Assembly (NCBI RefSeq): GCF_021729865.1
Contig: NZ_CP063400.1
Coordinates: forward strand, 1,302,001 to 1,366,000
Length of the DNA stretch: 64,000 bases
Source: Hydrogenophaga sp. SL48
GTDB lineage: Bacteria > Pseudomonadota > Gammaproteobacteria > Burkholderiales > Burkholderiaceae_C
Direction: 5' to 3'
Positions 1 through 64,000 of the stretch are shown in pieces. Position 1 is the first letter of the stretch. Every line of letters begins with the position of its first letter. A program made the position numbers and the translations under genes. The notes beneath the pieces were generated by a model, which saw nothing but the letters and a program-made list of their open reading frames with translations, had not been told where the DNA came from and made no database searches.

Positions 1-278
1 ACTATGTCATTCAAGGGGGCAAGGTCATGGACGTGGTGTTGACGCTCAGGCAGGCGCGCTCCACCATGCGCATCGTGCGGCAGAACCTCGCCTGGGCGGC
101 CATCTACAACCTGGTCAGCGTGCCGCTGGCGCTGGTGGGCTGGATGCCCCCTTGGCTGGCGGGCCTGGGCATGGCGGCCAGTTCGTTGCTGGTGATCGCC
201 AATGCACTGCGACTGACCCGCGAGATGGGGCCTGTGTCCGCCCCCCGTTCACCGGACGCGATGGCCGCTTCCTCCTGA
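1..278 (+). CDS. ccoI: C-terminal end of a CcoI-type copper-transporting P-type ATPase (partial)
   Basis: The reading frame is already open at base 3 and runs to the stop at 278, so only about the last 91 residues are present. The tail has the usual end of heavy-metal P1B ATPases: the Q-A-R-S-T-M-R-I-V-R-Q-N-L helix, then a membrane hairpin with Y-N and P-L-A, and the closing S-S-L-L-V-I-A-N-A-L-R-L segment. The catalytic domains lie outside the window. The position just before ccoS and ccoN supports CcoI, which supplies copper for the cbb3 oxidase CuB centre. The family is clear, but the specific CcoI name rests on context. Confidence 0.85.
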   Translation, partial: YVIQGGKVMDVVLTLRQARSTMRIVRQNLAWAAIYNLVSVPLALVGWMPPWLAGLGMAASSLLVIANALRLTREMGPVSAPRSPDAMAASS

Positions 279-317
279 CCGAGGTGGGGTCCACCATATT
301 TTTTAGAGGTACTTCCT

Positions 318-455
318 GTGGACGTTTTGTATTTGCTGATTCCCGTGTCGGTGGTGCTGGTTTTCATCATCATCGGCATCTTCTGGTGGGCGCTCAACGC
401 AGGCCAGTTTGACAACATCGATCGTGAAGGCGAGCGTGTTCTGAGGGGCGATTGA
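318..455 (+). CDS. ccoS: cbb3 oxidase maturation protein CcoS
   Basis: This 45-residue protein starts at a GTG nine bases after an AGAGG ribosome site. It has one N-terminal membrane helix (about residues 5-26) ending in F-W-W-A, followed by the family signature G-Q-F-D and a charged tail. CcoS is needed to insert haem and copper into cbb3 oxidase subunits. The gene lies 39 bases after the ATPase gene, consistent with a ccoI-ccoS transcript. Its stop codon overlaps the FNR box that precedes ccoN, so the maturation genes probably form a unit separate from the oxidase genes. Confidence 0.9.
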
Positions 456-465
456 CTTAAGTCAA
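452..465. promoter_or_regulatory. FNR-type box upstream of ccoN
   Basis: TTGACTTAAGTCAA is a perfect 14-base palindrome fitting the FNR family pattern TTGAY-N4-RTCAA. Its centre is about 64 bases before the ccoN ATG. A start site near base 500 would put the box at -41.5, the class II activator position. The -10 region there (GACACT) is weak. An fnr gene lies 6 kb downstream. Confidence 0.8.
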
Positions 466-522
466 GGCACCTATGAGGTTACATGTGGACACTTGCCCGG
501 TGACATTAATGAGGAGTTGTGT

Positions 523-1968
523 ATGTCCGTGACATCAAAGACCAGCCAGCCGGCGGTCTATAACGACAGTGTGGTCCGCGGGTTTGCCATCATGTCCGTG
601 ATCTACGGCGTGGTTGGCATGCTGGTGGGGGTGATCATCGCGGCCCAGTTGACCTGGCCCGAGCTCAACATGGGTATTGAATGGCTGACCTACGGCCGTC
701 TTCGCCCCTTGCACACCAACGCGGTGATTTTTGCGTTCGGTGGGTCGGTCCTGTTTGCGACCAGCTACTACGTGGTGCAGCGAACCTGCCACACCAACCT
801 GTTTTCCAACAAGCTCGCCTGGCTCACCTTCTGGGGCTGGAACGCGGTGATTGTTTCGGCGGTCATCACCTTGCCGATGGGGCTGACCCAGAGCAAAGAG
901 TACGCTGAACTGATCTGGCCGATCGACCTGCTGATCACCGTGGTCTGGGTGTCGTATGCGATCGTGTTCTTCGGCACGGTCGGCACCCGCAAGGTCAAAC
1001 ACATCTACGTGGCCAACTGGTTCTTTGGTGCCTACATCATCACCATTGCCCTGCTGCACATCTTCAACAACCTGGCCATCCCGACCAGCGCCACGCACTC
1101 TTATTCGGCCTATGCCGGTGTGCAGGACGCCATGATCCAGTGGTGGTACGGCCACAACGCCGTGGGCTTCTTCCTGACGGCGGCCTTCCTGGGCATGATG
1201 TATTACTTCATCCCCAAGCAGGCCGAGCGCCCGGTCTACTCCTACCGCCTGTCCATCGTCCACTTCTGGGCGCTGATTTTCACTTACATGTGGGCGGGTC
1301 CCCACCACCTGCACTACACCGCGCTGCCCGACTGGACGCAATCGGTTGGCATGGTGTTCTCCCTGATCCTGCTGGCCCCCAGCTGGGGCGGCATGATCAA
1401 CGGCATCATGACCCTCTCGGGTGCCTGGCACAAACTGCGTGACGACCCCATCCTGCGCTTCCTGATCGTGTCCCTGTCGTTCTACGGCATGTCCACCTTC
1501 GAAGGTCCGATGATGTCCATCAAGACCGTCAACGCCCTGTCGCACTACACCGACTGGACCGTGGGCCACGTGCACTCTGGCGCTCTGGGCTGGGTGGGAC
1601 TGGTGTCCATGGGGTCGCTGTATTACCTGATTCCACGCCTGTACGGCCAGAAGAAGATGTACTCGGTGCCTGCGATTGAAGTCCATTTCTGGGTGGCCAC
1701 CATCGGCATCGTGCTGTACATCGCAGCGATGTGGATCGCCGGTGTGATGCAGGGCCTGATGTGGCGCTCGGTCAACCCGGACGGCAGCCTGACCTACACC
1801 TTCGTTGAATCGGTCAAGGCCACCTTCCCCTTCTATGTCATCCGCCTGCTCGGTGGTCTGCTGTACCTGGGCGGCATGGTCATCATGCTGTGGAACGTGA
1901 TCATGACGACCCGCCAGGGCAGGGTGCAGGATGTGCCCGTGCTCGCCGTCAACCCGGCTCATGCCTGA
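523..1968 (+). CDS. ccoN: cbb3-type cytochrome c oxidase subunit I
   Basis: CcoN is the haem-copper catalytic subunit that reduces oxygen at low oxygen tension and pumps protons. The 481-residue product has about twelve hydrophobic segments and the expected histidine sites, including H64 in R-P-L-H-T-N, H211 in Y-G-H-N-A-V-G and the paired histidines of G-P-H-H-L-H. I chose ATG 523, which follows GAGGAG at 511-516, over an in-frame upstream codon at 493. ccoO begins 13 bases after the stop, so the two are cotranscribed. The FNR-type box at 452-465 suggests induction when oxygen falls. Confidence 0.97.
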
Positions 1969-1981
1969 GGAGTAAAACAAC

Positions 1982-3004
1982 ATGTCTTCACACGAAACTC
2001 CCGTCGGCCACGCCAAGATCGAGACCAACAACTTCCTGATGATCGTCTTGATCACGCTGGTGGTGGCGGTCGGTGGTCTGGTCGAAATCGTTCCTCTGTT
2101 TTTCCAGAAATCCACCACCCAGCCGATCGAGGGCCTCAAGCCCTACACCGCGCTGCAACTGGCGGGTCGCGATGTCTATGTGAGTGAGGGTTGCTACAAC
2201 TGCCACTCGCAGATGATCCGTCCCTTCCAGGCCGAGACGCTGCGTTATGGCCCGTACTCCGTGGCGGGCGAGTTTGTGTACGACCGCCCGTTCCAGTGGG
2301 GTTCCAAGCGCACGGGTCCCGATCTGCATCGCGTGGGAGGTCGCTACAGCGACGAATGGCACCGCATCCACCTGAACAATCCGCGTGATCTGGTGCCCGA
2401 GTCCAACATGCCGGCCTATCCGTTCCTGAGCGAGAAGACGGTGGACGCAGAGTCCATGCCCAAGCGCATGCAGGTGCTGCGCACGCTGGGTGCACCTTAC
2501 TCGGACGAAGAGATCGCCAAGTCGGTGGAAGACACCAAGGGCAAGACGCAGATGGAAGCGGTGATCGCGTACCTGCAGGTGCTCGGAACCGCCCGCACGG
2601 CGGCACCCGTCGCGGCCGCCACGCCACCCGCTGCGGCCACCGCACCCGTGGTCGCTGCAGCCCCCGCCGCTGGTGACGACGCTCGGGTGGTGGTGGACAA
2701 CGGCATGGTCAAGTTCTACTTTGCTTCTGGCAAGGCCGACCTGGCACAAGGCGGTGCGGATGCCCTGGCAGACGCGGCCAAGGCCGCCAAAGACGGCAAG
2801 AAGCTGACGGTGAGCGGTTTTCATGACTCGACCGGTGACCTCGCCACCAACCAGGAGCTGGCCAAGACGCGCGCTGTTGCGGTGCGTGACGCCCTCGTGG
2901 CTCTGGGCGTGGACGCTGCTCAGGTGGAACTGTTGAAGCCCACCGCGACCGAGGGCGGTGGTGCCAACCCCGAAGCCCGCCGGGTGGAAGTCAGCATTCA
3001 ATAA
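1982..3004 (+). CDS. ccoO: cbb3 oxidase subunit II (CcoO) fused to a C-terminal OmpA-like domain
   Basis: CcoO is the membrane-anchored monohaem cytochrome that passes electrons to CcoN. Residues 1-205 are a normal CcoO: a membrane anchor at about 18-42, haem motif CYNCH at 71-75 and the [13 protein letters not shown] block. The protein then continues for about 135 residues more than the usual length. An Ala/Pro/Val linker (about 205-235) leads into a domain with the OmpA/MotB peptidoglycan-binding pattern: F-A-S-G-K-A, a H-D-S-T-G loop, N-x-x-L-A-x-x-R-A and a closing A-R-R-V-E-V-S-I. The frame is continuous with no sign of sequencing error. ccoQ starts 14 bases later. Confidence 0.95.
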
Positions 3005-3018
3005 CGCGAGACACCATC

Positions 3019-3156
3019 ATGGACATCAACGACCTGCGCAGCATCGTGACGGTGGTCAGCCTGCTGACCTTTGTGGGCATCGTGGTCTGGGCCTGGTCCA
3101 AACGGAACCAGGCCGGTTTCGAAGAGGCGGCGCGGCTGCCCCTCCACGACGACTAA
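3019..3156 (+). CDS. ccoQ: cbb3 oxidase subunit IV (CcoQ)
   Basis: This 45-residue protein has one membrane helix (about residues 9-26, ending V-V-W-A-W-S) and a charged tail with an F-E-E-A-A motif, typical of CcoQ/FixQ. It is thought to stabilise the CcoNOP complex. It sits in the usual place between ccoO and ccoP, with short gaps on both sides. It is shorter than many ORF cut-offs but fits the family in size, topology and position. Confidence 0.9.
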   Translation: MDINDLRSIVTVVSLLTFVGIVVWAWSKRNQAGFEEAARLPLHDD

Positions 3157-3183
3157 CCCGCAGCACCCAATAAGAGAAACATC

Positions 3184-4092
3184 ATGAGCGACTTTACAAG
3201 TGAATTCTGGCATCTCTATGTGGGCGGTCTGACACTCGTCAGCATCATTGCCTGCCTGGTCCTGCTCTGGATCAGCGGCACCACCAAGGCCGCGACACAC
3301 GGCGACAACACGACCGGGCACGTCTGGGACGGTGACCTGAAAGAGATGAACAACCCGCTGCCCAAGTGGTGGGTCTACCTGTTCGTCCTGACGGTGGTGT
3401 TCGCGCTGGTCTATGGCGTGCTCTACCCGACCTTTGGCAAATTCCAGGGCGTTCTGGGCTGGACGTCACAGGGCCAGCATGCCGCCGAAGTGGCCAAAGT
3501 CGAAAAGGCCATCGCGCCCATCTACGCCAAGTTCCAGGACATGAAGCCCGAAGCACTCGCCGGCGATGCCGCCGCGATGGCCATCGGCGAACGCTTGTTC
3601 ATGAACAACTGCGCTCAGTGCCATGGTTCCGATGCACGCGGCGCGAAGGGCTTCCCCAACCTGGCCGACGGCGACTGGCTGTACGGCGGCTCGCCCGACG
3701 TGATCAAGACCACGCTCACCAACGGTCGCATCGGCGTGATGCCGCCCATGGCTGCCGCCGTGGGCACCGCTGAAGATGTGCGCGACGTGGCCAACTACGT
3801 GCTCAGCCTGTCCGGCAGCCCGCACGATGCGGTGCGCGCCTCACAAGGCAAGGGCAAGTTTGCGGCCTGCGCGGCCTGCCACGGGCAGGACGGCAAAGGC
3901 ACCCAGGCCATGGGTGCTCCCAACCTGACCGATGGCATCTGGTTGCACGGCTGGGGCGAAGACGCCATCGTGCGCGCCGTGAACAATGGCTTCACCAACC
4001 AGATGCCCGCCCAGGCCGGCAAGCTGAACGAGAGCCAGATCAATGTGCTGGCCTCCTACGTCTGGGGCATGTCCAACAAGCCCGCGAAGTGA
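3184..4092 (+). CDS. ccoP: cbb3 oxidase subunit III, dihaem cytochrome c
   Basis: CcoP accepts electrons from soluble cytochromes and passes them towards CcoO. The 302-residue product has two N-terminal membrane segments (about 12-31 and 62-82), with the conserved N-N-P-L-P-K-W-W stretch before the second. Two cytochrome c domains follow, with haem motifs CAQCH (143-147) and CAACH (229-233) and methionine ligands in V-M-P-P-M and N-Q-M-P-A. The stop is followed by a hairpin with a T-rich tail, so ccoNOQP probably forms one transcript. Confidence 0.97.
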   Translation: MSDFTSEFWHLYVGGLTLVSIIACLVLLWISGTTKAATHGDNTTGHVWDGDLKEMNNPLPKWWVYLFVLTVVFALVYGVLYPTFGKFQGVLGWTSQGQHAAEVAKVEKAIAPIYAKFQDMKPEALAGDAAAMAIGERLFMNNCAQCHGSDARGAKGFPNLADGDWLYGGSPDVIKTTLTNGRIGVMPPMAAAVGTAEDVRDVANYVLSLSGSPHDAVRASQGKGKFAACAACHGQDGKGTQAMGAPNLTDGIWLHGWGEDAIVRAVNNGFTNQMPAQAGKLNESQINVLASYVWGMSNKPAK

Positions 4093-4110
4093 TTCGCGCC
4101 TGATCGAGAA

Positions 4111-4136
4111 GGGGTCGCCGAAAGGCGGTCCCTTTT
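4111..4136 (+). terminator. Probable terminator after ccoP
   Basis: GGGGTCGCC, a GAAA loop, then GGCGGTCCC form an imperfect hairpin with a two-base internal mismatch, followed by CTTTT and a T-rich stretch. Termination is probably only partial, because ccoG starts 28 bases later on the same strand. Confidence 0.6.
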
Positions 4137-4163
4137 GGTGTTATTTACTGATATAGGCATGTT

Positions 4164-5624
4164 GTGAGCACCGCTTCTTCCGACGCCAACAAACCCATGG
4201 TTCCCGTTTCTGCTGGCAACCCCCAGGGCGGCGCCGCGGAAGATGAGGAGATGGTCTCCCTTTACGCCTCTCGGCAGAAGATCTACCCCCGATCCGTGTC
4301 GGGTCTGTTCTCCAAGTGGCGTTGGTTCACCGTCTGGATCACCCAGATCGTGTTTTATGGCCTTCCGTGGCTGGAGTGGAACGCGCGGCAGGCGGTGCTC
4401 TTTGACCTTGAAGCCCGCCGCTTTTACATTTTTGGCCTGGTGCTGTACCCGCAGGATTTCATCTACCTGACGGGGTTGCTGGTGATCTCGGCGCTGGCCC
4501 TGTTCCTTTTCACGGCCGTGGCCGGTCGCCTGTGGTGCGGCTACGCCTGCCCCCAGACGGTGTACACCGAGGTGTTCCTCTGGATCGAGAAGAAGGTCGA
4601 AGGGGATCGATCCGCCCGCATGCGGCTGGACAAAGCCGAGCTGTCTGCTCAGAAGCTGGGCAAGAAGTGGCTCAAGCACGCGTTGTGGATTCTGTTTTCG
4701 CTCTGGACGGGCTTCACCTTCGTCGGGTACTTCACGCCGATTCGCGAGCTGGCTGTGGTTTCCCTGGCCGCTTCTCTGGGGCCCTGGCAGACCTTCTGGA
4801 TCTTTTTCTATGGCTTTGCCACCTATGGCAACGCCGGCTTCATGCGCGAGCAGGTGTGCAAGTACATGTGCCCCTATGCCCGCTTCCAGAGCGCGATGTT
4901 CGACAAGGACACGATGATCGTCACCTACGACGAGAAACGGGGTGAGCCGCGGGGACCGCGTTCCAAGAAAGCCGATCCCCAGGCGCTGGGCTTGGGCGCC
5001 TGTGTCGATTGCACGCTGTGTGTGCAGGTGTGCCCGACCGGCATCGACATCCGCAAGGGCCTTCAATACGAATGCATCGGGTGCGGCGCCTGCATTGACG
5101 TGTGTGACGAGGTGATGGACAAGGTGGGCTATCCCCGCGGACTGGTCAAGTACGCGACGCAGAACGGCATGGCCAATGGCTGGACGACGGCACAGATGGT
5201 CCGTCGAGGTCTGCGCCCGCGCGTGCTTGTCTACACGGGCATCCTGATGGCCATCACGACCGCCGTGATGGTGAGTCTGTACCTGCGCACCCCGCTCAAG
5301 GTGGATGTGATCCGTGACCGGGGCACGCTGGCCCGCATGGTGGAACAAGGGCGCATCGAGAACGTGTTCAGGTTGCAGGTCATGAACGCCACCGAGTCCA
5401 CGCAGCGCTATGTGATTGGTGTCACCGGTCTGCCTGGCATCACCATCGCTTCCGAGAGCGAAGTGGAGGTGCTGCCCACCGAAGTGCGTTCTGCCGTCAT
5501 TCGGGTGCAGGTGCCTCCGGGGGCGGCATCCACCGGTTCTCATCCCATCCAATTCGATGTCCGTTCGACAGGGGATGAGGTGTCTCAGGTGAAAGAAAAA
5601 GCCGCGTTCCTGATCCCCCGGTAA
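4164..5624 (+). CDS. ccoG: CcoG/RdxA/FixG polyferredoxin, copper reduction for cbb3 assembly
   Basis: CcoG is a membrane iron-sulfur protein that reduces Cu(II) so that copper can be delivered to CcoN. The 486-residue protein has about five membrane segments. It carries a cysteine pair in W-C-G-Y-A-C-P-Q-T, a M-C-P-Y-A-R-F-Q motif and two 4Fe-4S clusters in C-V-D-C-T-L-C-V-Q-V-C-P and C-I-G-C-G-A-C-I-D-V-C. An Ig-like FixG C-terminal domain covers about 370-486. The GTG start at 4164 has no good ribosome site, and ATG 4197 is an alternative. Confidence 0.96.
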   Translation: MSTASSDANKPMVPVSAGNPQGGAAEDEEMVSLYASRQKIYPRSVSGLFSKWRWFTVWITQIVFYGLPWLEWNARQAVLFDLEARRFYIFGLVLYPQDFIYLTGLLVISALALFLFTAVAGRLWCGYACPQTVYTEVFLWIEKKVEGDRSARMRLDKAELSAQKLGKKWLKHALWILFSLWTGFTFVGYFTPIRELAVVSLAASLGPWQTFWIFFYGFATYGNAGFMREQVCKYMCPYARFQSAMFDKDTMIVTYDEKRGEPRGPRSKKADPQALGLGACVDCTLCVQVCPTGIDIRKGLQYECIGCGACIDVCDEVMDKVGYPRGLVKYATQNGMANGWTTAQMVRRGLRPRVLVYTGILMAITTAVMVSLYLRTPLKVDVIRDRGTLARMVEQGRIENVFRLQVMNATESTQRYVIGVTGLPGITIASESEVEVLPTEVRSAVIRVQVPPGAASTGSHPIQFDVRSTGDEVSQVKEKAAFLIPR

Positions 5625-5656
5625 AGTGACACCCACCTTTCCACTCCGACACCCAC

Positions 5657-5956
5657 ATGAATCCCAACAACGCCGCTCCCGCCCAGTCTTCGCTGCCCAT
5701 CCCCTGGTGGAAAGTGCCTCACATGTGGCTGGTGGTGGGCGGACCACTCGTGGTGGTGGTTGCAGCCATTGCCACGGCCATCATCGCCGTCAAGGGCGCT
5801 GATCCTGTGCTCAACAAGGCCGATTTCGAGCGAGACCTGAAAGCCGCTCATGCCCTGGACGGACAAGCCAAAGCCAAAGCGCTGGAAACCTTGCAGCCCG
5901 CGCAGCAGGCGCGCAACCACGCGGCCTCACCGCTGCCGGAGCCTGCGGCCAAATAA
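5657..5956 (+). CDS. ccoH: CcoH/FixH-like membrane protein
   Basis: This 99-residue protein has a short W-W-K-V-P-H-M-W lead and one strong membrane helix (about 23-46), then a K-G-A-D-P-V-L motif and an alanine-rich tail. CcoH/FixH proteins act in cbb3 assembly or stability. The gene lies directly between ccoG and the small membrane gene. It is shorter than rhizobial FixH, as usual in Burkholderiales. The assignment rests on topology and context more than on a catalytic motif. Confidence 0.8.
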   Translation: MNPNNAAPAQSSLPIPWWKVPHMWLVVGGPLVVVVAAIATAIIAVKGADPVLNKADFERDLKAAHALDGQAKAKALETLQPAQQARNHAASPLPEPAAK

Positions 5957-6028
5957 CAGGGGCAGGCCGAGCCGCCGACCTCAAAGACTTCTTGAACTGA
6001 CTTTCACCCCCTACGAGGAGACAAGAGC

Positions 6029-6322
6029 ATGTGGTCACAGCGCTGGATGTGGATTGCCTGGCCAGCCTTTCTGGTGGCAGCGGTTCTGGAAATGATCGTG
6101 TTTGCGATGGTGGACCCCGGTGACTTGCATTGGTTTGGCAACCCGCTGGGGCTGTCCCGGCAGGCCATCTACACCTTGGCCTTCTTTGTGTTCTGGGGAA
6201 TCACCATGGCCTCCAGCGCGCTGACCACCCTGTTGTCGATGTCACCCTTCGAGGTCAACCGATGCCCGGTGCCCGAGGCCGCGCGGCCTGAAAGCTGTGC
6301 ACAAAACCGCTCCTGTCGCTGA
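6029..6322 (+). CDS. Small membrane protein of the cco cluster, unknown function
   Basis: The 97-residue product has two clear membrane helices (about 8-28 and 45-68) rich in Trp and Phe, with a D-P-G-D-L-H-W-F loop between them and a polar, Cys- and Pro-containing tail. The ATG follows GAGGAG with good spacing. I recognise it only as a conserved neighbour of ccoGH in Burkholderiales. A role in oxidase assembly is inferred from position alone. A strong bidirectional terminator follows, so this is the last gene of the unit. Confidence 0.75.
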   Translation: MWSQRWMWIAWPAFLVAAVLEMIVFAMVDPGDLHWFGNPLGLSRQAIYTLAFFVFWGITMASSALTTLLSMSPFEVNRCPVPEAARPESCAQNRSCR

Positions 6323-6335
6323 CGGCGAAAAGCCC

Positions 6336-6377
6336 AAAAGAAAACCCCGCCGGAGCGGTCCGGCGGGGTTTTCTTTT
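6336..6377. terminator. Bidirectional intrinsic terminator between cco genes and fnr
   Basis: Two perfect 18-base arms (6336-6353 and 6360-6377) enclose a six-base loop. The arms combine an A-rich outer part with CCCCGCCGG, so each strand gives a GC stem followed by TTTTCTTTT. It serves the convergent cco and fnr transcripts. Confidence 0.95.
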
Positions 6378-6388
6378 GAACGCTGAAA

Positions 6389-7108
6389 TCAGCGGCAGGT
6401 CTGTGGATTCACGATCAGCTTGAGTGCTTCGGTGTCCTTGATGTGCACGTAGCGTTGCTTGACTTCAATGATGCCTTCCTCGACAAACTTCGAGAACGTG
6501 CGGCTGACCGTTTCCAGCTTCATGCCCAGGTAGCTGCCGATCTCTTCGCGCGTCATGCGCAGCACCAGCTCGGATTGCGAGAAGCCTCGGGCATGCAGGC
6601 GCTGCACCAGGTTGAGCAGGAACGCCGCCAGGCGTTCCTCGGCGCGCATGCTGCCCAGCAGCAGCATCACGCTGTGGTCTCGCACGATTTCGCGGCTCAT
6701 GATCTTGTGCACATGGTGCTGCAGGGTGGTGAACTCCCGAGAAAGCTCTTCAACCTGATCGAACGGCATGATGCAGACCTCGGCGTCCTCCAGGGCGATG
6801 GCGTCACACGAGTGGCGGTCGCTCACGATGCCATCCAGGCCGATGATTTCGCCCGTCATCTGGAAGCCGGTGACCTGGTCCCGGCCGTCGGCGGTGGTCA
6901 CACAGGTTTTGAAGAAACCCGAACGGACGGCATAGAGGGAGGTGAACTTGTCGCCGGTGTTGAACAAGGCCGAGCCCCGTTTGACGCGCCGACGGGCTGA
7001 AATGACGTTGTCGAGCTTGTCCATTTCGTTGGGGTTCAAGCCCATGGGCAAGCACAGCTCCCGCAAATTGCAGCTGGAACAGGCGACTTTGATGCTTTGA
7101 ATGTCCAT
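6389..7108 (-). CDS. fnr: FNR-family oxygen-sensing transcription regulator
   Basis: FNR holds an oxygen-labile 4Fe-4S cluster and activates anaerobic and microaerobic genes. The 239-residue protein has the N-terminal ligands C10, C13 and C19 in the FNR spacing C-x2-C-x5-C, plus a fourth ligand candidate, C101 in R-H-S-C-D. A cyclic-nucleotide-binding-like beta roll and dimer helix follow. The C-terminal helix-turn-helix is E-E-I-G-S-Y-L-G-M-K-L-E-T-V-S-R; its E-x2-S-R type reading helix fits TTGAT half-sites. It is the obvious regulator for the three FNR-type boxes in this window and may also regulate itself through the box at 7218. Confidence 0.96.
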   Translation of the reverse strand: MDIQSIKVACSSCNLRELCLPMGLNPNEMDKLDNVISARRRVKRGSALFNTGDKFTSLYAVRSGFFKTCVTTADGRDQVTGFQMTGEIIGLDGIVSDRHSCDAIALEDAEVCIMPFDQVEELSREFTTLQHHVHKIMSREIVRDHSVMLLLGSMRAEERLAAFLLNLVQRLHARGFSQSELVLRMTREEIGSYLGMKLETVSRTFSKFVEEGIIEVKQRYVHIKDTEALKLIVNPQTCR

Positions 7109-7217
7109 AAATATCCCGCAATTGGGCCGAAGCTTAACGCATGGGTGTCGCTGATGTCGATGTACCCATTCGTTTCGCTGGCGTCAGTCAGCAGAAACCC
7201 TTGGCTGTCATGCGCCC

Positions 7218-7231
7218 TTGATCTTGATCAA
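7218..7231. promoter_or_regulatory. FNR box upstream of hemN
   Basis: TTGATCTTGATCAA matches the E. coli FNR consensus TTGAT-N4-ATCAA exactly. Its centre at 7224.5 would be -41.5 for a start near 7266, with CACATT at 7254-7259 as a -10 element. hemN begins at 7285. The box is 110 bases upstream of fnr on the other strand, so autoregulation is possible but unproven. Confidence 0.88.
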
Positions 7232-7284
7232 GGGCGCTCGAACGCGCCTGGGGCACATTCTCCTTCTGCATTGGAGAATTGCCT

Positions 7285-8664
7285 GTGAGTCACGCCATAT
7301 CTGACGAATTGCTCAAGCGGTTCGATGTCCCTGGACCGCGCTACACCTCGTATCCGACGGCTGATCGGTTTGTGGAAGCCTTCACCGAAGCCGACTACAT
7401 CCAGGCCCTGGAGCAGCGGCGAGCGGGCTCGATGGCCTTGCCGCTGTCCCTGTACGTGCATGTGCCGTTTTGCGAATCGGTTTGTTACTACTGCGCCTGC
7501 AACAAGGTGATCACCAAGCACCACGAGCGGGCGGAGGAATATTTGCGCTACCTCTCGCGTGAGGTCGACCTGCAGGTGCAGCACTTCGGCAAGGGCCACA
7601 GCGTGTCCCAGCTGCACCTTGGTGGCGGGACGCCCACCTTCCTGTCGGATGGCGAGCTCGAAGACCTGATGGCGATGATCCGCCGCAACTTCACGCTGGT
7701 GCCGGGTGGGGAGTATTCGATCGAGGTGGATCCCCGCACGGTGACCGGCCAGCGTTTGCAGACCCTCGCACGCCTTGGGTTCAATCGCCTGAGCTTTGGC
7801 GTGCAGGACTTCGATCCTGCGGTGCAAAAAGCCGTGCACCGGGTGCAGCCCGCCGAACAGGTGTTTGAACTGGTGGAAACCGCCCGCAAGATCGGCTTCG
7901 AATCGGTGAACGTGGACCTGATCTACGGCCTGCCACTGCAAACGCCGGAATCGTTCTCCCGCACGCTGGCGCAGGTCAACCAGCTGCGCCCTGACCGCAT
8001 TGCGCTTTACGCCTACGCCCACCTGCCTTCGCGGTTCAAGCCGCAGCGCCGCATCATTGCGGCGGAACTGCCCAGCCCCGGGGACAAGCTGTCCATGCTC
8101 TCGGCCTCGCTGGATGCCATGAGCGAGGCCGGCTACGTGTATGTGGGCATGGATCATTTCGCGCTGCCCACCGATGCCTTGGCGGTGGCCAAGCGGCAGG
8201 GCCGCCTGCACCGCAATTTCCAGGGCTACAGCACACAACCCGACTGCGATCTCATCGCCCTGGGTGTGTCGGCCATCGGCCGCATCGGTGCGACCTACAG
8301 CCAGAACGCCAAGACGATCGAGGATTACTACGACGCTCTGGATCAGGGCCGGTTGCCGATCGTTCGCGGCTTGGCACTCACGCGCGACGATCTGTTGCGC
8401 AGGTCGGTCATCATGTCCTTGATGTGTCAGGGCCAGTTGCAGTACGAGCCCATCAACCTGGGGCATCTCATAGATTGCAAAAAGTACTTTGCCCGAGAAC
8501 TTGAGGTCTTGGCCAGCTTTGCCGAACAGGGACTGGTGAGCATTGACGAGTCGGGTGTGCAGGTCACTGCCACGGGCTGGTATCTGGTGCGCGCCATTGC
8601 GATGGTGTTTGACAAGAACCTTCAAGTGGATCAGGACCGCGCCCGTTTCTCCAAAATCATCTGA
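7285..8664 (+). CDS. hemN: Oxygen-independent coproporphyrinogen III oxidase
   Basis: This radical SAM enzyme converts coproporphyrinogen III to protoporphyrinogen IX without oxygen, supplying haem under microaerobic conditions. The 459-residue product has the HemN start P-R-Y-T-S-Y-P-T and the cluster motif C63-x3-C67-x2-C70 followed by A-C-N-K. The SAM-binding stretch G-G-G-T-P-T and V-D-L-I-Y-G-L-P follow. I chose GTG 7285, eight bases after GGAG, rather than TTG 7279, which is too close. The upstream FNR box and the neighbouring haem-rich oxidase genes explain its place. Confidence 0.96.
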   Translation: MSHAISDELLKRFDVPGPRYTSYPTADRFVEAFTEADYIQALEQRRAGSMALPLSLYVHVPFCESVCYYCACNKVITKHHERAEEYLRYLSREVDLQVQHFGKGHSVSQLHLGGGTPTFLSDGELEDLMAMIRRNFTLVPGGEYSIEVDPRTVTGQRLQTLARLGFNRLSFGVQDFDPAVQKAVHRVQPAEQVFELVETARKIGFESVNVDLIYGLPLQTPESFSRTLAQVNQLRPDRIALYAYAHLPSRFKPQRRIIAAELPSPGDKLSMLSASLDAMSEAGYVYVGMDHFALPTDALAVAKRQGRLHRNFQGYSTQPDCDLIALGVSAIGRIGATYSQNAKTIEDYYDALDQGRLPIVRGLALTRDDLLRRSVIMSLMCQGQLQYEPINLGHLIDCKKYFARELEVLASFAEQGLVSIDESGVQVTATGWYLVRAIAMVFDKNLQVDQDRARFSKII

Positions 8665-8784
8665 CCTGAAACGATCGTTGGCGCTGCCGCCCAGGCTCGC
8701 CGCGAGAGCGGTCAAGCGCCCCGCTTGCATGGAGCTTGTGGGGACTTCGTCCGCTCATCTTTCCCCGCCTGCTAGAGTTCCCTG

Positions 8785-9456
8785 ATGCAGACTTCCATGG
8801 CGATCACGGCCCTGTTCATGGGGCTGGCCGGTGGCCCGCACTGCGTGGCCATGTGCGGGGCCGCTTGTGCGGGTATCGGCCGTGCCGCCGGCGAGCGCAG
8901 CACACAGGCGTTGTGGTCGTTTCAGGCCAGTCGCATGTTGGGCTATGCGCTTTTTGGTGCGTTTGCCGCCGGGTCGGTTCAAGGGTTGGCTTGGTTGGGC
9001 ACCAACACGGCCGTCATCCGTCCGGTCTGGACGATGTTCCATGTGGCGGCGTTGCTCCTCGGTGCGGTGCTCCTCTGGCAGGCAAGGCAGCCCGCGTGGC
9101 TGGAAGGGCTCGGTCAAAGCGTCTGGCGCAAGGCGCGCCCCGTGCTCGGCCGCCTGGGCGGCAAAGCGCCCGTGGTGCTGGGTGTGGCCTGGGCCCTGAT
9201 GCCTTGCGGCTTGCTGTACTCGGCGTTGTTGGTCGCCTCGCTCTCAGCCAACGCGATGGAGGGCGCGCTCATCATGGCGCTCTTTTCGACGGGCACCTCC
9301 ATCTCGTTGACCGCCGGGCCTTGGCTCTTGCTGCGTTTGCGTGGGGGTCGTTCGGGTGCCTGGGGCATTCGCCTGGCCGGATTGGCGTTGGCGGCCACCT
9401 CGGGCTGGGCGCTCTGGATGGGTATCACCAATCCCACCGGGCTGTGGTGTGCCTGA
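8785..9456 (+). CDS. SafE/UreH-type membrane protein, probable metal or thiol transport for cbb3 assembly
   Basis: The 223-residue protein has about six membrane segments. It contains two cysteine motifs typical of the UreH/TauE-like family related to CcdA: G-G-P-H-C-V-A-M-C-G near residue 20 and W-A-L-M-P-C-G-L-L-Y near 135. Members near cco genes are thought to help copper or haem handling. Its position just after hemN fits that role. The exact substrate cannot be read from sequence. Its stop abuts the stop of the convergent transporter gene. Confidence 0.8.
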   Translation: MQTSMAITALFMGLAGGPHCVAMCGAACAGIGRAAGERSTQALWSFQASRMLGYALFGAFAAGSVQGLAWLGTNTAVIRPVWTMFHVAALLLGAVLLWQARQPAWLEGLGQSVWRKARPVLGRLGGKAPVVLGVAWALMPCGLLYSALLVASLSANAMEGALIMALFSTGTSISLTAGPWLLLRLRGGRSGAWGIRLAGLALAATSGWALWMGITNPTGLWCA

Positions 9457-10398
9457 TCAGGGCTTTCGACCCGGCAACGTGGCGAGAACCAGGCCCAATA
9501 GGGCGATGCCGAACGCGAGCAGCTGAATGGGCGTGAGCCGCTCACCCATGAACACAACACCGATGGTTGCTGCACTGAGGGGCAGCATCACGGCGAACAC
9601 ACCGGCCTTGGATGCGGGAATGGTTTTCAGCCCGGTCATCCAGAGCCACACCGTCCAGACGCTCGCAGCCAGAGCGTAAAACACCAGCAGACCCCAGGTG
9701 TCAAGGCGCACGGAGCCGAAATCGAAGCGCCAAGCGGCCCAGATGCCCAGGGGGGTGACCAGCACAAAGCCCCACAGATTGATGATGGCCGAGATGCGTT
9801 TGGGCCCCAGGCCTTCCGTGAGTCGCTTGCCAATGACCACATAGGAGGCTTCGCACACCACGGCGGCAAACACCAGCAGGTTGCCCCACACCTGCAGATC
9901 CAGGCCCAGCGGCCCTGGTCGCCCCGCCGCATGCGTGTCGGCGCCTTTCTGCAGCGAGAACAGCCCGATCCCGATGGCGGCACAGGCAATGCCGCCCATG
10001 GTGCGCTTGCCGATGCGCTCCTTGAGGAACACCCTGCTCAACACCGCAACCACGGCGGGGATGGACGACATCACCACGCCCGCGGCCACAGCGGTGGTCA
10101 GGCCGACACCGAACAACATGCAGATGGAGAAAAGAAAGTTGCCCAGGAAGGATTCGAGAAAGAGCAGGCGCCGGGTGTGCGGGCTCCAGGCAGGTTCGTC
10201 CGGCGGCTTGCGCAGCCAGCGGAGCATGGCCACACCACCGATGCCAAAACGAAGCCAGGCCAGCAGAAAGACGGGGAAAACCGCCACCAGCGGTTTTGAC
10301 AGCGCAACGTAGCCCCCGACCAGCGACATGCTCATGGCCAAACTCAAGTAGGCCAAACCCCTTGGGCCATGCGGGGACACGCTGTTCGGATCAGTCAT
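9457..10398 (-). CDS. DMT-superfamily (EamA) transporter
   Basis: The 313-residue protein has about ten membrane helices arranged as two EamA repeats, with the usual L-S-R-V-F-L-K-E-R and M-G-E-R-L-T-P loops at the end of each repeat. Such proteins usually export amino acids, purines or other metabolites. The substrate is not predictable here. The gene converges on the SafE-like gene with no gap. No clear ribosome site precedes the ATG. It is probably monocistronic, reading away from aceA. Confidence 0.88.
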   Translation of the reverse strand: MTDPNSVSPHGPRGLAYLSLAMSMSLVGGYVALSKPLVAVFPVFLLAWLRFGIGGVAMLRWLRKPPDEPAWSPHTRRLLFLESFLGNFLFSICMLFGVGLTTAVAAGVVMSSIPAVVAVLSRVFLKERIGKRTMGGIACAAIGIGLFSLQKGADTHAAGRPGPLGLDLQVWGNLLVFAAVVCEASYVVIGKRLTEGLGPKRISAIINLWGFVLVTPLGIWAAWRFDFGSVRLDTWGLLVFYALAASVWTVWLWMTGLKTIPASKAGVFAVMLPLSAATIGVVFMGERLTPIQLLAFGIALLGLVLATLPGRKP

Positions 10399-10579
10399 GG
10401 GTGGCGATCATGCCCTACCGGGGGTTCATGGCTGCCCACTTTCGGCATGAGAGAACGCGTTTTCTTAATGTGGAAAGATGGAATGTTGCATTGCAAGAAA
10501 TTTTCTTGATACAAGAAATATTATTCCGCAATGAGGAATTTGATCTGAATGATGTTGATTTTGAACGTTTATTTTTTTA

Positions 10580-10622
10580 TCTTATATAAGACATAAGAGC
10601 TTGGAAAAGTCTTCTATAAGAC
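10580..10622. promoter_or_regulatory. Two TCTTATATAAGA-type palindromes upstream of aceA
   Basis: TCTTATATAAGA (10580-10591) is a perfect palindrome. GTCTTCTATAAGAC (10609-10622) is a second copy with perfect GTCTT/AAGAC arms and an asymmetric centre. Their centres are 30 bases apart, about three helical turns, in an AT-rich stretch (10440-10630) that stands out from the GC-rich genome. This looks like a dual operator, but the regulator is unknown. Confidence 0.6.
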
Positions 10623-10698
10623 TTAAAGTAGCTCCATCAGCATCCCGTTTGCATGCGGGCGCTGCCGGCCCCTTCTATCAACCTCACGGAGAGTTCAA

Positions 10699-12030
10699 AT
10701 GCCCCAGTCCCTTACCGAACAACTGAGCCGCCAACAGCAGATCGACGCCCTGGAAAAAGACTGGGCCACCAACCCCCGCTGGAAGGGTGTGAAGCGCGGC
10801 TACTCCGCCGCTGACGTCGTGCGCCTGCGTGGCAGCATGCAGATTGAGCACACGCTGGCCAAGCGCGGCGCCGAGAAGCTTTGGGACAAGGTCAACGGCG
10901 GTGCCAAGAAGGGTTACGTCAACGCCTTCGGTGCCATCACCGCTGGCCAGGCCATGCAGCAGGCCAAGGCCGGCCTGGAAGCCGTGTACCTGTCGGGCTG
11001 GCAGGTTGCCGCCGACGGCAACACCAGCGAAACCATGTACCCCGACCAGTCGCTGTACGCCTACGACTCGGTGCCGACCATGGTCCGTCGCATCAACAAC
11101 ACCTTCAAGCGCGCTGATGAAATCCAGTGGGGTCGTGGCATCGAGCCGGGTTCCAAGGACTTCGTGGACTACTTCCTGCCGATCGTGGCCGATGCCGAAG
11201 CCGGTTTCGGCGGCGTGCTCAACGCCTTTGAACTGATGAAGAACATGATCGCTGCCGGTGCCGCTGGCGTTCACTTCGAAGACCAGCTGGCCGCCGTGAA
11301 GAAGTGCGGCCACATGGGTGGCAAGGTGCTCGTGCCCACGCAGGAAGCCTGCGAGAAGCTGATCGCTGCCCGTTTCGCTGCCGACGTGATGGGTGTCTCC
11401 ACCATCGTGCTGGCCCGTACCGATGCCGAAGCCGCCAACCTGATCACCAGCGACCACGACGCCAACGACAAGCCCTTCCTGACCGGCGAGCGCACGCAAG
11501 AAGGTTTCTACCGCGTCAAGAACGGTCTGGAGCAAGCCATCAGCCGCGGTGTTGCCTATGCACCCTACGCTGACCTGGTGTGGTGCGAGACCGGCGTGCC
11601 CGACATCGGCTTTGCCCGTGAATTCGCCCAAGCCGTGCAGGCTGCCTGCCCGGGCAAGCTGCTGTCGTACAACTGCTCGCCGTCCTTCAACTGGAAGAAG
11701 AACCTGGACGACAAGCAGATCGCTTCCTTCCAGGAAGACCTGGCCGCGTTGGGCTACCGCTACCAGTTCATCACGCTGGCCGGCATCCACATCAACTGGT
11801 TCAACACCTTCCAGTTCGCCCACGCCTACGCCCGCGGCGAAGGCATGAAGCACTACACGGAGATGGTGCAAGAGCAGGAGTTCGCCGCTCGCGACAAGGG
11901 CTATACCTTCGTGTCACACCAGCAGGAAGTGGGCGCGGGTTACTTTGACGACGTGACCACCGTGATCCAGGGCGGCTCTTCCAGCGTGAAGGCCCTCACC
12001 GGCTCGACCGAAGAAGAGCAGTTCCACTGA
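10699..12030 (+). CDS. aceA: Isocitrate lyase
   Basis: Isocitrate lyase splits isocitrate to glyoxylate and succinate, the first step of the glyoxylate shunt needed for growth on acetate or fatty acids. The 443-residue product matches the family length. It has the catalytic [10 protein letters not shown] segment with C203, the Y-L-S-G-W-Q-V-A substrate region and the N-C-S-P-S-F-N-W-K motif. It stands alone, with a 300-base AT-rich upstream region holding two palindromes and a terminator downstream. It should cooperate with the PHA and propionyl-CoA genes in acyl-CoA metabolism. Confidence 0.97.
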
Positions 12031-12097
12031 AAGATCGGGGTTTGCTGCAAGCGCCGCGCCAATGCTCAGGCGCGCTCGCTGCGGCAACCCGCGACAG

Positions 12098-12136
12098 GGC
12101 CCCTGCGCACTGCGGTGCTTCAGGGGCCTTTCTATT
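12098..12136 (+). terminator. Terminator after aceA
   Basis: GGCCCCTG (12098-12105) pairs with CAGGGGCC (12121-12128) around a 15-base loop and is followed by TTTCTATTT. Confidence 0.85.
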
Positions 12137-12301
12137 TGTGGGCCGGGTAGACGCGAGCGCCCCAGACACGCTTCGTGGGGCACTGGGTGTGTCGCCAATT
12201 TCATACAGGCAGCCTCGTGGCCCGGCGATAGACTAGATGCCGTTGGCGTATTTGCCGATCTGGGCTGGCATGCCTGCCCGTCACAAACAGGAGAGATACA
12301 A

Positions 12302-12697
12302 GTGCTGATCAATTGGAAATGGGTGTCTGTGCTGTCCATCGCGGCAGTTTTGGCGGCTTGTGGTGGCGGTGGTGACACGACCGCCAGGGGCGCCATTGCC
12401 GTCAACACGTCGAATGGCTATGGGGCGATCGTGGTCAACTACACGTCACAACCCGAAGCCAACAGCGATGTGGTCGACAAATGCGCGGACGACAGTGGCG
12501 CTGGCTGTGCGGTGGTCCTGGAGTTTTCCGGCAACGGGACCTGCGGTTCTGCCGCGTGGGCTTCTGGCAACGGCGTGTGGGGTGTGGGCAGCGCGGGCTC
12601 CAAAGAGGTCGCTGATTCCCGTGCCTTGTCACAGTGCATCGCCAAGGGCGGCGTTTCGTGTGAAATCCCCCCTTGGCTGGAAACGCAGTGCAACTGA
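12302..12697 (+). CDS. Small DUF4189-like lipoprotein
   Basis: I start this gene at GTG 12302, 11 bases after a GGAGAG ribosome site, giving 131 residues; the open frame extends further upstream without a better start. The N terminus is a lipoprotein signal with lipobox L-A-A-C (C20) followed by glycines. The mature part has G-A-I-A-V, a W-A-S-G-N-G-V-W-G stretch and conserved cysteines, matching the DUF4189 pattern of small exported proteins of unknown function. It is flanked by terminators and probably transcribed alone. Confidence 0.75.
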   Translation: MLINWKWVSVLSIAAVLAACGGGGDTTARGAIAVNTSNGYGAIVVNYTSQPEANSDVVDKCADDSGAGCAVVLEFSGNGTCGSAAWASGNGVWGVGSAGSKEVADSRALSQCIAKGGVSCEIPPWLETQCN

Positions 12698-12730
12698 CGT
12701 GCTGGCCGCATGTCGCGGCATGAAACAGAA

Positions 12731-12758
12731 AACCCGAGGCGATCTCGGGTTTTTTTTT
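12731..12758 (+). terminator. Terminator after the DUF4189-like gene
   Basis: AACCCGAG and CTCGGGTT form an eight-base perfect stem around a five-base loop, followed by a run of T to base 12758. Confidence 0.92.
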
Positions 12759-12780
12759 GCCTTGTCAGGGTGAACCGGGT

Positions 12781-13536
12781 TCAGGGCGGGTCAGGTCGTC
12801 CCACACCATCTGCGACCAAGCCAAGCTCGGGCACACTGGGCATCCACAATGCGCCATCGTCCACATGGGGTGGCGCAAACTCGCGGCCTTTGCCGATGGT
12901 TTCGAGCTGGGCGCCGGTGTCATCCATCAAATAGTCGTACCCGATGGGTTGAAACCTCTTTTCAGGGTCCAGATGGGAGTACAGCGCAGCACGCGCCTGC
13001 CGGCGCTCCGATGTCAGCATCTTGAGGTGGTAGAGGTTGAACTCGGTGTCGACAATGCGGGCCTCGGGCACCAGCCCGGTCCAGGGTGAATGCAAGGGGG
13101 ACGGGGATTCGGCCCAGCTGTGTGGCAGGCGAAGCAGGCGTGCCTGGCGTTTCTTGCCCCAGATGCCGTCGGTGCGGTAGCACTGCGTGGTGTACATCTC
13201 TCTCAGCGCAAATGAATAGGCGACCAGCCCCTCGGCTGCCGTGAGCGCGGGCATGGCGTCGGCCAGCGCGGTTTCAAATCGCTCGTCCGGATCGACTGCC
13301 AGCACCCAGCCAGCACCGGCCTGCCGCGCGGCCGCCAGCAGCTGTTTGCGCCGGGAAGGCTCGTCGCTGAACAGCTCGGTGCTGGCCCGGTCGTCGAATG
13401 CAATCCATCCGTCGACCAGAGGCTTCAGGTTGGTCAACAGGTCGGGGACCAGGTCAGCGTCATAACGAAACGAAAAAACGGCCATGACACGTTCTGCCGA
13501 AACGGTCGCGCGTGGCTGGTGATGGACGGAGATCAC
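12781..13536 (-). CDS. Family 2-like glycosyltransferase
   Basis: The 251-residue protein resembles small GT2-like enzymes: a D-D-R-A-S-T stretch after the first strand and A-V-D-P-D-E-R-F as the likely metal and nucleotide-sugar binding site. The start is inferred. GTG 13536 overlaps the upstream stop as GTGA, suggesting translational coupling. ATG 13485 would give a 234-residue protein beginning M-A-V-F-S-F-R-Y and also fits. It probably acts with the preceding large glycosyltransferase on one glycan. Acceptor and sugar are unknown. Confidence 0.75.
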   Translation of the reverse strand: MISVHHQPRATVSAERVMAVFSFRYDADLVPDLLTNLKPLVDGWIAFDDRASTELFSDEPSRRKQLLAAARQAGAGWVLAVDPDERFETALADAMPALTAAEGLVAYSFALREMYTTQCYRTDGIWGKKRQARLLRLPHSWAESPSPLHSPWTGLVPEARIVDTEFNLYHLKMLTSERRQARAALYSHLDPEKRFQPIGYDYLMDDTGAQLETIGKGREFAPPHVDDGALWMPSVPELGLVADGVGRPDPP

Positions 13537-15974
13537 TTCGGTGAGCCTTTCTTTGTACCCGTGGTGGATGTCGGAGGGAGTGCCTCTTGAGAGGTTGTCA
13601 TGATGCCCAATGCATAGATCACGCCGCCGAGTGCCAGCAGCGGAATGGCGATGACCGTGCTGAGCCCAGTGCCAGGCTCCACCACACGGATCGATACACG
13701 GATGGTGGAGCAGGTGCGGGCGATGACACCCCAAGCGAATGAAGCACGACCTCGTTGCTGGATGGCGTACCAGGCTTTGGCGGCACGTTGCCCGCGCTTG
13801 AATTGATCGACAAGAAACCCGCTCAGGGTGGATGGCCCACGGTGCATGGTTCTGACTTCAGGACACCAGATGGGGCGATTCTCGGGTGCGAGGCGGCTGT
13901 GAAATTCGGTGTCTTCTCCGCCCTCGATGTCCTCTCGGAATCGGCCATGCTGTTCGAACAGTTGCCGGTCGTATGAGGCCCCATATGTTTGAGCAAGCTC
14001 GATCGGCACGCGCGGCATGCGCCGACAGAAGAGACTCAGGTGGGCGGCCATCGCAATCGGATGCCTGGGGCGATGGCTCACGAGCGCACTGGCCACGGCA
14101 CGGTGGCCCGCGCGATGCGCGTTCAATCGCGCTCCGATCCAGCCGGGTTGCGCCAGACAGTCCGAGGCCAGAAATGCGACATATCGGTGGGTGCTGACGT
14201 CCAAGCCGAGGTTGCGCGCACCGCCGGGATACAGGCGCTCCTGGCGTTGGACAACGGGGACGCTCAGACCGGCATCGCGGAGCAGGGCCTTCGCGTCACC
14301 CCCGCCGGAGTTGATGACGATCACATCACCGGGCGTCTGCTGATGCACCAGGGATCGCACGGCGTCAATCAGACTGGGGGGGCATTTGTGGGCGAGCACA
14401 ATGGTGCAGATCTCCGGTGTGCTGATCGCCGCCGGGTCAACGTGGCTGTCCTCCGGCGTGTTTTCATCAGCGTCCAGCAAGGTGATGGCCACCAACCCGA
14501 TGCCCAGAGTGCGCGCATCGGGGCTGATGCCTTCATCTCGCTGCGAAATCGAGTGATCTGTCTTGATGGACACAAACAGTGCGCCCGTTTCCCCCAGGCC
14601 TTCACCGATCGGCAGCCAGCGGGACCTGACCGTACCCACGCTCGTTCCTTCGTCTGCCCAGGTGACGGCAAGCTCCCCGTTGATGGAGCACTTGATGCTG
14701 CGATGGCTCATCAATGGCGACAGGTATGGCATGTACTCCACCCGCAGCCCCTGAGGGCGCGTGGACGGAGGGCGTAAGGCCGACAGCACCGCGTGCGGCT
14801 TGGCGCTCCAGCATCCCCACGGTTCGCGTGGGTGGAACCCAGACAGAGAGATCTTTCGGGTGTCGCCGATTTCCACCCGTTCTCCAGGCTGCAGGGGCTG
14901 CAGCCCGGTTCTGAGCGTGATCGCTGTCTCTTTGAGCAGCTGGATTTCACGCACGGATTCGGACTCGGTTGTCGAGCACCAGGTTTCCAGATGGTTGGCC
15001 ACAGCCAAGCCAGAAGCCACATTGCGATTCTGGAAGAAGGATTCGATACAACTCTGGTACAGATCGAGGTAGCGCTCGATCCAGCGATCCAGCGAGCATT
15101 CGGATCGAACCAGTTGCCCGACAGCCATGGCCTGAGAAGCCGAATACCTGTCCAGTTCCGCGGCGATGAAGCGCTCTTGCAACGGTTGAATCAGTGCTCT
15201 CAATCCAAAATTCTGACTGCGCCATTGCGGGTATCGAACCGTATCCACCATGCCGGCGAGCCCTCGGTGATCACACAGCACGACAGGCCGTAGGCATGCC
15301 ATTGCCTCGATGGCGGTGAGGCCGCTGGCAAAAATCAGGTCGTGGTCCGGAAACACCTGTTCAGGATGTGGCAGGAGCTTCCCCACGAGCGCGCCGGCAG
15401 TTTCCAGCGCAATGCCCTTGGCCCGGCACGCCGCCAGGATGGGCTCCAGCTGGTCTTTGCCTTTCACCATCACCAGGGCCTTGCGTGGCCTTTCGGGCAG
15501 GGGCAGACCGGGCAAGAAGCGTCGGGTGTCCACGGCGTTCTCGATCACCGTGACCCGGGCGGGATCGATGCCGCTTTCAATGGTGAGCCGGTCGTGGCTC
15601 GCATCGCCCACTGCCACATACCTGATGATGTTTTCGAGTGCGGGAGGCGCGTCATGCCACGCCGTGAAATCGTGGCAGACGAAGATGGTGGGGATGTGCG
15701 GAAAACGTGTTGCAGCGATACCCGTTTGCAGCGTGTGGTGCCCGTGAATGACGTCGGGCGTTTCCCGAATCTGATCGATCTTCGAAAGCACCGGAATGCC
15801 CAGTTGCCTCAGTTCATGTGCAATGGTGCCCAGCAGGGGGCTGTACACCATGGGCAAATGCCCCATCGCGCGCAGGCCTGCCGCCAGGTTCCTGGTGAAC
15901 ACCTCCGTTCCACTTCGTCCGTCCAGGCGGATGTTGGTGATCAGGACACGCAATGGCTTGTTGAACTGAGGCAA
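13533..15974 (-). CDS. Three-module glycosyltransferase (GT4, beta-sandwich, GT2, membrane anchor)
   Basis: The 813-residue protein combines four parts. Residues 1-330 are GT4-like, with a glycine-rich D-G-R-S-G-T-E-V start, I-E-N-A-V-D and the donor-site stretch S-G-L-T-A-I-E-A-M-A-C. Residues about 350-505 form a beta-rich module with G-F-H-P-R-E-P-W-G and D-A-R-T-L-G-I-G-L, similar to accessory modules seen beside bacterial glycosyltransferases. Residues 515-740 are GT2-like, with Y-P-G-G-A-R-N-L-G and a G-G-E-D-T-E-F acceptor-site motif. A membrane helix lies near 770-792. The frame is unbroken. It may build cell-surface glycan together with the coupled downstream gene. Confidence 0.85.
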   Translation of the reverse strand: MPQFNKPLRVLITNIRLDGRSGTEVFTRNLAAGLRAMGHLPMVYSPLLGTIAHELRQLGIPVLSKIDQIRETPDVIHGHHTLQTGIAATRFPHIPTIFVCHDFTAWHDAPPALENIIRYVAVGDASHDRLTIESGIDPARVTVIENAVDTRRFLPGLPLPERPRKALVMVKGKDQLEPILAACRAKGIALETAGALVGKLLPHPEQVFPDHDLIFASGLTAIEAMACLRPVVLCDHRGLAGMVDTVRYPQWRSQNFGLRALIQPLQERFIAAELDRYSASQAMAVGQLVRSECSLDRWIERYLDLYQSCIESFFQNRNVASGLAVANHLETWCSTTESESVREIQLLKETAITLRTGLQPLQPGERVEIGDTRKISLSGFHPREPWGCWSAKPHAVLSALRPPSTRPQGLRVEYMPYLSPLMSHRSIKCSINGELAVTWADEGTSVGTVRSRWLPIGEGLGETGALFVSIKTDHSISQRDEGISPDARTLGIGLVAITLLDADENTPEDSHVDPAAISTPEICTIVLAHKCPPSLIDAVRSLVHQQTPGDVIVINSGGGDAKALLRDAGLSVPVVQRQERLYPGGARNLGLDVSTHRYVAFLASDCLAQPGWIGARLNAHRAGHRAVASALVSHRPRHPIAMAAHLSLFCRRMPRVPIELAQTYGASYDRQLFEQHGRFREDIEGGEDTEFHSRLAPENRPIWCPEVRTMHRGPSTLSGFLVDQFKRGQRAAKAWYAIQQRGRASFAWGVIARTCSTIRVSIRVVEPGTGLSTVIAIPLLALGGVIYALGIMTTSQEALPPTSTTGTKKGSPK

Positions 15975-16121
15975 CTTGAGTATCTGGTGAGCAAATGGAT
16001 GTCATCGCCCCGAACAAGGGTGACCCGCTCCGTTTTTGCGGCCAGTTTATGGCGGCGTTTTTCGGTTCACGACGTTTGAAGAAACTGTATCAGCCGGCAG
16101 AGGTGAACGACCGCTGATGCA

Positions 16122-16150
16122 TTGGCGCAGCGGGGTGAAGGCATTTTTAT
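16122..16150 (+). promoter_or_regulatory. Candidate promoter of the thrS leader
   Basis: TTGGCG (16122-16127) and TTTTAT (16145-16150) are separated by 17 bases. Transcription from it would start near 16157, about 45 bases before the leader peptide ATG. The match is moderate and the call rests partly on position. Confidence 0.4.
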
Positions 16151-16201
16151 GGGAAAATCGCGGTTTTAGATCATGCAAGAGCGAGAAAGGCAAGTCTGGT
16201 T

Positions 16202-16243
16202 ATGACACCGCGAACTACGAAGACGATGTCTTTGACCCACTGA
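16202..16243 (+). CDS. Threonine-rich leader peptide of thrS
   Basis: The frame encodes MTPRTTKTMSLTH and stop: five threonines in thirteen residues (codons ACA, ACT, ACG, ACG, ACC), three of them within residues 5-8. An AGAAAGG ribosome site (16184-16190) precedes the ATG by 11 bases. The peptide lies 84 bases before thrS and is followed by a strong intrinsic terminator, the layout of ribosome-mediated attenuators such as the thrABC and pheST leaders. Bases 16209-16216, within codons 3-5, are perfectly complementary to 16251-16258. A ribosome stalled at the ACT or ACG codons would block that pairing. This is too short to be called by standard gene finders. Confidence 0.75.
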   Translation: MTPRTTKTMSLTH

Positions 16244-16312
16244 GGTCTGCAGTTCGCGCCTGCCCGTTCCCTTTGTTCTCCATCTTCAGCGCGGCCTTTG
16301 CCGCGCTTTTTT
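16209..16312 (+). promoter_or_regulatory. Putative thrS attenuator with alternative stems and terminator
   Basis: Segment 1 (CGCGAACT, 16209-16216) pairs perfectly with segment 2 (AGTTCGCG, 16251-16258). Segment 3 (AGCGCGGC, 16288-16295) pairs perfectly with segment 4 (GCCGCGCT, 16300-16307) around CTTT, followed by six T: an intrinsic terminator 16 bases before thrS. Segment 2 can instead pair with segment 3 through CGCGC (16255-16259) and GCGCG (16289-16293), a short but GC-only antiterminator. Stalling on threonine codons would release segment 2 and so favour thrS expression. The antiterminator is the weakest part of the model. Confidence 0.7.
16288..16312 (+). terminator. Intrinsic terminator in the thrS leader
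   Basis: This hairpin has an eight-base perfect stem, a four-base loop and six T directly upstream of thrS. No gene other than the leader peptide lies upstream on this strand, which supports attenuation rather than simple termination of an upstream operon. Confidence 0.88.
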
Positions 16313-16327
16313 GTTTCTGGACTTCCC

Positions 16328-18235
16328 ATGCTTCACATCACGCTTCCCGACGGTTCACAACGCGAATTTCCCGGTCCGGTCACAGTGGCTGAGGTCGCTG
16401 CCTCCATCGGCACTGGGCTGGCGAAGGCCGCCTTGGCTGGGAAGATCAATGGCAAGGTGGTGGACACCAGTTTTCTGATCACTTCCAACAGCCCGCTGTC
16501 CATCATCACCGCCAAGGACGCCGATGGCCTGGAGGTGATCCGCCACTCCACGGCCCACTTGTTGGCCTATGCGGTGAAAGAGTTGTTTCCTGACGCTCAG
16601 GTGACCATCGGTCCTGTGATCGAGCACGGCTTCTTTTACGACTTTTCATACAAGCGCCCCTTCACGCCCGAAGATTTGGTGGCGATCGAAAAACGCATGA
16701 CCGAACTGGCGAGCAAGGATGAGCCGGTCGTGCGTCGCGTGTTGCCGCGCGACGAGGCTGTGGCCTATTTCAAAGGGCTGGGTGAGCACTACAAGGCCGA
16801 CATCATTGCCAGCATCCCGAGCGGGGAAGATGTGTCGCTGTATCGCGAAGGCAAGTTTGAAGACCTGTGCCGCGGCCCGCACGTGCCGAGCACGGGCAAG
16901 CTCAAGCATTTCAAGCTGATGAAAGTGGCCGGCGCCTACTGGCGCGGCGATCACCGCAACGAGATGCTGCAGCGCATCTACGGCACGGCTTGGGCGACCA
17001 AGGACGAGTTGCAGCAGTACCTGACGATGCTGGAAGAGGCCGAAAAACGCGATCACCGCAAGCTGGGCCGTGAGCTGGATCTGTTTCACATCGATGAACA
17101 CTCGCCGGGCACGGTGTTCTGGCACCCCAAGGGGTGGACCGTTTGGCAAGAGGTTGAGCAGTACATGCGCAAGGTGTATCGCGACAACGGTTACCAGGAG
17201 GTCAAAGGCCCGCAGATTCTGGATCAAGGTCTGTGGGAGAAGACGGGCCACTGGGACAAATACCGTGAGAACATGTTCGTGACCGAGTCGGAGAAGCGTG
17301 ATTACGCTTTGAAGCCGATGAACTGTCCGGGTCATATCATCATCTTCAAGCAGGGCATCAAGAGCTACCGTGATCTTCCGCTGCGTTTTGGCGAGTTCGG
17401 CCAGTGCCACCGCAACGAGCCGTCGGGCGGGCTTCACGGCATCATGCGGGTGCGCGCCTTCACCCAGGACGATGGCCACATTTTCTGTACCGAGGACCAG
17501 ATCCAGGCCGAGGTGGTGGCGTTCACCACGTTGCTGCAGAAGGTCTACAAGGACTTTGGATTCACCGACATCATCTACAAGCTGTCCACCCGTCCCGAAA
17601 AGCGCATTGGCACAGAAGAGAGCTGGGACCGCGCCGAGGCAGCGCTGGCTGAGGGCTTGAAGGCCTCCGGCTGCAACTTCGAGTACTTGCCAGGCGAGGG
17701 CGCCTTCTACGGTCCGAAGATCGAGTACACCTTGAAAGACGCGCTGGGTCGGCCGTGGCAGTGCGGGACCATACAGGTGGACCCGAATCTGCCCGAGCGC
17801 CTGGATGCCGAGTACGTGGGCGAAGATGGCTTGCGCCATCGCCCGATCATGTTGCACCGCGCCATCGTGGGCAGCTTGGAGCGTTTCATCGGGATTCTGA
17901 TCGAGCAGCATGCCGGTGCCTTGCCTGTTTGGCTGGCGCCGGTGCAGGTTGCGGTGCTCAATATCACGGACGCGCAGGCAGATTGCTGTCGCGAAATTGT
18001 CAAATCACTGCAAAATCAAGGGCTTAGGGTCATGACAGACCTGCGCAACGAGAAAATCACGTATAAAATACGGGAGCACGCGTTGCAAAAGCTGCCTTAC
18101 ATCCTCGTCGTGGGCGACAAGGAGAAGGATGCTGGCGCCGTGGCTGTACGGGCGCGGGGTAACAAAGACCTCGGTGTCATGCCGCTGGAAGACTTTTCCA
18201 GACTGATCGCGGCTGACGTTTCATCCAAGGTTTGA
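16328..18235 (+). CDS. thrS: Threonyl-tRNA synthetase
   Basis: ThrRS charges tRNA-Thr and edits Ser-tRNA-Thr. The 635-residue protein has an N-terminal TGS domain (about 1-60), an editing domain, a class II catalytic core with zinc ligand C333 in M-N-C-P-G-H, and a C-terminal anticodon-binding domain. I use ATG 16328 (M-L-H-I-T-L-P-D-G), the family-typical start, although the ribosome site is weak; a start at 16298 would lie inside the terminator hairpin. Expression is probably controlled by the threonine leader and terminator upstream, unlike E. coli, where ThrRS represses its own translation. It heads the translation gene block. Confidence 0.97.
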
Positions 18236-18343
18236 ATTCAAACATCCGGTTGATCCCTCTGCGGCTGCTGCGCACTTCGCAGATGCTTTGGGGCGCCGAG
18301 GGGTGGCCCGCTTGTCATTTCTGCCCACACAAAGGAATTCACC

Positions 18344-18952
18344 ATAGCTACCAACTTTCGCGACCGCCGCCAACGCGAAGAGCGCGCACACCGACTGAAC
18401 CGTGAAATCATGGCTCCGGAGGTTCGTCTCAACGGGCCCGAAAACGAGCCGCTGGGCATTGTCAGTCTGATGGATGCGCTGCGCATGGCCGGTGAGCTGG
18501 ATGTGGATCTGGTTGAAATTGCCGCCACCGCTGTGCCACCCGTGTGTCGCCTGATGGACTACGGCAAGTTCAAGTACCAGGAACAGAAAAAGGCGGCAGA
18601 AGCCAAGGCCAAGCAGACGGTCATCGAGATCAAGGAAATCAAGTTTCGCCCGGGCACCGATGACGGTGACTACAACATCAAGATGCGCAACATTCGGCGC
18701 TTTCTCGATGATGGAGACAAATGCAAGATCACGCTGCGCTTTCGTGGCCGCGAGATCACGCACCAGGAACTGGGTTTGGCCTTGCTCAATCGCATCCGTG
18801 ATGAGCTTGCCGATTCGATTGTGATCGAGCAGTTTCCCAAGCTCGAAGGGCGCCAGATGATCATGATGATCGCGCCCGGGCGCAAAAAGGCTGGTGGTGG
18901 CGCGCCCAAGGCAGAGGCCGCAGCGCAAAGCACCGAGCAGTCGGCGTCTTGA
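18344..18952 (+). CDS. infC: Translation initiation factor IF-3, ATA start codon
   Basis: IF-3 binds the 30S subunit, prevents subunit joining and rejects non-standard start codons. The 202-residue sequence reads (M)A-T-N-F-R-D-R-R, with both domains and the linker [12 protein letters not shown] intact. The only start that includes the conserved N terminus is ATA at 18344, seven bases after AAAGGA. No ATG, GTG or TTG occurs in frame before it. A rare start is expected for infC, since IF-3 limits its own synthesis that way; E. coli uses AUU. An annotation starting at ATG 18410 would lose 22 residues. Confidence 0.93.
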
Positions 18953-19036
18953 GCGGGGTCTGAATCAACAAGATTGAACGGGCAGGGTAGTCTCCTGCCG
19001 GTTTGAGGCTCATGGTGAAAGCTGTGGTGCCGAATA

Positions 19037-19056
19037 GAAAGGCCGAAAGGCTTTTC
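19037..19056 (+). other. Hairpin in the rpmI leader
   Basis: GAAAGGCC (19037-19044) and GGCTTTTC (19049-19056) pair around GAAA with one G-U pair, about 80 bases before rpmI. rpmI-rplT leaders are often bound by ribosomal protein L20, but I cannot show a match to a known L20 site. Confidence 0.35.
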
Positions 19057-19134
19057 ATCAAAAGTGGCTCGGGGCCAACAAGTCCGCGGAAGGTTCGCGG
19101 CGCCTCACGAGCACAAATGAAAAGGAGCATGTAC

Positions 19135-19338
19135 ATGCCCAAAATGAAGACCAAGAGCAGCGCGAAGAAGCGTTTTCGCGTTCGTCCCGGTGGCACCGTC
19201 AAGCGCGGTCAAGCCTTCAAACGTCACATCCTGACCAAGAAGACCACCAAGAACAAGCGCCATCTGCGTGGTGCGGTGACTGTCCATGAGACCAATATGG
19301 GTCACATGGCACAGATGCTGCCCGGCATGGGCATTTGA
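19135..19338 (+). CDS. rpmI: 50S ribosomal protein L35
   Basis: The 67-residue basic protein has the L35 pattern: [14 protein letters not shown] at the start and a lysine-rich middle. The start at ATG 19135 follows AAGGAG and gives the family length; the longer open frame upstream is not coding. It lies in the conserved infC-rpmI-rplT order, and rplT begins 24 bases later. It is a structural protein of the large ribosomal subunit. Confidence 0.97.
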
Positions 19339-19362
19339 TCAACGACGAACAAGGAGCTACAC

Positions 19363-19722
19363 ATGCCTCGCGTCAAACGTGGTGTAACGGCACGCGCCCG
19401 TCACAAAAAAGTTCTCGCCCTAGCAAAGGGCTTTCGCGGTCGCCGCGGTAACGTCTTCCGCATCGCCAAACAGGCGGTGATGAAGGCAGGGCAATACGCC
19501 TACCGTGACCGCCGCACCAAGAAGCGCGTCTTCCGTCAGCTGTGGATCGCGCGTATCAACGCCGGTGCACGTGCTTGCGGCCTGACGTACAGCCAGTTCG
19601 CCAATGGCCTGAAGAAGGCTCAGATCGAGATTGACCGCAAGGTCTTGGCCGATCTGGCTGTTAACGACGTTGCTGCTTTCAACAGCATCGTGGAGCAAGT
19701 CAAAGCCAAGCTGGCCGCTTGA
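19363..19722 (+). CDS. rplT: 50S ribosomal protein L20
   Basis: This 119-residue protein matches L20 over its full length, starting M-P-R-V-K-R-G-V and containing the A-K-G-F-R-G-R-R and R-R-T-K-K-R-V-F-R segments. L20 is needed early in 50S assembly and in other bacteria represses rpmI-rplT translation. A stem with a T tract follows before pheS, so the ribosomal protein genes and pheST may be only partly coupled. Confidence 0.98.
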
Positions 19723-19778
19723 TTCACGGCGGAAGCCGCTGTTGCCCGCAAGGGTGATCGTGGTTTCCCGTCGCTCAA

Positions 19779-19828
19779 AGGGGTTGAGGCTTGAGGGATT
19801 TCCCTCGGTGCTCTCAGCCCCTTTTTTG
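19779..19828 (+). terminator. Stem-loop and T tract between rplT and pheS
   Basis: AGGGGTTGAG (19779-19788) pairs with CTCAGCCCCT (19813-19822) over ten bases with one G-U pair. An inner GAGGG/CCCTC stem extends it, and seven T follow. It ends 22 bases before pheS. No phenylalanine-rich leader frame like E. coli pheM is visible, so a partial terminator is more likely than leader-peptide attenuation. Confidence 0.7.
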
Positions 19829-19850
19829 TTTTGCCAAACACTGAACACAC

Positions 19851-20903
19851 ATGAACGAGTTGGACGCACTGGTTGACAGCGCACGCGCTGGTTTCGCGCA
19901 AGCCGCCACCCCGGCCGATCTGGAAAACGCCAAGGCCCTGTACCTGGGCAAATCGGGCCGCATCACCGAGCTGATGAAGGGCATGGCGGCGCTGCCGGTC
20001 GAAGAAAAGAAAACCCGAGGTGCGGCCATCAACATGGCCAAGCAGGCCATCGAAGCTGCGCTGACCGATCGCCGCCAGGCGCTGGCCGACGCCGAACTCG
20101 AAACCCAGCTCAAGGCCGAAGCGCTGGACGTGACGTTGCCCGGCCGTCAGCGCGGGCAGGGCGGTCTGCACCCCGTGAGCCTGACGCTGGAGCGCATCGA
20201 GGCGATCTTCAGCTCGCAGGGCTTCGAGGTCGCCGAAGGCCCAGAGATCGAATCCGACTGGTTCAATTTCACCGCACTCAACACGCCCGAGGATCATCCG
20301 GCGCGTTCGATGCACGACACTTTTTACGTGGAAGGCGGCAGCGACAAAGCGCCCAACCTGCTGCGCACCCACACCAGCCCGATGCAGATCCGTCACGCGG
20401 TACAGCATGTGAAGCGCCACCGCGCAGCGCTGGACGTCGGCCTGCCCATGCCTGAGATCCGCGTCATCGCGCCGGGTCGCACCTACCGAGTGGACAGCGA
20501 CGCGACGCACTCGCCCATGTTCCACCAGTGCGAAGGCCTATGGATCGGCGAGAACGTGAGTTTCAAGGACCTCAAGGTCGTCTTCACCGACTTCTGCCGC
20601 ACCTTCTTTGAAAGCGACGATCTGGTGCTGCGTTTCCGTCCGAGCTTCTTCCCGTTCACCGAGCCCAGCGCCGAGATCGACATCCAGTTCCAGAGCGGTC
20701 CGCTGGCCGGCCGCTGGCTGGAGGTGGCCGGCTCCGGCGAGGTGCATCCGAACGTGGTGCGCAACATGGGGCTGGATCCTGAACGTTACATCGGCTTCGC
20801 CTTCGGCATGGGCCCGGACCGCCTGACCATGCTGCGCTACGGCGTGAACGACCTGCGCCTCTTTTTCGATGGCGATATCCGCTTCCTCTCGCAGTTCCGC
20901 TGA
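19851..20903 (+). CDS. pheS: Phenylalanyl-tRNA synthetase alpha subunit
   Basis: PheS forms the catalytic half of the (alpha-beta)2 PheRS enzyme. The 350-residue product has the N-terminal coiled coil (about 1-90) and class II motifs in the core, including H-T-S-P-M-Q-I-R and [12 protein letters not shown], with G-S-G-E-V-H-P and the G-M-G-P-D-R motif 3 near the end. pheT starts 18 bases after its stop. The length is family-typical and the start is supported by conserved context. Confidence 0.98.
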
Positions 20904-20921
20904 CCTCTTCGGTACGACACG

Positions 20922-23348
20922 ATGCAATTTCCCGAATCCTGGCTGCGTGCCTTCTGCAATCCTTCCCTGACCAGTCAGCAACTCGCCGACACCCTGACCA
21001 TGGCCGGTTTGGAGGTCGAAGAACTGCGCCCGTTTGCGCCTGCTTTCACGGGCGTGGTGGTGGGCCAGATCCTGAGCGCTGATCAACACCCCAATGCCGA
21101 CCGCCTGCGTGTGTGCCAGGTGGACGTGGGGCAAGGTGCTCCGCTGAACATCGTCTGTGGTGCGCCAAACGCCCGCGCCGGCATCAAAATTCCGTGCGCC
21201 ACCGTGGGTGCCTTGCTGCCACCGGGTGAAGACGGCAAAGCCTTCGAGATCAAGCTCGGCAAACTGCGCGGCGTCGAAAGCCAGGGCATGCTGTGCTCGG
21301 CCAAAGAACTGCAGATCTCCGAAGAGAGCAATGGCCTGCTGGAGCTGGGTGACGACGCCGTGATCGGTCGCGACATCCGCGAGCAACTGGCTCTGGACGA
21401 CATGCTGTTCACGCTCAAACTCACACCCAACCTGGCGCACTGCCTGAGCGTGTACGGTATCGCGCGCGAGGTGTCGGCATTGACCGACACGCCGCTGCTG
21501 CAGCCCGAGTTCCCCAAAGTCCCCGTGCAGGTGCAGGACCGCCTGCCGGTGAGCGTGCAGGCACCCGATCTGTGCGGCCGTTTCAGTGGACGCGTGGTGC
21601 GCGGCGTGAACACGAAGGCGCAGACGCCCGCCTGGATGATCGAGCGCCTCGCGCGCTGCGGTCAGCGAAGCATTTCGCCGCTGGTGGACATCTCCAACTA
21701 CGTGATGTTCGAGCTGGGCCGCCCCTCGCACATCTTCGACCTCGACAAGATCCACGGTGGCTTGCAGGTGCGCTGGGGTCGCGAGGGCGAACAGCTCAAA
21801 CTGCTCAATGGCAACACCGTCACGGTCGATGGCGGTGTGGGCGTGATCGCGGACGACAAGGAAGTCGAGTCGCTTGCCGGCATCATGGGCGGCGATGCCA
21901 CAGCCGTCTCGGACGACACGCAGAACATCTTCATCGAAGCTGCTTTCTGGTGGCCCAAGGCCATCGCTGGCCGTTCGCGTCGCTACAACTTCAGCACCGA
22001 TGCCGGTCACCGCTTCGAACGCGGTGTGGATCCGTCCACGACCGTCGAACACGTGGAGCGCATCACGCAGCTGGTGCTGGACATTTGTGGTGGTCAGGCA
22101 GGTCCGTTGGACGATCAGACACTGGCGCTGCCCGAAGGCAAGCCGGTCACCCTGCGCGTCGCGCGTGCGGCCAAGGTCATCGGCATGCCGGTCACGCAAG
22201 CGCAGTGTGCGGGAGCTTTGCGCCGCCTGGGCCTGGACGTGACCGAAGGCGAGGGTACTGTGACCGTGGCTCCGCCTGCCTTCCGTTTCGATCTGCAGAT
22301 CGAGGAAGACCTGATTGAAGAGGTGGCGCGCGTCATCGGCTACGAGCAATTGCCGACCCATCCGCCGCTGGCACCGATCACTGCCAAGCTGCGCGCCGAG
22401 TCCAGGCGAGGCCCGTTTGCTGTGCGCCGTCAGCTGGCGCAACTGGGATACCAGGAAACCATCAACTTCAGCTTCGTGGAAGAGCGCTGGGAGCGCGAAC
22501 TGGCAGGCAATGCCGACCCGATCAGATTGTTGAACCCGATCGCCAGCCAGATGAGCGTGATGCGCTCCTCGCTGCTCGGCAGTCTGATCGCGGTACTCAA
22601 GTTCAACCTGGACCGCAAGGCTCAGCGCGTGCGCCTGTTCGAGCTGGGCCGCGTGTTCCGCAAGGACGCCTCGGTGCCAGACAGCGACACCAGCGTGGCC
22701 GGATTTGATCAGCCCATGCGCGTTGCCGGTCTGGCCTACGGGAGTGTGGACAGCCTTCAGTGGGGCAGCGCTGAACGTGGTGCCGATTTCTTCGACGTGA
22801 AAGGTGATGTGCAAGCGCTGCTGGCGCCGCTGCAACCGGGTTTCAAGCCCGCTGAGCATCCCGCGATGCACCCCGGTCGCTGTGCCAGCGTCTGGCTGGG
22901 CGAACGTTGTGTCGGTCATGTGGGTGAACTGCATCCGAAATGGCGCCAAGCCTACGACCTCACGCAAGCGCCGGTGATGTTCGAACTGGCGCTCGACGCC
23001 GTGCTCCAGCGCGATGTGCCGGTGTTCCAGACCGTGAGTCGCCACCAGCCGGTGGAGCGCGACCTTGCCATTGTGGTCAAGGAGTCGGTGACGCATGCCG
23101 CCGTGGTGGACGCGATCCGCTCTGGCGGAGGCCTCTTGCTGCGCGACGTGGTGCTGTTCGACGTGTACCGACCCAAGCGCTTGGCCGATGGCTCCTTGTC
23201 GGGCGGTTTGACTGCGGACGAGAAGAGTCTGGCGGTGCGACTGACGCTCAACCGTGACGACGCTACACTGACCGAAGAAGAAATCGAGTCAGTGGTCAAA
23301 GACGCGCTCGATGCGCTGTCCCGCCGTGTGCACGCCCGGTTGCGTTGA
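20922..23348 (+). CDS. pheT: Phenylalanyl-tRNA synthetase beta subunit
   Basis: The 808-residue beta subunit has the expected order: an N-terminal EMAP/OB-like tRNA-binding domain (about 40-150), B3/B4 editing domain (about 210-390), B5 domain, class II-like core and a C-terminal FDX-ACB anticodon-binding domain (about 710-808). It recognises tRNA-Phe and hydrolyses Tyr-tRNA-Phe. It is cotranscribed with pheS, and ihfA follows after 38 bases, as in enteric bacteria. Confidence 0.98.
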   Translation: MQFPESWLRAFCNPSLTSQQLADTLTMAGLEVEELRPFAPAFTGVVVGQILSADQHPNADRLRVCQVDVGQGAPLNIVCGAPNARAGIKIPCATVGALLPPGEDGKAFEIKLGKLRGVESQGMLCSAKELQISEESNGLLELGDDAVIGRDIREQLALDDMLFTLKLTPNLAHCLSVYGIAREVSALTDTPLLQPEFPKVPVQVQDRLPVSVQAPDLCGRFSGRVVRGVNTKAQTPAWMIERLARCGQRSISPLVDISNYVMFELGRPSHIFDLDKIHGGLQVRWGREGEQLKLLNGNTVTVDGGVGVIADDKEVESLAGIMGGDATAVSDDTQNIFIEAAFWWPKAIAGRSRRYNFSTDAGHRFERGVDPSTTVEHVERITQLVLDICGGQAGPLDDQTLALPEGKPVTLRVARAAKVIGMPVTQAQCAGALRRLGLDVTEGEGTVTVAPPAFRFDLQIEEDLIEEVARVIGYEQLPTHPPLAPITAKLRAESRRGPFAVRRQLAQLGYQETINFSFVEERWERELAGNADPIRLLNPIASQMSVMRSSLLGSLIAVLKFNLDRKAQRVRLFELGRVFRKDASVPDSDTSVAGFDQPMRVAGLAYGSVDSLQWGSAERGADFFDVKGDVQALLAPLQPGFKPAEHPAMHPGRCASVWLGERCVGHVGELHPKWRQAYDLTQAPVMFELALDAVLQRDVPVFQTVSRHQPVERDLAIVVKESVTHAAVVDAIRSGGGLLLRDVVLFDVYRPKRLADGSLSGGLTADEKSLAVRLTLNRDDATLTEEEIESVVKDALDALSRRVHARLR

Positions 23349-23386
23349 GTTGGCATTGAGTCTCAGAACAAACGAGGAGAACCTTC

Positions 23387-23713
23387 ATGGAACTTGCCGT
23401 CGAAAGCTTGGAAACTCCAGCGCTGACCAAGGCCCAACTGGCTGAGTTGCTGTTTGACCAGATCGGTCTGAACAAACGCGAATCGAAAGACATGATTGAC
23501 GCGTTCTTTGATCTCATCACCGACAGCTTGGTGGAAGGCACCGACGTGAAGATTTCGGGTTTTGGCAACTTCCAGATCCGCACAAAGGCCCCCCGACCGG
23601 GTCGCAATCCCCGCACGGGAGAACCCGTAGCGATTGAAGCCCGTCGAGTGGTCACCTTCCACGCCAGCCCCAAGCTCAAGGAACAGGTTCAGACGGCCGT
23701 GATCGGAAGTTGA
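23387..23713 (+). CDS. ihfA: Integration host factor alpha subunit
   Basis: IHF-alpha pairs with IHF-beta to bend DNA at specific sites for transcription, replication and recombination. The 108-residue protein has the HU/IHF fold pattern, with G-F-G-N-F-Q-I-R, the DNA-contacting arm G-R-N-P-R-T-G-E-P and the alpha-subunit spacing. It is slightly longer at the N terminus ([15 protein letters not shown]) than E. coli IHF. It ends the thrS-to-ihfA gene block and is followed by an intrinsic terminator. Confidence 0.97.
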
Positions 23714-23740
23714 CGGCAATCCCCTTCAAGCACAAATAAG

Positions 23741-23771
23741 AAAAACGGTGACTTTTGTCACCGTTTTTTTT
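23741..23771 (+). terminator. Terminator after ihfA
   Basis: AAAAACGGTGAC (23741-23752) and its exact complement (23757-23768) enclose TTTT and run into eight T. Confidence 0.95.
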
Positions 23772-23913
23772 GGAAGAGCTCGTGACCCAAGTGAGATGAA
23801 ATCTTACTTCTTGTCACAATCGCAACAGTGCTCGCAGAAATTTGTCCCGTGTTGCGCGGACCAGTCATTGTTAGAGTAAATTTCAAGGTTCGGTTTGTAC
23901 CGCTTTGATTTTC

Positions 23914-24366
23914 ATGGAAAAAACCCTCCCACCCATACCGGCCAAGCGCTACTTCACCATCGGTGAAGTGGGCGAACTGTGTGGCGTCAAACCGCATGTG
24001 CTGCGGTACTGGGAGCAAGAATTTACCCAGTTGCGGCCGATGAAGCGCCGGGGTAACCGCCGCTACTACCAGCACCATGAAGTACTCATGATCCGGCGCA
24101 TCCGCGAACTGCTGTACGACCAGGGTTTCACCATCAGCGGTGCACGCAACAAGCTGCAAGAGCTGGTGCAATCCGAACGTGACCGGCGGCGGACTGACGA
24201 CGAGGACACGGTCGATGTGGTTGACTTTGGTATGGCCGTTGGTACAGGTGATGAAATCGTTGACGCGCCGATTGCCGAAGTTCCCTTTGCCATTCCCGTG
24301 TCGGCGTTGATCGGCATGCGGCGCGAACTTATGGAAATTCGCGAGCTTCTGAGTCTTCAAGTCTGA
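23914..24366 (+). CDS. MerR-family transcriptional regulator
   Basis: The 150-residue protein has a MerR helix-turn-helix and wing at about 14-80: Y-F-T-I-G-E-V-G-E-L-C-G-V, then V-L-R-Y-W-E-Q-E-F and R-R-Y-Y. The C-terminal part is short and acidic with no cysteine set for metal sensing, so the effector is unknown. MerR genes of this type commonly follow ihfA in proteobacteria. I chose ATG 23914 over a TTG nine bases upstream. A terminator separates it from ihfA. Confidence 0.9.
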   Translation: MEKTLPPIPAKRYFTIGEVGELCGVKPHVLRYWEQEFTQLRPMKRRGNRRYYQHHEVLMIRRIRELLYDQGFTISGARNKLQELVQSERDRRRTDDEDTVDVVDFGMAVGTGDEIVDAPIAEVPFAIPVSALIGMRRELMEIRELLSLQV

Positions 24367-24384
24367 ATTGCTCCAATTACTGGC

Positions 24385-24390
24385 TATAAT
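24385..24390 (+). promoter_or_regulatory. -10 element of the tRNA-Pro gene
   Basis: TATAAT occurs 11 bases before the tRNA. The -35 region is weak. The hexamer is a consensus match and correctly placed for a stable RNA promoter. Confidence 0.6.
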
Positions 24391-24401
24391 GTGAGGCTTG
24401 T

Positions 24402-24478
24402 CGGCGTGTAGCGCAGCCTGGTAGCGCACTTGCATGGGGTGCAAGGGGTCGCGAGTTCGAATCCCGCCACGCCGACCA
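24402..24478 (+). tRNA. tRNA-Pro (anticodon GGG)
   Basis: The acceptor stem CGGCGTG pairs with CACGCCG, followed by an encoded ACCA tail. The D arm is GCGC...GCGC around AGCCTGGTA. The anticodon stem CTTGC/GCAAG encloses ATGGGGT, giving GGG at positions 34-36. The T arm has GTTCGAAT with one mismatched pair. A TATAAT precedes the gene and a terminator follows. GGG reads CCC and CCU proline codons. Confidence 0.97.
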
Positions 24479-24488
24479 AAAACGCAAT

Positions 24489-24520
24489 AAGCCCGGAGTC
24501 TCACGACTCCGGGCTTTTTT
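24489..24520 (+). terminator. Terminator after tRNA-Pro
   Basis: AAGCCCGGAGTC and GACTCCGGGCTT form a twelve-base perfect stem around TCAC, followed by T-rich sequence. Confidence 0.95.
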
Positions 24521-24683
24521 GTTTTTTCCTCTGCGTTCGAGCGACAAACTCCCAGAAATCACGGTCCCACAGCACCTGGCCTCTGACCAGTCGTCCGCGA
24601 TGGAGCCTCAACGCTCCGTGAAACAACGACCGCAACGCGCGAAGACTCCAGTGCCATCTCCTGCATGCAGGCGCACCAAGCAG

Positions 24684-25658
24684 CTATGGCTTGAACGTCA
24701 GTTTGGCCTCGGTGGCGATGCGGCGGTACACCGTCATGTCTTGCTGCACCGAGGTGGCCAGGGCTGCAGGGGGGCCGCCTGCTGCGGTGATGCCCAGGTC
24801 CTCCAGTTGTTTCACCAGCGTGGGATCTGCCAGCGCGGCGTTCACCGCCTTGTTGAGCTTTTCTAACAGCGGGGCGGGGGTTCCGGGCGGTGCGAACAGA
24901 CCCAGCCAGGAGCTCAGGACGTACTCTTTCAGGCCGCTCTCTGCCGCCGTGGGGACGCCGGGCAGGCGCGGGTCGCGGTGCTTGCCCGTGACCGCGATGA
25001 TCTTCACCTTGCCCGCGTCGGCGTACGACTTGGCGGTCGCGTCGAAGGTCAGGTCCAGCACCCCACCGGCGACATCGATGATGGCGGCCGAAGTGGACTT
25101 GTACGGCACATGGACCATCTCCGTGCCGGTGAGCCGCTGGAAGAACTCACCGGCAAAGTGGGCCCCGCTGCCCATGCCCGCGCTGCCGTAGCTCAGCTGG
25201 CCGGGGTTTTTCCTGGCGTGGGCGATGAACTCGCCGAGTGTGTTGACGGGCAACCGGGCGCTCACCACGACGGGCAGACCGTACGTGCCCACCAGGGCCA
25301 CGGGCATCAGTGCTTTCACCGGGTCGTACTTCACCGTCGAGTCCGTGATGGGCAGGATGGTGTAGCTGGGATTGGTGAAGAGCAGGGTCATGCCGTCCGG
25401 GTCGGCGCGCATGACGGTCTCGGAGCCGATGCGCGAACCCGCACCCGGCCGGTTCTCGATGACCATGGTCAACGCCAGCGACTTCGACACGCGGTCCAGG
25501 ACGCCCCGCGCCACCTGGTCGGTGATGCCGCCCGCCACGAAGGGCACGACCACCTTGATCACGTTGGCGCCGGATTGCGCCAACGCCGCAGTCGTCGGGC
25601 CGAGCACAGCCGCACCGACGAGTGCTTTCAGCAGGCGACGTTTGGATGGATGGAACAT
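24684..25658 (-). CDS. Bug-family (TctC-like) periplasmic substrate-binding protein
   Basis: The 324-residue protein starts at ATG 25658 after AAGGAG and has a signal peptide ending near A-L-A-Q. The mature protein has the Bug-family features V-V-P-F-V-A-G-G near the start, E-N-R-P-G-A-G, and G-S-A-G-M-G-S-G-A-H. Bug receptors are very numerous in Comamonadaceae and bind carboxylates or amino acids for tripartite transporters. No membrane subunits (TctA/TctB) lie nearby, so this is an orphan receptor. It is the last gene of the minus-strand catabolic run and probably binds the pathway substrate or a relative. Confidence 0.92.
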   Translation of the reverse strand: MFHPSKRRLLKALVGAAVLGPTTAALAQSGANVIKVVVPFVAGGITDQVARGVLDRVSKSLALTMVIENRPGAGSRIGSETVMRADPDGMTLLFTNPSYTILPITDSTVKYDPVKALMPVALVGTYGLPVVVSARLPVNTLGEFIAHARKNPGQLSYGSAGMGSGAHFAGEFFQRLTGTEMVHVPYKSTSAAIIDVAGGVLDLTFDATAKSYADAGKVKIIAVTGKHRDPRLPGVPTAAESGLKEYVLSSWLGLFAPPGTPAPLLEKLNKAVNAALADPTLVKQLEDLGITAAGGPPAALATSVQQDMTVYRRIATEAKLTFKP

Positions 25659-25693
25659 GGAAGTCTCCTTGTTGTGATTCGAAAACAGGACGA

Positions 25694-27163
25694 TCAGTCG
25701 TTGTCGATGCCGTCCCAGCACAGGTACTTGATTTCGATGAACTCCTCGATGCCGTACTGGGAGCCTTCGCGCCCCAGGCCGCTCTGCTTGACGCCGCCGA
25801 AGGGCGCGACCTCGGTCGAGATCAGGCCGGTGTTGATGCCCACCATGCCGCACTCCAGGGCCTCGGCCGTGCGCCAGATGCGGGACGCGTCCCGGCTGAA
25901 CAGGTAGGACGCCAGGCCGAACTCGGTGTCGTTGGCCAGGGCGATCGCTTCGTCGTCGGTCGTGAAGCGGATCAGGGGCATCACCGGGCCGAAGGTCTCC
26001 TCAATGGCGACGGCCATGTGGGGCGCCACGTCGGCGAGCACCGTGGGCTCGTAGAAACCGCCCCCCAGGGCGTGGCGCTGTCCGCCGGTGAGCACACGCG
26101 CGCCCGCCGCGACGGCGTTGGCCACATGCGCCTCGACTTTGCGGACGGCGGCGGCGTCGATCATCGGACCGATCTGCACGCCGTCGTCCAGCCCGTTGCC
26201 AACCTTCAGGCCCGCCACGCGCTCGGCGAGGCGCCGGGCCAGCGCGTCGTGGATGCCGTCTTGCACCAGCACGCGGTTGGCCGCGATGCAGGACTGGCCT
26301 GTGTTGCGGAACTTGGCCACCAGGATGCCTTCGACGGCCCGTTCGAGGTCCGCGTCGTCGAACACGATGCAGGGCGCGTTGCCGCCCAGCTCCATCGAGC
26401 ACTTTTTGATCGTCGAAGCCGACTGCTGCAACAGCACACGACCGACTTCTGTGGACCCTGTGAAGGTGATTTTGCGAACCAGGGGATGCGAGGTCAGCAC
26501 GCCGCCGATGGCGCGCGTGTCGGCGCCAGTGAGCACGCTGAACACGCCGGCAGGCACACCCGCGCGCAATGCCAGCTCACCCAGGGCCAGCGCCGTCAGT
26601 GGCGTCTGGCTGGCGGGCTTGACCACCATGGTGCAGCCGGCCGCCAGCGCCGGGCCGGCCTTGCGGGCGATCATCGCGGCCGGGAAGTTCCAGGGCGTGA
26701 TCGCCGCGCAGACGCCGATGGGCTGCTTGAGCGTGACGATGCGCTGCGTGTCCTTGGGCGCCGGGATGACCTCACCACGCACGCGCTTGGCTTCCTCGGC
26801 GAACCACTGCACGAAGCCGGTGGCATAGTCGATCTCGCCGCGGGCCTCGGCCAGGGGCTTGCCTTCCTCCAGCGTGATCAGCGTGGCCAGGTCGTCCTTG
26901 CTGTCCACGATGAGCTGCCACCAGCGGTACAGGATTTGCGAACGGTGCCTGGCCGTCGTCTTGCGCCAGCTGCGGAAGGCTTTGTCCGCGGCTTCCACGG
27001 CGCGCGTGGTCTCGTCGTCCTTGCAACGCGGAAGGCGGGCCAGCAGTTCCCCGTTGGCCGGATTGAAGAGATCCGAGGCGCCGTGCGGCGTGTCGGTGAT
27101 CCACTGGCCGTCGATCAGCGCGGCTTCGCGCCAGAGGCCCGGGTCTTTGAGCAGGGTCTTCAT
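25694..27163 (-). CDS. Semialdehyde dehydrogenase (succinate- or 2-oxoglutarate-semialdehyde type)
   Basis: The 489-residue NAD(P)-dependent aldehyde dehydrogenase has the GabD-like pattern: N-F-P-A-A-M-I-A-R-K near 165, the catalytic glutamate in M-E-L-G-G-N-A-P, the catalytic cysteine in N-T-G-Q-S-C-I-A-A-N-R and a C-terminal G-G-V-K-Q-S-G-L-G-R-E-G. The closest functional groups are succinic semialdehyde and 2-oxoglutarate semialdehyde dehydrogenases. It lies 12 bases after the DapA-family gene. That pairing points to an oxidised dicarboxylic semialdehyde entering the TCA cycle. The exact substrate is not determined. Confidence 0.9.
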   Translation of the reverse strand: MKTLLKDPGLWREAALIDGQWITDTPHGASDLFNPANGELLARLPRCKDDETTRAVEAADKAFRSWRKTTARHRSQILYRWWQLIVDSKDDLATLITLEEGKPLAEARGEIDYATGFVQWFAEEAKRVRGEVIPAPKDTQRIVTLKQPIGVCAAITPWNFPAAMIARKAGPALAAGCTMVVKPASQTPLTALALGELALRAGVPAGVFSVLTGADTRAIGGVLTSHPLVRKITFTGSTEVGRVLLQQSASTIKKCSMELGGNAPCIVFDDADLERAVEGILVAKFRNTGQSCIAANRVLVQDGIHDALARRLAERVAGLKVGNGLDDGVQIGPMIDAAAVRKVEAHVANAVAAGARVLTGGQRHALGGGFYEPTVLADVAPHMAVAIEETFGPVMPLIRFTTDDEAIALANDTEFGLASYLFSRDASRIWRTAEALECGMVGINTGLISTEVAPFGGVKQSGLGREGSQYGIEEFIEIKYLCWDGIDND

Positions 27164-27175
27164 TCGGGTACTTGC

Positions 27176-28195
27176 TCAGCAAGGGAAACGGCCAACCATG
27201 AACTGGCTGTCGGGGTCGTCGGTCACGGGCAGGCCGGACGCCACCAGGCCCTGGCGCAGTGGCTTCATGAAGCGGTCGGGAATGCGCATGGCCGGCGCAC
27301 GCAGGGGGCCGCCGTTGAAGCCGGCCAGCCAGTCCTGGTACTTCCACATGGTGCGGTTCAGCACACCGGTGCCGCCGGCGTACGACTGGGCGGCCGCGCC
27401 GTTGGCGCTGCGCGCGGGGTTGACCTTCCAGTACAGCGCCATGGCGGCCTCCCATTCGCCCTGGCGGGCGAGTTCGAAGGCACGGGGGTAGTAGTCGCTC
27501 ATCCACTGCGTGTTGCTGGTGCCCGAGAACTGCAGCTTCATCAGGCTCATCAGGGGAATGGCGTCGCCCTCGATGGGGCAGCTGATCACCACCTCGTCGC
27601 GGAAGTGGTGGTACATCTCGCAGATGCCAGCCGGCAGCGGAAAGCCCTGTTCGGACTTGATGGCCACGATGTTGGGGCAGTCCTTCAGGAGGCGCCGCAC
27701 CAGCTCCACCGACATGCCGGACGGGTGCACGCGCTCGAAGCCCCACAGCGGGATCGGAAACAGCATCACGGCCAGGTCGGTCGCGTCGCAGAACTGTTTG
27801 GTGTAGTCGTAGATCTCCTGTTCGCTCGTGGGCCAGAACTGGGGCGGGTAGGACAGCAGAACGATGTCGGCGCCGGCCTTCTCGGCGAGCTTCACGGCCC
27901 GGATGTTTTCGGCCAGCGTGCCGAAGGCTGCGTGGAAGAAGAGACCAAAGTCCTGACCACCGGCCTCGCGCGCCAGGGACGTGAACTGCGCGTTTTCTTC
28001 GGGTGTGATGGCCACCTCGGCGCACAGCAGGGTGTAGGTGTAGCCCAGCTGCTTGGCCAGCTCAACGTCGTGGCGGATGCCGCGCTCGTTGAGCCGGGTG
28101 AGGTCGGCCGAGTAGGAGGGGATGGTGACTGCGGAGCAGCCCACCAGATGTTCACGGGCCCAGGCGCGGGCGTCACTGCGTTGGTACGAAGCCAT
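27176..28195 (-). CDS. DapA/NAL-family lyase or deaminase, substrate unknown
   Basis: This 339-residue protein is longer than typical DapA (about 295). It keeps the Schiff-base lysine K180 in N-I-V-A-I-K-S-E-Q-G and the family barrel pattern. The usual catalytic tyrosine motif Y-N-x-P appears instead as F-P-I-P (146-149), so the general acid/base residue is changed. The family includes decarboxylating dehydratases and the pyrroline-4-hydroxy-2-carboxylate deaminase of hydroxyproline catabolism, both of which deliver 2-oxoglutarate semialdehyde. The adjacent dehydrogenase and cyclodeaminase-family genes make such a role plausible but unproven. Confidence 0.82.
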   Translation of the reverse strand: MASYQRSDARAWAREHLVGCSAVTIPSYSADLTRLNERGIRHDVELAKQLGYTYTLLCAEVAITPEENAQFTSLAREAGGQDFGLFFHAAFGTLAENIRAVKLAEKAGADIVLLSYPPQFWPTSEQEIYDYTKQFCDATDLAVMLFPIPLWGFERVHPSGMSVELVRRLLKDCPNIVAIKSEQGFPLPAGICEMYHHFRDEVVISCPIEGDAIPLMSLMKLQFSGTSNTQWMSDYYPRAFELARQGEWEAAMALYWKVNPARSANGAAAQSYAGGTGVLNRTMWKYQDWLAGFNGGPLRAPAMRIPDRFMKPLRQGLVASGLPVTDDPDSQFMVGRFPC

Positions 28196-28222
28196 GGTGT
28201 TCCTTGTGGAGGCGGGAGAGGG

Positions 28223-29242
28223 TTACTTGGAAACGGGGACGATGCTGTGGGCGAGCGGTGTGCCGACGCCCTGTTCGCGGGCGCGGGCCAGCAGCATTTC
28301 GGCGGTGACGACGTCCTGCAAGGCGGAGCCGACGGACTTGTAGACCACGATGTCGGCGGCGTTCTGGCGAACCGCCTTGCCCGACACGAAGTCGCTGAGC
28401 GAGACCAGCTTGGACGACACATCGACATCGGCCCGGCGCGCGGCCAGCAGGTCGCCGGTGTCGTGCGCGACCTCCTCGACCATGTCGGCGACGATGAGGT
28501 GGGCCCGCGCCAGCACCTGTTCGTCCACCTCACGCTGTTCGGGCAGGGTGGAGCCAATGGACACCACCGTCATGCCAGGCTCCAGCCACTCACCCCGCAG
28601 CACGGGCGACTCGTCGCGGCTGCGCGCGGCGCACAGGACCACGTCGGCGCCCTGCACAGCGTCCTGTGCGGAGGCCACCGGCACCACCTCCAGAGAGGTC
28701 TGGCTGTGCATGTCGGCGGCGAAGCGCTCGCGACTGGCGGGCGTGGGGCTGAAGACCTGGACAGCCGCCAGCGCGCGGACCGAGGCCAGGGCCAGCAGCA
28801 ACCCGCGGGCCTCGAAGCCCGAGCCGATCACGGCCACGCGCAGCGGCCGCCGGGGCGCCGCCGTGTCGACCGCGACCGCGGCCGTGGCGGCGGTGCGGAT
28901 GCCCGTGATCCGGTTGCCGTCGATGAGGGCGGTCAGGCCCATCGTGGTCTGGTCAAAGAGCGAGATGAGGTAGCTGGCCCGGCGGTGTGTCATCGACGCC
29001 GAGATCAGCTTGCAGCCCAGGTGGCCACCCGAGGGTGACACGGCGGTGAGCGCCCGCAGCCACAGGCCGTTGCCCCGGGCCATCGAGCGCGGAGGCAACA
29101 TGGCAGGGTCGACGTCGCTGGCGTAGGCCTGGCGCAGCGCCTGAACCGCCGAGGCCCAGTCCGCGAGTTGTTCGACGTCGGCGTCGGAGATGAAGAGGGT
29201 CGGCGGCACACCGGTGGCCGCAAGGTGGTGGGTGATTCCCAA
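28223..29242 (-). CDS. Ornithine cyclodeaminase / mu-crystallin family protein
   Basis: The 339-residue protein has the family's N-terminal dimer domain (L-F-I-S-D-A-D-V), lysine in L-G-C-K-L-I-S, an NAD-binding G-S-G-F-E-A-R and a late D-I-V-V-Y-K-S-V-G motif. Members include ornithine cyclodeaminase, alanine dehydrogenase and delta1-pyrroline-2-carboxylate reductase. Start TTG 29242 is supported by AGGAG seven bases upstream; the nearby ATG is out of frame. Its place before the DapA-like gene favours an imine or cyclic imino acid reductase. The substrate is not established. Confidence 0.85.
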   Translation of the reverse strand: MGITHHLAATGVPPTLFISDADVEQLADWASAVQALRQAYASDVDPAMLPPRSMARGNGLWLRALTAVSPSGGHLGCKLISASMTHRRASYLISLFDQTTMGLTALIDGNRITGIRTAATAAVAVDTAAPRRPLRVAVIGSGFEARGLLLALASVRALAAVQVFSPTPASRERFAADMHSQTSLEVVPVASAQDAVQGADVVLCAARSRDESPVLRGEWLEPGMTVVSIGSTLPEQREVDEQVLARAHLIVADMVEEVAHDTGDLLAARRADVDVSSKLVSLSDFVSGKAVRQNAADIVVYKSVGSALQDVVTAEMLLARAREQGVGTPLAHSIVPVSK

Positions 29243-29351
29243 GGCATGTCTCCTGTTGATGGGAGTGCATGCTAGGGATCAACCGTGCTGCGAGGGAGCC
29301 CCGGAACGCGAAAGCAGCTGTCCGGAATCCGGTTGGCCGAGCTGCCGTGTC

Positions 29352-30254
29352 TTACGAATTCAGCAAGGCAGGCGCCACTTCCTGGATCAGCCTGGACACC
29401 TCGCGCAGCGCGTGGGTGGAGGGCCGGTGAAGGGTGGTGCCGAGCACCACCGAGCGCGAAAGCACGGGGTCGACGATGTGCAGGGTGGTCAGGCGTTCGC
29501 GCTGGGGTGCGCTCAGCTGGCCCGCGGTGATGGCGAACCCGCCGCCGTGCGCCACGATCTCGTGCTGGAGGTGGATGGAGTCGGCCTCCGCCGCCATCTG
29601 GAGCGACGCATCCCGCTGCCGCGCCAGGCCTTCCAGCCGCGAGCGCATCGGGTGGGGGTTGGACGGCAACACCAGCGCAAGCGCCAGGACCTCGTTGAAG
29701 CTGATGGTCTGGCGAGACGCGAGCGGGTGGGCCGCCGGAACGATCAGCGAGAGCGGCAACGTGGTCAGAACGGGCTCGTCCGGGTGGGCGGTGTTTTCCT
29801 CTCGCAGCAACAGCGAGAGGTCCAGGCGTCCCTCCTTGAGCCACTCTTCGAGCTGCGCGCTGGAACCTTCGGTGATGTGCAGCTGCACCTCGGGAAACCG
29901 CTGTTTGGCTTCAGCGAAGAGCGGCCCCGCGAGAATCGCCACGGTCGACGGCAGCAAGCCCAGACGCACCTCGCCCATCGGAACGCCCCGGCTGGCGCGG
30001 ATGTCGTCGGCCAGCTGCTCGCTCGCCAGGATCATGGCCTTGATGCGGGGGTAGATCCGCTCGCCGAGTTCGGTCAGCACCACCCCGCGACCCGTGCGCC
30101 GGAACAGGCGGCTGCCGGACTCCTCTTCGAGCTGGGCAATGTGCCGGCTGACCACCGACGGGGGCATGTCCAGCGCCGCAGAGGCGCGCGACAGGCTGCC
30201 CAGTTCGGCGACTTTCGCGAACAGATGCCATTTCGGATCCAGGATGGTCTGCAC
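29352..30254 (-). CDS. LysR-family transcriptional regulator
   Basis: The 300-residue protein has an N-terminal winged helix (G-S-L-S-R-A-S-A-A-L, V-V-S-R-H-I-A-Q-L-E) and a LysR effector-binding domain (about 90-300). The GTG at 30254 is the only plausible start after the Nudix stop, but it lacks a clear ribosome site. LysR proteins usually activate the adjacent operon with a pathway intermediate as effector. It is transcribed in the same direction as its likely targets (28223-24684) rather than divergently, which is less common. Confidence 0.88.
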   Translation of the reverse strand: MQTILDPKWHLFAKVAELGSLSRASAALDMPPSVVSRHIAQLEEESGSRLFRRTGRGVVLTELGERIYPRIKAMILASEQLADDIRASRGVPMGEVRLGLLPSTVAILAGPLFAEAKQRFPEVQLHITEGSSAQLEEWLKEGRLDLSLLLREENTAHPDEPVLTTLPLSLIVPAAHPLASRQTISFNEVLALALVLPSNPHPMRSRLEGLARQRDASLQMAAEADSIHLQHEIVAHGGGFAITAGQLSAPQRERLTTLHIVDPVLSRSVVLGTTLHRPSTHALREVSRLIQEVAPALLNS

Positions 30255-30334
30255 GGTGGGGTGTGGGACGGGAAGCCCTGGCGGAGTGGTTCGGTTCGCC
30301 GCCGCCGCGCGCTGACCGGGGCGGCGGCGGGCGC

Positions 30335-30889
30335 TCAGGCGATGTCGATGGTGTGGAACCCGAACCGCCCGCGGCGGCGGTCGGCGAAATAGCACTCCAG
30401 CGTTTCGCGCACCGTGCGGAACGCGATCTCGTCCCAGGGAATCTGGTCTTCGGTGAAGAGCCGAGCCTCGATGGTTTCAAAACCGGGATCAAAGTGGTCG
30501 CTGAGCAGGCGGGCCCGGTAGTACATGTGCAACTGGCCGACGCGAGCCACGTTCATCAGGGTGAACAGCTCGCCGAGTTCGATCTGCGCCCCCGCTTCTT
30601 CGATGGTCTCGCGGTGCGCGCCCTCGGCGGTGGTTTCGCCCAGCTCCATGAAGCCGGCCGGCAGGGTCCATTTGCCCTTGCGCGGCTCGATGTTGCGCAG
30701 GCAGAGCAGCACCTGTTCGCCGGTCTCGCCCCACACCGGCACCGTGCCCACCACATTGAGCGGGTTCTCGTAGTGCACGGTGTGGCACACGGTGCAGATC
30801 GCGCGGGGTTTGGTGTCGCCGTCGTCGGGAAGCCGGTAGGTGACGCTCGCGCCGCATTGGCGGCAGTGCTGAATGGGGCTGCGTTGCAT
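30335..30889 (-). CDS. Nudix hydrolase with N-terminal zinc ribbon
   Basis: The 184-residue protein has a zinc ribbon with C9-x2-C12 and C32-x2-C35, then a Nudix box at 79-101 (G-F-M-E-L-G-E ... R-E-T-I-E-E-A-G). This layout is typical of NudC-like or ADP-ribose-type pyrophosphatases in Burkholderiales. The product is a housecleaning or cofactor-processing enzyme of unknown specificity. It sits between dctP and the LysR gene with gaps of about 80 bases, so it may be a bystander of the catabolic region. Confidence 0.9.
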   Translation of the reverse strand: MQRSPIQHCRQCGASVTYRLPDDGDTKPRAICTVCHTVHYENPLNVVGTVPVWGETGEQVLLCLRNIEPRKGKWTLPAGFMELGETTAEGAHRETIEEAGAQIELGELFTLMNVARVGQLHMYYRARLLSDHFDPGFETIEARLFTEDQIPWDEIAFRTVRETLECYFADRRRGRFGFHTIDIA

Positions 30890-30970
30890 GCGGCAAAGTG
30901 TAGGGGGAAATGACCAAGGGCCCCGTGAGGAGCCCTTGGTCGGTGGGGGTGGAGACAGGGTCTCCGGTGA

Positions 30971-32068
30971 TCAGCCCTTCTTGGCCGGCGCCGCCGTTTT
31001 GGCGGGCGCCGCAGGCGCCGCTGCGGCCACCTTGCCGTGCTTCTCGATCAGGCCCTTGGCCGTCTCCAGCAGCTGCTTGCCGTTGAAGCCGCGCTTGTCC
31101 ATGTCCTGCATCCACTCCACCTCCACCAGGCGGGCCTTGCGCTTGAACTCCTGCGCTTCGGCGGCGGGGATGGTGTAGATCGAGTTGCCCTGTTTGACAG
31201 CCGATTCGCGGCCGGCGATGTCGCCGGTCTGCTGCACCTTGCCCAGCCAGGCCGAGGTCTCCAGGCCGGAATTCTTGTCGATGATGGCCTTCAGGTCGGG
31301 CGGCAGCGAGGCGTATTTGGCCTTGTTCATCGCCATCACGAACGTGGTCGTGTAGAGCGCACCGCCAGCGGGGTCGAACTCGCTGTGGAACTTGGTCAGC
31401 TCGTGCACCTTGACCGAGGGCACCACTTCCCAGGGGATCACGCAGCCGTCGATCACGCCTTTGGACAGCGCGTCGGGGATCTGCGGCAGGGGCATGCCCA
31501 CCGGCGAAGCGCCGAGGTAGCTCAGCATTTTCGTGATCTGGCGCGTGGGGCCCCGCACCTTGGAGCCGACGAGGTCGGCGGCGGTCTTGACCTGCTTGTT
31601 GCGCATGTGGAACATGCCCGGGCCATGCACCTGGAGCGCCAGCACCTGCACGTCCTTGAACTCGTCCTTGGCGGCGGTCTGGGTGTATTCCCAGAAGGCT
31701 TTCGAGGTGGCTTCGGCGTTGTTCATCATGAACGGCAGCTCGAACACCTCGATGCGCGGGAAGCGGCCGGGCGTGTTGCCCGGCAGGGTCCAGACGATGT
31801 CCACCACGCCGTCGCGGGCCTGGTCGAACAGCTGCACGGGCGTGCCGCCCAGCTGCATGGCGGGGTAGGCCTCGAACTTGATGCGGCCGTCCGAGTCCTT
31901 GGTGACCTTGTCCATCCACGCCTTGTGCATGTTGAGCCACACGTTGGACTGCGGGGCCATGAAGGTGTGGAACTTGAGCGTGACGCTCTGCTGGGCCAGG
32001 CCCACCAGGGCGGGGGCGCCGAAGGCCACGGCGGCGCCGGACTGGAGCAGGGTTCTGCGTTGGATCAT
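30971..32068 (-). CDS. TRAP transporter solute receptor (DctP family)
   Basis: The 365-residue protein begins at ATG 32068 (M-I-Q-R-R-T-L-L-Q), with a twin-arginine-like or Sec signal, and has the DctP fold pattern with V-K-F/L-K-F-H-T-F near the mature start and the conserved K-V-R-G-P-T-R arginine that binds the substrate carboxylate. The tail is an Ala/Lys/Pro-rich extension. No dctQ or dctM lies in the window, so the receptor must use a membrane complex encoded elsewhere. It follows the FAH-family gene with its own likely promoter. Confidence 0.92.
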   Translation of the reverse strand: MIQRRTLLQSGAAVAFGAPALVGLAQQSVTLKFHTFMAPQSNVWLNMHKAWMDKVTKDSDGRIKFEAYPAMQLGGTPVQLFDQARDGVVDIVWTLPGNTPGRFPRIEVFELPFMMNNAEATSKAFWEYTQTAAKDEFKDVQVLALQVHGPGMFHMRNKQVKTAADLVGSKVRGPTRQITKMLSYLGASPVGMPLPQIPDALSKGVIDGCVIPWEVVPSVKVHELTKFHSEFDPAGGALYTTTFVMAMNKAKYASLPPDLKAIIDKNSGLETSAWLGKVQQTGDIAGRESAVKQGNSIYTIPAAEAQEFKRKARLVEVEWMQDMDKRGFNGKQLLETAKGLIEKHGKVAAAAPAAPAKTAAPAKKG

Positions 32069-32182
32069 GGAAAAGGTCTCCTGGGTTCGGTCAATCAAAA
32101 GAGGAAAACGAGGGTGTCAACCCGACGAAGTTAAAGCCTGGCGCCGCAGGGGCGCTTCGGGTCAAACCCGCGAAGGGCGGAC

Positions 32183-32225
32183 GTGAATGTCCATTTCGTG
32201 ATTTATTTTTGTGAAATGCATTCAC
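32183..32225. promoter_or_regulatory. Nested inverted repeat upstream of dctP
   Basis: GTGAATG (32183-32189) is mirrored by CATTCAC (32219-32225). Inside it ATTTC (32193-32197) is mirrored by GAAAT (32213-32217). A TATAAT on the minus strand lies just outside, near 32235-32240, so the palindrome would cover the start of a dctP transcript. It has operator shape; the regulator is unknown. Confidence 0.5.
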
Positions 32226-32270
32226 CCATGCGAAATTATAAGTGGGTGCTGATGGGGGTCGGGCCCGGCT

Positions 32271-32966
32271 TCAGGCCACCTTGACCGTGATGCCACTCAG
32301 CCCGTCGACGCCACCGGTCATGGTGTCGCCCTTGACCACCGCCGCCACGCCTTCGGGCGTGCCGGTGTAGATCAGGTCGCCGGGCTGCAGTTCCCAGGCG
32401 TTGGACAGGTGTTCGATGGTCTCGGCGATGTTCCAGATCAGCTTGGCGACGTTGCTGCGCTGGCGGTCGCTGCCGTTGACCTGCACCCAGATGGCCGCGT
32501 TGGCGATGTCGCCGGCCTCGGCCGCGGGCGTGATCGGGCCGATGGGGGCCGACTGGTCGTAACCCTTGCCGATGCACCAGGGGCGGCCCTGCTTCTTCAT
32601 CTCGGTCTGCAGGTCGCGGCGGGTCATGTCCAGGCCCACGGCGTAGCCGAAGATGTGGCTTGCGGCGTCTTCGGCCTTGATGCCACGACCGCCTTTGCCC
32701 ATCGCCACGACCAGCTCGATCTCGTGGTGCAGGTTGGAGGTGAGGCTGGGGTAGGGGATGACGGCGGTCTTGCCAGGGTCGGCGACCACGATGGCGTCGG
32801 CCGGCTTGAGGAAGAAAAACGGCGGCTCGCGGCCGGTGAACCCCATCTCCTTGGCATGCTCTTCGTAGTTGCGGCCGACGCAATAGATGCGGTGCACCGG
32901 AAAGCGTTCGGCACGTCCGACCACGGGCACGGAGACGACGGGCGGTGGGGTGAAAACGAAGCTCAT
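32271..32966 (-). CDS. Fumarylacetoacetate hydrolase-family protein
   Basis: The 231-residue protein has the single-domain FAH pattern: Y-C-V-G-R-N-Y near 28, F-F-L-K-P near 50, metal ligands in H-H-E-I-E-L-V, the G-Y-A-V-G-L-D-M-T-R-R-D segment and a late Y-T-G-T-P-E-G-V. Such enzymes hydrolyse acylpyruvates or decarboxylate oxaloacetate-like acids. The ribosome site AGAAAGGA fits the start. Its position after the Rieske, ligase and ferredoxin genes suggests it cleaves a ring-opened product, though it could be a general acylpyruvase. Confidence 0.92.
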   Translation of the reverse strand: MSFVFTPPPVVSVPVVGRAERFPVHRIYCVGRNYEEHAKEMGFTGREPPFFFLKPADAIVVADPGKTAVIPYPSLTSNLHHEIELVVAMGKGGRGIKAEDAASHIFGYAVGLDMTRRDLQTEMKKQGRPWCIGKGYDQSAPIGPITPAAEAGDIANAAIWVQVNGSDRQRSNVAKLIWNIAETIEHLSNAWELQPGDLIYTGTPEGVAAVVKGDTMTGGVDGLSGITVKVA

Positions 32967-33044
32967 GAAGTCCTTTCTGGCGCGGGGTGGGGCGGGCGGT
33001 CAGTATAGGCAGGCAGGGCTGGCGGGGGGGCTGGAGGTCTGGGC

Positions 33045-33368
33045 TCAGTACTGGCTGGCCGGCAGCCGGACCACCAGCCCGTCGAGCGCGGGCGTGAGCT
33101 GAATCTGGCAACTCAGGCGGCTGCCGGGCTCCACCGGGCTGGCCGCGAAGTCCAGCATGTCGCGCTCGTCGGGAATGGCGGGTGGCAGCCGACCGATCCA
33201 GGGCTCGTCCAGCATCACGTGGCAGGTCGCGCAGGTGAGCGAACCGCCGCAGTCGGCGTCGATGCCCTTGACATCGGCGTCCACGGCCGCTTTCATGAGG
33301 CTCTGGCCCGGTGCGGTCTGGATGGTCTGCTCCGTGCCGTCGGCGCGGATGAATCGGATCTGGATCAT
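33045..33368 (-). CDS. Adrenodoxin-type 2Fe-2S ferredoxin
   Basis: The 107-residue protein has cluster ligands C40, C46, C49 and C87 in the C-x5-C-x2-C-x37-C pattern of adrenodoxin/putidaredoxin ferredoxins, with the G-G-S-L-T-C-A-T-C-H loop. It probably passes electrons to the Rieske oxygenase encoded two genes upstream. No ferredoxin reductase gene lies in the cluster, so the reductase must be shared or encoded elsewhere. It starts 20 bases after the ligase stop. Confidence 0.94.
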   Translation of the reverse strand: MIQIRFIRADGTEQTIQTAPGQSLMKAAVDADVKGIDADCGGSLTCATCHVMLDEPWIGRLPPAIPDERDMLDFAASPVEPGSRLSCQIQLTPALDGLVVRLPASQY

Positions 33369-33388
33369 GGTCTCGTGGGGGTGGTTGA

Positions 33389-34867
33389 TCAGGTGCGGCT
33401 GAAGTATTCGCGGCGCTCGAAGTCGGTGCTGTCCTTGGCGTCGGCGTGGCGGTTGATCTCGGACTGTTTGATGCGGCAGAAATGGTGCACCACGTCGCCG
33501 CCCAGGCCTTCGTTGAGCGCCGCATCGGCGCGAAGGGCGGCCAGTGCGTCGCCCAGCGTCGTGGGTATTCTGGGGTGTTCGCCGGCGTAGGGCGTGTCCG
33601 ATGCGGCGGGCGGCTCCAGTCCGCGCAGCAGGCCGTCGAGCCCGGCGTGGATCTGCGAGGCGATGTACAGGTAGGGGTTGGCGGCGGGCTCGCCGATGCG
33701 GTTTTCGATGCGCGTGGCGCCATCGCCCGGCCCACCGACCACACGCAGCATGGCGCCGCGGTTGTCCTGACCCCAGAGGATGCTTTGTGGTGCGAGCGCG
33801 TTGGGCCGGAAGCGGCCGTAGCCGTTGACCGTGGGCGTGCACAAGGCGGTCATGCCTTCGGCGTGCGCCAGCAGCCCGGCCAGCCAGTGGGCGCCGGCGT
33901 CCGACAGCGCGTGGCGCGCGTCCGCCCGCGTGCGGCCGGGTTCGGCGCTGGCGCGCGCGAAGGCGTTGAGCCCGGTGCCGCGCTCCACCAGCGACTGGTG
34001 CAGGTGCCAGCCGCTGGACATGATGTTCGGGAAGGGCGGGCGGCACATGAACGTGGCGTGATAACCCGCGCGGCGCAGCGCCTGGCGCACGCCGTTGCGG
34101 AACAGCACCATCTGGTCGGCGGCCGTCATCGCGTCGGTGGCGTCGAACACCGCCTCCACCTGGCTGGGGCCGAGCTCGATTTCGAGCGACTGCAGGGGCA
34201 GGCCGAGCGCCTGCGCCGTGTCCATGACGATGCGCATCGGTTCGTCGACCATGTCCATCATGGCCTCGGACTGCAGGTTGTAGCCGGGGTGGATCATCTC
34301 CACGCTCGGCGGCAGGCCAGGCCAGCCGGCGAGTTCGGGATCGAGCTGCGGGTTGGTGTCGGTGATGCGGTAGATGTGGAACTCGACCTCCAGGCCGGTC
34401 TTGAGACCGAAGCCGGTGGTGCCCAGTTTGTCCAGCGCCTGCTGCAACACGCGGCGGCTGTCGATGGACACGGGCGTGGCGTCCTGGAACCACGGCTGGC
34501 AGCGCAGCCAGCCCGTGCCGGCGCTCCAGGGCAGGAGCGTGAAGCTGGCCGGGTCGGGCAGCAGCACCAGGTTGGCGGCCCCTTCAAAGCCGGGCAGGTC
34601 GGCCGCGCCGCCGGACTCGAACACCTTCCACGCCGTGCGGTCGGCACTGTCCTTGAGCATCATCGTGCCCACCATGCCCACGCCGTGGCGCAGCGCGTGG
34701 ATCGCCGCCGACGCCATCAGCGTCTTGCCACGCAGCATGCCGTGCACGTCGCACCAGCCCATGCGCACGCGTTTCACACCGCTGGCCTCGATGAGTTGGG
34801 CGGTCTGCCGGCAAGCGGCTTCCCGCTCGGCGTCGTGCACGTCGCAGCGTTGGGCGAAGTGCGTCAT
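33389..34867 (-). CDS. Glutamine-synthetase-like ligase (gamma-glutamylamide synthetase type)
   Basis: The 492-residue protein has the GS beta-grasp and catalytic domains: G-L-E-V-E-F-H metal site, E-I-E-L-G-P-S-Q-V-E-A, the histidine motif S-S-G-W-H-L-H-Q-S, R-F-R-P-N and E-N-R-I-G-E-P-A-A-N-P. It differs from housekeeping GlnA and resembles the group that couples glutamate to amines (polyamines, ethanolamine, aniline-type substrates). The ATG overlaps the Rieske stop as ATGA, so the two are translationally coupled. I infer that it activates an amine linked to the Rieske reaction. Confidence 0.85.
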   Translation of the reverse strand: MTHFAQRCDVHDAEREAACRQTAQLIEASGVKRVRMGWCDVHGMLRGKTLMASAAIHALRHGVGMVGTMMLKDSADRTAWKVFESGGAADLPGFEGAANLVLLPDPASFTLLPWSAGTGWLRCQPWFQDATPVSIDSRRVLQQALDKLGTTGFGLKTGLEVEFHIYRITDTNPQLDPELAGWPGLPPSVEMIHPGYNLQSEAMMDMVDEPMRIVMDTAQALGLPLQSLEIELGPSQVEAVFDATDAMTAADQMVLFRNGVRQALRRAGYHATFMCRPPFPNIMSSGWHLHQSLVERGTGLNAFARASAEPGRTRADARHALSDAGAHWLAGLLAHAEGMTALCTPTVNGYGRFRPNALAPQSILWGQDNRGAMLRVVGGPGDGATRIENRIGEPAANPYLYIASQIHAGLDGLLRGLEPPAASDTPYAGEHPRIPTTLGDALAALRADAALNEGLGGDVVHHFCRIKQSEINRHADAKDSTDFERREYFSRT

Positions 34868-36252
34868 GTCGCGGCCACCGTGTCGTTGGCCGTGGCTGTG
34901 GCGGCGGTGTTGTGCCAGGGCGCGCTTTCGCGCTTGCTGCGCACGGCGTCCTGCCACCAGGCGGGCCAGCCGTCGGCGGGGGCAATGCCGTCCACCGTGT
35001 CGGGGCCGGTGATGCTGGCGTGTTGTGCGGGGTCGGCGATGCCGGGCGCTGTGCCACCTTGTTCGACCGTGTCCATGGCCTGCAACAACATGCGCCGGTT
35101 CGCCATGATCACTTTGTCGGTGGTGCCCAGGTGCTCCCGCGTGCGGTCCTGGATGGCGCCCATGCTCTCGCAGGCCCACTGGTCGTGCACGTTGATGTCG
35201 TCCTCGCCCATGCCGAGGTAGGTGCGGTTCTGCTGCTCTTCGGCGTTGAAGCCCCACTGGTTGTGGCGGCCGGACTTGGGGATGTAGTCGGGCAGGGTGA
35301 CGGCGGCCAGGCGCTGGTTGCGCATGGTGTCCTTGTCCACCGGTTGGTCGAAACTGGTGAAGAAGGCAAACCAGTGATTGCGCGTGTCGTCCACCGGCAC
35401 GTGCATCTGCGTGATCGTCATGGTCTCGGAGAGCGGGATCACGAAGGTCTGCGGGAACACCGCGTTGGTGATGCGCACGTGGGTGAGTGCGTCGGTCATG
35501 GGGCGCAGCGCGGTCAATTGCAGGCCATAGGGCTGCTGGGTGAAGCTGATCTCAGGCTGGCCGAATTCGCGCATCACCTTGGTCATGGGCCAGCGCTCGC
35601 CGCCCACCTCGCCCACGCTGGCGCCGCGGAACTGCTTGCCGTAGCTGTCGTCGAGCGAGGCGTCGTGGAAGAAGCGGTGCAGGTACGAAGCGTGGGCCGG
35701 GTCGATGCCGACCTCGAACGCCTGCAGCCAGTTGCAGTGCCACAGGCCCTTGAACACGAAGCTGTGCGTGGACGGCGCTTCAAAGCAGTCGAGCGCGGGG
35801 AAGGGCGGTGGCGTGCTGCCTTCGGGGCCGAACCAGCCGAACAGCGCACCGGCTTTTTCGATCAGTGGGTAGCTGCGTTGCTTGACGCGGGTGCACAGCG
35901 TGCTGCCCGCGGGTTCGGCCGGGGTTTCGGTGCACTGGCCGCTCACGTCGAACTTCCAGCCGTGGAAAGGGCAGCGCAGGCCGTCGCCCTCGTTGCGGCC
36001 GAAGGCCAGGTCGGCGCCACGGTGCGGGCAGTCGCGGTCGAGCAGGCCGAAGGCGCCTTCTGCGTTCCTGAACAAGACAAAGTCCTGCCCCAGCACGCGC
36101 ACCGCTTTCACCGGGCGCACGGCCATCGCCGGATCGAGTGCCGGGTTGAACTCGTCGAGCAGCGCCACCGGCTGCCAGTAGCGGCGCAGCAGTTCGCCGC
36201 CCGGTGTGCCCGGCCCGACCTGGGTGATGCGCTGGTTCAGTTCGGCTTTCAT
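34864..36252 (-). CDS. Rieske non-haem iron oxygenase, large subunit type
   Basis: The 462-residue protein has a Rieske 2Fe-2S domain with C75-x-H77 and C94-x2-H97 and a mononuclear iron site with D184-x2-H187-x4-H192 and the bridging acid nearby. It resembles phthalate-4,5-dioxygenase-like, alpha-only enzymes, with no small subunit gene nearby. Such enzymes hydroxylate aromatic rings or demethylate N- or O-methyl groups. Electrons probably come from the ferredoxin at 33045. It is the first gene of the minus-strand run and is divergent from a GntR gene. Confidence 0.93.
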   Translation of the reverse strand: MKAELNQRITQVGPGTPGGELLRRYWQPVALLDEFNPALDPAMAVRPVKAVRVLGQDFVLFRNAEGAFGLLDRDCPHRGADLAFGRNEGDGLRCPFHGWKFDVSGQCTETPAEPAGSTLCTRVKQRSYPLIEKAGALFGWFGPEGSTPPPFPALDCFEAPSTHSFVFKGLWHCNWLQAFEVGIDPAHASYLHRFFHDASLDDSYGKQFRGASVGEVGGERWPMTKVMREFGQPEISFTQQPYGLQLTALRPMTDALTHVRITNAVFPQTFVIPLSETMTITQMHVPVDDTRNHWFAFFTSFDQPVDKDTMRNQRLAAVTLPDYIPKSGRHNQWGFNAEEQQNRTYLGMGEDDINVHDQWACESMGAIQDRTREHLGTTDKVIMANRRMLLQAMDTVEQGGTAPGIADPAQHASITGPDTVDGIAPADGWPAWWQDAVRSKRESAPWHNTAATATANDTVAAT

Positions 36253-36288
36253 GCGGAGGCTCCTGTGGCTGTACGGTGGGTGTTGGTT

Positions 36289-36304
36289 AAACGGTATCCC
36301 GTTT
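36289..36304. promoter_or_regulatory. Candidate GntR operator between the Rieske and GntR genes
   Basis: AAACGGTATCCCGTTT has six-base complementary arms around TATC. It lies in the 78-base divergent gap, with a smaller TGTACA palindrome at 36316-36321 just before the GntR start. The location suits autoregulation plus control of the catabolic operon. Confidence 0.5.
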
Positions 36305-36330
36305 TGTGGATTCAGTGTACAGTTTGCGGC

Positions 36331-37050
36331 ATGAGCCTGCAAGAAACCGTTTTGATGCAACTGCGCGACCTGATCCTGAGCGGCGAGTTCGCGCCCGGCC
36401 AGCGGCTGGCGGAGCAACAACTGGCCGAGCGCCTGGGCGCTTCGCGCACGCCGGTGCGCGCCGCGCTGGTGACGCTGGAGCAGGAAGGGCTGGTTGAGGC
36501 CAACGACACCGGCAAGTACCTGGTGCGCCAGTTCACCGCCCGGGAGGTCACCGACGCGATCGCGGTGCGCGGCCACCTGGAAGGCATGGCGGCGCGGCTG
36601 GTCGCCGAGCACGGCGTGTCTCGCCAGCTGCAGGGCGATCTGCAGGCCTGCCTGGACGAGGGCGACCGGCTGCTGGCCGACAACCCGCTCACGATCGAGA
36701 GCTACGCCGCCTACGCGGCCATGAACGACCGTTTCCACGCGCTGATCCTTGCCGCCTGTGGCAACCGCGCGCTGCAGCGCGCCGTGGCGCTCAACGACAA
36801 GCTGCCGTTCGCTCCGGCGTCCGCCATGTTGCCCATGCAGGGCACGGTGGCGCTGGACCGCGACTGGATGCTCTACGCCCACCGTCAGCACCACATGCTG
36901 TTCGACGCGCTGCGCCGGGGCGAGGGCGCGCGCGCGCAGGCGCTCGGTGTGGAGCACACCGAGGTGGCGCAGATGAACATGCGCCTGGCGCTGGAGCGGC
37001 GCGCCGAGTCCGAGCGGTTCATGCCCGGGATGCGGCTGGTGGTGGGCTGA
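36331..37050 (+). CDS. GntR-family (FadR/FCD) transcriptional regulator
   Basis: The 239-residue protein has an N-terminal winged helix ([23 protein letters not shown]) and an FCD effector domain with metal-binding-type residues such as N-D-R-F-H near 131 and H-R-Q-H-H near 190. It is divergent from the Rieske gene with two palindromes between. It probably represses the catabolic operon until an acid ligand binds. Confidence 0.92.
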
Positions 37051-37055
37051 ACACG

Positions 37056-37146
37056 GCTCCCCCTGCGCCGGCCCTGCGGGCCGTCACCCCCTTGCAGGGG
37101 GCAACACCTGCGGCCTGGCGAAGCGAGTTCCGCGGTGTTTCTGGAT
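37056..37146. repeat. Dispersed triple-hairpin repeat, copy A
   Basis: This copy has a GGCC-type hairpin, then CCCCCTTGCAGGGGG, then GGCCTGGCGAAGCGAGTTCC. It lies between the GntR gene and the phosphorylase gene. It shares layout and sequence with copies near 45.5, 49.5 and 59.8 kb but has the most degenerate third hairpin. Confidence 0.7.
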
Positions 37147-37198
37147 GGGGAGCGTCGCGCGTGGTTTGGTTGGTGTTTTTGCGGTGTATCGTGCCGAC

Positions 37199-38770
37199 AT
37201 GAGTGCTCAACCAGAACAAGAGACAAGCGACCGCGGCAGCCTCGTGCTGCGCCGCGTGGCCATCGACACCTACCACGAGAACGTGGCCTACCTGCACCGC
37301 GACTGCGCGGTCTACCGGGCTGAGGGATTTCAGGCGCTGTCCAAGGTGGAGGTGCGCGCCAACGGCAAGCGCATCCTGGCCACGCTGAACGTGGTGGACG
37401 ATGAATCGATCGTCGGTTGCAACCAGCTCGGCGTGTCGGAAGACGCTTTTGCCCAGCTGGAAGTGCCCGACGGCCACCCGGCGTCGGTGTCGCAGGCCGA
37501 GCCGGCCGAGTCCATCCCGGCGCTGTTTCGCAAGATCAATGGCGAACGCCTCACACGGGATGACTTCCACGCCATCGTGCGCGACATCGCCGAGCACCGG
37601 TATTCCAAGATCGAGCTCACCGCTTTCGTGGTCGCCAGCAACCGCAGCGAGCTGGACCGCGAAGAGGTGTTTTTCCTCACCGAAGCCATGGTCGCCAGCG
37701 GCCGCAAGCTGGACTGGCACGAGCCGCTGGTGGTGGACAAACACTGCATCGGCGGCATTCCCGGCAACCGCACGTCCATGCTGGTGGTGCCCATCGTCGC
37801 GGCCTACGGGCTGGTGTTCCCCAAGACCTCGTCGCGCGCCATCACCTCGCCCGCGGGCACGGCCGACACCATGGAGGTGTTGGCCAATGTGGAGCTGCCG
37901 TTCGAGCAGCTCACCGGCATCGTGCACTCGCTCAAAGGCTGCCTGGCCTGGGGTGGCACGGCCAACCTCTCGCCGGCCGACGACGTGCTGATCTCGGTCG
38001 AACGGCCGCTGAACATCGACTCGCCCGGGCAGATGGTGGCGTCCATCCTGTCCAAGAAGATCGCGGCCGGCGCCACCCACCTGGTGCTTGACATTCCCAT
38101 CGGCCCCACCGCCAAGGTGCGCTCCATGCCCGAGGCGCAGCGCCTGCGCCGGCTCTTCGAATACGTGGCGCAGCGCCTGCACCTGTCGCTGGACGTGGTC
38201 ATCACCGACGGCCGCCAGCCCGTGGGGTGCGGCGTCGGCCCGGTGCTGGAGGCGCGCGACGTGATGCAGGTGCTGGAGAACCACCCCGATGCCCCCAACG
38301 ACCTGCGCCAGAAGTCGCTGCGACTGGCGGGCCGCCTCATCGAATGCAGCCCCGATGTGCGCGGCGGCGACGGCTTTCGCATCGCGCGCGACATCCTCGA
38401 TTCGGGCCGCGCGCTGGCGCAGATGCAGGCCATCATCACGGCGCAGGGCGCGCGCGGTTTCGACCACCATCATCCGGCACTGGGCGCGCTCACGCTGGAG
38501 CTGACCGCGCCGCGGGCGGGCGTGGTCACTGGCATCGACAACCTGCAGATCGCGCAGATCGCCCGCCTGGCCGGGGCGCCCAAGGTCCAGGGGGCGGGCG
38601 TGGACCTGTGCGCCAAGCTGGGGGATGCCGTGGCCGAGGGTGAGGTGCTGTACCGCGTGCATGCCAGCTACCCGGCCGATCTGGAGTTCGCCCGCCAAGC
38701 GACGCTGCGGGCCAGCGGCTACACCCTCGGTGAAGCCGGGCAGGTGCCGCAGGTTTTTGTGGAGTTTTGA
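37199..38770 (+). CDS. AMP/thymidine phosphorylase-family protein
   Basis: The 523-residue protein belongs to the long thymidine phosphorylase group related to archaeal AMP phosphorylase. It has an extra N-terminal domain (about 1-95), then the phosphorylase core with [26 protein letters not shown] and [12 protein letters not shown]. It could cleave nucleosides or nucleoside monophosphates with phosphate; the nucleotide-type N-terminal extension favours the latter. ATG 37199 begins the conserved protein. The next gene is PRPP-synthetase-like and starts four bases later, so the two act together. Confidence 0.85.
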
Positions 38771-38774
38771 TGTG

Positions 38775-39689
38775 ATGTCTTCCACCCCCCCGTTGTCCGC
38801 GGGCTGCCTGTTGTGTTTTGACGATGAGCAAGCCATCGCCCAGGCTGCAGCCATTGCGGCGGGCCTGTCGTTCGCCGTCATCGAGCGCCACCGTTTCCCC
38901 GACGGTGAGCTGCGCCTGCGCCTGCCCGAGGCGCTGCCGCCGCGCGTCGTGATCTGGCGTGGCCTGCACCAACCCAATGAAAAGATCGTGGAACTGCTGC
39001 TCGTGGCGCCCACCGCGCGGCAGCTTGGCGCGCAGCACCTCACGCTGGTGGCGCCGTACCTCGCCTACATGCGGCAGGACATCGCGTTCAACCCCGGCGA
39101 GGTGGTGAGCCAGCGTGTGCTGGGCGCCTGCCTCGCCACGCTGTTCGACGCCGTGATCACGGTGGACCCGCACCTGCACCGGGTGGCCACGCTGGAAGAG
39201 GCGGTGCCGGTGAAAGACGCCGTGGTACTCAGCGGCGCGCCGCTGCTCGCCGACTTCATCGCCAGCCGGCGGCAGGACGTGTTGCTGATCGGACCCGACG
39301 AAGAGTCGTTGCAGTGGGTGGCGCAGGCCGCGCAGCGCCACGGCTGGCAAAGTGGTGTGTGCCGCAAGACGCGCCACGGCGACCGCCATGTGGACATCGA
39401 ACTGCCCGGCCTTCCCGTCGCCGGACGGGCGGTGGTGCTGATGGACGATGTGGCCAGCTCGGGTCACACGGTGGCGCAGGCCGCGCGGCTGTTGAAAGCG
39501 GCCGGGGCGGCGTCGGTGGACGTGGCGGTGACGCACGCGCTGTTCGCCGCCGGTGCCGTGCAGCTGATCCGCGAGGCCGGTGCCAGTCAGATCTGGAGCA
39601 CCGACTGCATTCCCCACGCCAGCAACGCGGTCTGCATCGTGCCTGCGGTGGCGGCTGCCCTGGCTGCGCTGTTGCCTGCGCCCGCCTGA
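38775..39689 (+). CDS. Ribose-phosphate pyrophosphokinase-like protein
   Basis: The 304-residue protein resembles PRPP synthetase: D-P-H-L-H-R near 130, and the PRPP-binding loop V-L-M-D-D-V-A-S-S-G-H-T near 225. It is divergent from the housekeeping Prs, with an unusual D-V-A-S-S-G-H-T loop, and so is probably a second, specialised copy. Four bases separate it from the phosphorylase gene. The pair could turn nucleotide-derived ribose phosphate into PRPP, but the reaction has not been established here. GTG 38772 is an alternative start. Confidence 0.85.
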   Translation: MSSTPPLSAGCLLCFDDEQAIAQAAAIAAGLSFAVIERHRFPDGELRLRLPEALPPRVVIWRGLHQPNEKIVELLLVAPTARQLGAQHLTLVAPYLAYMRQDIAFNPGEVVSQRVLGACLATLFDAVITVDPHLHRVATLEEAVPVKDAVVLSGAPLLADFIASRRQDVLLIGPDEESLQWVAQAAQRHGWQSGVCRKTRHGDRHVDIELPGLPVAGRAVVLMDDVASSGHTVAQAARLLKAAGAASVDVAVTHALFAAGAVQLIREAGASQIWSTDCIPHASNAVCIVPAVAAALAALLPAPA

Positions 39690-39896
39690 AGAGAGCTTCT
39701 CTCACCCCGGCGCCTCAACACCCGATCTCCTGAGCCACGGGTGGCCCACGCGCCCGGTGTGCGCTGGCACACCGACACGCGCGAGAAAACCGCGCAAGCT
39801 CGCGTCAAGCGGGGATGCCGGCCACACGGCCGCAGAACCGCCCTTACCGGGGCGAGGCCTGATCAGCCAACGCTCAAAGCCTGTGCCAGAAGCTGA

Positions 39897-40340
<444 letters not shown>

Positions 40341-40442
40341 GTTCGCCTGGGCGCACCCGCGTCGCGCTGGATCCAGCGCCCAGGGACACCCAAGCCCCCA
40401 AGCGCTGACCGGTGACGGTCGTGCCGCGCATCGGTGGGTGAG

Positions 40443-40466
40443 AACGCCCTTCGGGGCGTTTTGTTT
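40443..40466 (+). terminator. Terminator after the collagen-like gene
   Basis: AACGCCC, a TTCG loop and GGGCGTT are followed by TTGTTT, about 100 bases after the stop. Confidence 0.85.
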
Positions 40467-40566
40467 GGCATGCGTGTGTGCCAACGGTTTTGACTGGGCA
40501 AGGGCCCGGTGGGGCTTTGCCGCCCGCTTGGCTCCTGCCGGGCGGTCCGGTTTATCCTTCGCCACC

Positions 40567-41208
40567 ATGAAGCTCTACAACTACTTCCGTTCCTCGGCCT
40601 CGTTCCGCGTGCGCATCGCGCTCGCGCTCAAGGGCCTGTCGTACGACTACGTGTCGGTGCACCTGGCCAAGGGTGAGCACAAGCTGGCCGCCTACGGTGA
40701 CGTGTCGGCCGACCAGCTGGTGCCGTTGCTGGAGCTGGACGACGGCACGCGGCTCTCGCAATCGATGGCCATCATCGAGTACCTGGACGAGATGCATCCC
40801 GAGCCCGCGCTGGTGCCACGCGACGCCATCGGCCGCGCGCGCGTGCGGGCACTGGCGCAGTCGATCGCCTGTGAGATCCATCCGATCAACAACCTGCGCG
40901 TGCTGAAGTACCTGTCCAGGGAGCTGAAGGTGGACGAAGAGGCGAAGAACACCTGGTACCGCCACTGGGTGCGCACAGGTCTCGAGGCGTTCGAGCGTCA
41001 GCTCGCCCAGCTGCCGGCTTCGCGCTTCTGCCACGGCGACACGCCCACCCTGGCCGACTGCTGCCTGGTGCCTCAGATCTTCAACGGCCAGCGCTTCAAC
41101 ACACCGCTCGACGGCCTGCCGCGCACCATGGCGGCCTTCGACGCCTGCATGGCCTTGCCCGCGTTCCAGCAGGCGCAACCGTCGGCCTGCCCGGACAACG
41201 AACCTTGA
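40567..41208 (+). CDS. maiA: Zeta-class glutathione transferase, probable maleylacetoacetate isomerase
   Basis: The 213-residue protein has an N-terminal thioredoxin-like GSH domain and C-terminal helical domain. The zeta motif S-S-C-S-x-R-V is present as S-S-A-S-F-R-V, with the cysteine replaced by alanine, and Q-S-M-A-I-I-E-Y-L matches the GSH-binding region. MaiA converts maleylacetoacetate to fumarylacetoacetate in tyrosine and aromatic acid degradation. The usual partners are not adjacent; an FAH-family gene lies 8 kb away in a different unit. The exact substrate is uncertain because of the Cys change. Confidence 0.8.
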   Translation: MKLYNYFRSSASFRVRIALALKGLSYDYVSVHLAKGEHKLAAYGDVSADQLVPLLELDDGTRLSQSMAIIEYLDEMHPEPALVPRDAIGRARVRALAQSIACEIHPINNLRVLKYLSRELKVDEEAKNTWYRHWVRTGLEAFERQLAQLPASRFCHGDTPTLADCCLVPQIFNGQRFNTPLDGLPRTMAAFDACMALPAFQQAQPSACPDNEP

Positions 41209-42035
41209 CGGCCATTCCGCAAGACTGGCTTGTGCCCGACTGGCCGGCACCGGCCCGGGTGCATGCGCTGTTCACCACGCGCTCGGGCGGTGTGTCGCAG
41301 GCGCCGTTTGACAGCTTCAATCTGGGCGACCATGTCCGCGACGATCCGGTGGCCGTGGCGGCCAACCGCACGCGGTTGCGCGGCGCGACCGGTGTGCGCC
41401 CCGTGTTCCTGGCGCAGGTGCACGGCGTGGCGGTGGCGGAGCTGGATGCCGACACCGCCGATGGCACGGAGGCCGATGCCTGCCTGAGCACACGCCCGGG
41501 CGTGGCTTGCACCATCATGGTGGCGGATTGTTTGCCGGTGCTGTTCACGAACACGGCGGGCACGGCGGTGGCGGCATCCCATGCCGGCTGGCGCGGGCTG
41601 GCGGGCGAGGGTGCAGCGCCCGCAGGGCAGGGCGTGCTGGAGGCGACGTTCGATGCGTTCGTGCACGCCGTTCAACGAACGGACCCGGCGGCCCGCCACG
41701 ACAGCGTGGCGGCGAACACCCTGGTCTGGCTCGGCCCGTGCATTGGCCCCGAAGCGTTTGAAGTGGGGCCGGAAGTGCGCGAGGCGTTTGTCTCGAAGCA
41801 CGCCATCGCCGCAGCCTGTTTCACCCCGTCGTCAGCGCCTGGGAAATACAGGGCGAACCTGCAGGCCCTGGCCCGGCTGCGCCTGCAGGCGCTGGGCATC
41901 ACCCAGGTGTCGGGCAACGATGGCACACCGCCATGGTGCACCGTCTCGCAGGCTTCAAGGTTCTTTTCGCACCGCCGCGATGCCGTCCGCCTGGGCAGCA
42001 CCGGCCGCATGGCCGCCTGCATCTGGCTGGGCTGA
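41205..42035 (+). CDS. pgeF: PgeF/YfiH-family (LACC1-like) zinc protein
   Basis: The 276-residue protein has the family metal site: H73 in Q-V-H-G, C109 in V-A-D-C-L-P and H126 in S-H-A-G-W-R, followed by G-P-C-I-G-P-E-A-F-E-V. The family was called polyphenol oxidase; later work assigned purine nucleoside phosphorylase/deaminase activity and, in E. coli, removal of misincorporated serine from peptidoglycan precursors. The TTG start at 41205 overlaps the maiA stop as TTGA, suggesting coupling. The start codon is inferred. Confidence 0.9.
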   Translation: MTAIPQDWLVPDWPAPARVHALFTTRSGGVSQAPFDSFNLGDHVRDDPVAVAANRTRLRGATGVRPVFLAQVHGVAVAELDADTADGTEADACLSTRPGVACTIMVADCLPVLFTNTAGTAVAASHAGWRGLAGEGAAPAGQGVLEATFDAFVHAVQRTDPAARHDSVAANTLVWLGPCIGPEAFEVGPEVREAFVSKHAIAAACFTPSSAPGKYRANLQALARLRLQALGITQVSGNDGTPPWCTVSQASRFFSHRRDAVRLGSTGRMAACIWLG

Positions 42036-42278
42036 ATCGGGTGGCGCGGTCGTTTCGGCTGCGCCGGCACGGCGGGCCTGGTCCTCAACCGCTTCACGTG
42101 CCTTGATCTCTTTTCGGCGCTGGGGTGCACGCATCAGGTAAACCACCAATGCGACCGGAAGCAAACCGTACAAAAAGAAGGTCACAATGGCTCCGAGCAC
42201 GGTGCCCGTCGTGTTCGACGCTTCGGCCACCGCCATCATCATCACCACGTACAGCCAACCGATCACAACCAGATACAC
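41955..42278 (-). CDS. Small membrane protein of unknown function
   Basis: The 107-residue product has two membrane helices (about 3-19 and 26-47) separated by a short loop, then a basic stretch P-Q-R-R-K-E-I-K and an Ala/Pro/Gln-rich tail. Its 3' end overlaps the 3' end of pgeF by 81 bases on the opposite strand. The helices are not shadows of pgeF because they lie outside the overlap. I recognise it as a conserved Burkholderiales hypothetical protein, but know no function. Confidence 0.6.
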   Translation of the reverse strand: MYLVVIGWLYVVMMMAVAEASNTTGTVLGAIVTFFLYGLLPVALVVYLMRAPQRRKEIKAREAVEDQARRAGAAETTAPPDSAQPDAGGHAAGAAQADGIAAVRKEP

Positions 42279-42410
42279 AGCGTTCCTTGCACAGCGGGAA
42301 AGAAGTTGTCAGCTTGCTGGAAGCAGCCAGACAGACACTAGGGAAAACCCGGAACCTCTCCCCCAGGGGAACCGATAATAAGCCGCTGGTCAATACCATT
42401 GGAGACAAGC

Positions 42411-44252
42411 ATGACATCTGGGAAAAACGCTCCTCAGCCTTGGCTTGAGGCAGCGCAGCAGTTTCAACAAAATCTCATCAACCAGTGGACACAGGCCGCC
42501 CAGGCTTTTCCAGGTGCGGTGGCGCAGGCACCTCAGGGCTCGGGCGATCCGTTCGCCGCGTTCAAGGTCTTCATGCCGCAAGCCGGCGCCGCCAACCCGT
42601 TTGGCATGGCGATGCCGCAGGCCGGTGGCACCATGGGCATGCCTGGCATGGGCGACATGTTCAACACCGCGGCGGGCCAGAAGGTCAGCTTCGATCCCGC
42701 CAAGCTGCTCGAAATCCAGAACACCTACCTCAAGGACGTGGCGGGGCTCTGGAACCACGGCCTGGACCACCAGCCGCAGGGTGACCGCCGCTTCGCAGGC
42801 GAGGCCTGGGCGAGCAACCCCGTGGCCGCGTTCTCGGCAGCGGCCTACCTGCTCAATGCCCGCACGCTGATGGCCCTGGCCGATGCGGTGGAAGGTGATG
42901 CCAAGACCAAGACGCGCGTGCGCTTTGCGGTGCAGCAGTGGATCGACGCCAGCGCACCGAGCAACTTCCTCGCCTTCAACGCCGAAGCCCAGAAGAAGGC
43001 CATCGATACCCAGGGTGAAAGCATCGCCAAGGGCGTGGCCAACCTGCTGCACGACATGAAGCAGGGTCACGTGTCCATGACGGACGAGAGCGTGTTCGAG
43101 GTGGGCAAGAATGTGGCCACCACCGAAGGCGCCGTGGTGTTCGAGAACGAGCTGTTTCAGCTGATCGAATACAAGCCGCTGACGGCCAAGGTCTATGAGC
43201 GCCCCTTCCTGCTGGTGCCGCCCTGCATCAACAAGTTCTACATCCTCGACCTGCAGCCTGCCAACTCGCTGATCCGCTACTGCGTGGAGCAGGGCCACCG
43301 CACCTTTGTGGTGAGCTGGCGCAACCCCGACGAGTCGATGTCGGGCAAGAGCTGGGATGACTACATCGAAGACGCGGTGATCAAAGCGATCGGCGTCACG
43401 CAGGACATCACCGGGGCCGAGACCATCAACGCGCTGGGCTTCTGCGTCGGCGGCACCATGCTCAGCAACGCGCTGGCCGTGCTGGCCGCGCGCGGTGAAG
43501 AGCCCGTGAACAGCGCCACCTTCCTCACCACGCTGATCGACTTCACCGACACCGGCATCCTCGACGTGTTCATCGACGAGCCCTTCGTGAAGATGCGCGA
43601 GATGCAGTTCGCCCAGGGCGGCCTGATGCCCGGGCGCGACCTCGCCACCACCTTCAGCTTCCTGCGTCCGAACGACCTGGTGTGGAACTACGTGGTAGGC
43701 AACTACCTGAAAGGCGAGTCGCCGCCACCGTTCGACCTGCTGTACTGGAACTCGGACGCCACCAACCTGCCCGGCCCTTACTACGCCTGGTACCTGCGCC
43801 AGACCTACCTGGAAAACAACCTGGTGAAGCCTGGCAAGACCACCGTCTGCGGCGAGAAGATCGACTTCCGCCTGGTCAAGCTGCCGGTCTACATCTACGG
43901 CTCGCGCGAAGACCACATCGTGCCCATCGGCGGCGCCTACGCGAGCACCCAGGTGTTCCCGGGCAAGAAGCGTTTCGTCATGGGCGCCTCCGGCCACATC
44001 GCCGGTGTGATCAACCCGCCCGCCGCGGGCAAGCGCAGCCATTGGGTGAGCAACGCCAACAAGTTCCCGGCCGACGTGAACGACTGGATCGCCGATGCCA
44101 CCGAACACAAGGGCAGTTGGTGGACCGACTGGGCCGCCTGGCTCAAGCCATTGGCTGGCAAGCAGATTGCTGCGCCCAAGACCTACGGCAAAGGCAAGAC
44201 CTACGCCGCCATCGAGCCGGCTCCGGGCCGCTACGTCAAAGCCAAAGCCTGA
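42411..44252 (+). CDS. phaC: Class I poly(3-hydroxyalkanoate) synthase
   Basis: PhaC polymerises 3-hydroxyacyl-CoA into granules. The 613-residue protein has the variable N-terminal domain and an alpha/beta-hydrolase core with lipase-like box G343-F-C345-V-G-G and late catalytic D and H (D-H-I-V near 503 and G-H-I-A-G near 533). Start ATG 42411 follows GGAG; TTG 42399 would leave no room for a ribosome site. The length exceeds C. necator PhaC (589), mainly in a Met/Gly/Ala-rich N-terminal insertion near residues 55-85. phaA and phaB follow, giving the full acetyl-CoA to PHB route. Confidence 0.96.
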   Translation: MTSGKNAPQPWLEAAQQFQQNLINQWTQAAQAFPGAVAQAPQGSGDPFAAFKVFMPQAGAANPFGMAMPQAGGTMGMPGMGDMFNTAAGQKVSFDPAKLLEIQNTYLKDVAGLWNHGLDHQPQGDRRFAGEAWASNPVAAFSAAAYLLNARTLMALADAVEGDAKTKTRVRFAVQQWIDASAPSNFLAFNAEAQKKAIDTQGESIAKGVANLLHDMKQGHVSMTDESVFEVGKNVATTEGAVVFENELFQLIEYKPLTAKVYERPFLLVPPCINKFYILDLQPANSLIRYCVEQGHRTFVVSWRNPDESMSGKSWDDYIEDAVIKAIGVTQDITGAETINALGFCVGGTMLSNALAVLAARGEEPVNSATFLTTLIDFTDTGILDVFIDEPFVKMREMQFAQGGLMPGRDLATTFSFLRPNDLVWNYVVGNYLKGESPPPFDLLYWNSDATNLPGPYYAWYLRQTYLENNLVKPGKTTVCGEKIDFRLVKLPVYIYGSREDHIVPIGGAYASTQVFPGKKRFVMGASGHIAGVINPPAAGKRSHWVSNANKFPADVNDWIADATEHKGSWWTDWAAWLKPLAGKQIAAPKTYGKGKTYAAIEPAPGRYVKAKA

Positions 44253-44293
44253 TCTTTTTGTGACTTTTTTTTGACCCCTGAGGAGACACCTGC

Positions 44294-45472
44294 ATGGAAG
44301 ACATCGTCATCGTTTCAGCCGCCCGCACGGGCGTGGGCAAATTCGGCGGCTCGCTCGCCAAGACTCCGGCCACCGAGCTCGGTAGCATCGTCATCAAGGC
44401 GCTGCTGGAGCGCACCGGCCTGCCGGTCGATGCCATTGGTGAGGTGATCATGGGCCAGGTGCTGGCTGCGGGCGTGGGCCAGAATCCTGCCCGCCAGGCC
44501 ATGATGAAGGCCGGTGTGGCCAAGGAAACGCCTGCACTCACCATCAACGCCGTCTGTGGCTCGGGCCTGAAGGCCGTGATGTTGGCCGCGCAGGCCGTGG
44601 CCTGGGGCGACAGCGAGATCGTGATCGCTGGCGGCCAGGAGAACATGAGCGCCAGCCCGCACGTGCTCAACGGCAGCCGCGACGGCCAGCGCATGGGCGA
44701 CTGGAAGATGACCGACACCATGATCGTGGATGGCTTGTGGGACGTGTACAACCAGTACCACATGGGCATCACCGCCGAGAACGTGGCCAAGGCCCACAAC
44801 ATCACGCGCGAGATGCAGGATGCGCTGGCCGCCGGCAGCCAGTCGAAGGCCGCTGCTGCACAGGCCGCCGGCAAGTTCAAGGACGAGATCGTTGGCGTGA
44901 GCATTCCGCAGCGCAAGGGCGACCCGGTGCTGTTCAACAGCGACGAGTTCATCAACGCCAAGACCACCGCCGAAGTGCTGGCGGGTCTGCGACCTGCCTT
45001 CGACAAGGCCGGTTCGGTGACCGCTGGCAATGCATCAGGCATCAACGACGGCGCCGCTGCGGTGATGGTGATGACCGCCAAGAAAGCCGCCGCCCTGGGA
45101 CTGACACCACTGGCGCGCATCGCCGCCTTTGGCACCAGCGGCCTCGACCCGGCCACCATGGGCATGGGTCCGGTGCCCGCCTCCCAGAAGGCCTTGGCCC
45201 GCGCGGGCTGGAAGGCGTCGGAGGTGGACCTGTTCGAGCTCAATGAAGCGTTCGCGGCTCAGGCTTGTGCCGTCAACAAGGCGTTGGACATCGATCCCGC
45301 CAAGGTCAACGTCAACGGTGGCGCCATCGCCATTGGCCACCCGATCGGGGCGTCCGGCTGTCGCATCCTGGTGACGCTGCTGCACGAGATGCAGCGCAGC
45401 GGTGCCAAGAAGGGCCTGGCGGCGCTGTGCATCGGCGGCGGCATGGGTGTGTCCCTTGCCGTCGAACGGTGA
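44294..45472 (+). CDS. phaA: Acetyl-CoA acetyltransferase (beta-ketothiolase)
   Basis: PhaA condenses two acetyl-CoA to acetoacetyl-CoA, the first step of PHB synthesis. The 392-residue thiolase has the three active-site positions: nucleophile C88 in N-A-V-C-G-S-G, H349 in G-H-P-I-G-A-S-G and C379 in C-I-G-G-G-M-G. It lies 41 bases after phaC and is separated from phaB by 153 bases that contain a dispersed triple-hairpin repeat. Confidence 0.97.
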   Translation: MEDIVIVSAARTGVGKFGGSLAKTPATELGSIVIKALLERTGLPVDAIGEVIMGQVLAAGVGQNPARQAMMKAGVAKETPALTINAVCGSGLKAVMLAAQAVAWGDSEIVIAGGQENMSASPHVLNGSRDGQRMGDWKMTDTMIVDGLWDVYNQYHMGITAENVAKAHNITREMQDALAAGSQSKAAAAQAAGKFKDEIVGVSIPQRKGDPVLFNSDEFINAKTTAEVLAGLRPAFDKAGSVTAGNASGINDGAAAVMVMTAKKAAALGLTPLARIAAFGTSGLDPATMGMGPVPASQKALARAGWKASEVDLFELNEAFAAQACAVNKALDIDPAKVNVNGGAIAIGHPIGASGCRILVTLLHEMQRSGAKKGLAALCIGGGMGVSLAVER

Positions 45473-45561
45473 CCCACTCCTGCGCCGCCTGTGGCGTCAC
45501 CCCCTCTCAAGGGGGCGGGGCGAATGGCCCGGCGAGGCCGGTTCCACCGCACCTTGGGTGA
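45471..45561. repeat. Dispersed triple-hairpin repeat, copy B
   Basis: The copy has a CGCC/GGCG hairpin, then CCCCCTCTCAAGGGGG, then GCCCGGCGAGGCCGGTTCC with a perfect CCGGC/GCCGG stem. It fills most of the phaA-phaB gap. In mRNA it would form three hairpins and could affect phaA mRNA stability or phaB expression. Confidence 0.75.
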
Positions 45562-45625
45562 GGTCACCGCGTTGCCACAACAAGTTTTTTAATGCCATTC
45601 GGCAACACCTAGAGGAGCAAACAAC

Positions 45626-46363
45626 ATGAATCAAAAAGTTGCGTATGTCACCGGCGGCATGGGCGGCATCGGCACCGCCATCTGCCAGCGCCTGCACAAG
45701 GAGGGCTTCAAGGTCATTGCTGGCTGCGGTCCGACGCGCGACCACCAGAAGTGGATCGACGAGCAGAAGGCCTTGGGCTACACGTTCTACGCGTCGGTGG
45801 GCAATGTGGGTGACTGGGACTCCACCGTGGAAGCCTTCACCAAGACCAAGGCCGAACACGGCAGCATCGATGTGCTGGTCAACAACGCAGGCATCACCAA
45901 GGACCGCATGTTCCTGAAGATGTCCCGCGAAGACTGGTCCGCCGTGATCGAAACCAACCTGAACTCCATGTTCAACGTGACCAAGCAGGTCGTGCCCGAC
46001 ATGGTGGAAAAGGGCTGGGGCCGCATCGTCAACATCTCGTCGGTCAACGGCGAGAAGGGTCAGGCCGGTCAGACCAACTACTCGGCTGCCAAGGCCGGCA
46101 TGCACGGTTTCTCGATGGCGCTGGCGCAGGAGCTGGCCACCAAGGGCGTGACGGTCAACACCGTGAGCCCGGGCTACATTGGCACCGACATGGTCAACGC
46201 GATCCGTCCCGACGTGCTCGAAAAGATCGTGGCCACCGTGCCGGTCAAACGCCTTGGCAAGCCGAGCGAAATTGCTTCCATCATCGCCTGGCTGGCCAGC
46301 GAAGAGGGCGGTTACGCCACTGGTGCGGACTTTTCTGTCAACGGTGGTCTGCACATGGGGTGA
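45626..46363 (+). CDS. phaB: Acetoacetyl-CoA reductase
   Basis: PhaB reduces acetoacetyl-CoA to (R)-3-hydroxybutyryl-CoA with NADPH. The 245-residue short-chain dehydrogenase has T-G-G-M-G-G-I-G-T near the start, N-N-A-G-I-T, the catalytic serine in I-S-S-V-N, Y-S-A-A-K-A-G with the Y-x3-K pair, and S-P-G-Y-I-G-T. It has a good AGGAG ribosome site. A strong terminator follows, closing the pha cluster. Confidence 0.97.
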   Translation: MNQKVAYVTGGMGGIGTAICQRLHKEGFKVIAGCGPTRDHQKWIDEQKALGYTFYASVGNVGDWDSTVEAFTKTKAEHGSIDVLVNNAGITKDRMFLKMSREDWSAVIETNLNSMFNVTKQVVPDMVEKGWGRIVNISSVNGEKGQAGQTNYSAAKAGMHGFSMALAQELATKGVTVNTVSPGYIGTDMVNAIRPDVLEKIVATVPVKRLGKPSEIASIIAWLASEEGGYATGADFSVNGGLHMG

Positions 46364-46381
46364 CAGGCCTTTGCCTCCTTG

Positions 46382-46407
46382 AAAGCCCCGCATCCGCGGG
46401 GCTTTTT
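46382..46407 (+). terminator. Terminator after phaB
   Basis: AAAGCCCCGC and GCGGGGCTTT form a ten-base perfect stem around ATCC with a T tail. Confidence 0.95.
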
Positions 46408-46612
46408 ACTTTTTGATTCTCTATTTGTGTTGCAAATCGGTCGTTGTAGGTAAATCTCCTAATTTGACAGCGGGCTTGGTGTGTAATGCGCCATCGTGCA
46501 CAGGAACTGCGTCACACCGATGTGTGGCTGGTTCCTCGACGTATGGTGAGGAAAACGCTTTTTTCATTTCTTCACATGGATCGGGCGAACGGGACCGCAA
46601 TACTCGACAGGG

Positions 46613-46667
46613 AGCCATCCGATGGTTCTTTGGACGGTTCCGGTGTCTGTCCGATGGCTTTTTTTGT
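46613..46667 (+). terminator. Stem-loop with long T tracts upstream of the outer membrane protein gene
   Basis: AGCCATC (46613-46619) pairs with GATGGCT (46653-46659), with further inner pairing including GGAC/GTCC, and is followed by seven T, G and seven T. It ends about 20 bases before the start codon at 46686. The 46408-46612 stretch upstream has no convincing gene. The hairpin may end a small RNA or attenuate the downstream gene. Confidence 0.65.
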
Positions 46668-46685
46668 TTTTTTGGAGTTTTTTCA

Positions 46686-47750
46686 ATGACTTTCAACCTA
46701 CGAAGCATCGCATTCGCCACGATGTTGGCCGCTGCAGCAACGACCGTTGCAGCACAGACCAACGTCATCAAAGACGCTGACGGCAATGTGGGCTACACCA
46801 CCGCTGAAGCTTGTGATGCCGCTGTGCTTGACGGTTCCGCCAAGTTCTACACCCCCTCCACCCGCATGGCGCCCAAGCGCCGCGCCGGCGAAGCCACGGT
46901 GACCGGCATGACCCTCAAGGATCTGGGTGCCGAATACAACCTCGGCGCCTGTGACAAGGGCGCTCCGCACGCCTTCGGCCGTGGCGGCGTGAGCAAGGCG
47001 CTGCAGGGTCGCTGGATTCCGTACAGCGCGTCCATGCCGATCAATGCCTACAAGGACAAGAGCGGCAAGATCGTGCGCGTGACCATGCGCGACTGCGACA
47101 ACAACTTCTCTGGCATGTTCCCACGCGGCGTGCCGGCTCCTGCGCCCAAGGCTGCCGCTCCTGTGGCGCCGGTCGCCGTGGCACCCGCACCCGTGGTGAT
47201 GGCTCCGGCTCCGGTGGTAGCCGCTCCTGCGCCAGCGCCGATGGCCAAGCCTGCCGTGGTCGCCTTCCCGTACGTGTTCGGCACCCTGGGTGCCCAGCGC
47301 GATCTGATCGGCAACGACGCCGTCAACGGCATTGCCCAGCACGATGACCACGACTCGAAGCTGGCCTTGCAGGCCGGTGCCGGCTACCAGTTCAACAAGC
47401 TGTGGGGCGCTGAAGCCTTTGTGCAGGCTGGCAAGCGCCTGAACTACGAAAACGGTTTCGAGTCCCAGGCTCGCACGCTGGGCCTGCGCGCCACCGTGGG
47501 CCAGGACATCGGCGAGGCAGCCCGCGTGTTCGCCAAGCTGGGTGTCGCGCGCGTGGATCACCCGCAAGACACGGCCGGTTCGGCGCAAACCCGCCCGACC
47601 GTGGGTCTGGGTGTGACGTACAACCTGAGCAACAACCTGGCGCTGCGTGGTGACTTCGACCACTACGTCAAGAAGAGCACCAGCACCGGCAAGGACTGGA
47701 AAGCGCTGAACTACGTGGGCATCGGCCTGCAGTACTCGTTCAAGCCTTGA
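46686..47750 (+). CDS. Outer membrane beta-barrel protein with an N-terminal periplasmic domain
   Basis: The 354-residue protein has a signal peptide ending T-V-A-A-Q, an N-terminal domain of about 110 residues with cysteines near C33, C88 and C136, an Ala/Pro/Val linker (about 150-200) and a C-terminal beta-rich domain. The latter resembles the OmpA transmembrane family, with F-P-Y-V-F-G-T-L-G and a terminal aromatic strand Y-V-G-I-G-L-Q-Y-S-F. The barrel at the C terminus and the linker in the middle are an unusual order for OmpA. The N-terminal domain is not recognised. GGAG precedes the ATG by ten bases. It is flanked by strong terminators. Confidence 0.8.
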   Translation: MTFNLRSIAFATMLAAAATTVAAQTNVIKDADGNVGYTTAEACDAAVLDGSAKFYTPSTRMAPKRRAGEATVTGMTLKDLGAEYNLGACDKGAPHAFGRGGVSKALQGRWIPYSASMPINAYKDKSGKIVRVTMRDCDNNFSGMFPRGVPAPAPKAAAPVAPVAVAPAPVVMAPAPVVAAPAPAPMAKPAVVAFPYVFGTLGAQRDLIGNDAVNGIAQHDDHDSKLALQAGAGYQFNKLWGAEAFVQAGKRLNYENGFESQARTLGLRATVGQDIGEAARVFAKLGVARVDHPQDTAGSAQTRPTVGLGVTYNLSNNLALRGDFDHYVKKSTSTGKDWKALNYVGIGLQYSFKP

Positions 47751-47779
47751 GCGTTGACTGACGGTCGTCCATGACCGAG

Positions 47780-47826
47780 CCGCCGAGCATGCCGCACACA
47801 CTGCGGGGTGCTCGGCGGTTTTTTTT
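47780..47826 (+). terminator. Terminator after the outer membrane protein gene
   Basis: CCGCCGAGCA pairs with a GTGCTCGGCGG stretch, with further GCCGCA/TGCGG pairing inside, and eight T follow. Confidence 0.92.
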
Positions 47827-47924
47827 GTGGCACCCGGCCTGGGTCGCCGCTGCAGGCCTGTGGTCAGCGGATTCCCGTCGACGGTCTCACCCTTGTTGAA
47901 CGGGGGTGCTGGGATAATCTTGGC

Positions 47925-48986
47925 ATGTTGTCTTCTGGTTCTCTGGTGTCCGATGTCCCGTCGGGGTCTGCCTCCTCTTTCTGGCGCCTGTCTGTCGCAC
48001 CCATGATGGGGTGGACAGATCGCCATTGCCGTTTTTTCCACCGTCTGCTGACCCGCCACACGCTGCTGTACACCGAGATGGTGACCACCGGTGCGCTGAT
48101 CCACGGCAACGCGGCCCAACACCTGCATTTCAATGGTGAGGAACACCCTGTGGCCCTGCAGCTGGGCGGCAGCGAGCCGGCCGACCTGGCGCAGTGCGCG
48201 AAGCTGGGCCAGGCACGCGGCTACGACGAAATCAACCTGAACTGCGGTTGCCCGAGCGAGCGCGTGTTGCGTGGGGCCTTCGGCGCTTGCCTGATGGGCG
48301 AAGCCGAACTGGTGCGCGACGGCGTGAAGGCCATGGTGGATGTCGTGGACATCCCGGTCACGGTCAAGCACCGCATCGGCATCGACAAGGTGGAGAGTTA
48401 CGACTTTGTGCGCGACTTCGTGGGCACGGTGGCCGAGGGCGGCTGCACGACCTTCCTGGTGCACGCGCGCAATGCCTGGCTTCAGGGCCTCTCGCCGAAA
48501 GAGAACCGCGAAATCCCGCCGCTGCGTTACGAACTGGCCTACCAGCTCAAACGCGACTTCCCGCACCTCACCATCGCGGTCAACGGCGGCATCACCACCA
48601 ACGCGCAGATCGCCGAACACCTGGTGCAGGTGGACGGTGCCATGATCGGTCGCGAGGCGTACCACAACCCCTGGTTGATGGTGGACTGGGATGCCCGTTT
48701 CTATGGCGACCTTTCGCTTGAAATGCCCACGCGCGAAGCGGTGGAACTGGCCATGGTGGACTACATGGAGCGTGCCCACGCCGAGGACGGCGTGAACTGG
48801 TATTCCATCGCCAGCCACATGCTGGGCTTGCGCCACGGTCTGCACGGTGCGCGCAAGTGGCGCCAGGTCTGGAGCGACCACCGCCTGAAACCCCTGCCGC
48901 CGCGCGAGGTGTGGGCGATGGCTCAGGCGCATGTGGGCCCGCCTGCCGAAGCCGCGCGCACCGATTCCCTTGTTTCGTCCATCTGA
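47925..48986 (+). CDS. dusA: tRNA-dihydrouridine synthase DusA
   Basis: DusA reduces uridines 20 and 20a in the tRNA D-loop using FMN and NADPH. The 353-residue product has L-S-V-A-P-M-M-G-W-T-D-R-H-C near residue 23, the catalytic cysteine in N-L-N-C-G-C-P-S, and V-K-H-R-I-G and V-N-G-G-I-T in the FMN barrel. The spacing matches the DusA subgroup. The start at ATG 47925 leaves a short serine-rich lead. An FKBP gene follows after 11 bases, so the two are probably cotranscribed. Confidence 0.95.
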   Translation: MLSSGSLVSDVPSGSASSFWRLSVAPMMGWTDRHCRFFHRLLTRHTLLYTEMVTTGALIHGNAAQHLHFNGEEHPVALQLGGSEPADLAQCAKLGQARGYDEINLNCGCPSERVLRGAFGACLMGEAELVRDGVKAMVDVVDIPVTVKHRIGIDKVESYDFVRDFVGTVAEGGCTTFLVHARNAWLQGLSPKENREIPPLRYELAYQLKRDFPHLTIAVNGGITTNAQIAEHLVQVDGAMIGREAYHNPWLMVDWDARFYGDLSLEMPTREAVELAMVDYMERAHAEDGVNWYSIASHMLGLRHGLHGARKWRQVWSDHRLKPLPPREVWAMAQAHVGPPAEAARTDSLVSSI

Positions 48987-48997
48987 GAACCTGAATC

Positions 48998-49435
48998 ATG
49001 AAACGTTTGCTGATTTGTTCCGCCGCACTGGCGAGCAGCCTGTTTGCCCTGCCAACCCTGGCGCAAAACGCCGTGTTGGACACCGCCGCCAAAGAGGCCG
49101 GTGCCGTGGTCACCAAGACCGGACTGGTCTACCGCTCGCTCAAGGACGGCAATGGCGCCAGCCCCGGCGCGACCGACACCGTGAAAGTGCACTACAAGGG
49201 CACCTTCCCGGACGGCAAGGAGTTCGACAGCTCCTACTCGCGAGGCACGCCGATCGAGTTCCCGCTCAACCGCGTGATCCCCTGCTGGACCGAGGGCGTG
49301 CAGCGCATGAAGCTGGGGGGCAAGGCCAAGCTCACTTGCCCGAGCGCCATCGCCTATGGCGAGCGTGGCGCCGGTGGCGTGATCCCGCCCAATGCAACGT
49401 TGGTGTTTGACGTGGAGCTGCTGGGCATCAAGTAG
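48998..49435 (+). CDS. Exported FKBP-type peptidyl-prolyl isomerase
   Basis: The 145-residue protein has a signal peptide (about 1-22, ending T-L-A-Q) and a single FKBP domain with D-T-V-K-V-H-Y-K-G, F-D-S-S-Y-S-R-G and a closing P-P-N-A-T-L-V-F-D-V-E-L. It should assist folding of periplasmic or outer membrane proteins. The domain is complete with no dimerisation extension, unlike FkpA. A dispersed repeat copy follows immediately. Confidence 0.94.
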   Translation: MKRLLICSAALASSLFALPTLAQNAVLDTAAKEAGAVVTKTGLVYRSLKDGNGASPGATDTVKVHYKGTFPDGKEFDSSYSRGTPIEFPLNRVIPCWTEGVQRMKLGGKAKLTCPSAIAYGERGAGGVIPPNATLVFDVELLGIK

Positions 49436-49436
49436 G

Positions 49437-49518
49437 TCACCCCCGCGCCGCTTCGCGGCACCCCCCAAAGGGGGCGATGCCTGTGGCCCGGCAAAGCCGG
49501 TTCCACGGCATCCTGGAG
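49437..49518. repeat. Dispersed triple-hairpin repeat, copy C
   Basis: This is the most regular copy: GCCGCTTCGCGGC, then CCCCCCAAAGGGGG, then CCGGCAAAGCCGG followed by TTCC. It lies between the convergent FKBP and SQR genes, where it could act as a transcript end without a T tract. Confidence 0.8.
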
Positions 49519-49536
49519 CAAGCCACCTCAAGCGGC

Positions 49537-50826
49537 TTACTTGCCCGTGATCTTGGCCTTGAGCTTGGTGATGCCGATGAAGTCCATGATGATCTTTTCG
49601 TAGATCGGCTCTGACGTGCCTTTCTCCATCTTGCGCATGAAGTACTTCTCGAAAGCCACCTTGGCCAGGTGCACCCACTTGCCTTCCGCGAACCAGCTCA
49701 CGTTGCGCGGCGGGATCTGCGGCAGTGCCACAAAGGCCGCGCCGGTGTCGCCGAAGTCGGCCAGGCACACCGTGTTCCAGGTGGCCTTGTGCGTCGGCTC
49801 CTGGCCGTCCAGCAGTTCACGGATGTTGTGTGCCGTGGCCGTGACCATGGACTCGATCATGTAGCCAGTCTTGGGCGTGCCGCACGGGATGGGCGTGACC
49901 TCCACCGGCGGGATCGCGACGCACACGCCCACGCTGAAGATGTTCTTGAACCGGGCGTTGCGCTGGTGGGCGTCGATGGTGATGAAGCCGCGCGGGTTGG
50001 TCAGGCCTTCGATGCCGAAGACCGCGTCCACCCCCTTGAAGGCCGGCAGCATCATGCTGTGCTTGAAGGGCAGCACGTGTTCCTTGATGGGCTGGCCCTG
50101 GTCGTTGTGCTCGGTCACGTACATGTTGCCGGCTTCCACCTTGGTGGTTTTGGCGTTGCAGATCCACTTGATGTGGCGCTGGCGCAGGGCCGATTCGAGC
50201 ATGCCCTTGGAGTCGCCCACGCCGCCCAGGCCCAGGTGACCGATGTAGGGCTCGGGCGTCACGTAGGTCATGGGCACCTGGTCGCGGATCTTGCGCCGGC
50301 GCAGGTCGGTGTCCATGATCATCGCGAACTCGTAGGCCGGGCCGAAACACGACGCGCCTTGCACCGCGCCCACCACGATGGGGCCGGGGGCCTCCACGAA
50401 TTGATCCCAGGCGGTCTTGGTGGTCTCGGCGTGGCTCACATGGCAGATCGACTGCGTGTGGCCGCCGTGCGGGCCCAGGCCTTCGACTTCGTCGAACGCC
50501 AGCTTGGGGCCGGTGGCGATGACCAGGTAGTCGTAGTCCACCCGGCTGCCGTCTTCCAGCTCGATCTGGTTGGTGTCGGGGTGCACCCGCCTGGCGCGCT
50601 GGATGATGGACTGAATGCCTTTGCGCTGGAGTGCCGGGACGATGTCCACCTCGATGTCCTTGCGTTGGCGCCAGTCCACGGCCACCCAGGGGTTGGACGG
50701 GACGAAATGGAACTTGGGCGCCTCGCTGATCACGGTGACCGTGTCACCGGCGCGGGCGAGCGCCTTCATTTCATAGGCCATGGGCATGCCGCCGAGGCCG
50801 GCGCCCAGAATGACGATGTGAGCCAT
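49537..50826 (-). CDS. sqr: Sulfide:quinone oxidoreductase-family flavoprotein
   Basis: SQR oxidises sulfide to polysulfide and passes electrons to quinone. The 429-residue protein has an N-terminal FAD site (I-L-G-A-G-L-G-G), an A-T-G-P-K motif and a second nucleotide-binding half. Candidate redox cysteines lie in Q-G-A-S-C-F-G-P near 160 and in V-G-V-C-V-A and T-P-I-P-C-G-T-P near 345-360. A membrane-binding C-terminal helix pair follows. An FNR-type palindrome lies 66 bases upstream. Which SQR type, and whether sulfide is the real substrate, cannot be settled here. Confidence 0.82.
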   Translation of the reverse strand: MAHIVILGAGLGGMPMAYEMKALARAGDTVTVISEAPKFHFVPSNPWVAVDWRQRKDIEVDIVPALQRKGIQSIIQRARRVHPDTNQIELEDGSRVDYDYLVIATGPKLAFDEVEGLGPHGGHTQSICHVSHAETTKTAWDQFVEAPGPIVVGAVQGASCFGPAYEFAMIMDTDLRRRKIRDQVPMTYVTPEPYIGHLGLGGVGDSKGMLESALRQRHIKWICNAKTTKVEAGNMYVTEHNDQGQPIKEHVLPFKHSMMLPAFKGVDAVFGIEGLTNPRGFITIDAHQRNARFKNIFSVGVCVAIPPVEVTPIPCGTPKTGYMIESMVTATAHNIRELLDGQEPTHKATWNTVCLADFGDTGAAFVALPQIPPRNVSWFAEGKWVHLAKVAFEKYFMRKMEKGTSEPIYEKIIMDFIGITKLKAKITGK

Positions 50827-50892
50827 GGGATTGTCTCCAAGTGGTCGGTGTGAGAGTCACTTGGATGATGGATGCTCCTGGGGGTATGTGAC

Positions 50893-50906
50893 TTGACAAT
50901 TGTCAA
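50893..50906. promoter_or_regulatory. FNR-type palindrome upstream of sqr
   Basis: TTGACAATTGTCAA is a perfect palindrome with the same TTGAC/GTCAA half-sites as the ccoN box. Counting 41.5 bases downstream on the minus strand gives a start near 50858, with CATCAT (50870-50865) matching four of six -10 positions. This layout is consistent with activation by Fnr or a paralogue. Confidence 0.7.
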
Positions 50907-50935
50907 GCCCGCTCCCCGGACAAACCCTTGACTGG

Positions 50936-51826
50936 TCAGAGCCCGATGGCGCGCAGATCGATCTCGCCGTTGCACACCGGCGGGCACCAGAAGTACGCCC
51001 CCGTTTCGGGCTCGGTGAAACCAAACAGGGCGTCGACGATGCCGTCTTCGGCGCCGGACATGCGGCGCAGCTGGGCTTCAAAGGCGTCGAACGAGCAGCC
51101 GAAGGCGGCAAACACCAGGCCCCCTTCGTTGCCCTCGGCCCAGGGCATCGAGCGCCGCAGCACAAAGGCCTCGGGATCGAAGTTTTCCTGCGCGGTGCGC
51201 TTCACATGGGCCGACTCGGGCGCGTCGTCGAGCTCCTGATTGCTCTCGCGCTCCCGGCCGATGGCGTGGTCCTGCTGCTGTTTGGACATGGCCTCGAAGC
51301 GGCTCATGTGGTGGCACCAGCGCTGCACCGCGACAAAGCTGCTGCCGGCCAGCAGCCCCGCGCTGTCGGGCAGCACGGCGGCCGCCTCGGCATCGGCCCC
51401 CTCGGGGTTTTCGGTGCCGTCCTGGTAGCCGGTCAGGTCTCTGCCGTGGTTGTGGTTGAAGGCATCGGTGATGTCCTGCACGTCGAACGCTGGTGCGATC
51501 AAGGCCTCCAGGTGGCGGCTGCGGATCAGCAGCTCGCCGCGGTCGGTGCCGCGCAGCCAGATGAGCAGGTCGGCGGGCGTGGCCGGGAGTTTGACGCGCG
51601 CGCCCTCAACGCCACGGAAGCTCCTGAGGCCCGGGACCGTCGCATCCAGCTCGCGCACCAGCGATGCGCCCAGCCCGACGATGGTGTGTTGGCCGTCGGC
51701 TTGACCGGCCAGCCGGCGCAGCACGGTGCGCGGGTCTGCGCCGACGCGCAACTGGCAGGTGAGGTAGCGGCCCTGGGCCGGAACGGGTTCGAAGATGCCC
51801 GGTTGGGCGGTGGGCGCGGTGCTCAT
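50936..51826 (-). CDS. Dyp-type haem peroxidase
   Basis: The 296-residue protein has the Dyp signature G-Y-Q-D-G-T-E-N (residues 133-140, catalytic D136) and a candidate proximal haem histidine H207 in E-S-A-H-V-K-R. It has no Tat signal, so it is cytoplasmic or loaded into an encapsulin; no encapsulin gene lies nearby and no clear C-terminal targeting tail is present. It oxidises dyes and phenols in vitro. It lies upstream of sqr on the same strand, with the FNR-type box between them, so the two genes are probably regulated separately. Confidence 0.93.
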   Translation of the reverse strand: MSTAPTAQPGIFEPVPAQGRYLTCQLRVGADPRTVLRRLAGQADGQHTIVGLGASLVRELDATVPGLRSFRGVEGARVKLPATPADLLIWLRGTDRGELLIRSRHLEALIAPAFDVQDITDAFNHNHGRDLTGYQDGTENPEGADAEAAAVLPDSAGLLAGSSFVAVQRWCHHMSRFEAMSKQQQDHAIGRERESNQELDDAPESAHVKRTAQENFDPEAFVLRRSMPWAEGNEGGLVFAAFGCSFDAFEAQLRRMSGAEDGIVDALFGFTEPETGAYFWCPPVCNGEIDLRAIGL

Positions 51827-51932
51827 GCAGGTTCCTGATGGGTTCGGTGAACGGCCTGACCCGGTGTGATCAAGCCTGCTCCCAACCGAATTTATCAGCC
51901 CGTGAGACCACCTTCCGTGGCCCCTCAGGTGA

Positions 51933-52568
51933 TCACGCGGCGGCTTCGAGCCCGTTCTGGAAATGCTCGTGCATGCGCTGCTGCGTCAGCTCGGCGTTGC
52001 GCGCGAGCAGGGCGACCATGATGGCGCGGTGTTCGGCCAGCGATTCGTCGATGCGGCCGGTCTTGAACAGCGAGTTGTGGCGGTTGAGCTTCATGACCTT
52101 GCGCAGGTCGGCCACCATCTGCTCGCGCCAGCGGTTGTTGGCGATTTCGAGCACGCGCATGTGAAAACGCTCGTTGAGCGCAAAAAACCGGTCGCGGTCA
52201 GGGAGGGCGGCTTCGAGGTCGGCGTGCAAGGCCTTGAGTTCGGCCAGCTCGGTGTCGCTTGCGCGCTGGGCCACCACACCCGCAGCGTCGGATTCGAGCA
52301 GGGCGAGCAGGTGGTAGACGTCGGCCAGGTCCTTGTCGGACACTTCGGTCACGTAGGCGCCGCGGCGCACCTTCATGGTCACCAGGCCTTCGGCGGCCAG
52401 CACTTTGAGGGCTTCCCGCAGGGGCGTGCGGCTGATACCGTATTCCTCGGCGATCTTGAGTTCATCGATCCAGCTGCCAGGCTCCAGCTCGCGCTTGAAG
52501 ATGCGCTGGCGCAGCAGCTCGGCGACTTCTTCGTACAGGGCGCGGGGGGCGAGCGAAAGGGCGGACAT
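51933..52568 (-). CDS. GntR-family (FCD) regulator, divergent from the mutase gene
   Basis: The 211-residue protein has the winged helix (G-S-W-I-D-E-L-K-I-A-E-E-Y-G, S-R-T-P-L-R-E-A-L) and an FCD domain with F-H-M-R and the late H-x3 ligand pattern. It is divergent from the methylmalonyl-CoA mutase gene, with AT-rich palindromes between. Regulation of propionyl-CoA metabolism by an acyl-CoA or organic acid is likely but inferred from position. Confidence 0.92.
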   Translation of the reverse strand: MSALSLAPRALYEEVAELLRQRIFKRELEPGSWIDELKIAEEYGISRTPLREALKVLAAEGLVTMKVRRGAYVTEVSDKDLADVYHLLALLESDAAGVVAQRASDTELAELKALHADLEAALPDRDRFFALNERFHMRVLEIANNRWREQMVADLRKVMKLNRHNSLFKTGRIDESLAEHRAIMVALLARNAELTQQRMHEHFQNGLEAAA

Positions 52569-52630
52569 GGATTTACAGCGGGGGGATCTGTGGGTGTGTG
52601 ACTGGCCGTGATTGTAAGCGGGCAGGAATA

Positions 52631-52661
52631 TTTTGCATCAATAATTATGAATGATATAAAA
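52631..52661. promoter_or_regulatory. Candidate operator of the GntR/mutase intergenic region
   Basis: TTTTGCATCA (52631-52640) is mirrored by TGATATAAAA (52652-52661) at eight of ten positions, with ATAATTAT, itself a palindrome, between. TATAAAAT may also be the mutase -10. The stretch is far more AT-rich than its surroundings. Confidence 0.5.
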
Positions 52662-52707
52662 TCGCCGACGCGAATTTGTTGTCCCTTTGTAGCCCCACGC
52701 ACCCGCC

Positions 52708-54860
<2,153 letters not shown>

Positions 54861-54864
<4 letters not shown>

Positions 54865-55865
54865 CCCCTGCCGAGTTGCAGGCCGGTGTGCTGACCGGCA
54901 CCGGCGCCGTGCAGCGCCGCGCCATGGCCAAGGCCATCACGCTGCTGGAGTCGACCCGCGCCGACCACCGTGCGCAAGGCGATGAGTTGCTGACGGCGCT
55001 GCTGCCGCACACAGGCAAATCGTTCCGGCTCGGCATCAGCGGTGTGCCCGGCGTGGGCAAGAGCACCTTCATCGAGGCGCTGGGCCTGTACCTGATTGGG
55101 CTGGGCCACCGTGTCGCGGTGCTGACCATCGATCCTTCGTCCACCGTCTCGGGCGGTTCCATCCTGGGTGACAAGACCCGCATGGAGCACCTGAGCGTGC
55201 ACGAGCGGGCCTACATCCGCCCCAGCCCGAGCAGCGGCACGCTGGGGGGCGTGGCCGAGAAGACGCGCGAAGCCATGCTCGTCTGCGAAGCCGCGGGCCA
55301 CGACATCGTGATGGTGGAAACCGTTGGAGTGGGCCAGAGCGAGACGGCCGTGGCGAACATGACCGACATGTTCTGCCTGCTGCAACTGCCCAACGCGGGC
55401 GACGACCTGCAGGCGATCAAGAAGGGCGTGATGGAGTTGGCCGATCTGGTGGTCATCAACAAGGCCGACATCGATCCCGACGCCGCTACCCGCGCGCGCG
55501 CGCAAATCACGTCTTCGTTGCGCCTGCTCGGCCTGCATGGCCACCCGGAACATGCCCATCACGACGAACGCATCTGGCACCCGCAGGTGATCCAGATCAG
55601 CGCGCTGCACAACCAGGGTGTGGACAGCTTCTGGGCCGAAGTGTCCCGATTCCGCACCGTGCAGACCGCCAACGGCCGGCTCGCCGCGCGCCGCCAGCAC
55701 CAGGCGGGCGCCTGGATGTGGGAGCGCATCGACGCCGGCCTGAAGCAACGCTTCCGTGAACACCCGCAGATCCGCGCAAGGCTCGACGACACCACCCGCC
55801 GGGTGCTGGCCGGTGAACTGCCTGCATCCACCGCAGCGCGCCAGCTGCTCGAATTGTTTGACTGA
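54861..55865 (+). CDS. meaB: G-protein chaperone of methylmalonyl-CoA mutase (MeaB/ArgK)
   Basis: MeaB loads and protects the cobalamin cofactor of the mutase using GTP. The 334-residue protein has Walker [10 protein letters not shown] (61-69), the switch region E-T-V-G-V-G-Q-S-E and base-specificity N-K-A-D. The GTG start overlaps the mutase stop as GTGA, so translation is coupled and the two proteins are made together. The C terminus has the family dimerisation helices. Confidence 0.97.
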
Positions 55866-55894
55866 AGACGTACCGATTTTTCTGGAGAAAACGC

Positions 55895-57427
55895 ATGCAA
55901 GACATCCTGGACCAGCTGGAGCAAAAGCGCGCCGCAGCCCGCCTCGGTGGCGGTGAAAAGCGCATCGCCGCACAACACGCCAAGGGCAAGCTCACGGCGC
56001 GCGAGCGGCTGGAAGTGCTGCTCGACGAGGGCACGTTTGAAGAGTGGGACATGTTCGTCGAACACCGCTGCACCGACTTCGGCATGCAGGACAACAAGAT
56101 TCCCGGCGACGGCGTGGTCACCGGCTACGGCATGATCAACGGCCGCCTGGTGTTCGTCTTCAGCCAGGACTTCACGGTCTTCGGTGGCGCGCTGTCCGAA
56201 GCGCATGCTGAGAAGATCTGCAAGGTGATGGACCAGGCCATGAAGGTCGGCGCGCCGGTGATCGGCCTCAACGATTCGGGCGGCGCCCGCATCCAGGAAG
56301 GCGTGGCCTCGCTCGGTGGATACGCCGATGTGTTCCAGCGCAACGTGATGGCCAGTGGCGTGGTGCCGCAGATCAGCATGATCATGGGCCCCTCGGCCGG
56401 CGGCGCGGTGTATTCGCCCGCCATGACCGACTTCATCTTCATGGTCAAGGATTCGAGCTACATGTTCGTGACCGGCCCCGAGGTGGTGAAGACCGTGACG
56501 CACGAAGAAGTGACCGCCGAAGAACTGGGCGGCGCCGTGACGCACACCACCAAGAGCGGTGTCGCCGACCTGGCGTTCGAGAACGACGTGGAAGCGCTGC
56601 TGATGCTGCGCCGGCTCTACAACTACCTGCCGCTGAACAACCGCGAAAAAGCCCCCGTGCGCCCCAGTGGTGACCCGATCGACCGCATGGACCTGAGCCT
56701 CGACACCCTGGTGCCCGAGAACCCGAACAAGCCCTACGACATGAAGGAGCTGATCGTCAAGACGGTGGACGACGGCGATTTCTTCGAGCTGCAGCCCGAG
56801 TACGCGAAGAACATCCTGATCGGCTTCGCGCGCATGGACGGGCAGACGGTTGGCATCGTGGCCAACCAGCCGCTGGTGCTGGCCGGTTGCCTGGACATCA
56901 AGTCGAGCATCAAGGCCGCGCGCTTCGTGCGTTTCTGCGATGCGTTCAACATCCCGGTGATCACTTTCGTGGACGTGCCCGGCTTCATGCCCGGCACCTC
57001 GCAGGAGTACGGCGGCATCATCAAACACGGCGCCAAGCTGCTCTACGCCTACGCCGAGTGCACCGTGCCGAAGATCACCGTGATCACGCGCAAGGCTTAC
57101 GGCGGCGCCTACGACGTGATGGCTTCCAAGCACCTGCGCGGCGACGTCAACTTCGCCTGGCCCAACGCCGAGATCGCGGTGATGGGCGCCAAGGGGGCGG
57201 TGGAGATCATCTTCCGCGAAGACAAGGGCGACCCGGCCAAGCTGGCGGCCAAGGAAGCCGAATACAAGGCCCGCTTCGCCAATCCCTTCGTGGCGGGTGC
57301 GCGCGGTTTCATCGACGACGTGATCCTGCCGCACGAGACGCGCAAGCGCATCTGCCGTTCGCTGGTGATGCTGAAGGACAAAAAGCTGGAAAACCCGTGG
57401 CGCAAGCACGGAAACATTCCTCTTTGA
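55895..57427 (+). CDS. pccB: Propionyl-CoA carboxylase beta subunit
   Basis: The 510-residue carboxyltransferase carboxylates propionyl-CoA to (S)-methylmalonyl-CoA using carboxybiotin. It has the crotonase-like halves with the G-G-A-R-I-Q-E-G and [10 protein letters not shown] motifs in the N half and A-Y-G-G-A-Y-D-V-M in the C half. Context with MeaB and the mutase favours propionyl-CoA over other acyl-CoAs. The alpha subunit gene lies 323 bases further, after two large hairpins. Confidence 0.95.
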
Positions 57428-57462
57428 GCCGCATGGTGCTTGGCATGACCTGGGCTGGCGCT

Positions 57463-57550
57463 GGATCGGACTGTGTGGGCGTTTTGCTCCGTGTCCCCCG
57501 GCCTTCGGCCTCCTCCTTTACCTGCGCAAAACGCCCACACAGTCCGATCC
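57463..57550. repeat. Large perfect inverted repeat 1 (conserved-core hairpin, core on minus strand)
   Basis: The arms 57463-57487 and 57526-57550 are perfect 25-base complements starting GGATCGGACTGTG. The 38-base loop, read on the minus strand, runs GCAG, GTAAAGGAGGAG, a GGCC/GGCC mini-hairpin, GGGGGACACG and GGA. The loop is homologous to that of the second inverted repeat 45 bases downstream, while the arms are not. Confidence 0.85.
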
Positions 57551-57594
57551 TGGTGGGTGGGTATGCCGCTGTCTTGTGTTCAATCTCCTTCGCA

Positions 57595-57692
57595 GCCATG
57601 GGCACGGTGTGCCTGCCGCAGCGAAGTAGAGGAGGAGCCGACCGCAGGTCGGCGGGGGACATGAGCGGAGGCAGGCACACCGTGCCCATGGC
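57595..57692. repeat. Large perfect inverted repeat 2 (conserved-core hairpin, core on plus strand)
   Basis: The arms 57595-57617 and 57670-57692 are perfect 23-base complements starting GCCATGGGCACGG. The 52-base loop runs GCAG, AGTAGAGGAGGAG, a CCGACC/GGTCGG mini-hairpin, GGGGGACATG and CGGA. It shares the core with repeat 1 in the opposite orientation. Together the two fill most of the pccB-pccA gap (57428-57750), which holds no gene. Confidence 0.85.
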
Positions 57693-57750
57693 GGGCACAG
57701 CGGCGCATCCCCGAACAAACAACACACTTGCTCTCGTCTAGGAGACTGAA

Positions 57751-59798
<2,048 letters not shown>

Positions 59799-59802
<4 letters not shown>

Positions 59803-60374
59803 GCAGCCCCCACGCTTCACCGCTGCGCGGTTCGCTGCCCCCCGAGGGGGCTGATCCGGCTTGGGGCGGCCCGGCGCCGGATCGTCAGGGCACGCCAAGA
59901 CCGTTCAAGGTGCTGGGCGTCCAGCAGATCGCCATCGGCGGGCCCGACAAGCTGCGCCTGCAGACGCTGTGGGTGGACATGCTGGGTCTGGAGAAGACCG
60001 GCAGCTTCCAGAGCGAACGCGAGAACGTGGACGAAGACATCTGCGCCATCGGCAGCGGCCCGTTCAAGGTCGAGGTGGACCTGATGCAGCCCATCGACCC
60101 CGAGAAGAAGCCGGCCGTGCACACCACACCGCTGAACCACATCGGCCTGTGGATCGACGACCTGCCTGTGGCGGTGGAGTGGCTCACGGCCAATGGCGTG
60201 CGCTTCGCTCCTGGCGGCATCCGCCAGGGCGCGGCGGGTTTTGACATCACCTTCCTGCACCCCAAGGCGAACGAGGAATTTCCGATCGCTGGCGAGGGCG
60301 TGCTGATTGAACTGGTGCAGGCGCCGCCCGAGGTGGTGGCTGCCTTTGCGAAGCTGGCGGGGAGCCCTGCCTGA
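59799..60374 (+). CDS. VOC-family protein, probable methylmalonyl-CoA epimerase-like
   Basis: The 191-residue protein has two glyoxalase-fold repeats starting near residue 36 ([11 protein letters not shown]), with H-I-G-L-W-I-D-D and a closing G-V-L-I-E-L-V-Q. The end and the operon suggest an epimerase acting between the carboxylase product and the mutase substrate, but glyoxalase or dioxygenase roles are possible. Residues about 3-28 are encoded by dispersed repeat copy D and look foreign to the fold. The ATG overlaps the pccA stop. Confidence 0.75.
59804..59881. repeat. Dispersed triple-hairpin repeat, copy D (inside a coding region)
   Basis: The copy has a CCGCTGCGCGG hairpin, then CCCCCCGAGGGGG, then a GGCGGCCCGGCGCCGG end. 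Unlike copies A-C it lies inside an open frame and encodes the first part of the VOC protein. Confidence 0.7.
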
Positions 60375-60398
60375 ACGATTGAAGAAGCCGAGGAGACA

Positions 60399-60434
60399 GG
60401 CCCTGCGGAGCTCGCGCCCGCAGGGCCATTTTTC
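60399..60434 (+). terminator. Terminator after the propionyl-CoA operon
   Basis: GGCCCTGCGG and CCGCAGGGCC form a ten-base perfect stem around a nine-base loop, followed by ATTTTTC. Confidence 0.88.
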
Positions 60435-60446
60435 TGCCCGCTCGGT

Positions 60447-60824
60447 TTACTCGCAGATCATGTAGGTCTTGGTGAGCTGCTCCAGCACCTCGAATTCGCC
60501 TTCAAATCCGGGCGGGATGTACAGCCCCTCGCCCGGCCCCATCTCTTCAAATCCGCCCAGCGCATCGTGCACGCGGCAGCGCCCGCTGAGCACCGTGAAC
60601 AGCTCGCGCTCGGTCGGCCCCATGGCGATGCGCCAGCGCCCGGGCTCGCAGCGCCACACGCCGCAAAACACCTGCCCGGCGGGCAGGCCTTCGTCCACCC
60701 GGTTCCAGGTTTCGCGCAGCGGGTTGCCCCGGAGGAGGCGCTCGGGTCTGGGGTGATCGGTCTCGGGCTGCCCGGCGGGCTGGGCATCCAGCCGGATGAG
60801 GCGGTTGGGGTGGGTTGTGGACAT
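60447..60824 (-). CDS. Cupin-domain protein
   Basis: The 125-residue protein has a single cupin fold with G-x5-E-x6-G-like features: E-R-E-L-F-T-V-L-S-G-R near residue 75, then G-P-G-E-G-L-Y-I-P-P-G near 100. It resembles the small DUF861/EutQ-like cupins that often lack a metal site. The function is unknown. It is convergent with the propionyl-CoA operon terminator. Confidence 0.82.
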   Translation of the reverse strand: MSTTHPNRLIRLDAQPAGQPETDHPRPERLLRGNPLRETWNRVDEGLPAGQVFCGVWRCEPGRWRIAMGPTERELFTVLSGRCRVHDALGGFEEMGPGEGLYIPPGFEGEFEVLEQLTKTYMICE

Positions 60825-60950
60825 CCCTGGATTGTGCCAAGGCCATGTCGAGGGCTGGAGCAGGGCGGTTTTTCCCGTGTTGTTCGAGGGACCCGTCCAC
60901 GCGCGGGTGGGTACGCTGGTGCCACACGTTCAACCCAGCAGGATCCCGCC

Positions 60951-61289
60951 ATGGACACCACGCCCAACCCCTTCAGTGCCATGCCGGGCCTCGCCCCGGT
61001 GGTGACCGCCGTCCAACAGGGCGATCGCCGGTGGGCGCAACAGCCGCCGGTCTGGCGCGAACGTGAGCTCTCGCTGCACTGGCCGCTGGAGTTGCTGGAA
61101 GCGTTCAGCCTTCGCATGGCCAGCCACGGCATGTCGATCAGCCGGGCGCTGATGCTGAGCGACAAGCGCTACGCCTTGAAACAGCTCGTGCACGCGCAAA
61201 CCCTGTGCGACGAGACCCTGCGTCTGATCTCGATGCAGCTGTTTCGCCACTTCGAGGCGCGGCAGGCCGGCATCTCCCCGCTGCACTGA
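60951..61289 (+). CDS. Small protein of unknown function
   Basis: The 112-residue product has no signal or membrane segment and is mostly predicted helical, with [13 protein letters not shown] and a basic S-D-K-R-Y-A-L-K stretch. The start at ATG 60951 has a weak ribosome site; the longer open frame upstream is the shadow of the cupin gene. It lies just before the chemoreceptor gene. I do not recognise it. Confidence 0.55.
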
Positions 61290-61375
61290 TCCGCGCCGTG
61301 ACGCTCCTGGGGCTCAAGTACGACCCCATTCGCGTCGATAGATGTTTGTTGCAGTCTTTCTGGAGCCACTTGGTC

Positions 61376-63694
61376 ATGTTCCGAATTCAACCCATGATGC
61401 CCGGCGTATGGCTGATGCGCCGCCTGCGTCTGCCCGTCAAGCTCGGTCTTCTCGCCATGGCGCTGGTGGTGCCGATGGTGGTGGTGTGCGTGCTGCTGGT
61501 GCAGCGCATCGGGGGTGACATCGACTTCACCGAGCGGGAGGCGCAAGGTTCGCACAGCATCGCGCGCCTGGCCGACCTCGTCACGGCGGTCCAGACGCAC
61601 CGTGGTCAAACCCACATGCTGCTGTCGGGCAACGCGTCCGTCCGCGGCGCGCTCGACAAGACACGCGGCGAGCTGCAAGCTGCGCTGGCGGCGGTGGGCG
61701 CCGAACTCGACCGACGCCCTGACTTCGAGGTGGCTGCCGAATGGAAGACCCTGGCCAGCCGGCTGGAGCAGCTCCCGGCGACCGAGCGCTTGCCGGCCCC
61801 GGAGTCCTTTCAGTCCCACACCGCCTTGATCGACGATCTGCGTCGTCTTGTCTACACGATGGGTGAACGGTCCAGCCTGCTGTTTGACCCCGACCCTGCC
61901 AGCTACTTCCTGATGGACATGGTGGTCTCCCGCACCGTGCCCTGGACCGAGTTGATCGGGCGCCTGCGCGGCCAGGGGGCCGGCCAGCTGAGCCTGCCCC
62001 AGCCGGACCCTGAAGCCGTGACCCGCCTGCGCCTGCAGCTCGACAGCCTGCAGGCCGACGCCCTTGACCACCGGTTTTCCATGGGGTTTGCCGAACGCTA
62101 CGGTCAGAACGGCCTGCAAGGCGAGTCCGCGTTGAAGGGCAGCGAGACCTTCATTGAGCAGGCGCGGCGTGCGCTGGACAACCCTGGAACGGTGACGAGC
62201 GCTGCCTTTTTTGAATCCGGCACCGCCGCGATCGGCGCAGTGCGCACCTACCAGACGGCGGTGCTGCAGCGGCTGGACACCTTGCTGGAGGCCCGGCTGG
62301 CGGCCTTGCGCACCCAGCGCCAGGTGGCCATGGGCGTGGCCTTGTTGGGCCTGGCCGCATTGACGTACCTGCTGTTGTCCTTCTACATGAGCTTCGTGGT
62401 CGACTTCCGCCATGTGAGCAGCGTGATGAGCCAGACCGCCCAAGGCAACCTGCGGGCGCATGTGCAGGTGCGGGGCAACGATGAGCTGGCCGACCTGGCG
62501 GCGCAGCTGGCGAACATGATCAACAAACTGTCGGGCATGGTTGCCGAAGTCCGCAGCAACTCGGCGCTGGTGGCCTACGCGGGCAAGAGCCTGGTGGCGG
62601 GCAACCGCGATCTGGCCGACCGCACCGAACAGCAGGCCGCCAACCTGGAACAGACGGCGGCCAGCGTGCAGGAACTGTCCAGCACCGTGCACCAGAACGC
62701 CGAAACTGCGGTCAATTCCGACGCTCAGGCGGCCCGCGTGCGCGACGTGGCGGAAGCGGGTGCCCAGGCCATGGTGCGCGCGGTGGATTCGGTCGAGGGC
62801 ATCCAGAAGAGCGCACAGCAGATGAACGAGATCATCGGCGTGATCGACAGCCTGGCGTTTCAGACCAACATCCTGGCGCTCAACGCGGCGGTGGAAGCGG
62901 CGCGCGCCGGCGAGCAGGGCAGGGGGTTTGCCGTGGTGGCGAGCGAGGTGCGCAGCCTGGCGCAGCGCTCGGCCGCCTCGTCGCGCGAGATCCGTGAACT
63001 GATCCAGGCCTCGGGGGCGCAGGTCTCGGCCAGCGTGGCGCAGATGCGCGTGGCCGGCACCAACATGACCGAGATCGTCAACGGGGTGCGTGGGGTCGCG
63101 GCCAACATGTCGCTGATCTCGGCCGCCAGTGCCGAGCAGAGCAGCGGCCTGAGCGAAATCTCGACCGCCGTCGGCCAACTGGACGAAATCACGCAGCGCA
63201 ACGCCCAGATGGTGGAGCGCGCGGTGCAGCAGGCCACCCAGCTGGAAGGCCGTGCGGCCACGCTGGCGCAGGCGGTGTCGTCCTTCATGCTGCAGCAGGG
63301 GGCGGCCGAGGAGGCCATGCAGCTGGTGCAGCAGGCGCTCGCGTTGCGGGCGCAATCGGGTCGAGAGGGTTTTCTGCGCGACATCACCGACCCGGCCCGG
63401 GCCTTTCACGACCGCGACATGTATGTGTTCGCCCTCGACCGCCTCGGCAGCTACCGGGCTTTCGGTGGCCGGCCCGACAAGGTCGGTGGCCGGGTGCAGG
63501 ACATCCCCGGCGTGGACGGCGCGTCGCTGCTGGAGGCCATCGTGGCGCAGGCCGAGCTGGAACCGGGCTGGGTGGAGTACGACATCACCAACCCGCAGAG
63601 CGGCATCGTCCAGACCAAGATGTCTTACGTGACCAAGGTGGACGACCTGTACGTGGGCTGCGGGGTGTACAAGTCGCTGAGCGTGGCGGCCTGA
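61376..63694 (+). CDS. Methyl-accepting chemotaxis protein with C-terminal Cache-like domain
   Basis: The 772-residue receptor has membrane helices at about 20-42 and 319-343, a periplasmic sensor region of about 275 residues between, HAMP (about 345-395) and the signalling hairpin with the family tip [20 protein letters not shown] near 500. After it, from about 660, comes a domain with [20 protein letters not shown] and a late Y-V-G-C-G-V-Y, which resembles a single Cache domain in the cytoplasm. The start follows GGAG. The ligand is unknown. Confidence 0.92.
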
Positions 63695-63706
63695 CGGCGC
63701 CGGCGC

Positions 63707-64000
63707 TCAGGCCGCAGCGTCCCGTTTCGCGCGGGCGCGGGCCAGGGCGGCTTCGATCACCGAGCGCTTTTTGTCGAGCACGGCGGGGTCGGTGTGTTGC
63801 GAGTGGGTCGCCAGATCGGCCAGCTTCATCCGGGCCTTGGCTTCCTGCCGTTGATCGTGTTCAAGCTGCTCGCGCGCCAGGCGCGCCGTGCGCTGCTGGT
63901 ACCGTTCGCGGCCCTGCGCCGCCTGGGCCGCGGTCCAGGCCTGCCAGCCCGTGCGTTCGCCGCTCACCACCTCCAGTGAAATGCAGTCCACCGGGCAGAC
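63707..64000 (-). CDS. rsxB: C-terminal part of an RnfB/RsxB-type 4Fe-4S ferredoxin (partial)
   Basis: The frame is open to the window edge, so the N terminus is missing. The first residues read V-C-P-V-D-C-I-S-L-E, the end of a 4Fe-4S motif typical of the RnfB ferredoxin domain. A long charged helical tail rich in Arg, Ala and Gln follows, as in Burkholderiales RnfB proteins. It could also be a related ferredoxin; the domain upstream is needed to confirm. It is convergent with the chemoreceptor gene. Confidence 0.7.
   Translation of the reverse strand, partial: VCPVDCISLEVVSGERTGWQAWTAAQAAQGRERYQQRTARLAREQLEHDQRQEAKARMKLADLATHSQHTDPAVLDKKRSVIEAALARARAKRDAAA

Follow-up and report, generated by a model that had tools for sequence, protein, structure and literature searches.

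How do beta-proteobacteria match threonyl-tRNA synthetase (ThrRS) to need? In E. coli, ThrRS binds its own mRNA at an anticodon-mimic, tRNA-like hairpin and thereby controls thrS translation. We analysed a 64,000-nt stretch of the Hydrogenophaga sp. SL48 genome (the window; contig NZ_CP063400.1, positions 1,302,001 to 1,366,000) that contains the only full-length thrS of this genome, a second match, 25% identical, being related to part of ThrS. The leader elements that an initial annotation had noticed before thrS are real, its promoter alone being weak. We conclude, with a probability of about 0.88, that this leader is a ribosome-mediated transcription attenuator that senses Thr-tRNA charging. 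Transcription start, leader translation, termination in cells and a response to threonine are what we infer from the following features, given in window coordinates.

16153 to 16158, plus strand: -10-like element GAAAAT of the presumed thrS promoter, with no clear -35; similar elements occur in relatives
16183 to 16190, plus strand: presumed leader ribosome-binding site GAGAAAGG, 11 nt ahead of the leader ATG
16198 to 16218, plus strand: near-invariant nucleotide block GGTTATGACACCGCGAACTAC, from a 17-nt pattern and codon conservation
16202 to 16243, plus strand: leader peptide frame MTPRTTKTMSLTH plus stop, read from the sequence, with frame-specific Thr enrichment in relatives
16209 to 16216 (codons 3-5), plus strand: segment 1, CGCGAACT, the protector stem strand, which pairs with 16251-16258 on folding
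16251 to 16258, plus strand: segment 2, AGTTCGCG, partner of segment 1 on folding, overlapping the antiterminator arm
16255 to 16262, plus strand: antiterminator arm CGCGCCTG, which pairs with 16287-16293 in a fold of 16227-16300
16288 to 16307, plus strand: intrinsic terminator hairpin (left arm 16288-16295, right arm 16300-16307), with covariation over 72 distinct terminators
16307 to 16312, plus strand: terminator T-run, read from the sequence
16328 to 18235, plus strand: thrS, threonyl-tRNA synthetase, the presumed controlled gene

The frame, the terminator and the alternative pairings can be read or folded directly from the window, as first described. The frame runs through 13 codons from ATG at 16202 to TGA at 16241-16243 and carries threonine at positions 2, 5, 6, 8 and 12. 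A short frame rich in codons for the cognate residue is one hallmark of an attenuator, and the leader fits it with five Thr of 13. The terminator, AGCGCGGC(CTTT)GCCGCGCT, forms eight pairs, seven of them G-C, and 15 nt separate the end of its T-run from the thrS ATG at 16328. Segments 1 and 2 make the perfect eight-base pairing that had been claimed. The claimed alternative pairing with the terminator left arm is likewise present, for part of segment 2: 16255-16262 and 16287-16293 join through five pairs, one bulge and two pairs, which gives segment 2 a choice between two partners. Folding of the whole leader RNA gives the 1:2 helix plus the terminator; removing the RNA up to 16226 lets the 2:3 pairing form, and removing it up to 16235 yields a best fold that differs from the 2:3 pairing. 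The whole-leader fold beats shuffled sequences by a modest margin (z -1.68; 10 of 200 shuffles as good), so it is conservation, not folding energy, that excludes chance.

Together these elements would form an attenuation switch. Transcription would begin about 37 nt ahead of the 13-codon leader with its five Thr codons. With Thr-tRNA charged, the ribosome would traverse the leader and depart, segments 1 and 2 would pair, the terminator hairpin would form and transcription would halt before thrS. With charged Thr-tRNA scarce, the ribosome would stall at the Thr codons, covering segment 1 and freeing segment 2, which would then pair with the terminator left arm and let RNA polymerase continue into thrS.

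Signals for the start of transcription and translation are of uneven clarity. The initial annotation called the promoter plausible, and the evidence is divided: a -10-like GAAAAT is present, and 47 of 74 relatives have a loose pattern of this kind 5' of the leader, against 5.8 in shuffles, but a consensus scan of the window passes no sigma-70 site upstream of the leader. The presumed ribosome-binding site is invariant at all bases except the first in 19 close relatives.

The leader is widespread among relatives, in two sets that may share species. The named set holds the best 80 of more thrS loci, of which 78 include the thrS start (L067 and L068 do not and were left out), giving 79 regions with the window. 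The order set consists of 69 of 299 thrS-bearing genomes whose upstream sequence was read, 29 of them among the matches listed and 40 chosen for family spread. Thr leaders occur in 54 of the 79 named regions (best 80 of more; window counted), and in 51 of these 79 a frame beginning MTPR(T) lies 120-190 nt 5' of thrS. Three Ralstonia loci carry a MIQAPRTTTASERQ or MIRAPRTTTASERQ leader farther upstream of thrS, preceded by a tRNA-Val gene in both of the loci checked (two of three). Thirty-nine of the 69 order genomes, from 14 of 28 families, have a picked Thr leader; L121, L152 and L178, with mis-picked frames, were left out of this count and of the tail-frame test below. The order peptides differ among themselves (MTPLTTFCQAFQR, MFLPLARTTTRNFRPMSR, MNTNTTRTTTTRHT, MQRTSTKTITYLG, MSFRTTTTGSLNLA, MFKRTTTTRISR, MPRTHTTTGHFSRRG, MQLNRTTTTS and others), and a peptide that changes while its threonines are kept is the trace one would expect of selection on Thr codons. 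A terminator-like hairpin follows 92 of 96 candidate leaders.

Threonine, and no other residue to a comparable degree, marks these frames. We counted small ATG frames with at least three of five residues alike, residue by residue, over 148 beta-proteobacterial regions, three of which have less than 400 nt of upstream sequence. Thr frames appear in 80 of 148 regions, followed by Val (15), Ser (11), Arg (9) and Ala (9); the opposite strand gives Thr frames in 7 of 148, and 20 dinucleotide shuffles give a mean of 2.15. The enrichment is specific to the reading frame. In the tails of MTPRT leaders (codon 6 on, n = 71), ACN makes up 153 of 603 codons in frame (25%) and 7 of 532 and 20 of 532 out of frame (1-4%). 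These tails come from 71 of 72 MTPRT regions, since in L121 (MTPRTFPSLI) the picker passed over the leader for another frame. Relatedness inflates the Thr counts but would hardly explain the frame effect on ACN, because the fractions are unchanged when 69 distinct tails are counted. Thr counts are biased for a further 25 non-MTPRT leaders in the codon analysis, since Thr was the criterion by which they were chosen.

The start of the leader is conserved at the nucleotide level. A 17-nt pattern of the leader start occurs in 147 of 200 family genomes, with copies counted genome-wide, and the backwards pattern in 0 of 200. In 71 leaders codon 2 is ACA in all 71, codon 4 is CGA in 67 and codon 5 is ACT in 64, and these are rare codons: in six local genes they account for 11, 8 and 6% within their codon families. 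Within 300 nt 5' of thrS, 32 of 69 order genomes have CGAACT, whereas shuffles predict 3.9. Both the fixed rare codons and the excess of CGAACT would suit a leader that responds to a general slowdown of translation, or to a pause at the rare CGA-ACT pair, instead of to Thr-tRNA specifically. We consider that reading very improbable: the enrichment in the variable tails and in the unlike leaders is for Thr and not for Arg or anything else, and the downstream gene is thrS. The rare-codon fixation may be due in part to pairing with segment 2; the fixation of rare codons in GGTTATGACACCGCGAACTAC as such is left unexplained by the Thr-stalling model. The short core alone is unspecific, as copies away from thrS indicate: the 13-mer CACCGCGAACTAC is found in 48 of 300 order genomes, at 12 loci upstream of thrS and 18 elsewhere among the 30 loci in the matches listed, and the window's own genome contains another copy that is not near thrS.

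Aligning relatives, the check that the initial annotation had proposed, gives a clear result for the Thr codons and the terminator and a modest one for the alternative stems. Among 72 distinct terminators, all six core pairs show compensatory changes on both sides. Core cells are paired in 98.8% of cases against 14 to 76% in slid controls, and both-side-changed cells number 22 against 3.2 in shuffles, with 0 of 500 shuffles as high. L129 and repeats were also left out of this terminator alignment (A2); alignment A1 comprises 19 of 76 candidate sequences. The 1:2 helix of the window hardly varies among 19 close relatives: seven of its eight pairs are constant, and 8 of the 19 lack the remaining pair. 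Covariation therefore speaks neither for nor against the helix there. Over 90 loci, the duplex energies of the two alternative stems lean weakly in the right direction relative to shuffled spacers (mean z -0.97 and -0.84), reaching p <= 0.05 in 23% and 21%; the stems of the window taken singly give p values of 0.055 and 0.115, neither of which reaches 0.05. Two further pairings were rejected as conserved parts of the leader. Direct pairing of a leader CCGCG with the terminator left arm fails as a conserved antiterminator in L132 and L134, where the arm has become GCACGG together with its partner and the leader is unchanged, and a hairpin at the stop codon reaches p <= 0.05 in only 4 of 71.

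Simulated stalling shifts the leader in the predicted direction, lending support to the proposed switching. We masked the RNA under a ribosome whose stall site was the first Thr codon to follow codon 2. Mean sequestration of the terminator left arm rose from 0.515 to 0.745 (n = 90), against 0.612 to 0.631 in the shuffled-spacer control (Wilcoxon p 1.8e-10, n = 90, a value that is too small because the rows are related). L121 and L152 were left out of the stem-energy and stall tests for their mis-picked frames. Single loci rose by more than 0.1 in 53 of 92 cases, fell by more than 0.1 in 7 and changed little in 32; in the window, simulated sequestration went from 0.41 free to 0.84 stalled. By computation, then, the locus has an intrinsic terminator between leader and gene and a mutually exclusive antiterminator that a stalled ribosome would free. 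The left arm stays sequestered when the simulated ribosome is placed at the stop codon, at 0.80 in the window and on average 0.62 across 92 loci, so low expression would need prompt ribosome release.

Not every relative carries the leader. Relatives without a Thr-rich frame had been named in advance as counter-evidence, and such relatives exist in part: MTPR(T) and Thr patterns find no leader in 25 of the 79 named regions (best 80 of more), and 30 of the 69 order genomes have no picked Thr leader, while the rest carry one. Fourteen of 28 families are without a picked leader, and all but two of these contributed just one genome. The leader label needs 12 changes on the ThrS tree, at least six of them by well supported branches. 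One locus (L034) retains a decayed leader with ATA in place of ATG.

Terminator-like hairpins outlast the leader, and this bears on whether the hairpin serves thrS at all. It could be the ordinary terminator of an upstream transcript such as a tRNA-Val gene, with thrS starting downstream of it and the small frame arising by chance. Such a reading would account for the 19 of 25 leaderless named loci that still have a terminator-like hairpin no more than 100 nt from thrS (a loose test), and for the many beta-proteobacterial loci in which a tRNA gene lies directly upstream and is followed by a terminator, some of them without a Thr frame. In the window, however, no tRNA gene lies upstream, the one tRNA that ARAGORN finds being at 24402; the leader sits between the -10-like element and the terminator; and just 15 nt separate the terminator from the thrS ATG. 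Thr frames are also far above chance and frame-specific. A thrS start site of Cupriavidus metallidurans is moreover tabulated under Rmet_R0015, a locus tag of the kind given to RNA genes (PMC9045368), so thrS may be read there from the promoter of that RNA gene. On balance we judge an ordinary upstream terminator improbable and retain the threonine attenuator.

Leaderless relatives that keep the terminator are unexplained by the Thr-stalling model. In eight of the 25 (L002, L004, L007, L008, L026, L032, L042 and L043; a raw count, uncontrolled for chance), an AAAAT is shortly followed by a GCGTT able to base-pair with the terminator left arm, and a switch without a leader peptide is possible at these loci. 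A broader conjecture, which we hold tentatively and think unlikely, would combine two parts: GGTTATGACACCGCGAACTAC, whose rare-codon CGA-ACT core is conserved as nucleotides across many families, would be a second signal besides Thr stalling, for example a set pause or a site for bound RNA or protein, and leaderless lineages would control thrS peptide-free through a promoter-proximal terminator and a short antiterminator arm (GCGTTT with AAGCGC). In several Comamonadaceae (e.g. L002, L005 and L042), thrS is preceded by another protein frame, probably isocitrate lyase. Several of these loci are leaderless; L113 and L119 have both that frame and the leader.

The contrast with E. coli drawn by the initial annotation is right, and seems to be one between beta- and other gamma-proteobacteria. 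We compared 28 non-beta genomes of 114 searched in the class. In 17 of these 28 non-Burkholderiales loci (L182-L209), no more than about 75 nt 5' of thrS, there is a motif with a CGU-bearing loop like that of the E. coli ThrRS operator. The pattern GRYCYYTSGTR(n)GRYCR, written after viewing these loci and identified with the operator by resemblance, lies 30-74 nt 5' of thrS in 17 of 28 and in E. coli K-12, and in 0 of 148 beta-proteobacterial regions. The ThrRS operator thus looks wider than enterobacteria. At the threshold used above, a Thr-rich frame occurs in 1 of the 28 loci (L198), where it overlaps the operator-like motif. Autogenous repression by ThrRS through a tRNA-like hairpin, with the leader incidental, is how E. 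coli thrS is controlled, and a looser (C/T)TCGTA does occur within 90 nt of thrS in 3 of 148 beta-proteobacterial regions (L075, L116 and L163). The distribution of the full motif makes this hardly credible as the control of beta-proteobacterial thrS, even for a pattern that would miss a diverged operator.

Attenuation by a threonine leader has several known counterparts, each differing in gene, residue or sensor. The E. coli thrABC leader (ThrL) is longer, reads Ile too and controls biosynthesis genes. It shares with the thrS leader a Thr-rich peptide, alternative hairpins, a terminator and the sensing of Thr-tRNA charging; the thrS leader differs in its target, in its shorter peptide and in having no Rfam match. 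In the window, the Rfam Thr_leader and T-box models are not among matches to E 5 and E 10, and nothing reaches gathering even with loose thresholds; a 15-bit match to a Burkholderia sRNA (gathering 46) was taken as chance. Rfam at gathering in 20 relatives finds tRNA genes only. E. coli pheM-pheST is likewise an attenuator in which a leader peptide governs an aminoacyl-tRNA synthetase, and it shares the gene neighbourhood (pheM being annotated as operon leader peptide), but it uses Phe instead of Thr and stands before pheST, not thrS. The E. coli thrS operator acts on the same gene for the same purpose, ThrRS matched to need, but as a protein-bound anticodon mimic that works on translation and whose motif is absent from the 148 beta-proteobacterial regions.

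Beyond proteobacteria, other leaders before synthetase genes are on record, here as given in the available parts of the sources. In bacilli, His leader peptides precede hisS paralogs (Naville and Gautheret 2010, PMC2965389); they too are leader peptides before an aminoacyl-tRNA synthetase gene that replace another sensor in a clade, with a different amino acid, gene and phylum, and the main text of that paper, as far as available, has zero mentions of thrS. The thrS genes of Bacillota are controlled by T-box riboswitches (PMC12452182), which also respond to tRNA charging but bind tRNA directly, without a leader peptide; the beta-proteobacterial leader has no T-box match in Rfam. Closest is thrL of Streptomyces lividans, proposed as a threonine-dependent leader of thrS and resembling ours as a short Thr-containing frame (MKRVRPFLETTPGFVPAR) upstream of that gene (PMC8079986). 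It belongs to another phylum and has another peptide with two Thr, a leaderless start and, according to its authors, no clear uridine-rich terminator, whereas the window has five Thr and the beta-proteobacterial leader a clear covarying terminator and wide conservation. The initial annotation knew of no leader control of thrS in betaproteobacteria, and this stands apart from the Streptomyces proposal: we found no description of a beta-proteobacterial thrS leader in a partial open literature without important older papers. The attenuation mechanism is classical; no prior description of beta-proteobacterial thrS as its target was found.

Two proteobacterial branches thus appear to have solved one problem twice. 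The comparison suggests that they match ThrRS to demand by unrelated means, an mRNA operator in many gamma- and a leader attenuator in many beta-proteobacteria. The leader is spread over much of the beta-proteobacteria, before an essential gene, at a place where E. coli, the textbook relative, relies on an unrelated operator, and the two controls make a natural pair for studying how control systems on an essential gene are replaced. Threonine-responsive thrS is predicted in many genera, and lineages with the terminator but without the leader are natural mutants.

Two further observations concern the neighbourhood of thrS. Judged by eye, the genes downstream of it in the window are infC, rpmI, rplT, pheS and pheT, the order of E. 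coli, which has pheM in addition ahead of pheS. No Phe-rich leader frame is evident by eye at 19780-19830, where a terminator-like hairpin with a T-run lies between rplT and pheS in the position of E. coli pheM. On the upstream side, a tRNA gene lies 5' of the thrS leader in L143, L146-L148, L164, L176 and other order genomes of several families, and where typed (L055 and L060) the upstream tRNA is tRNA-Val. At loci with such a gene, tRNA and synthetase may share a common transcript.
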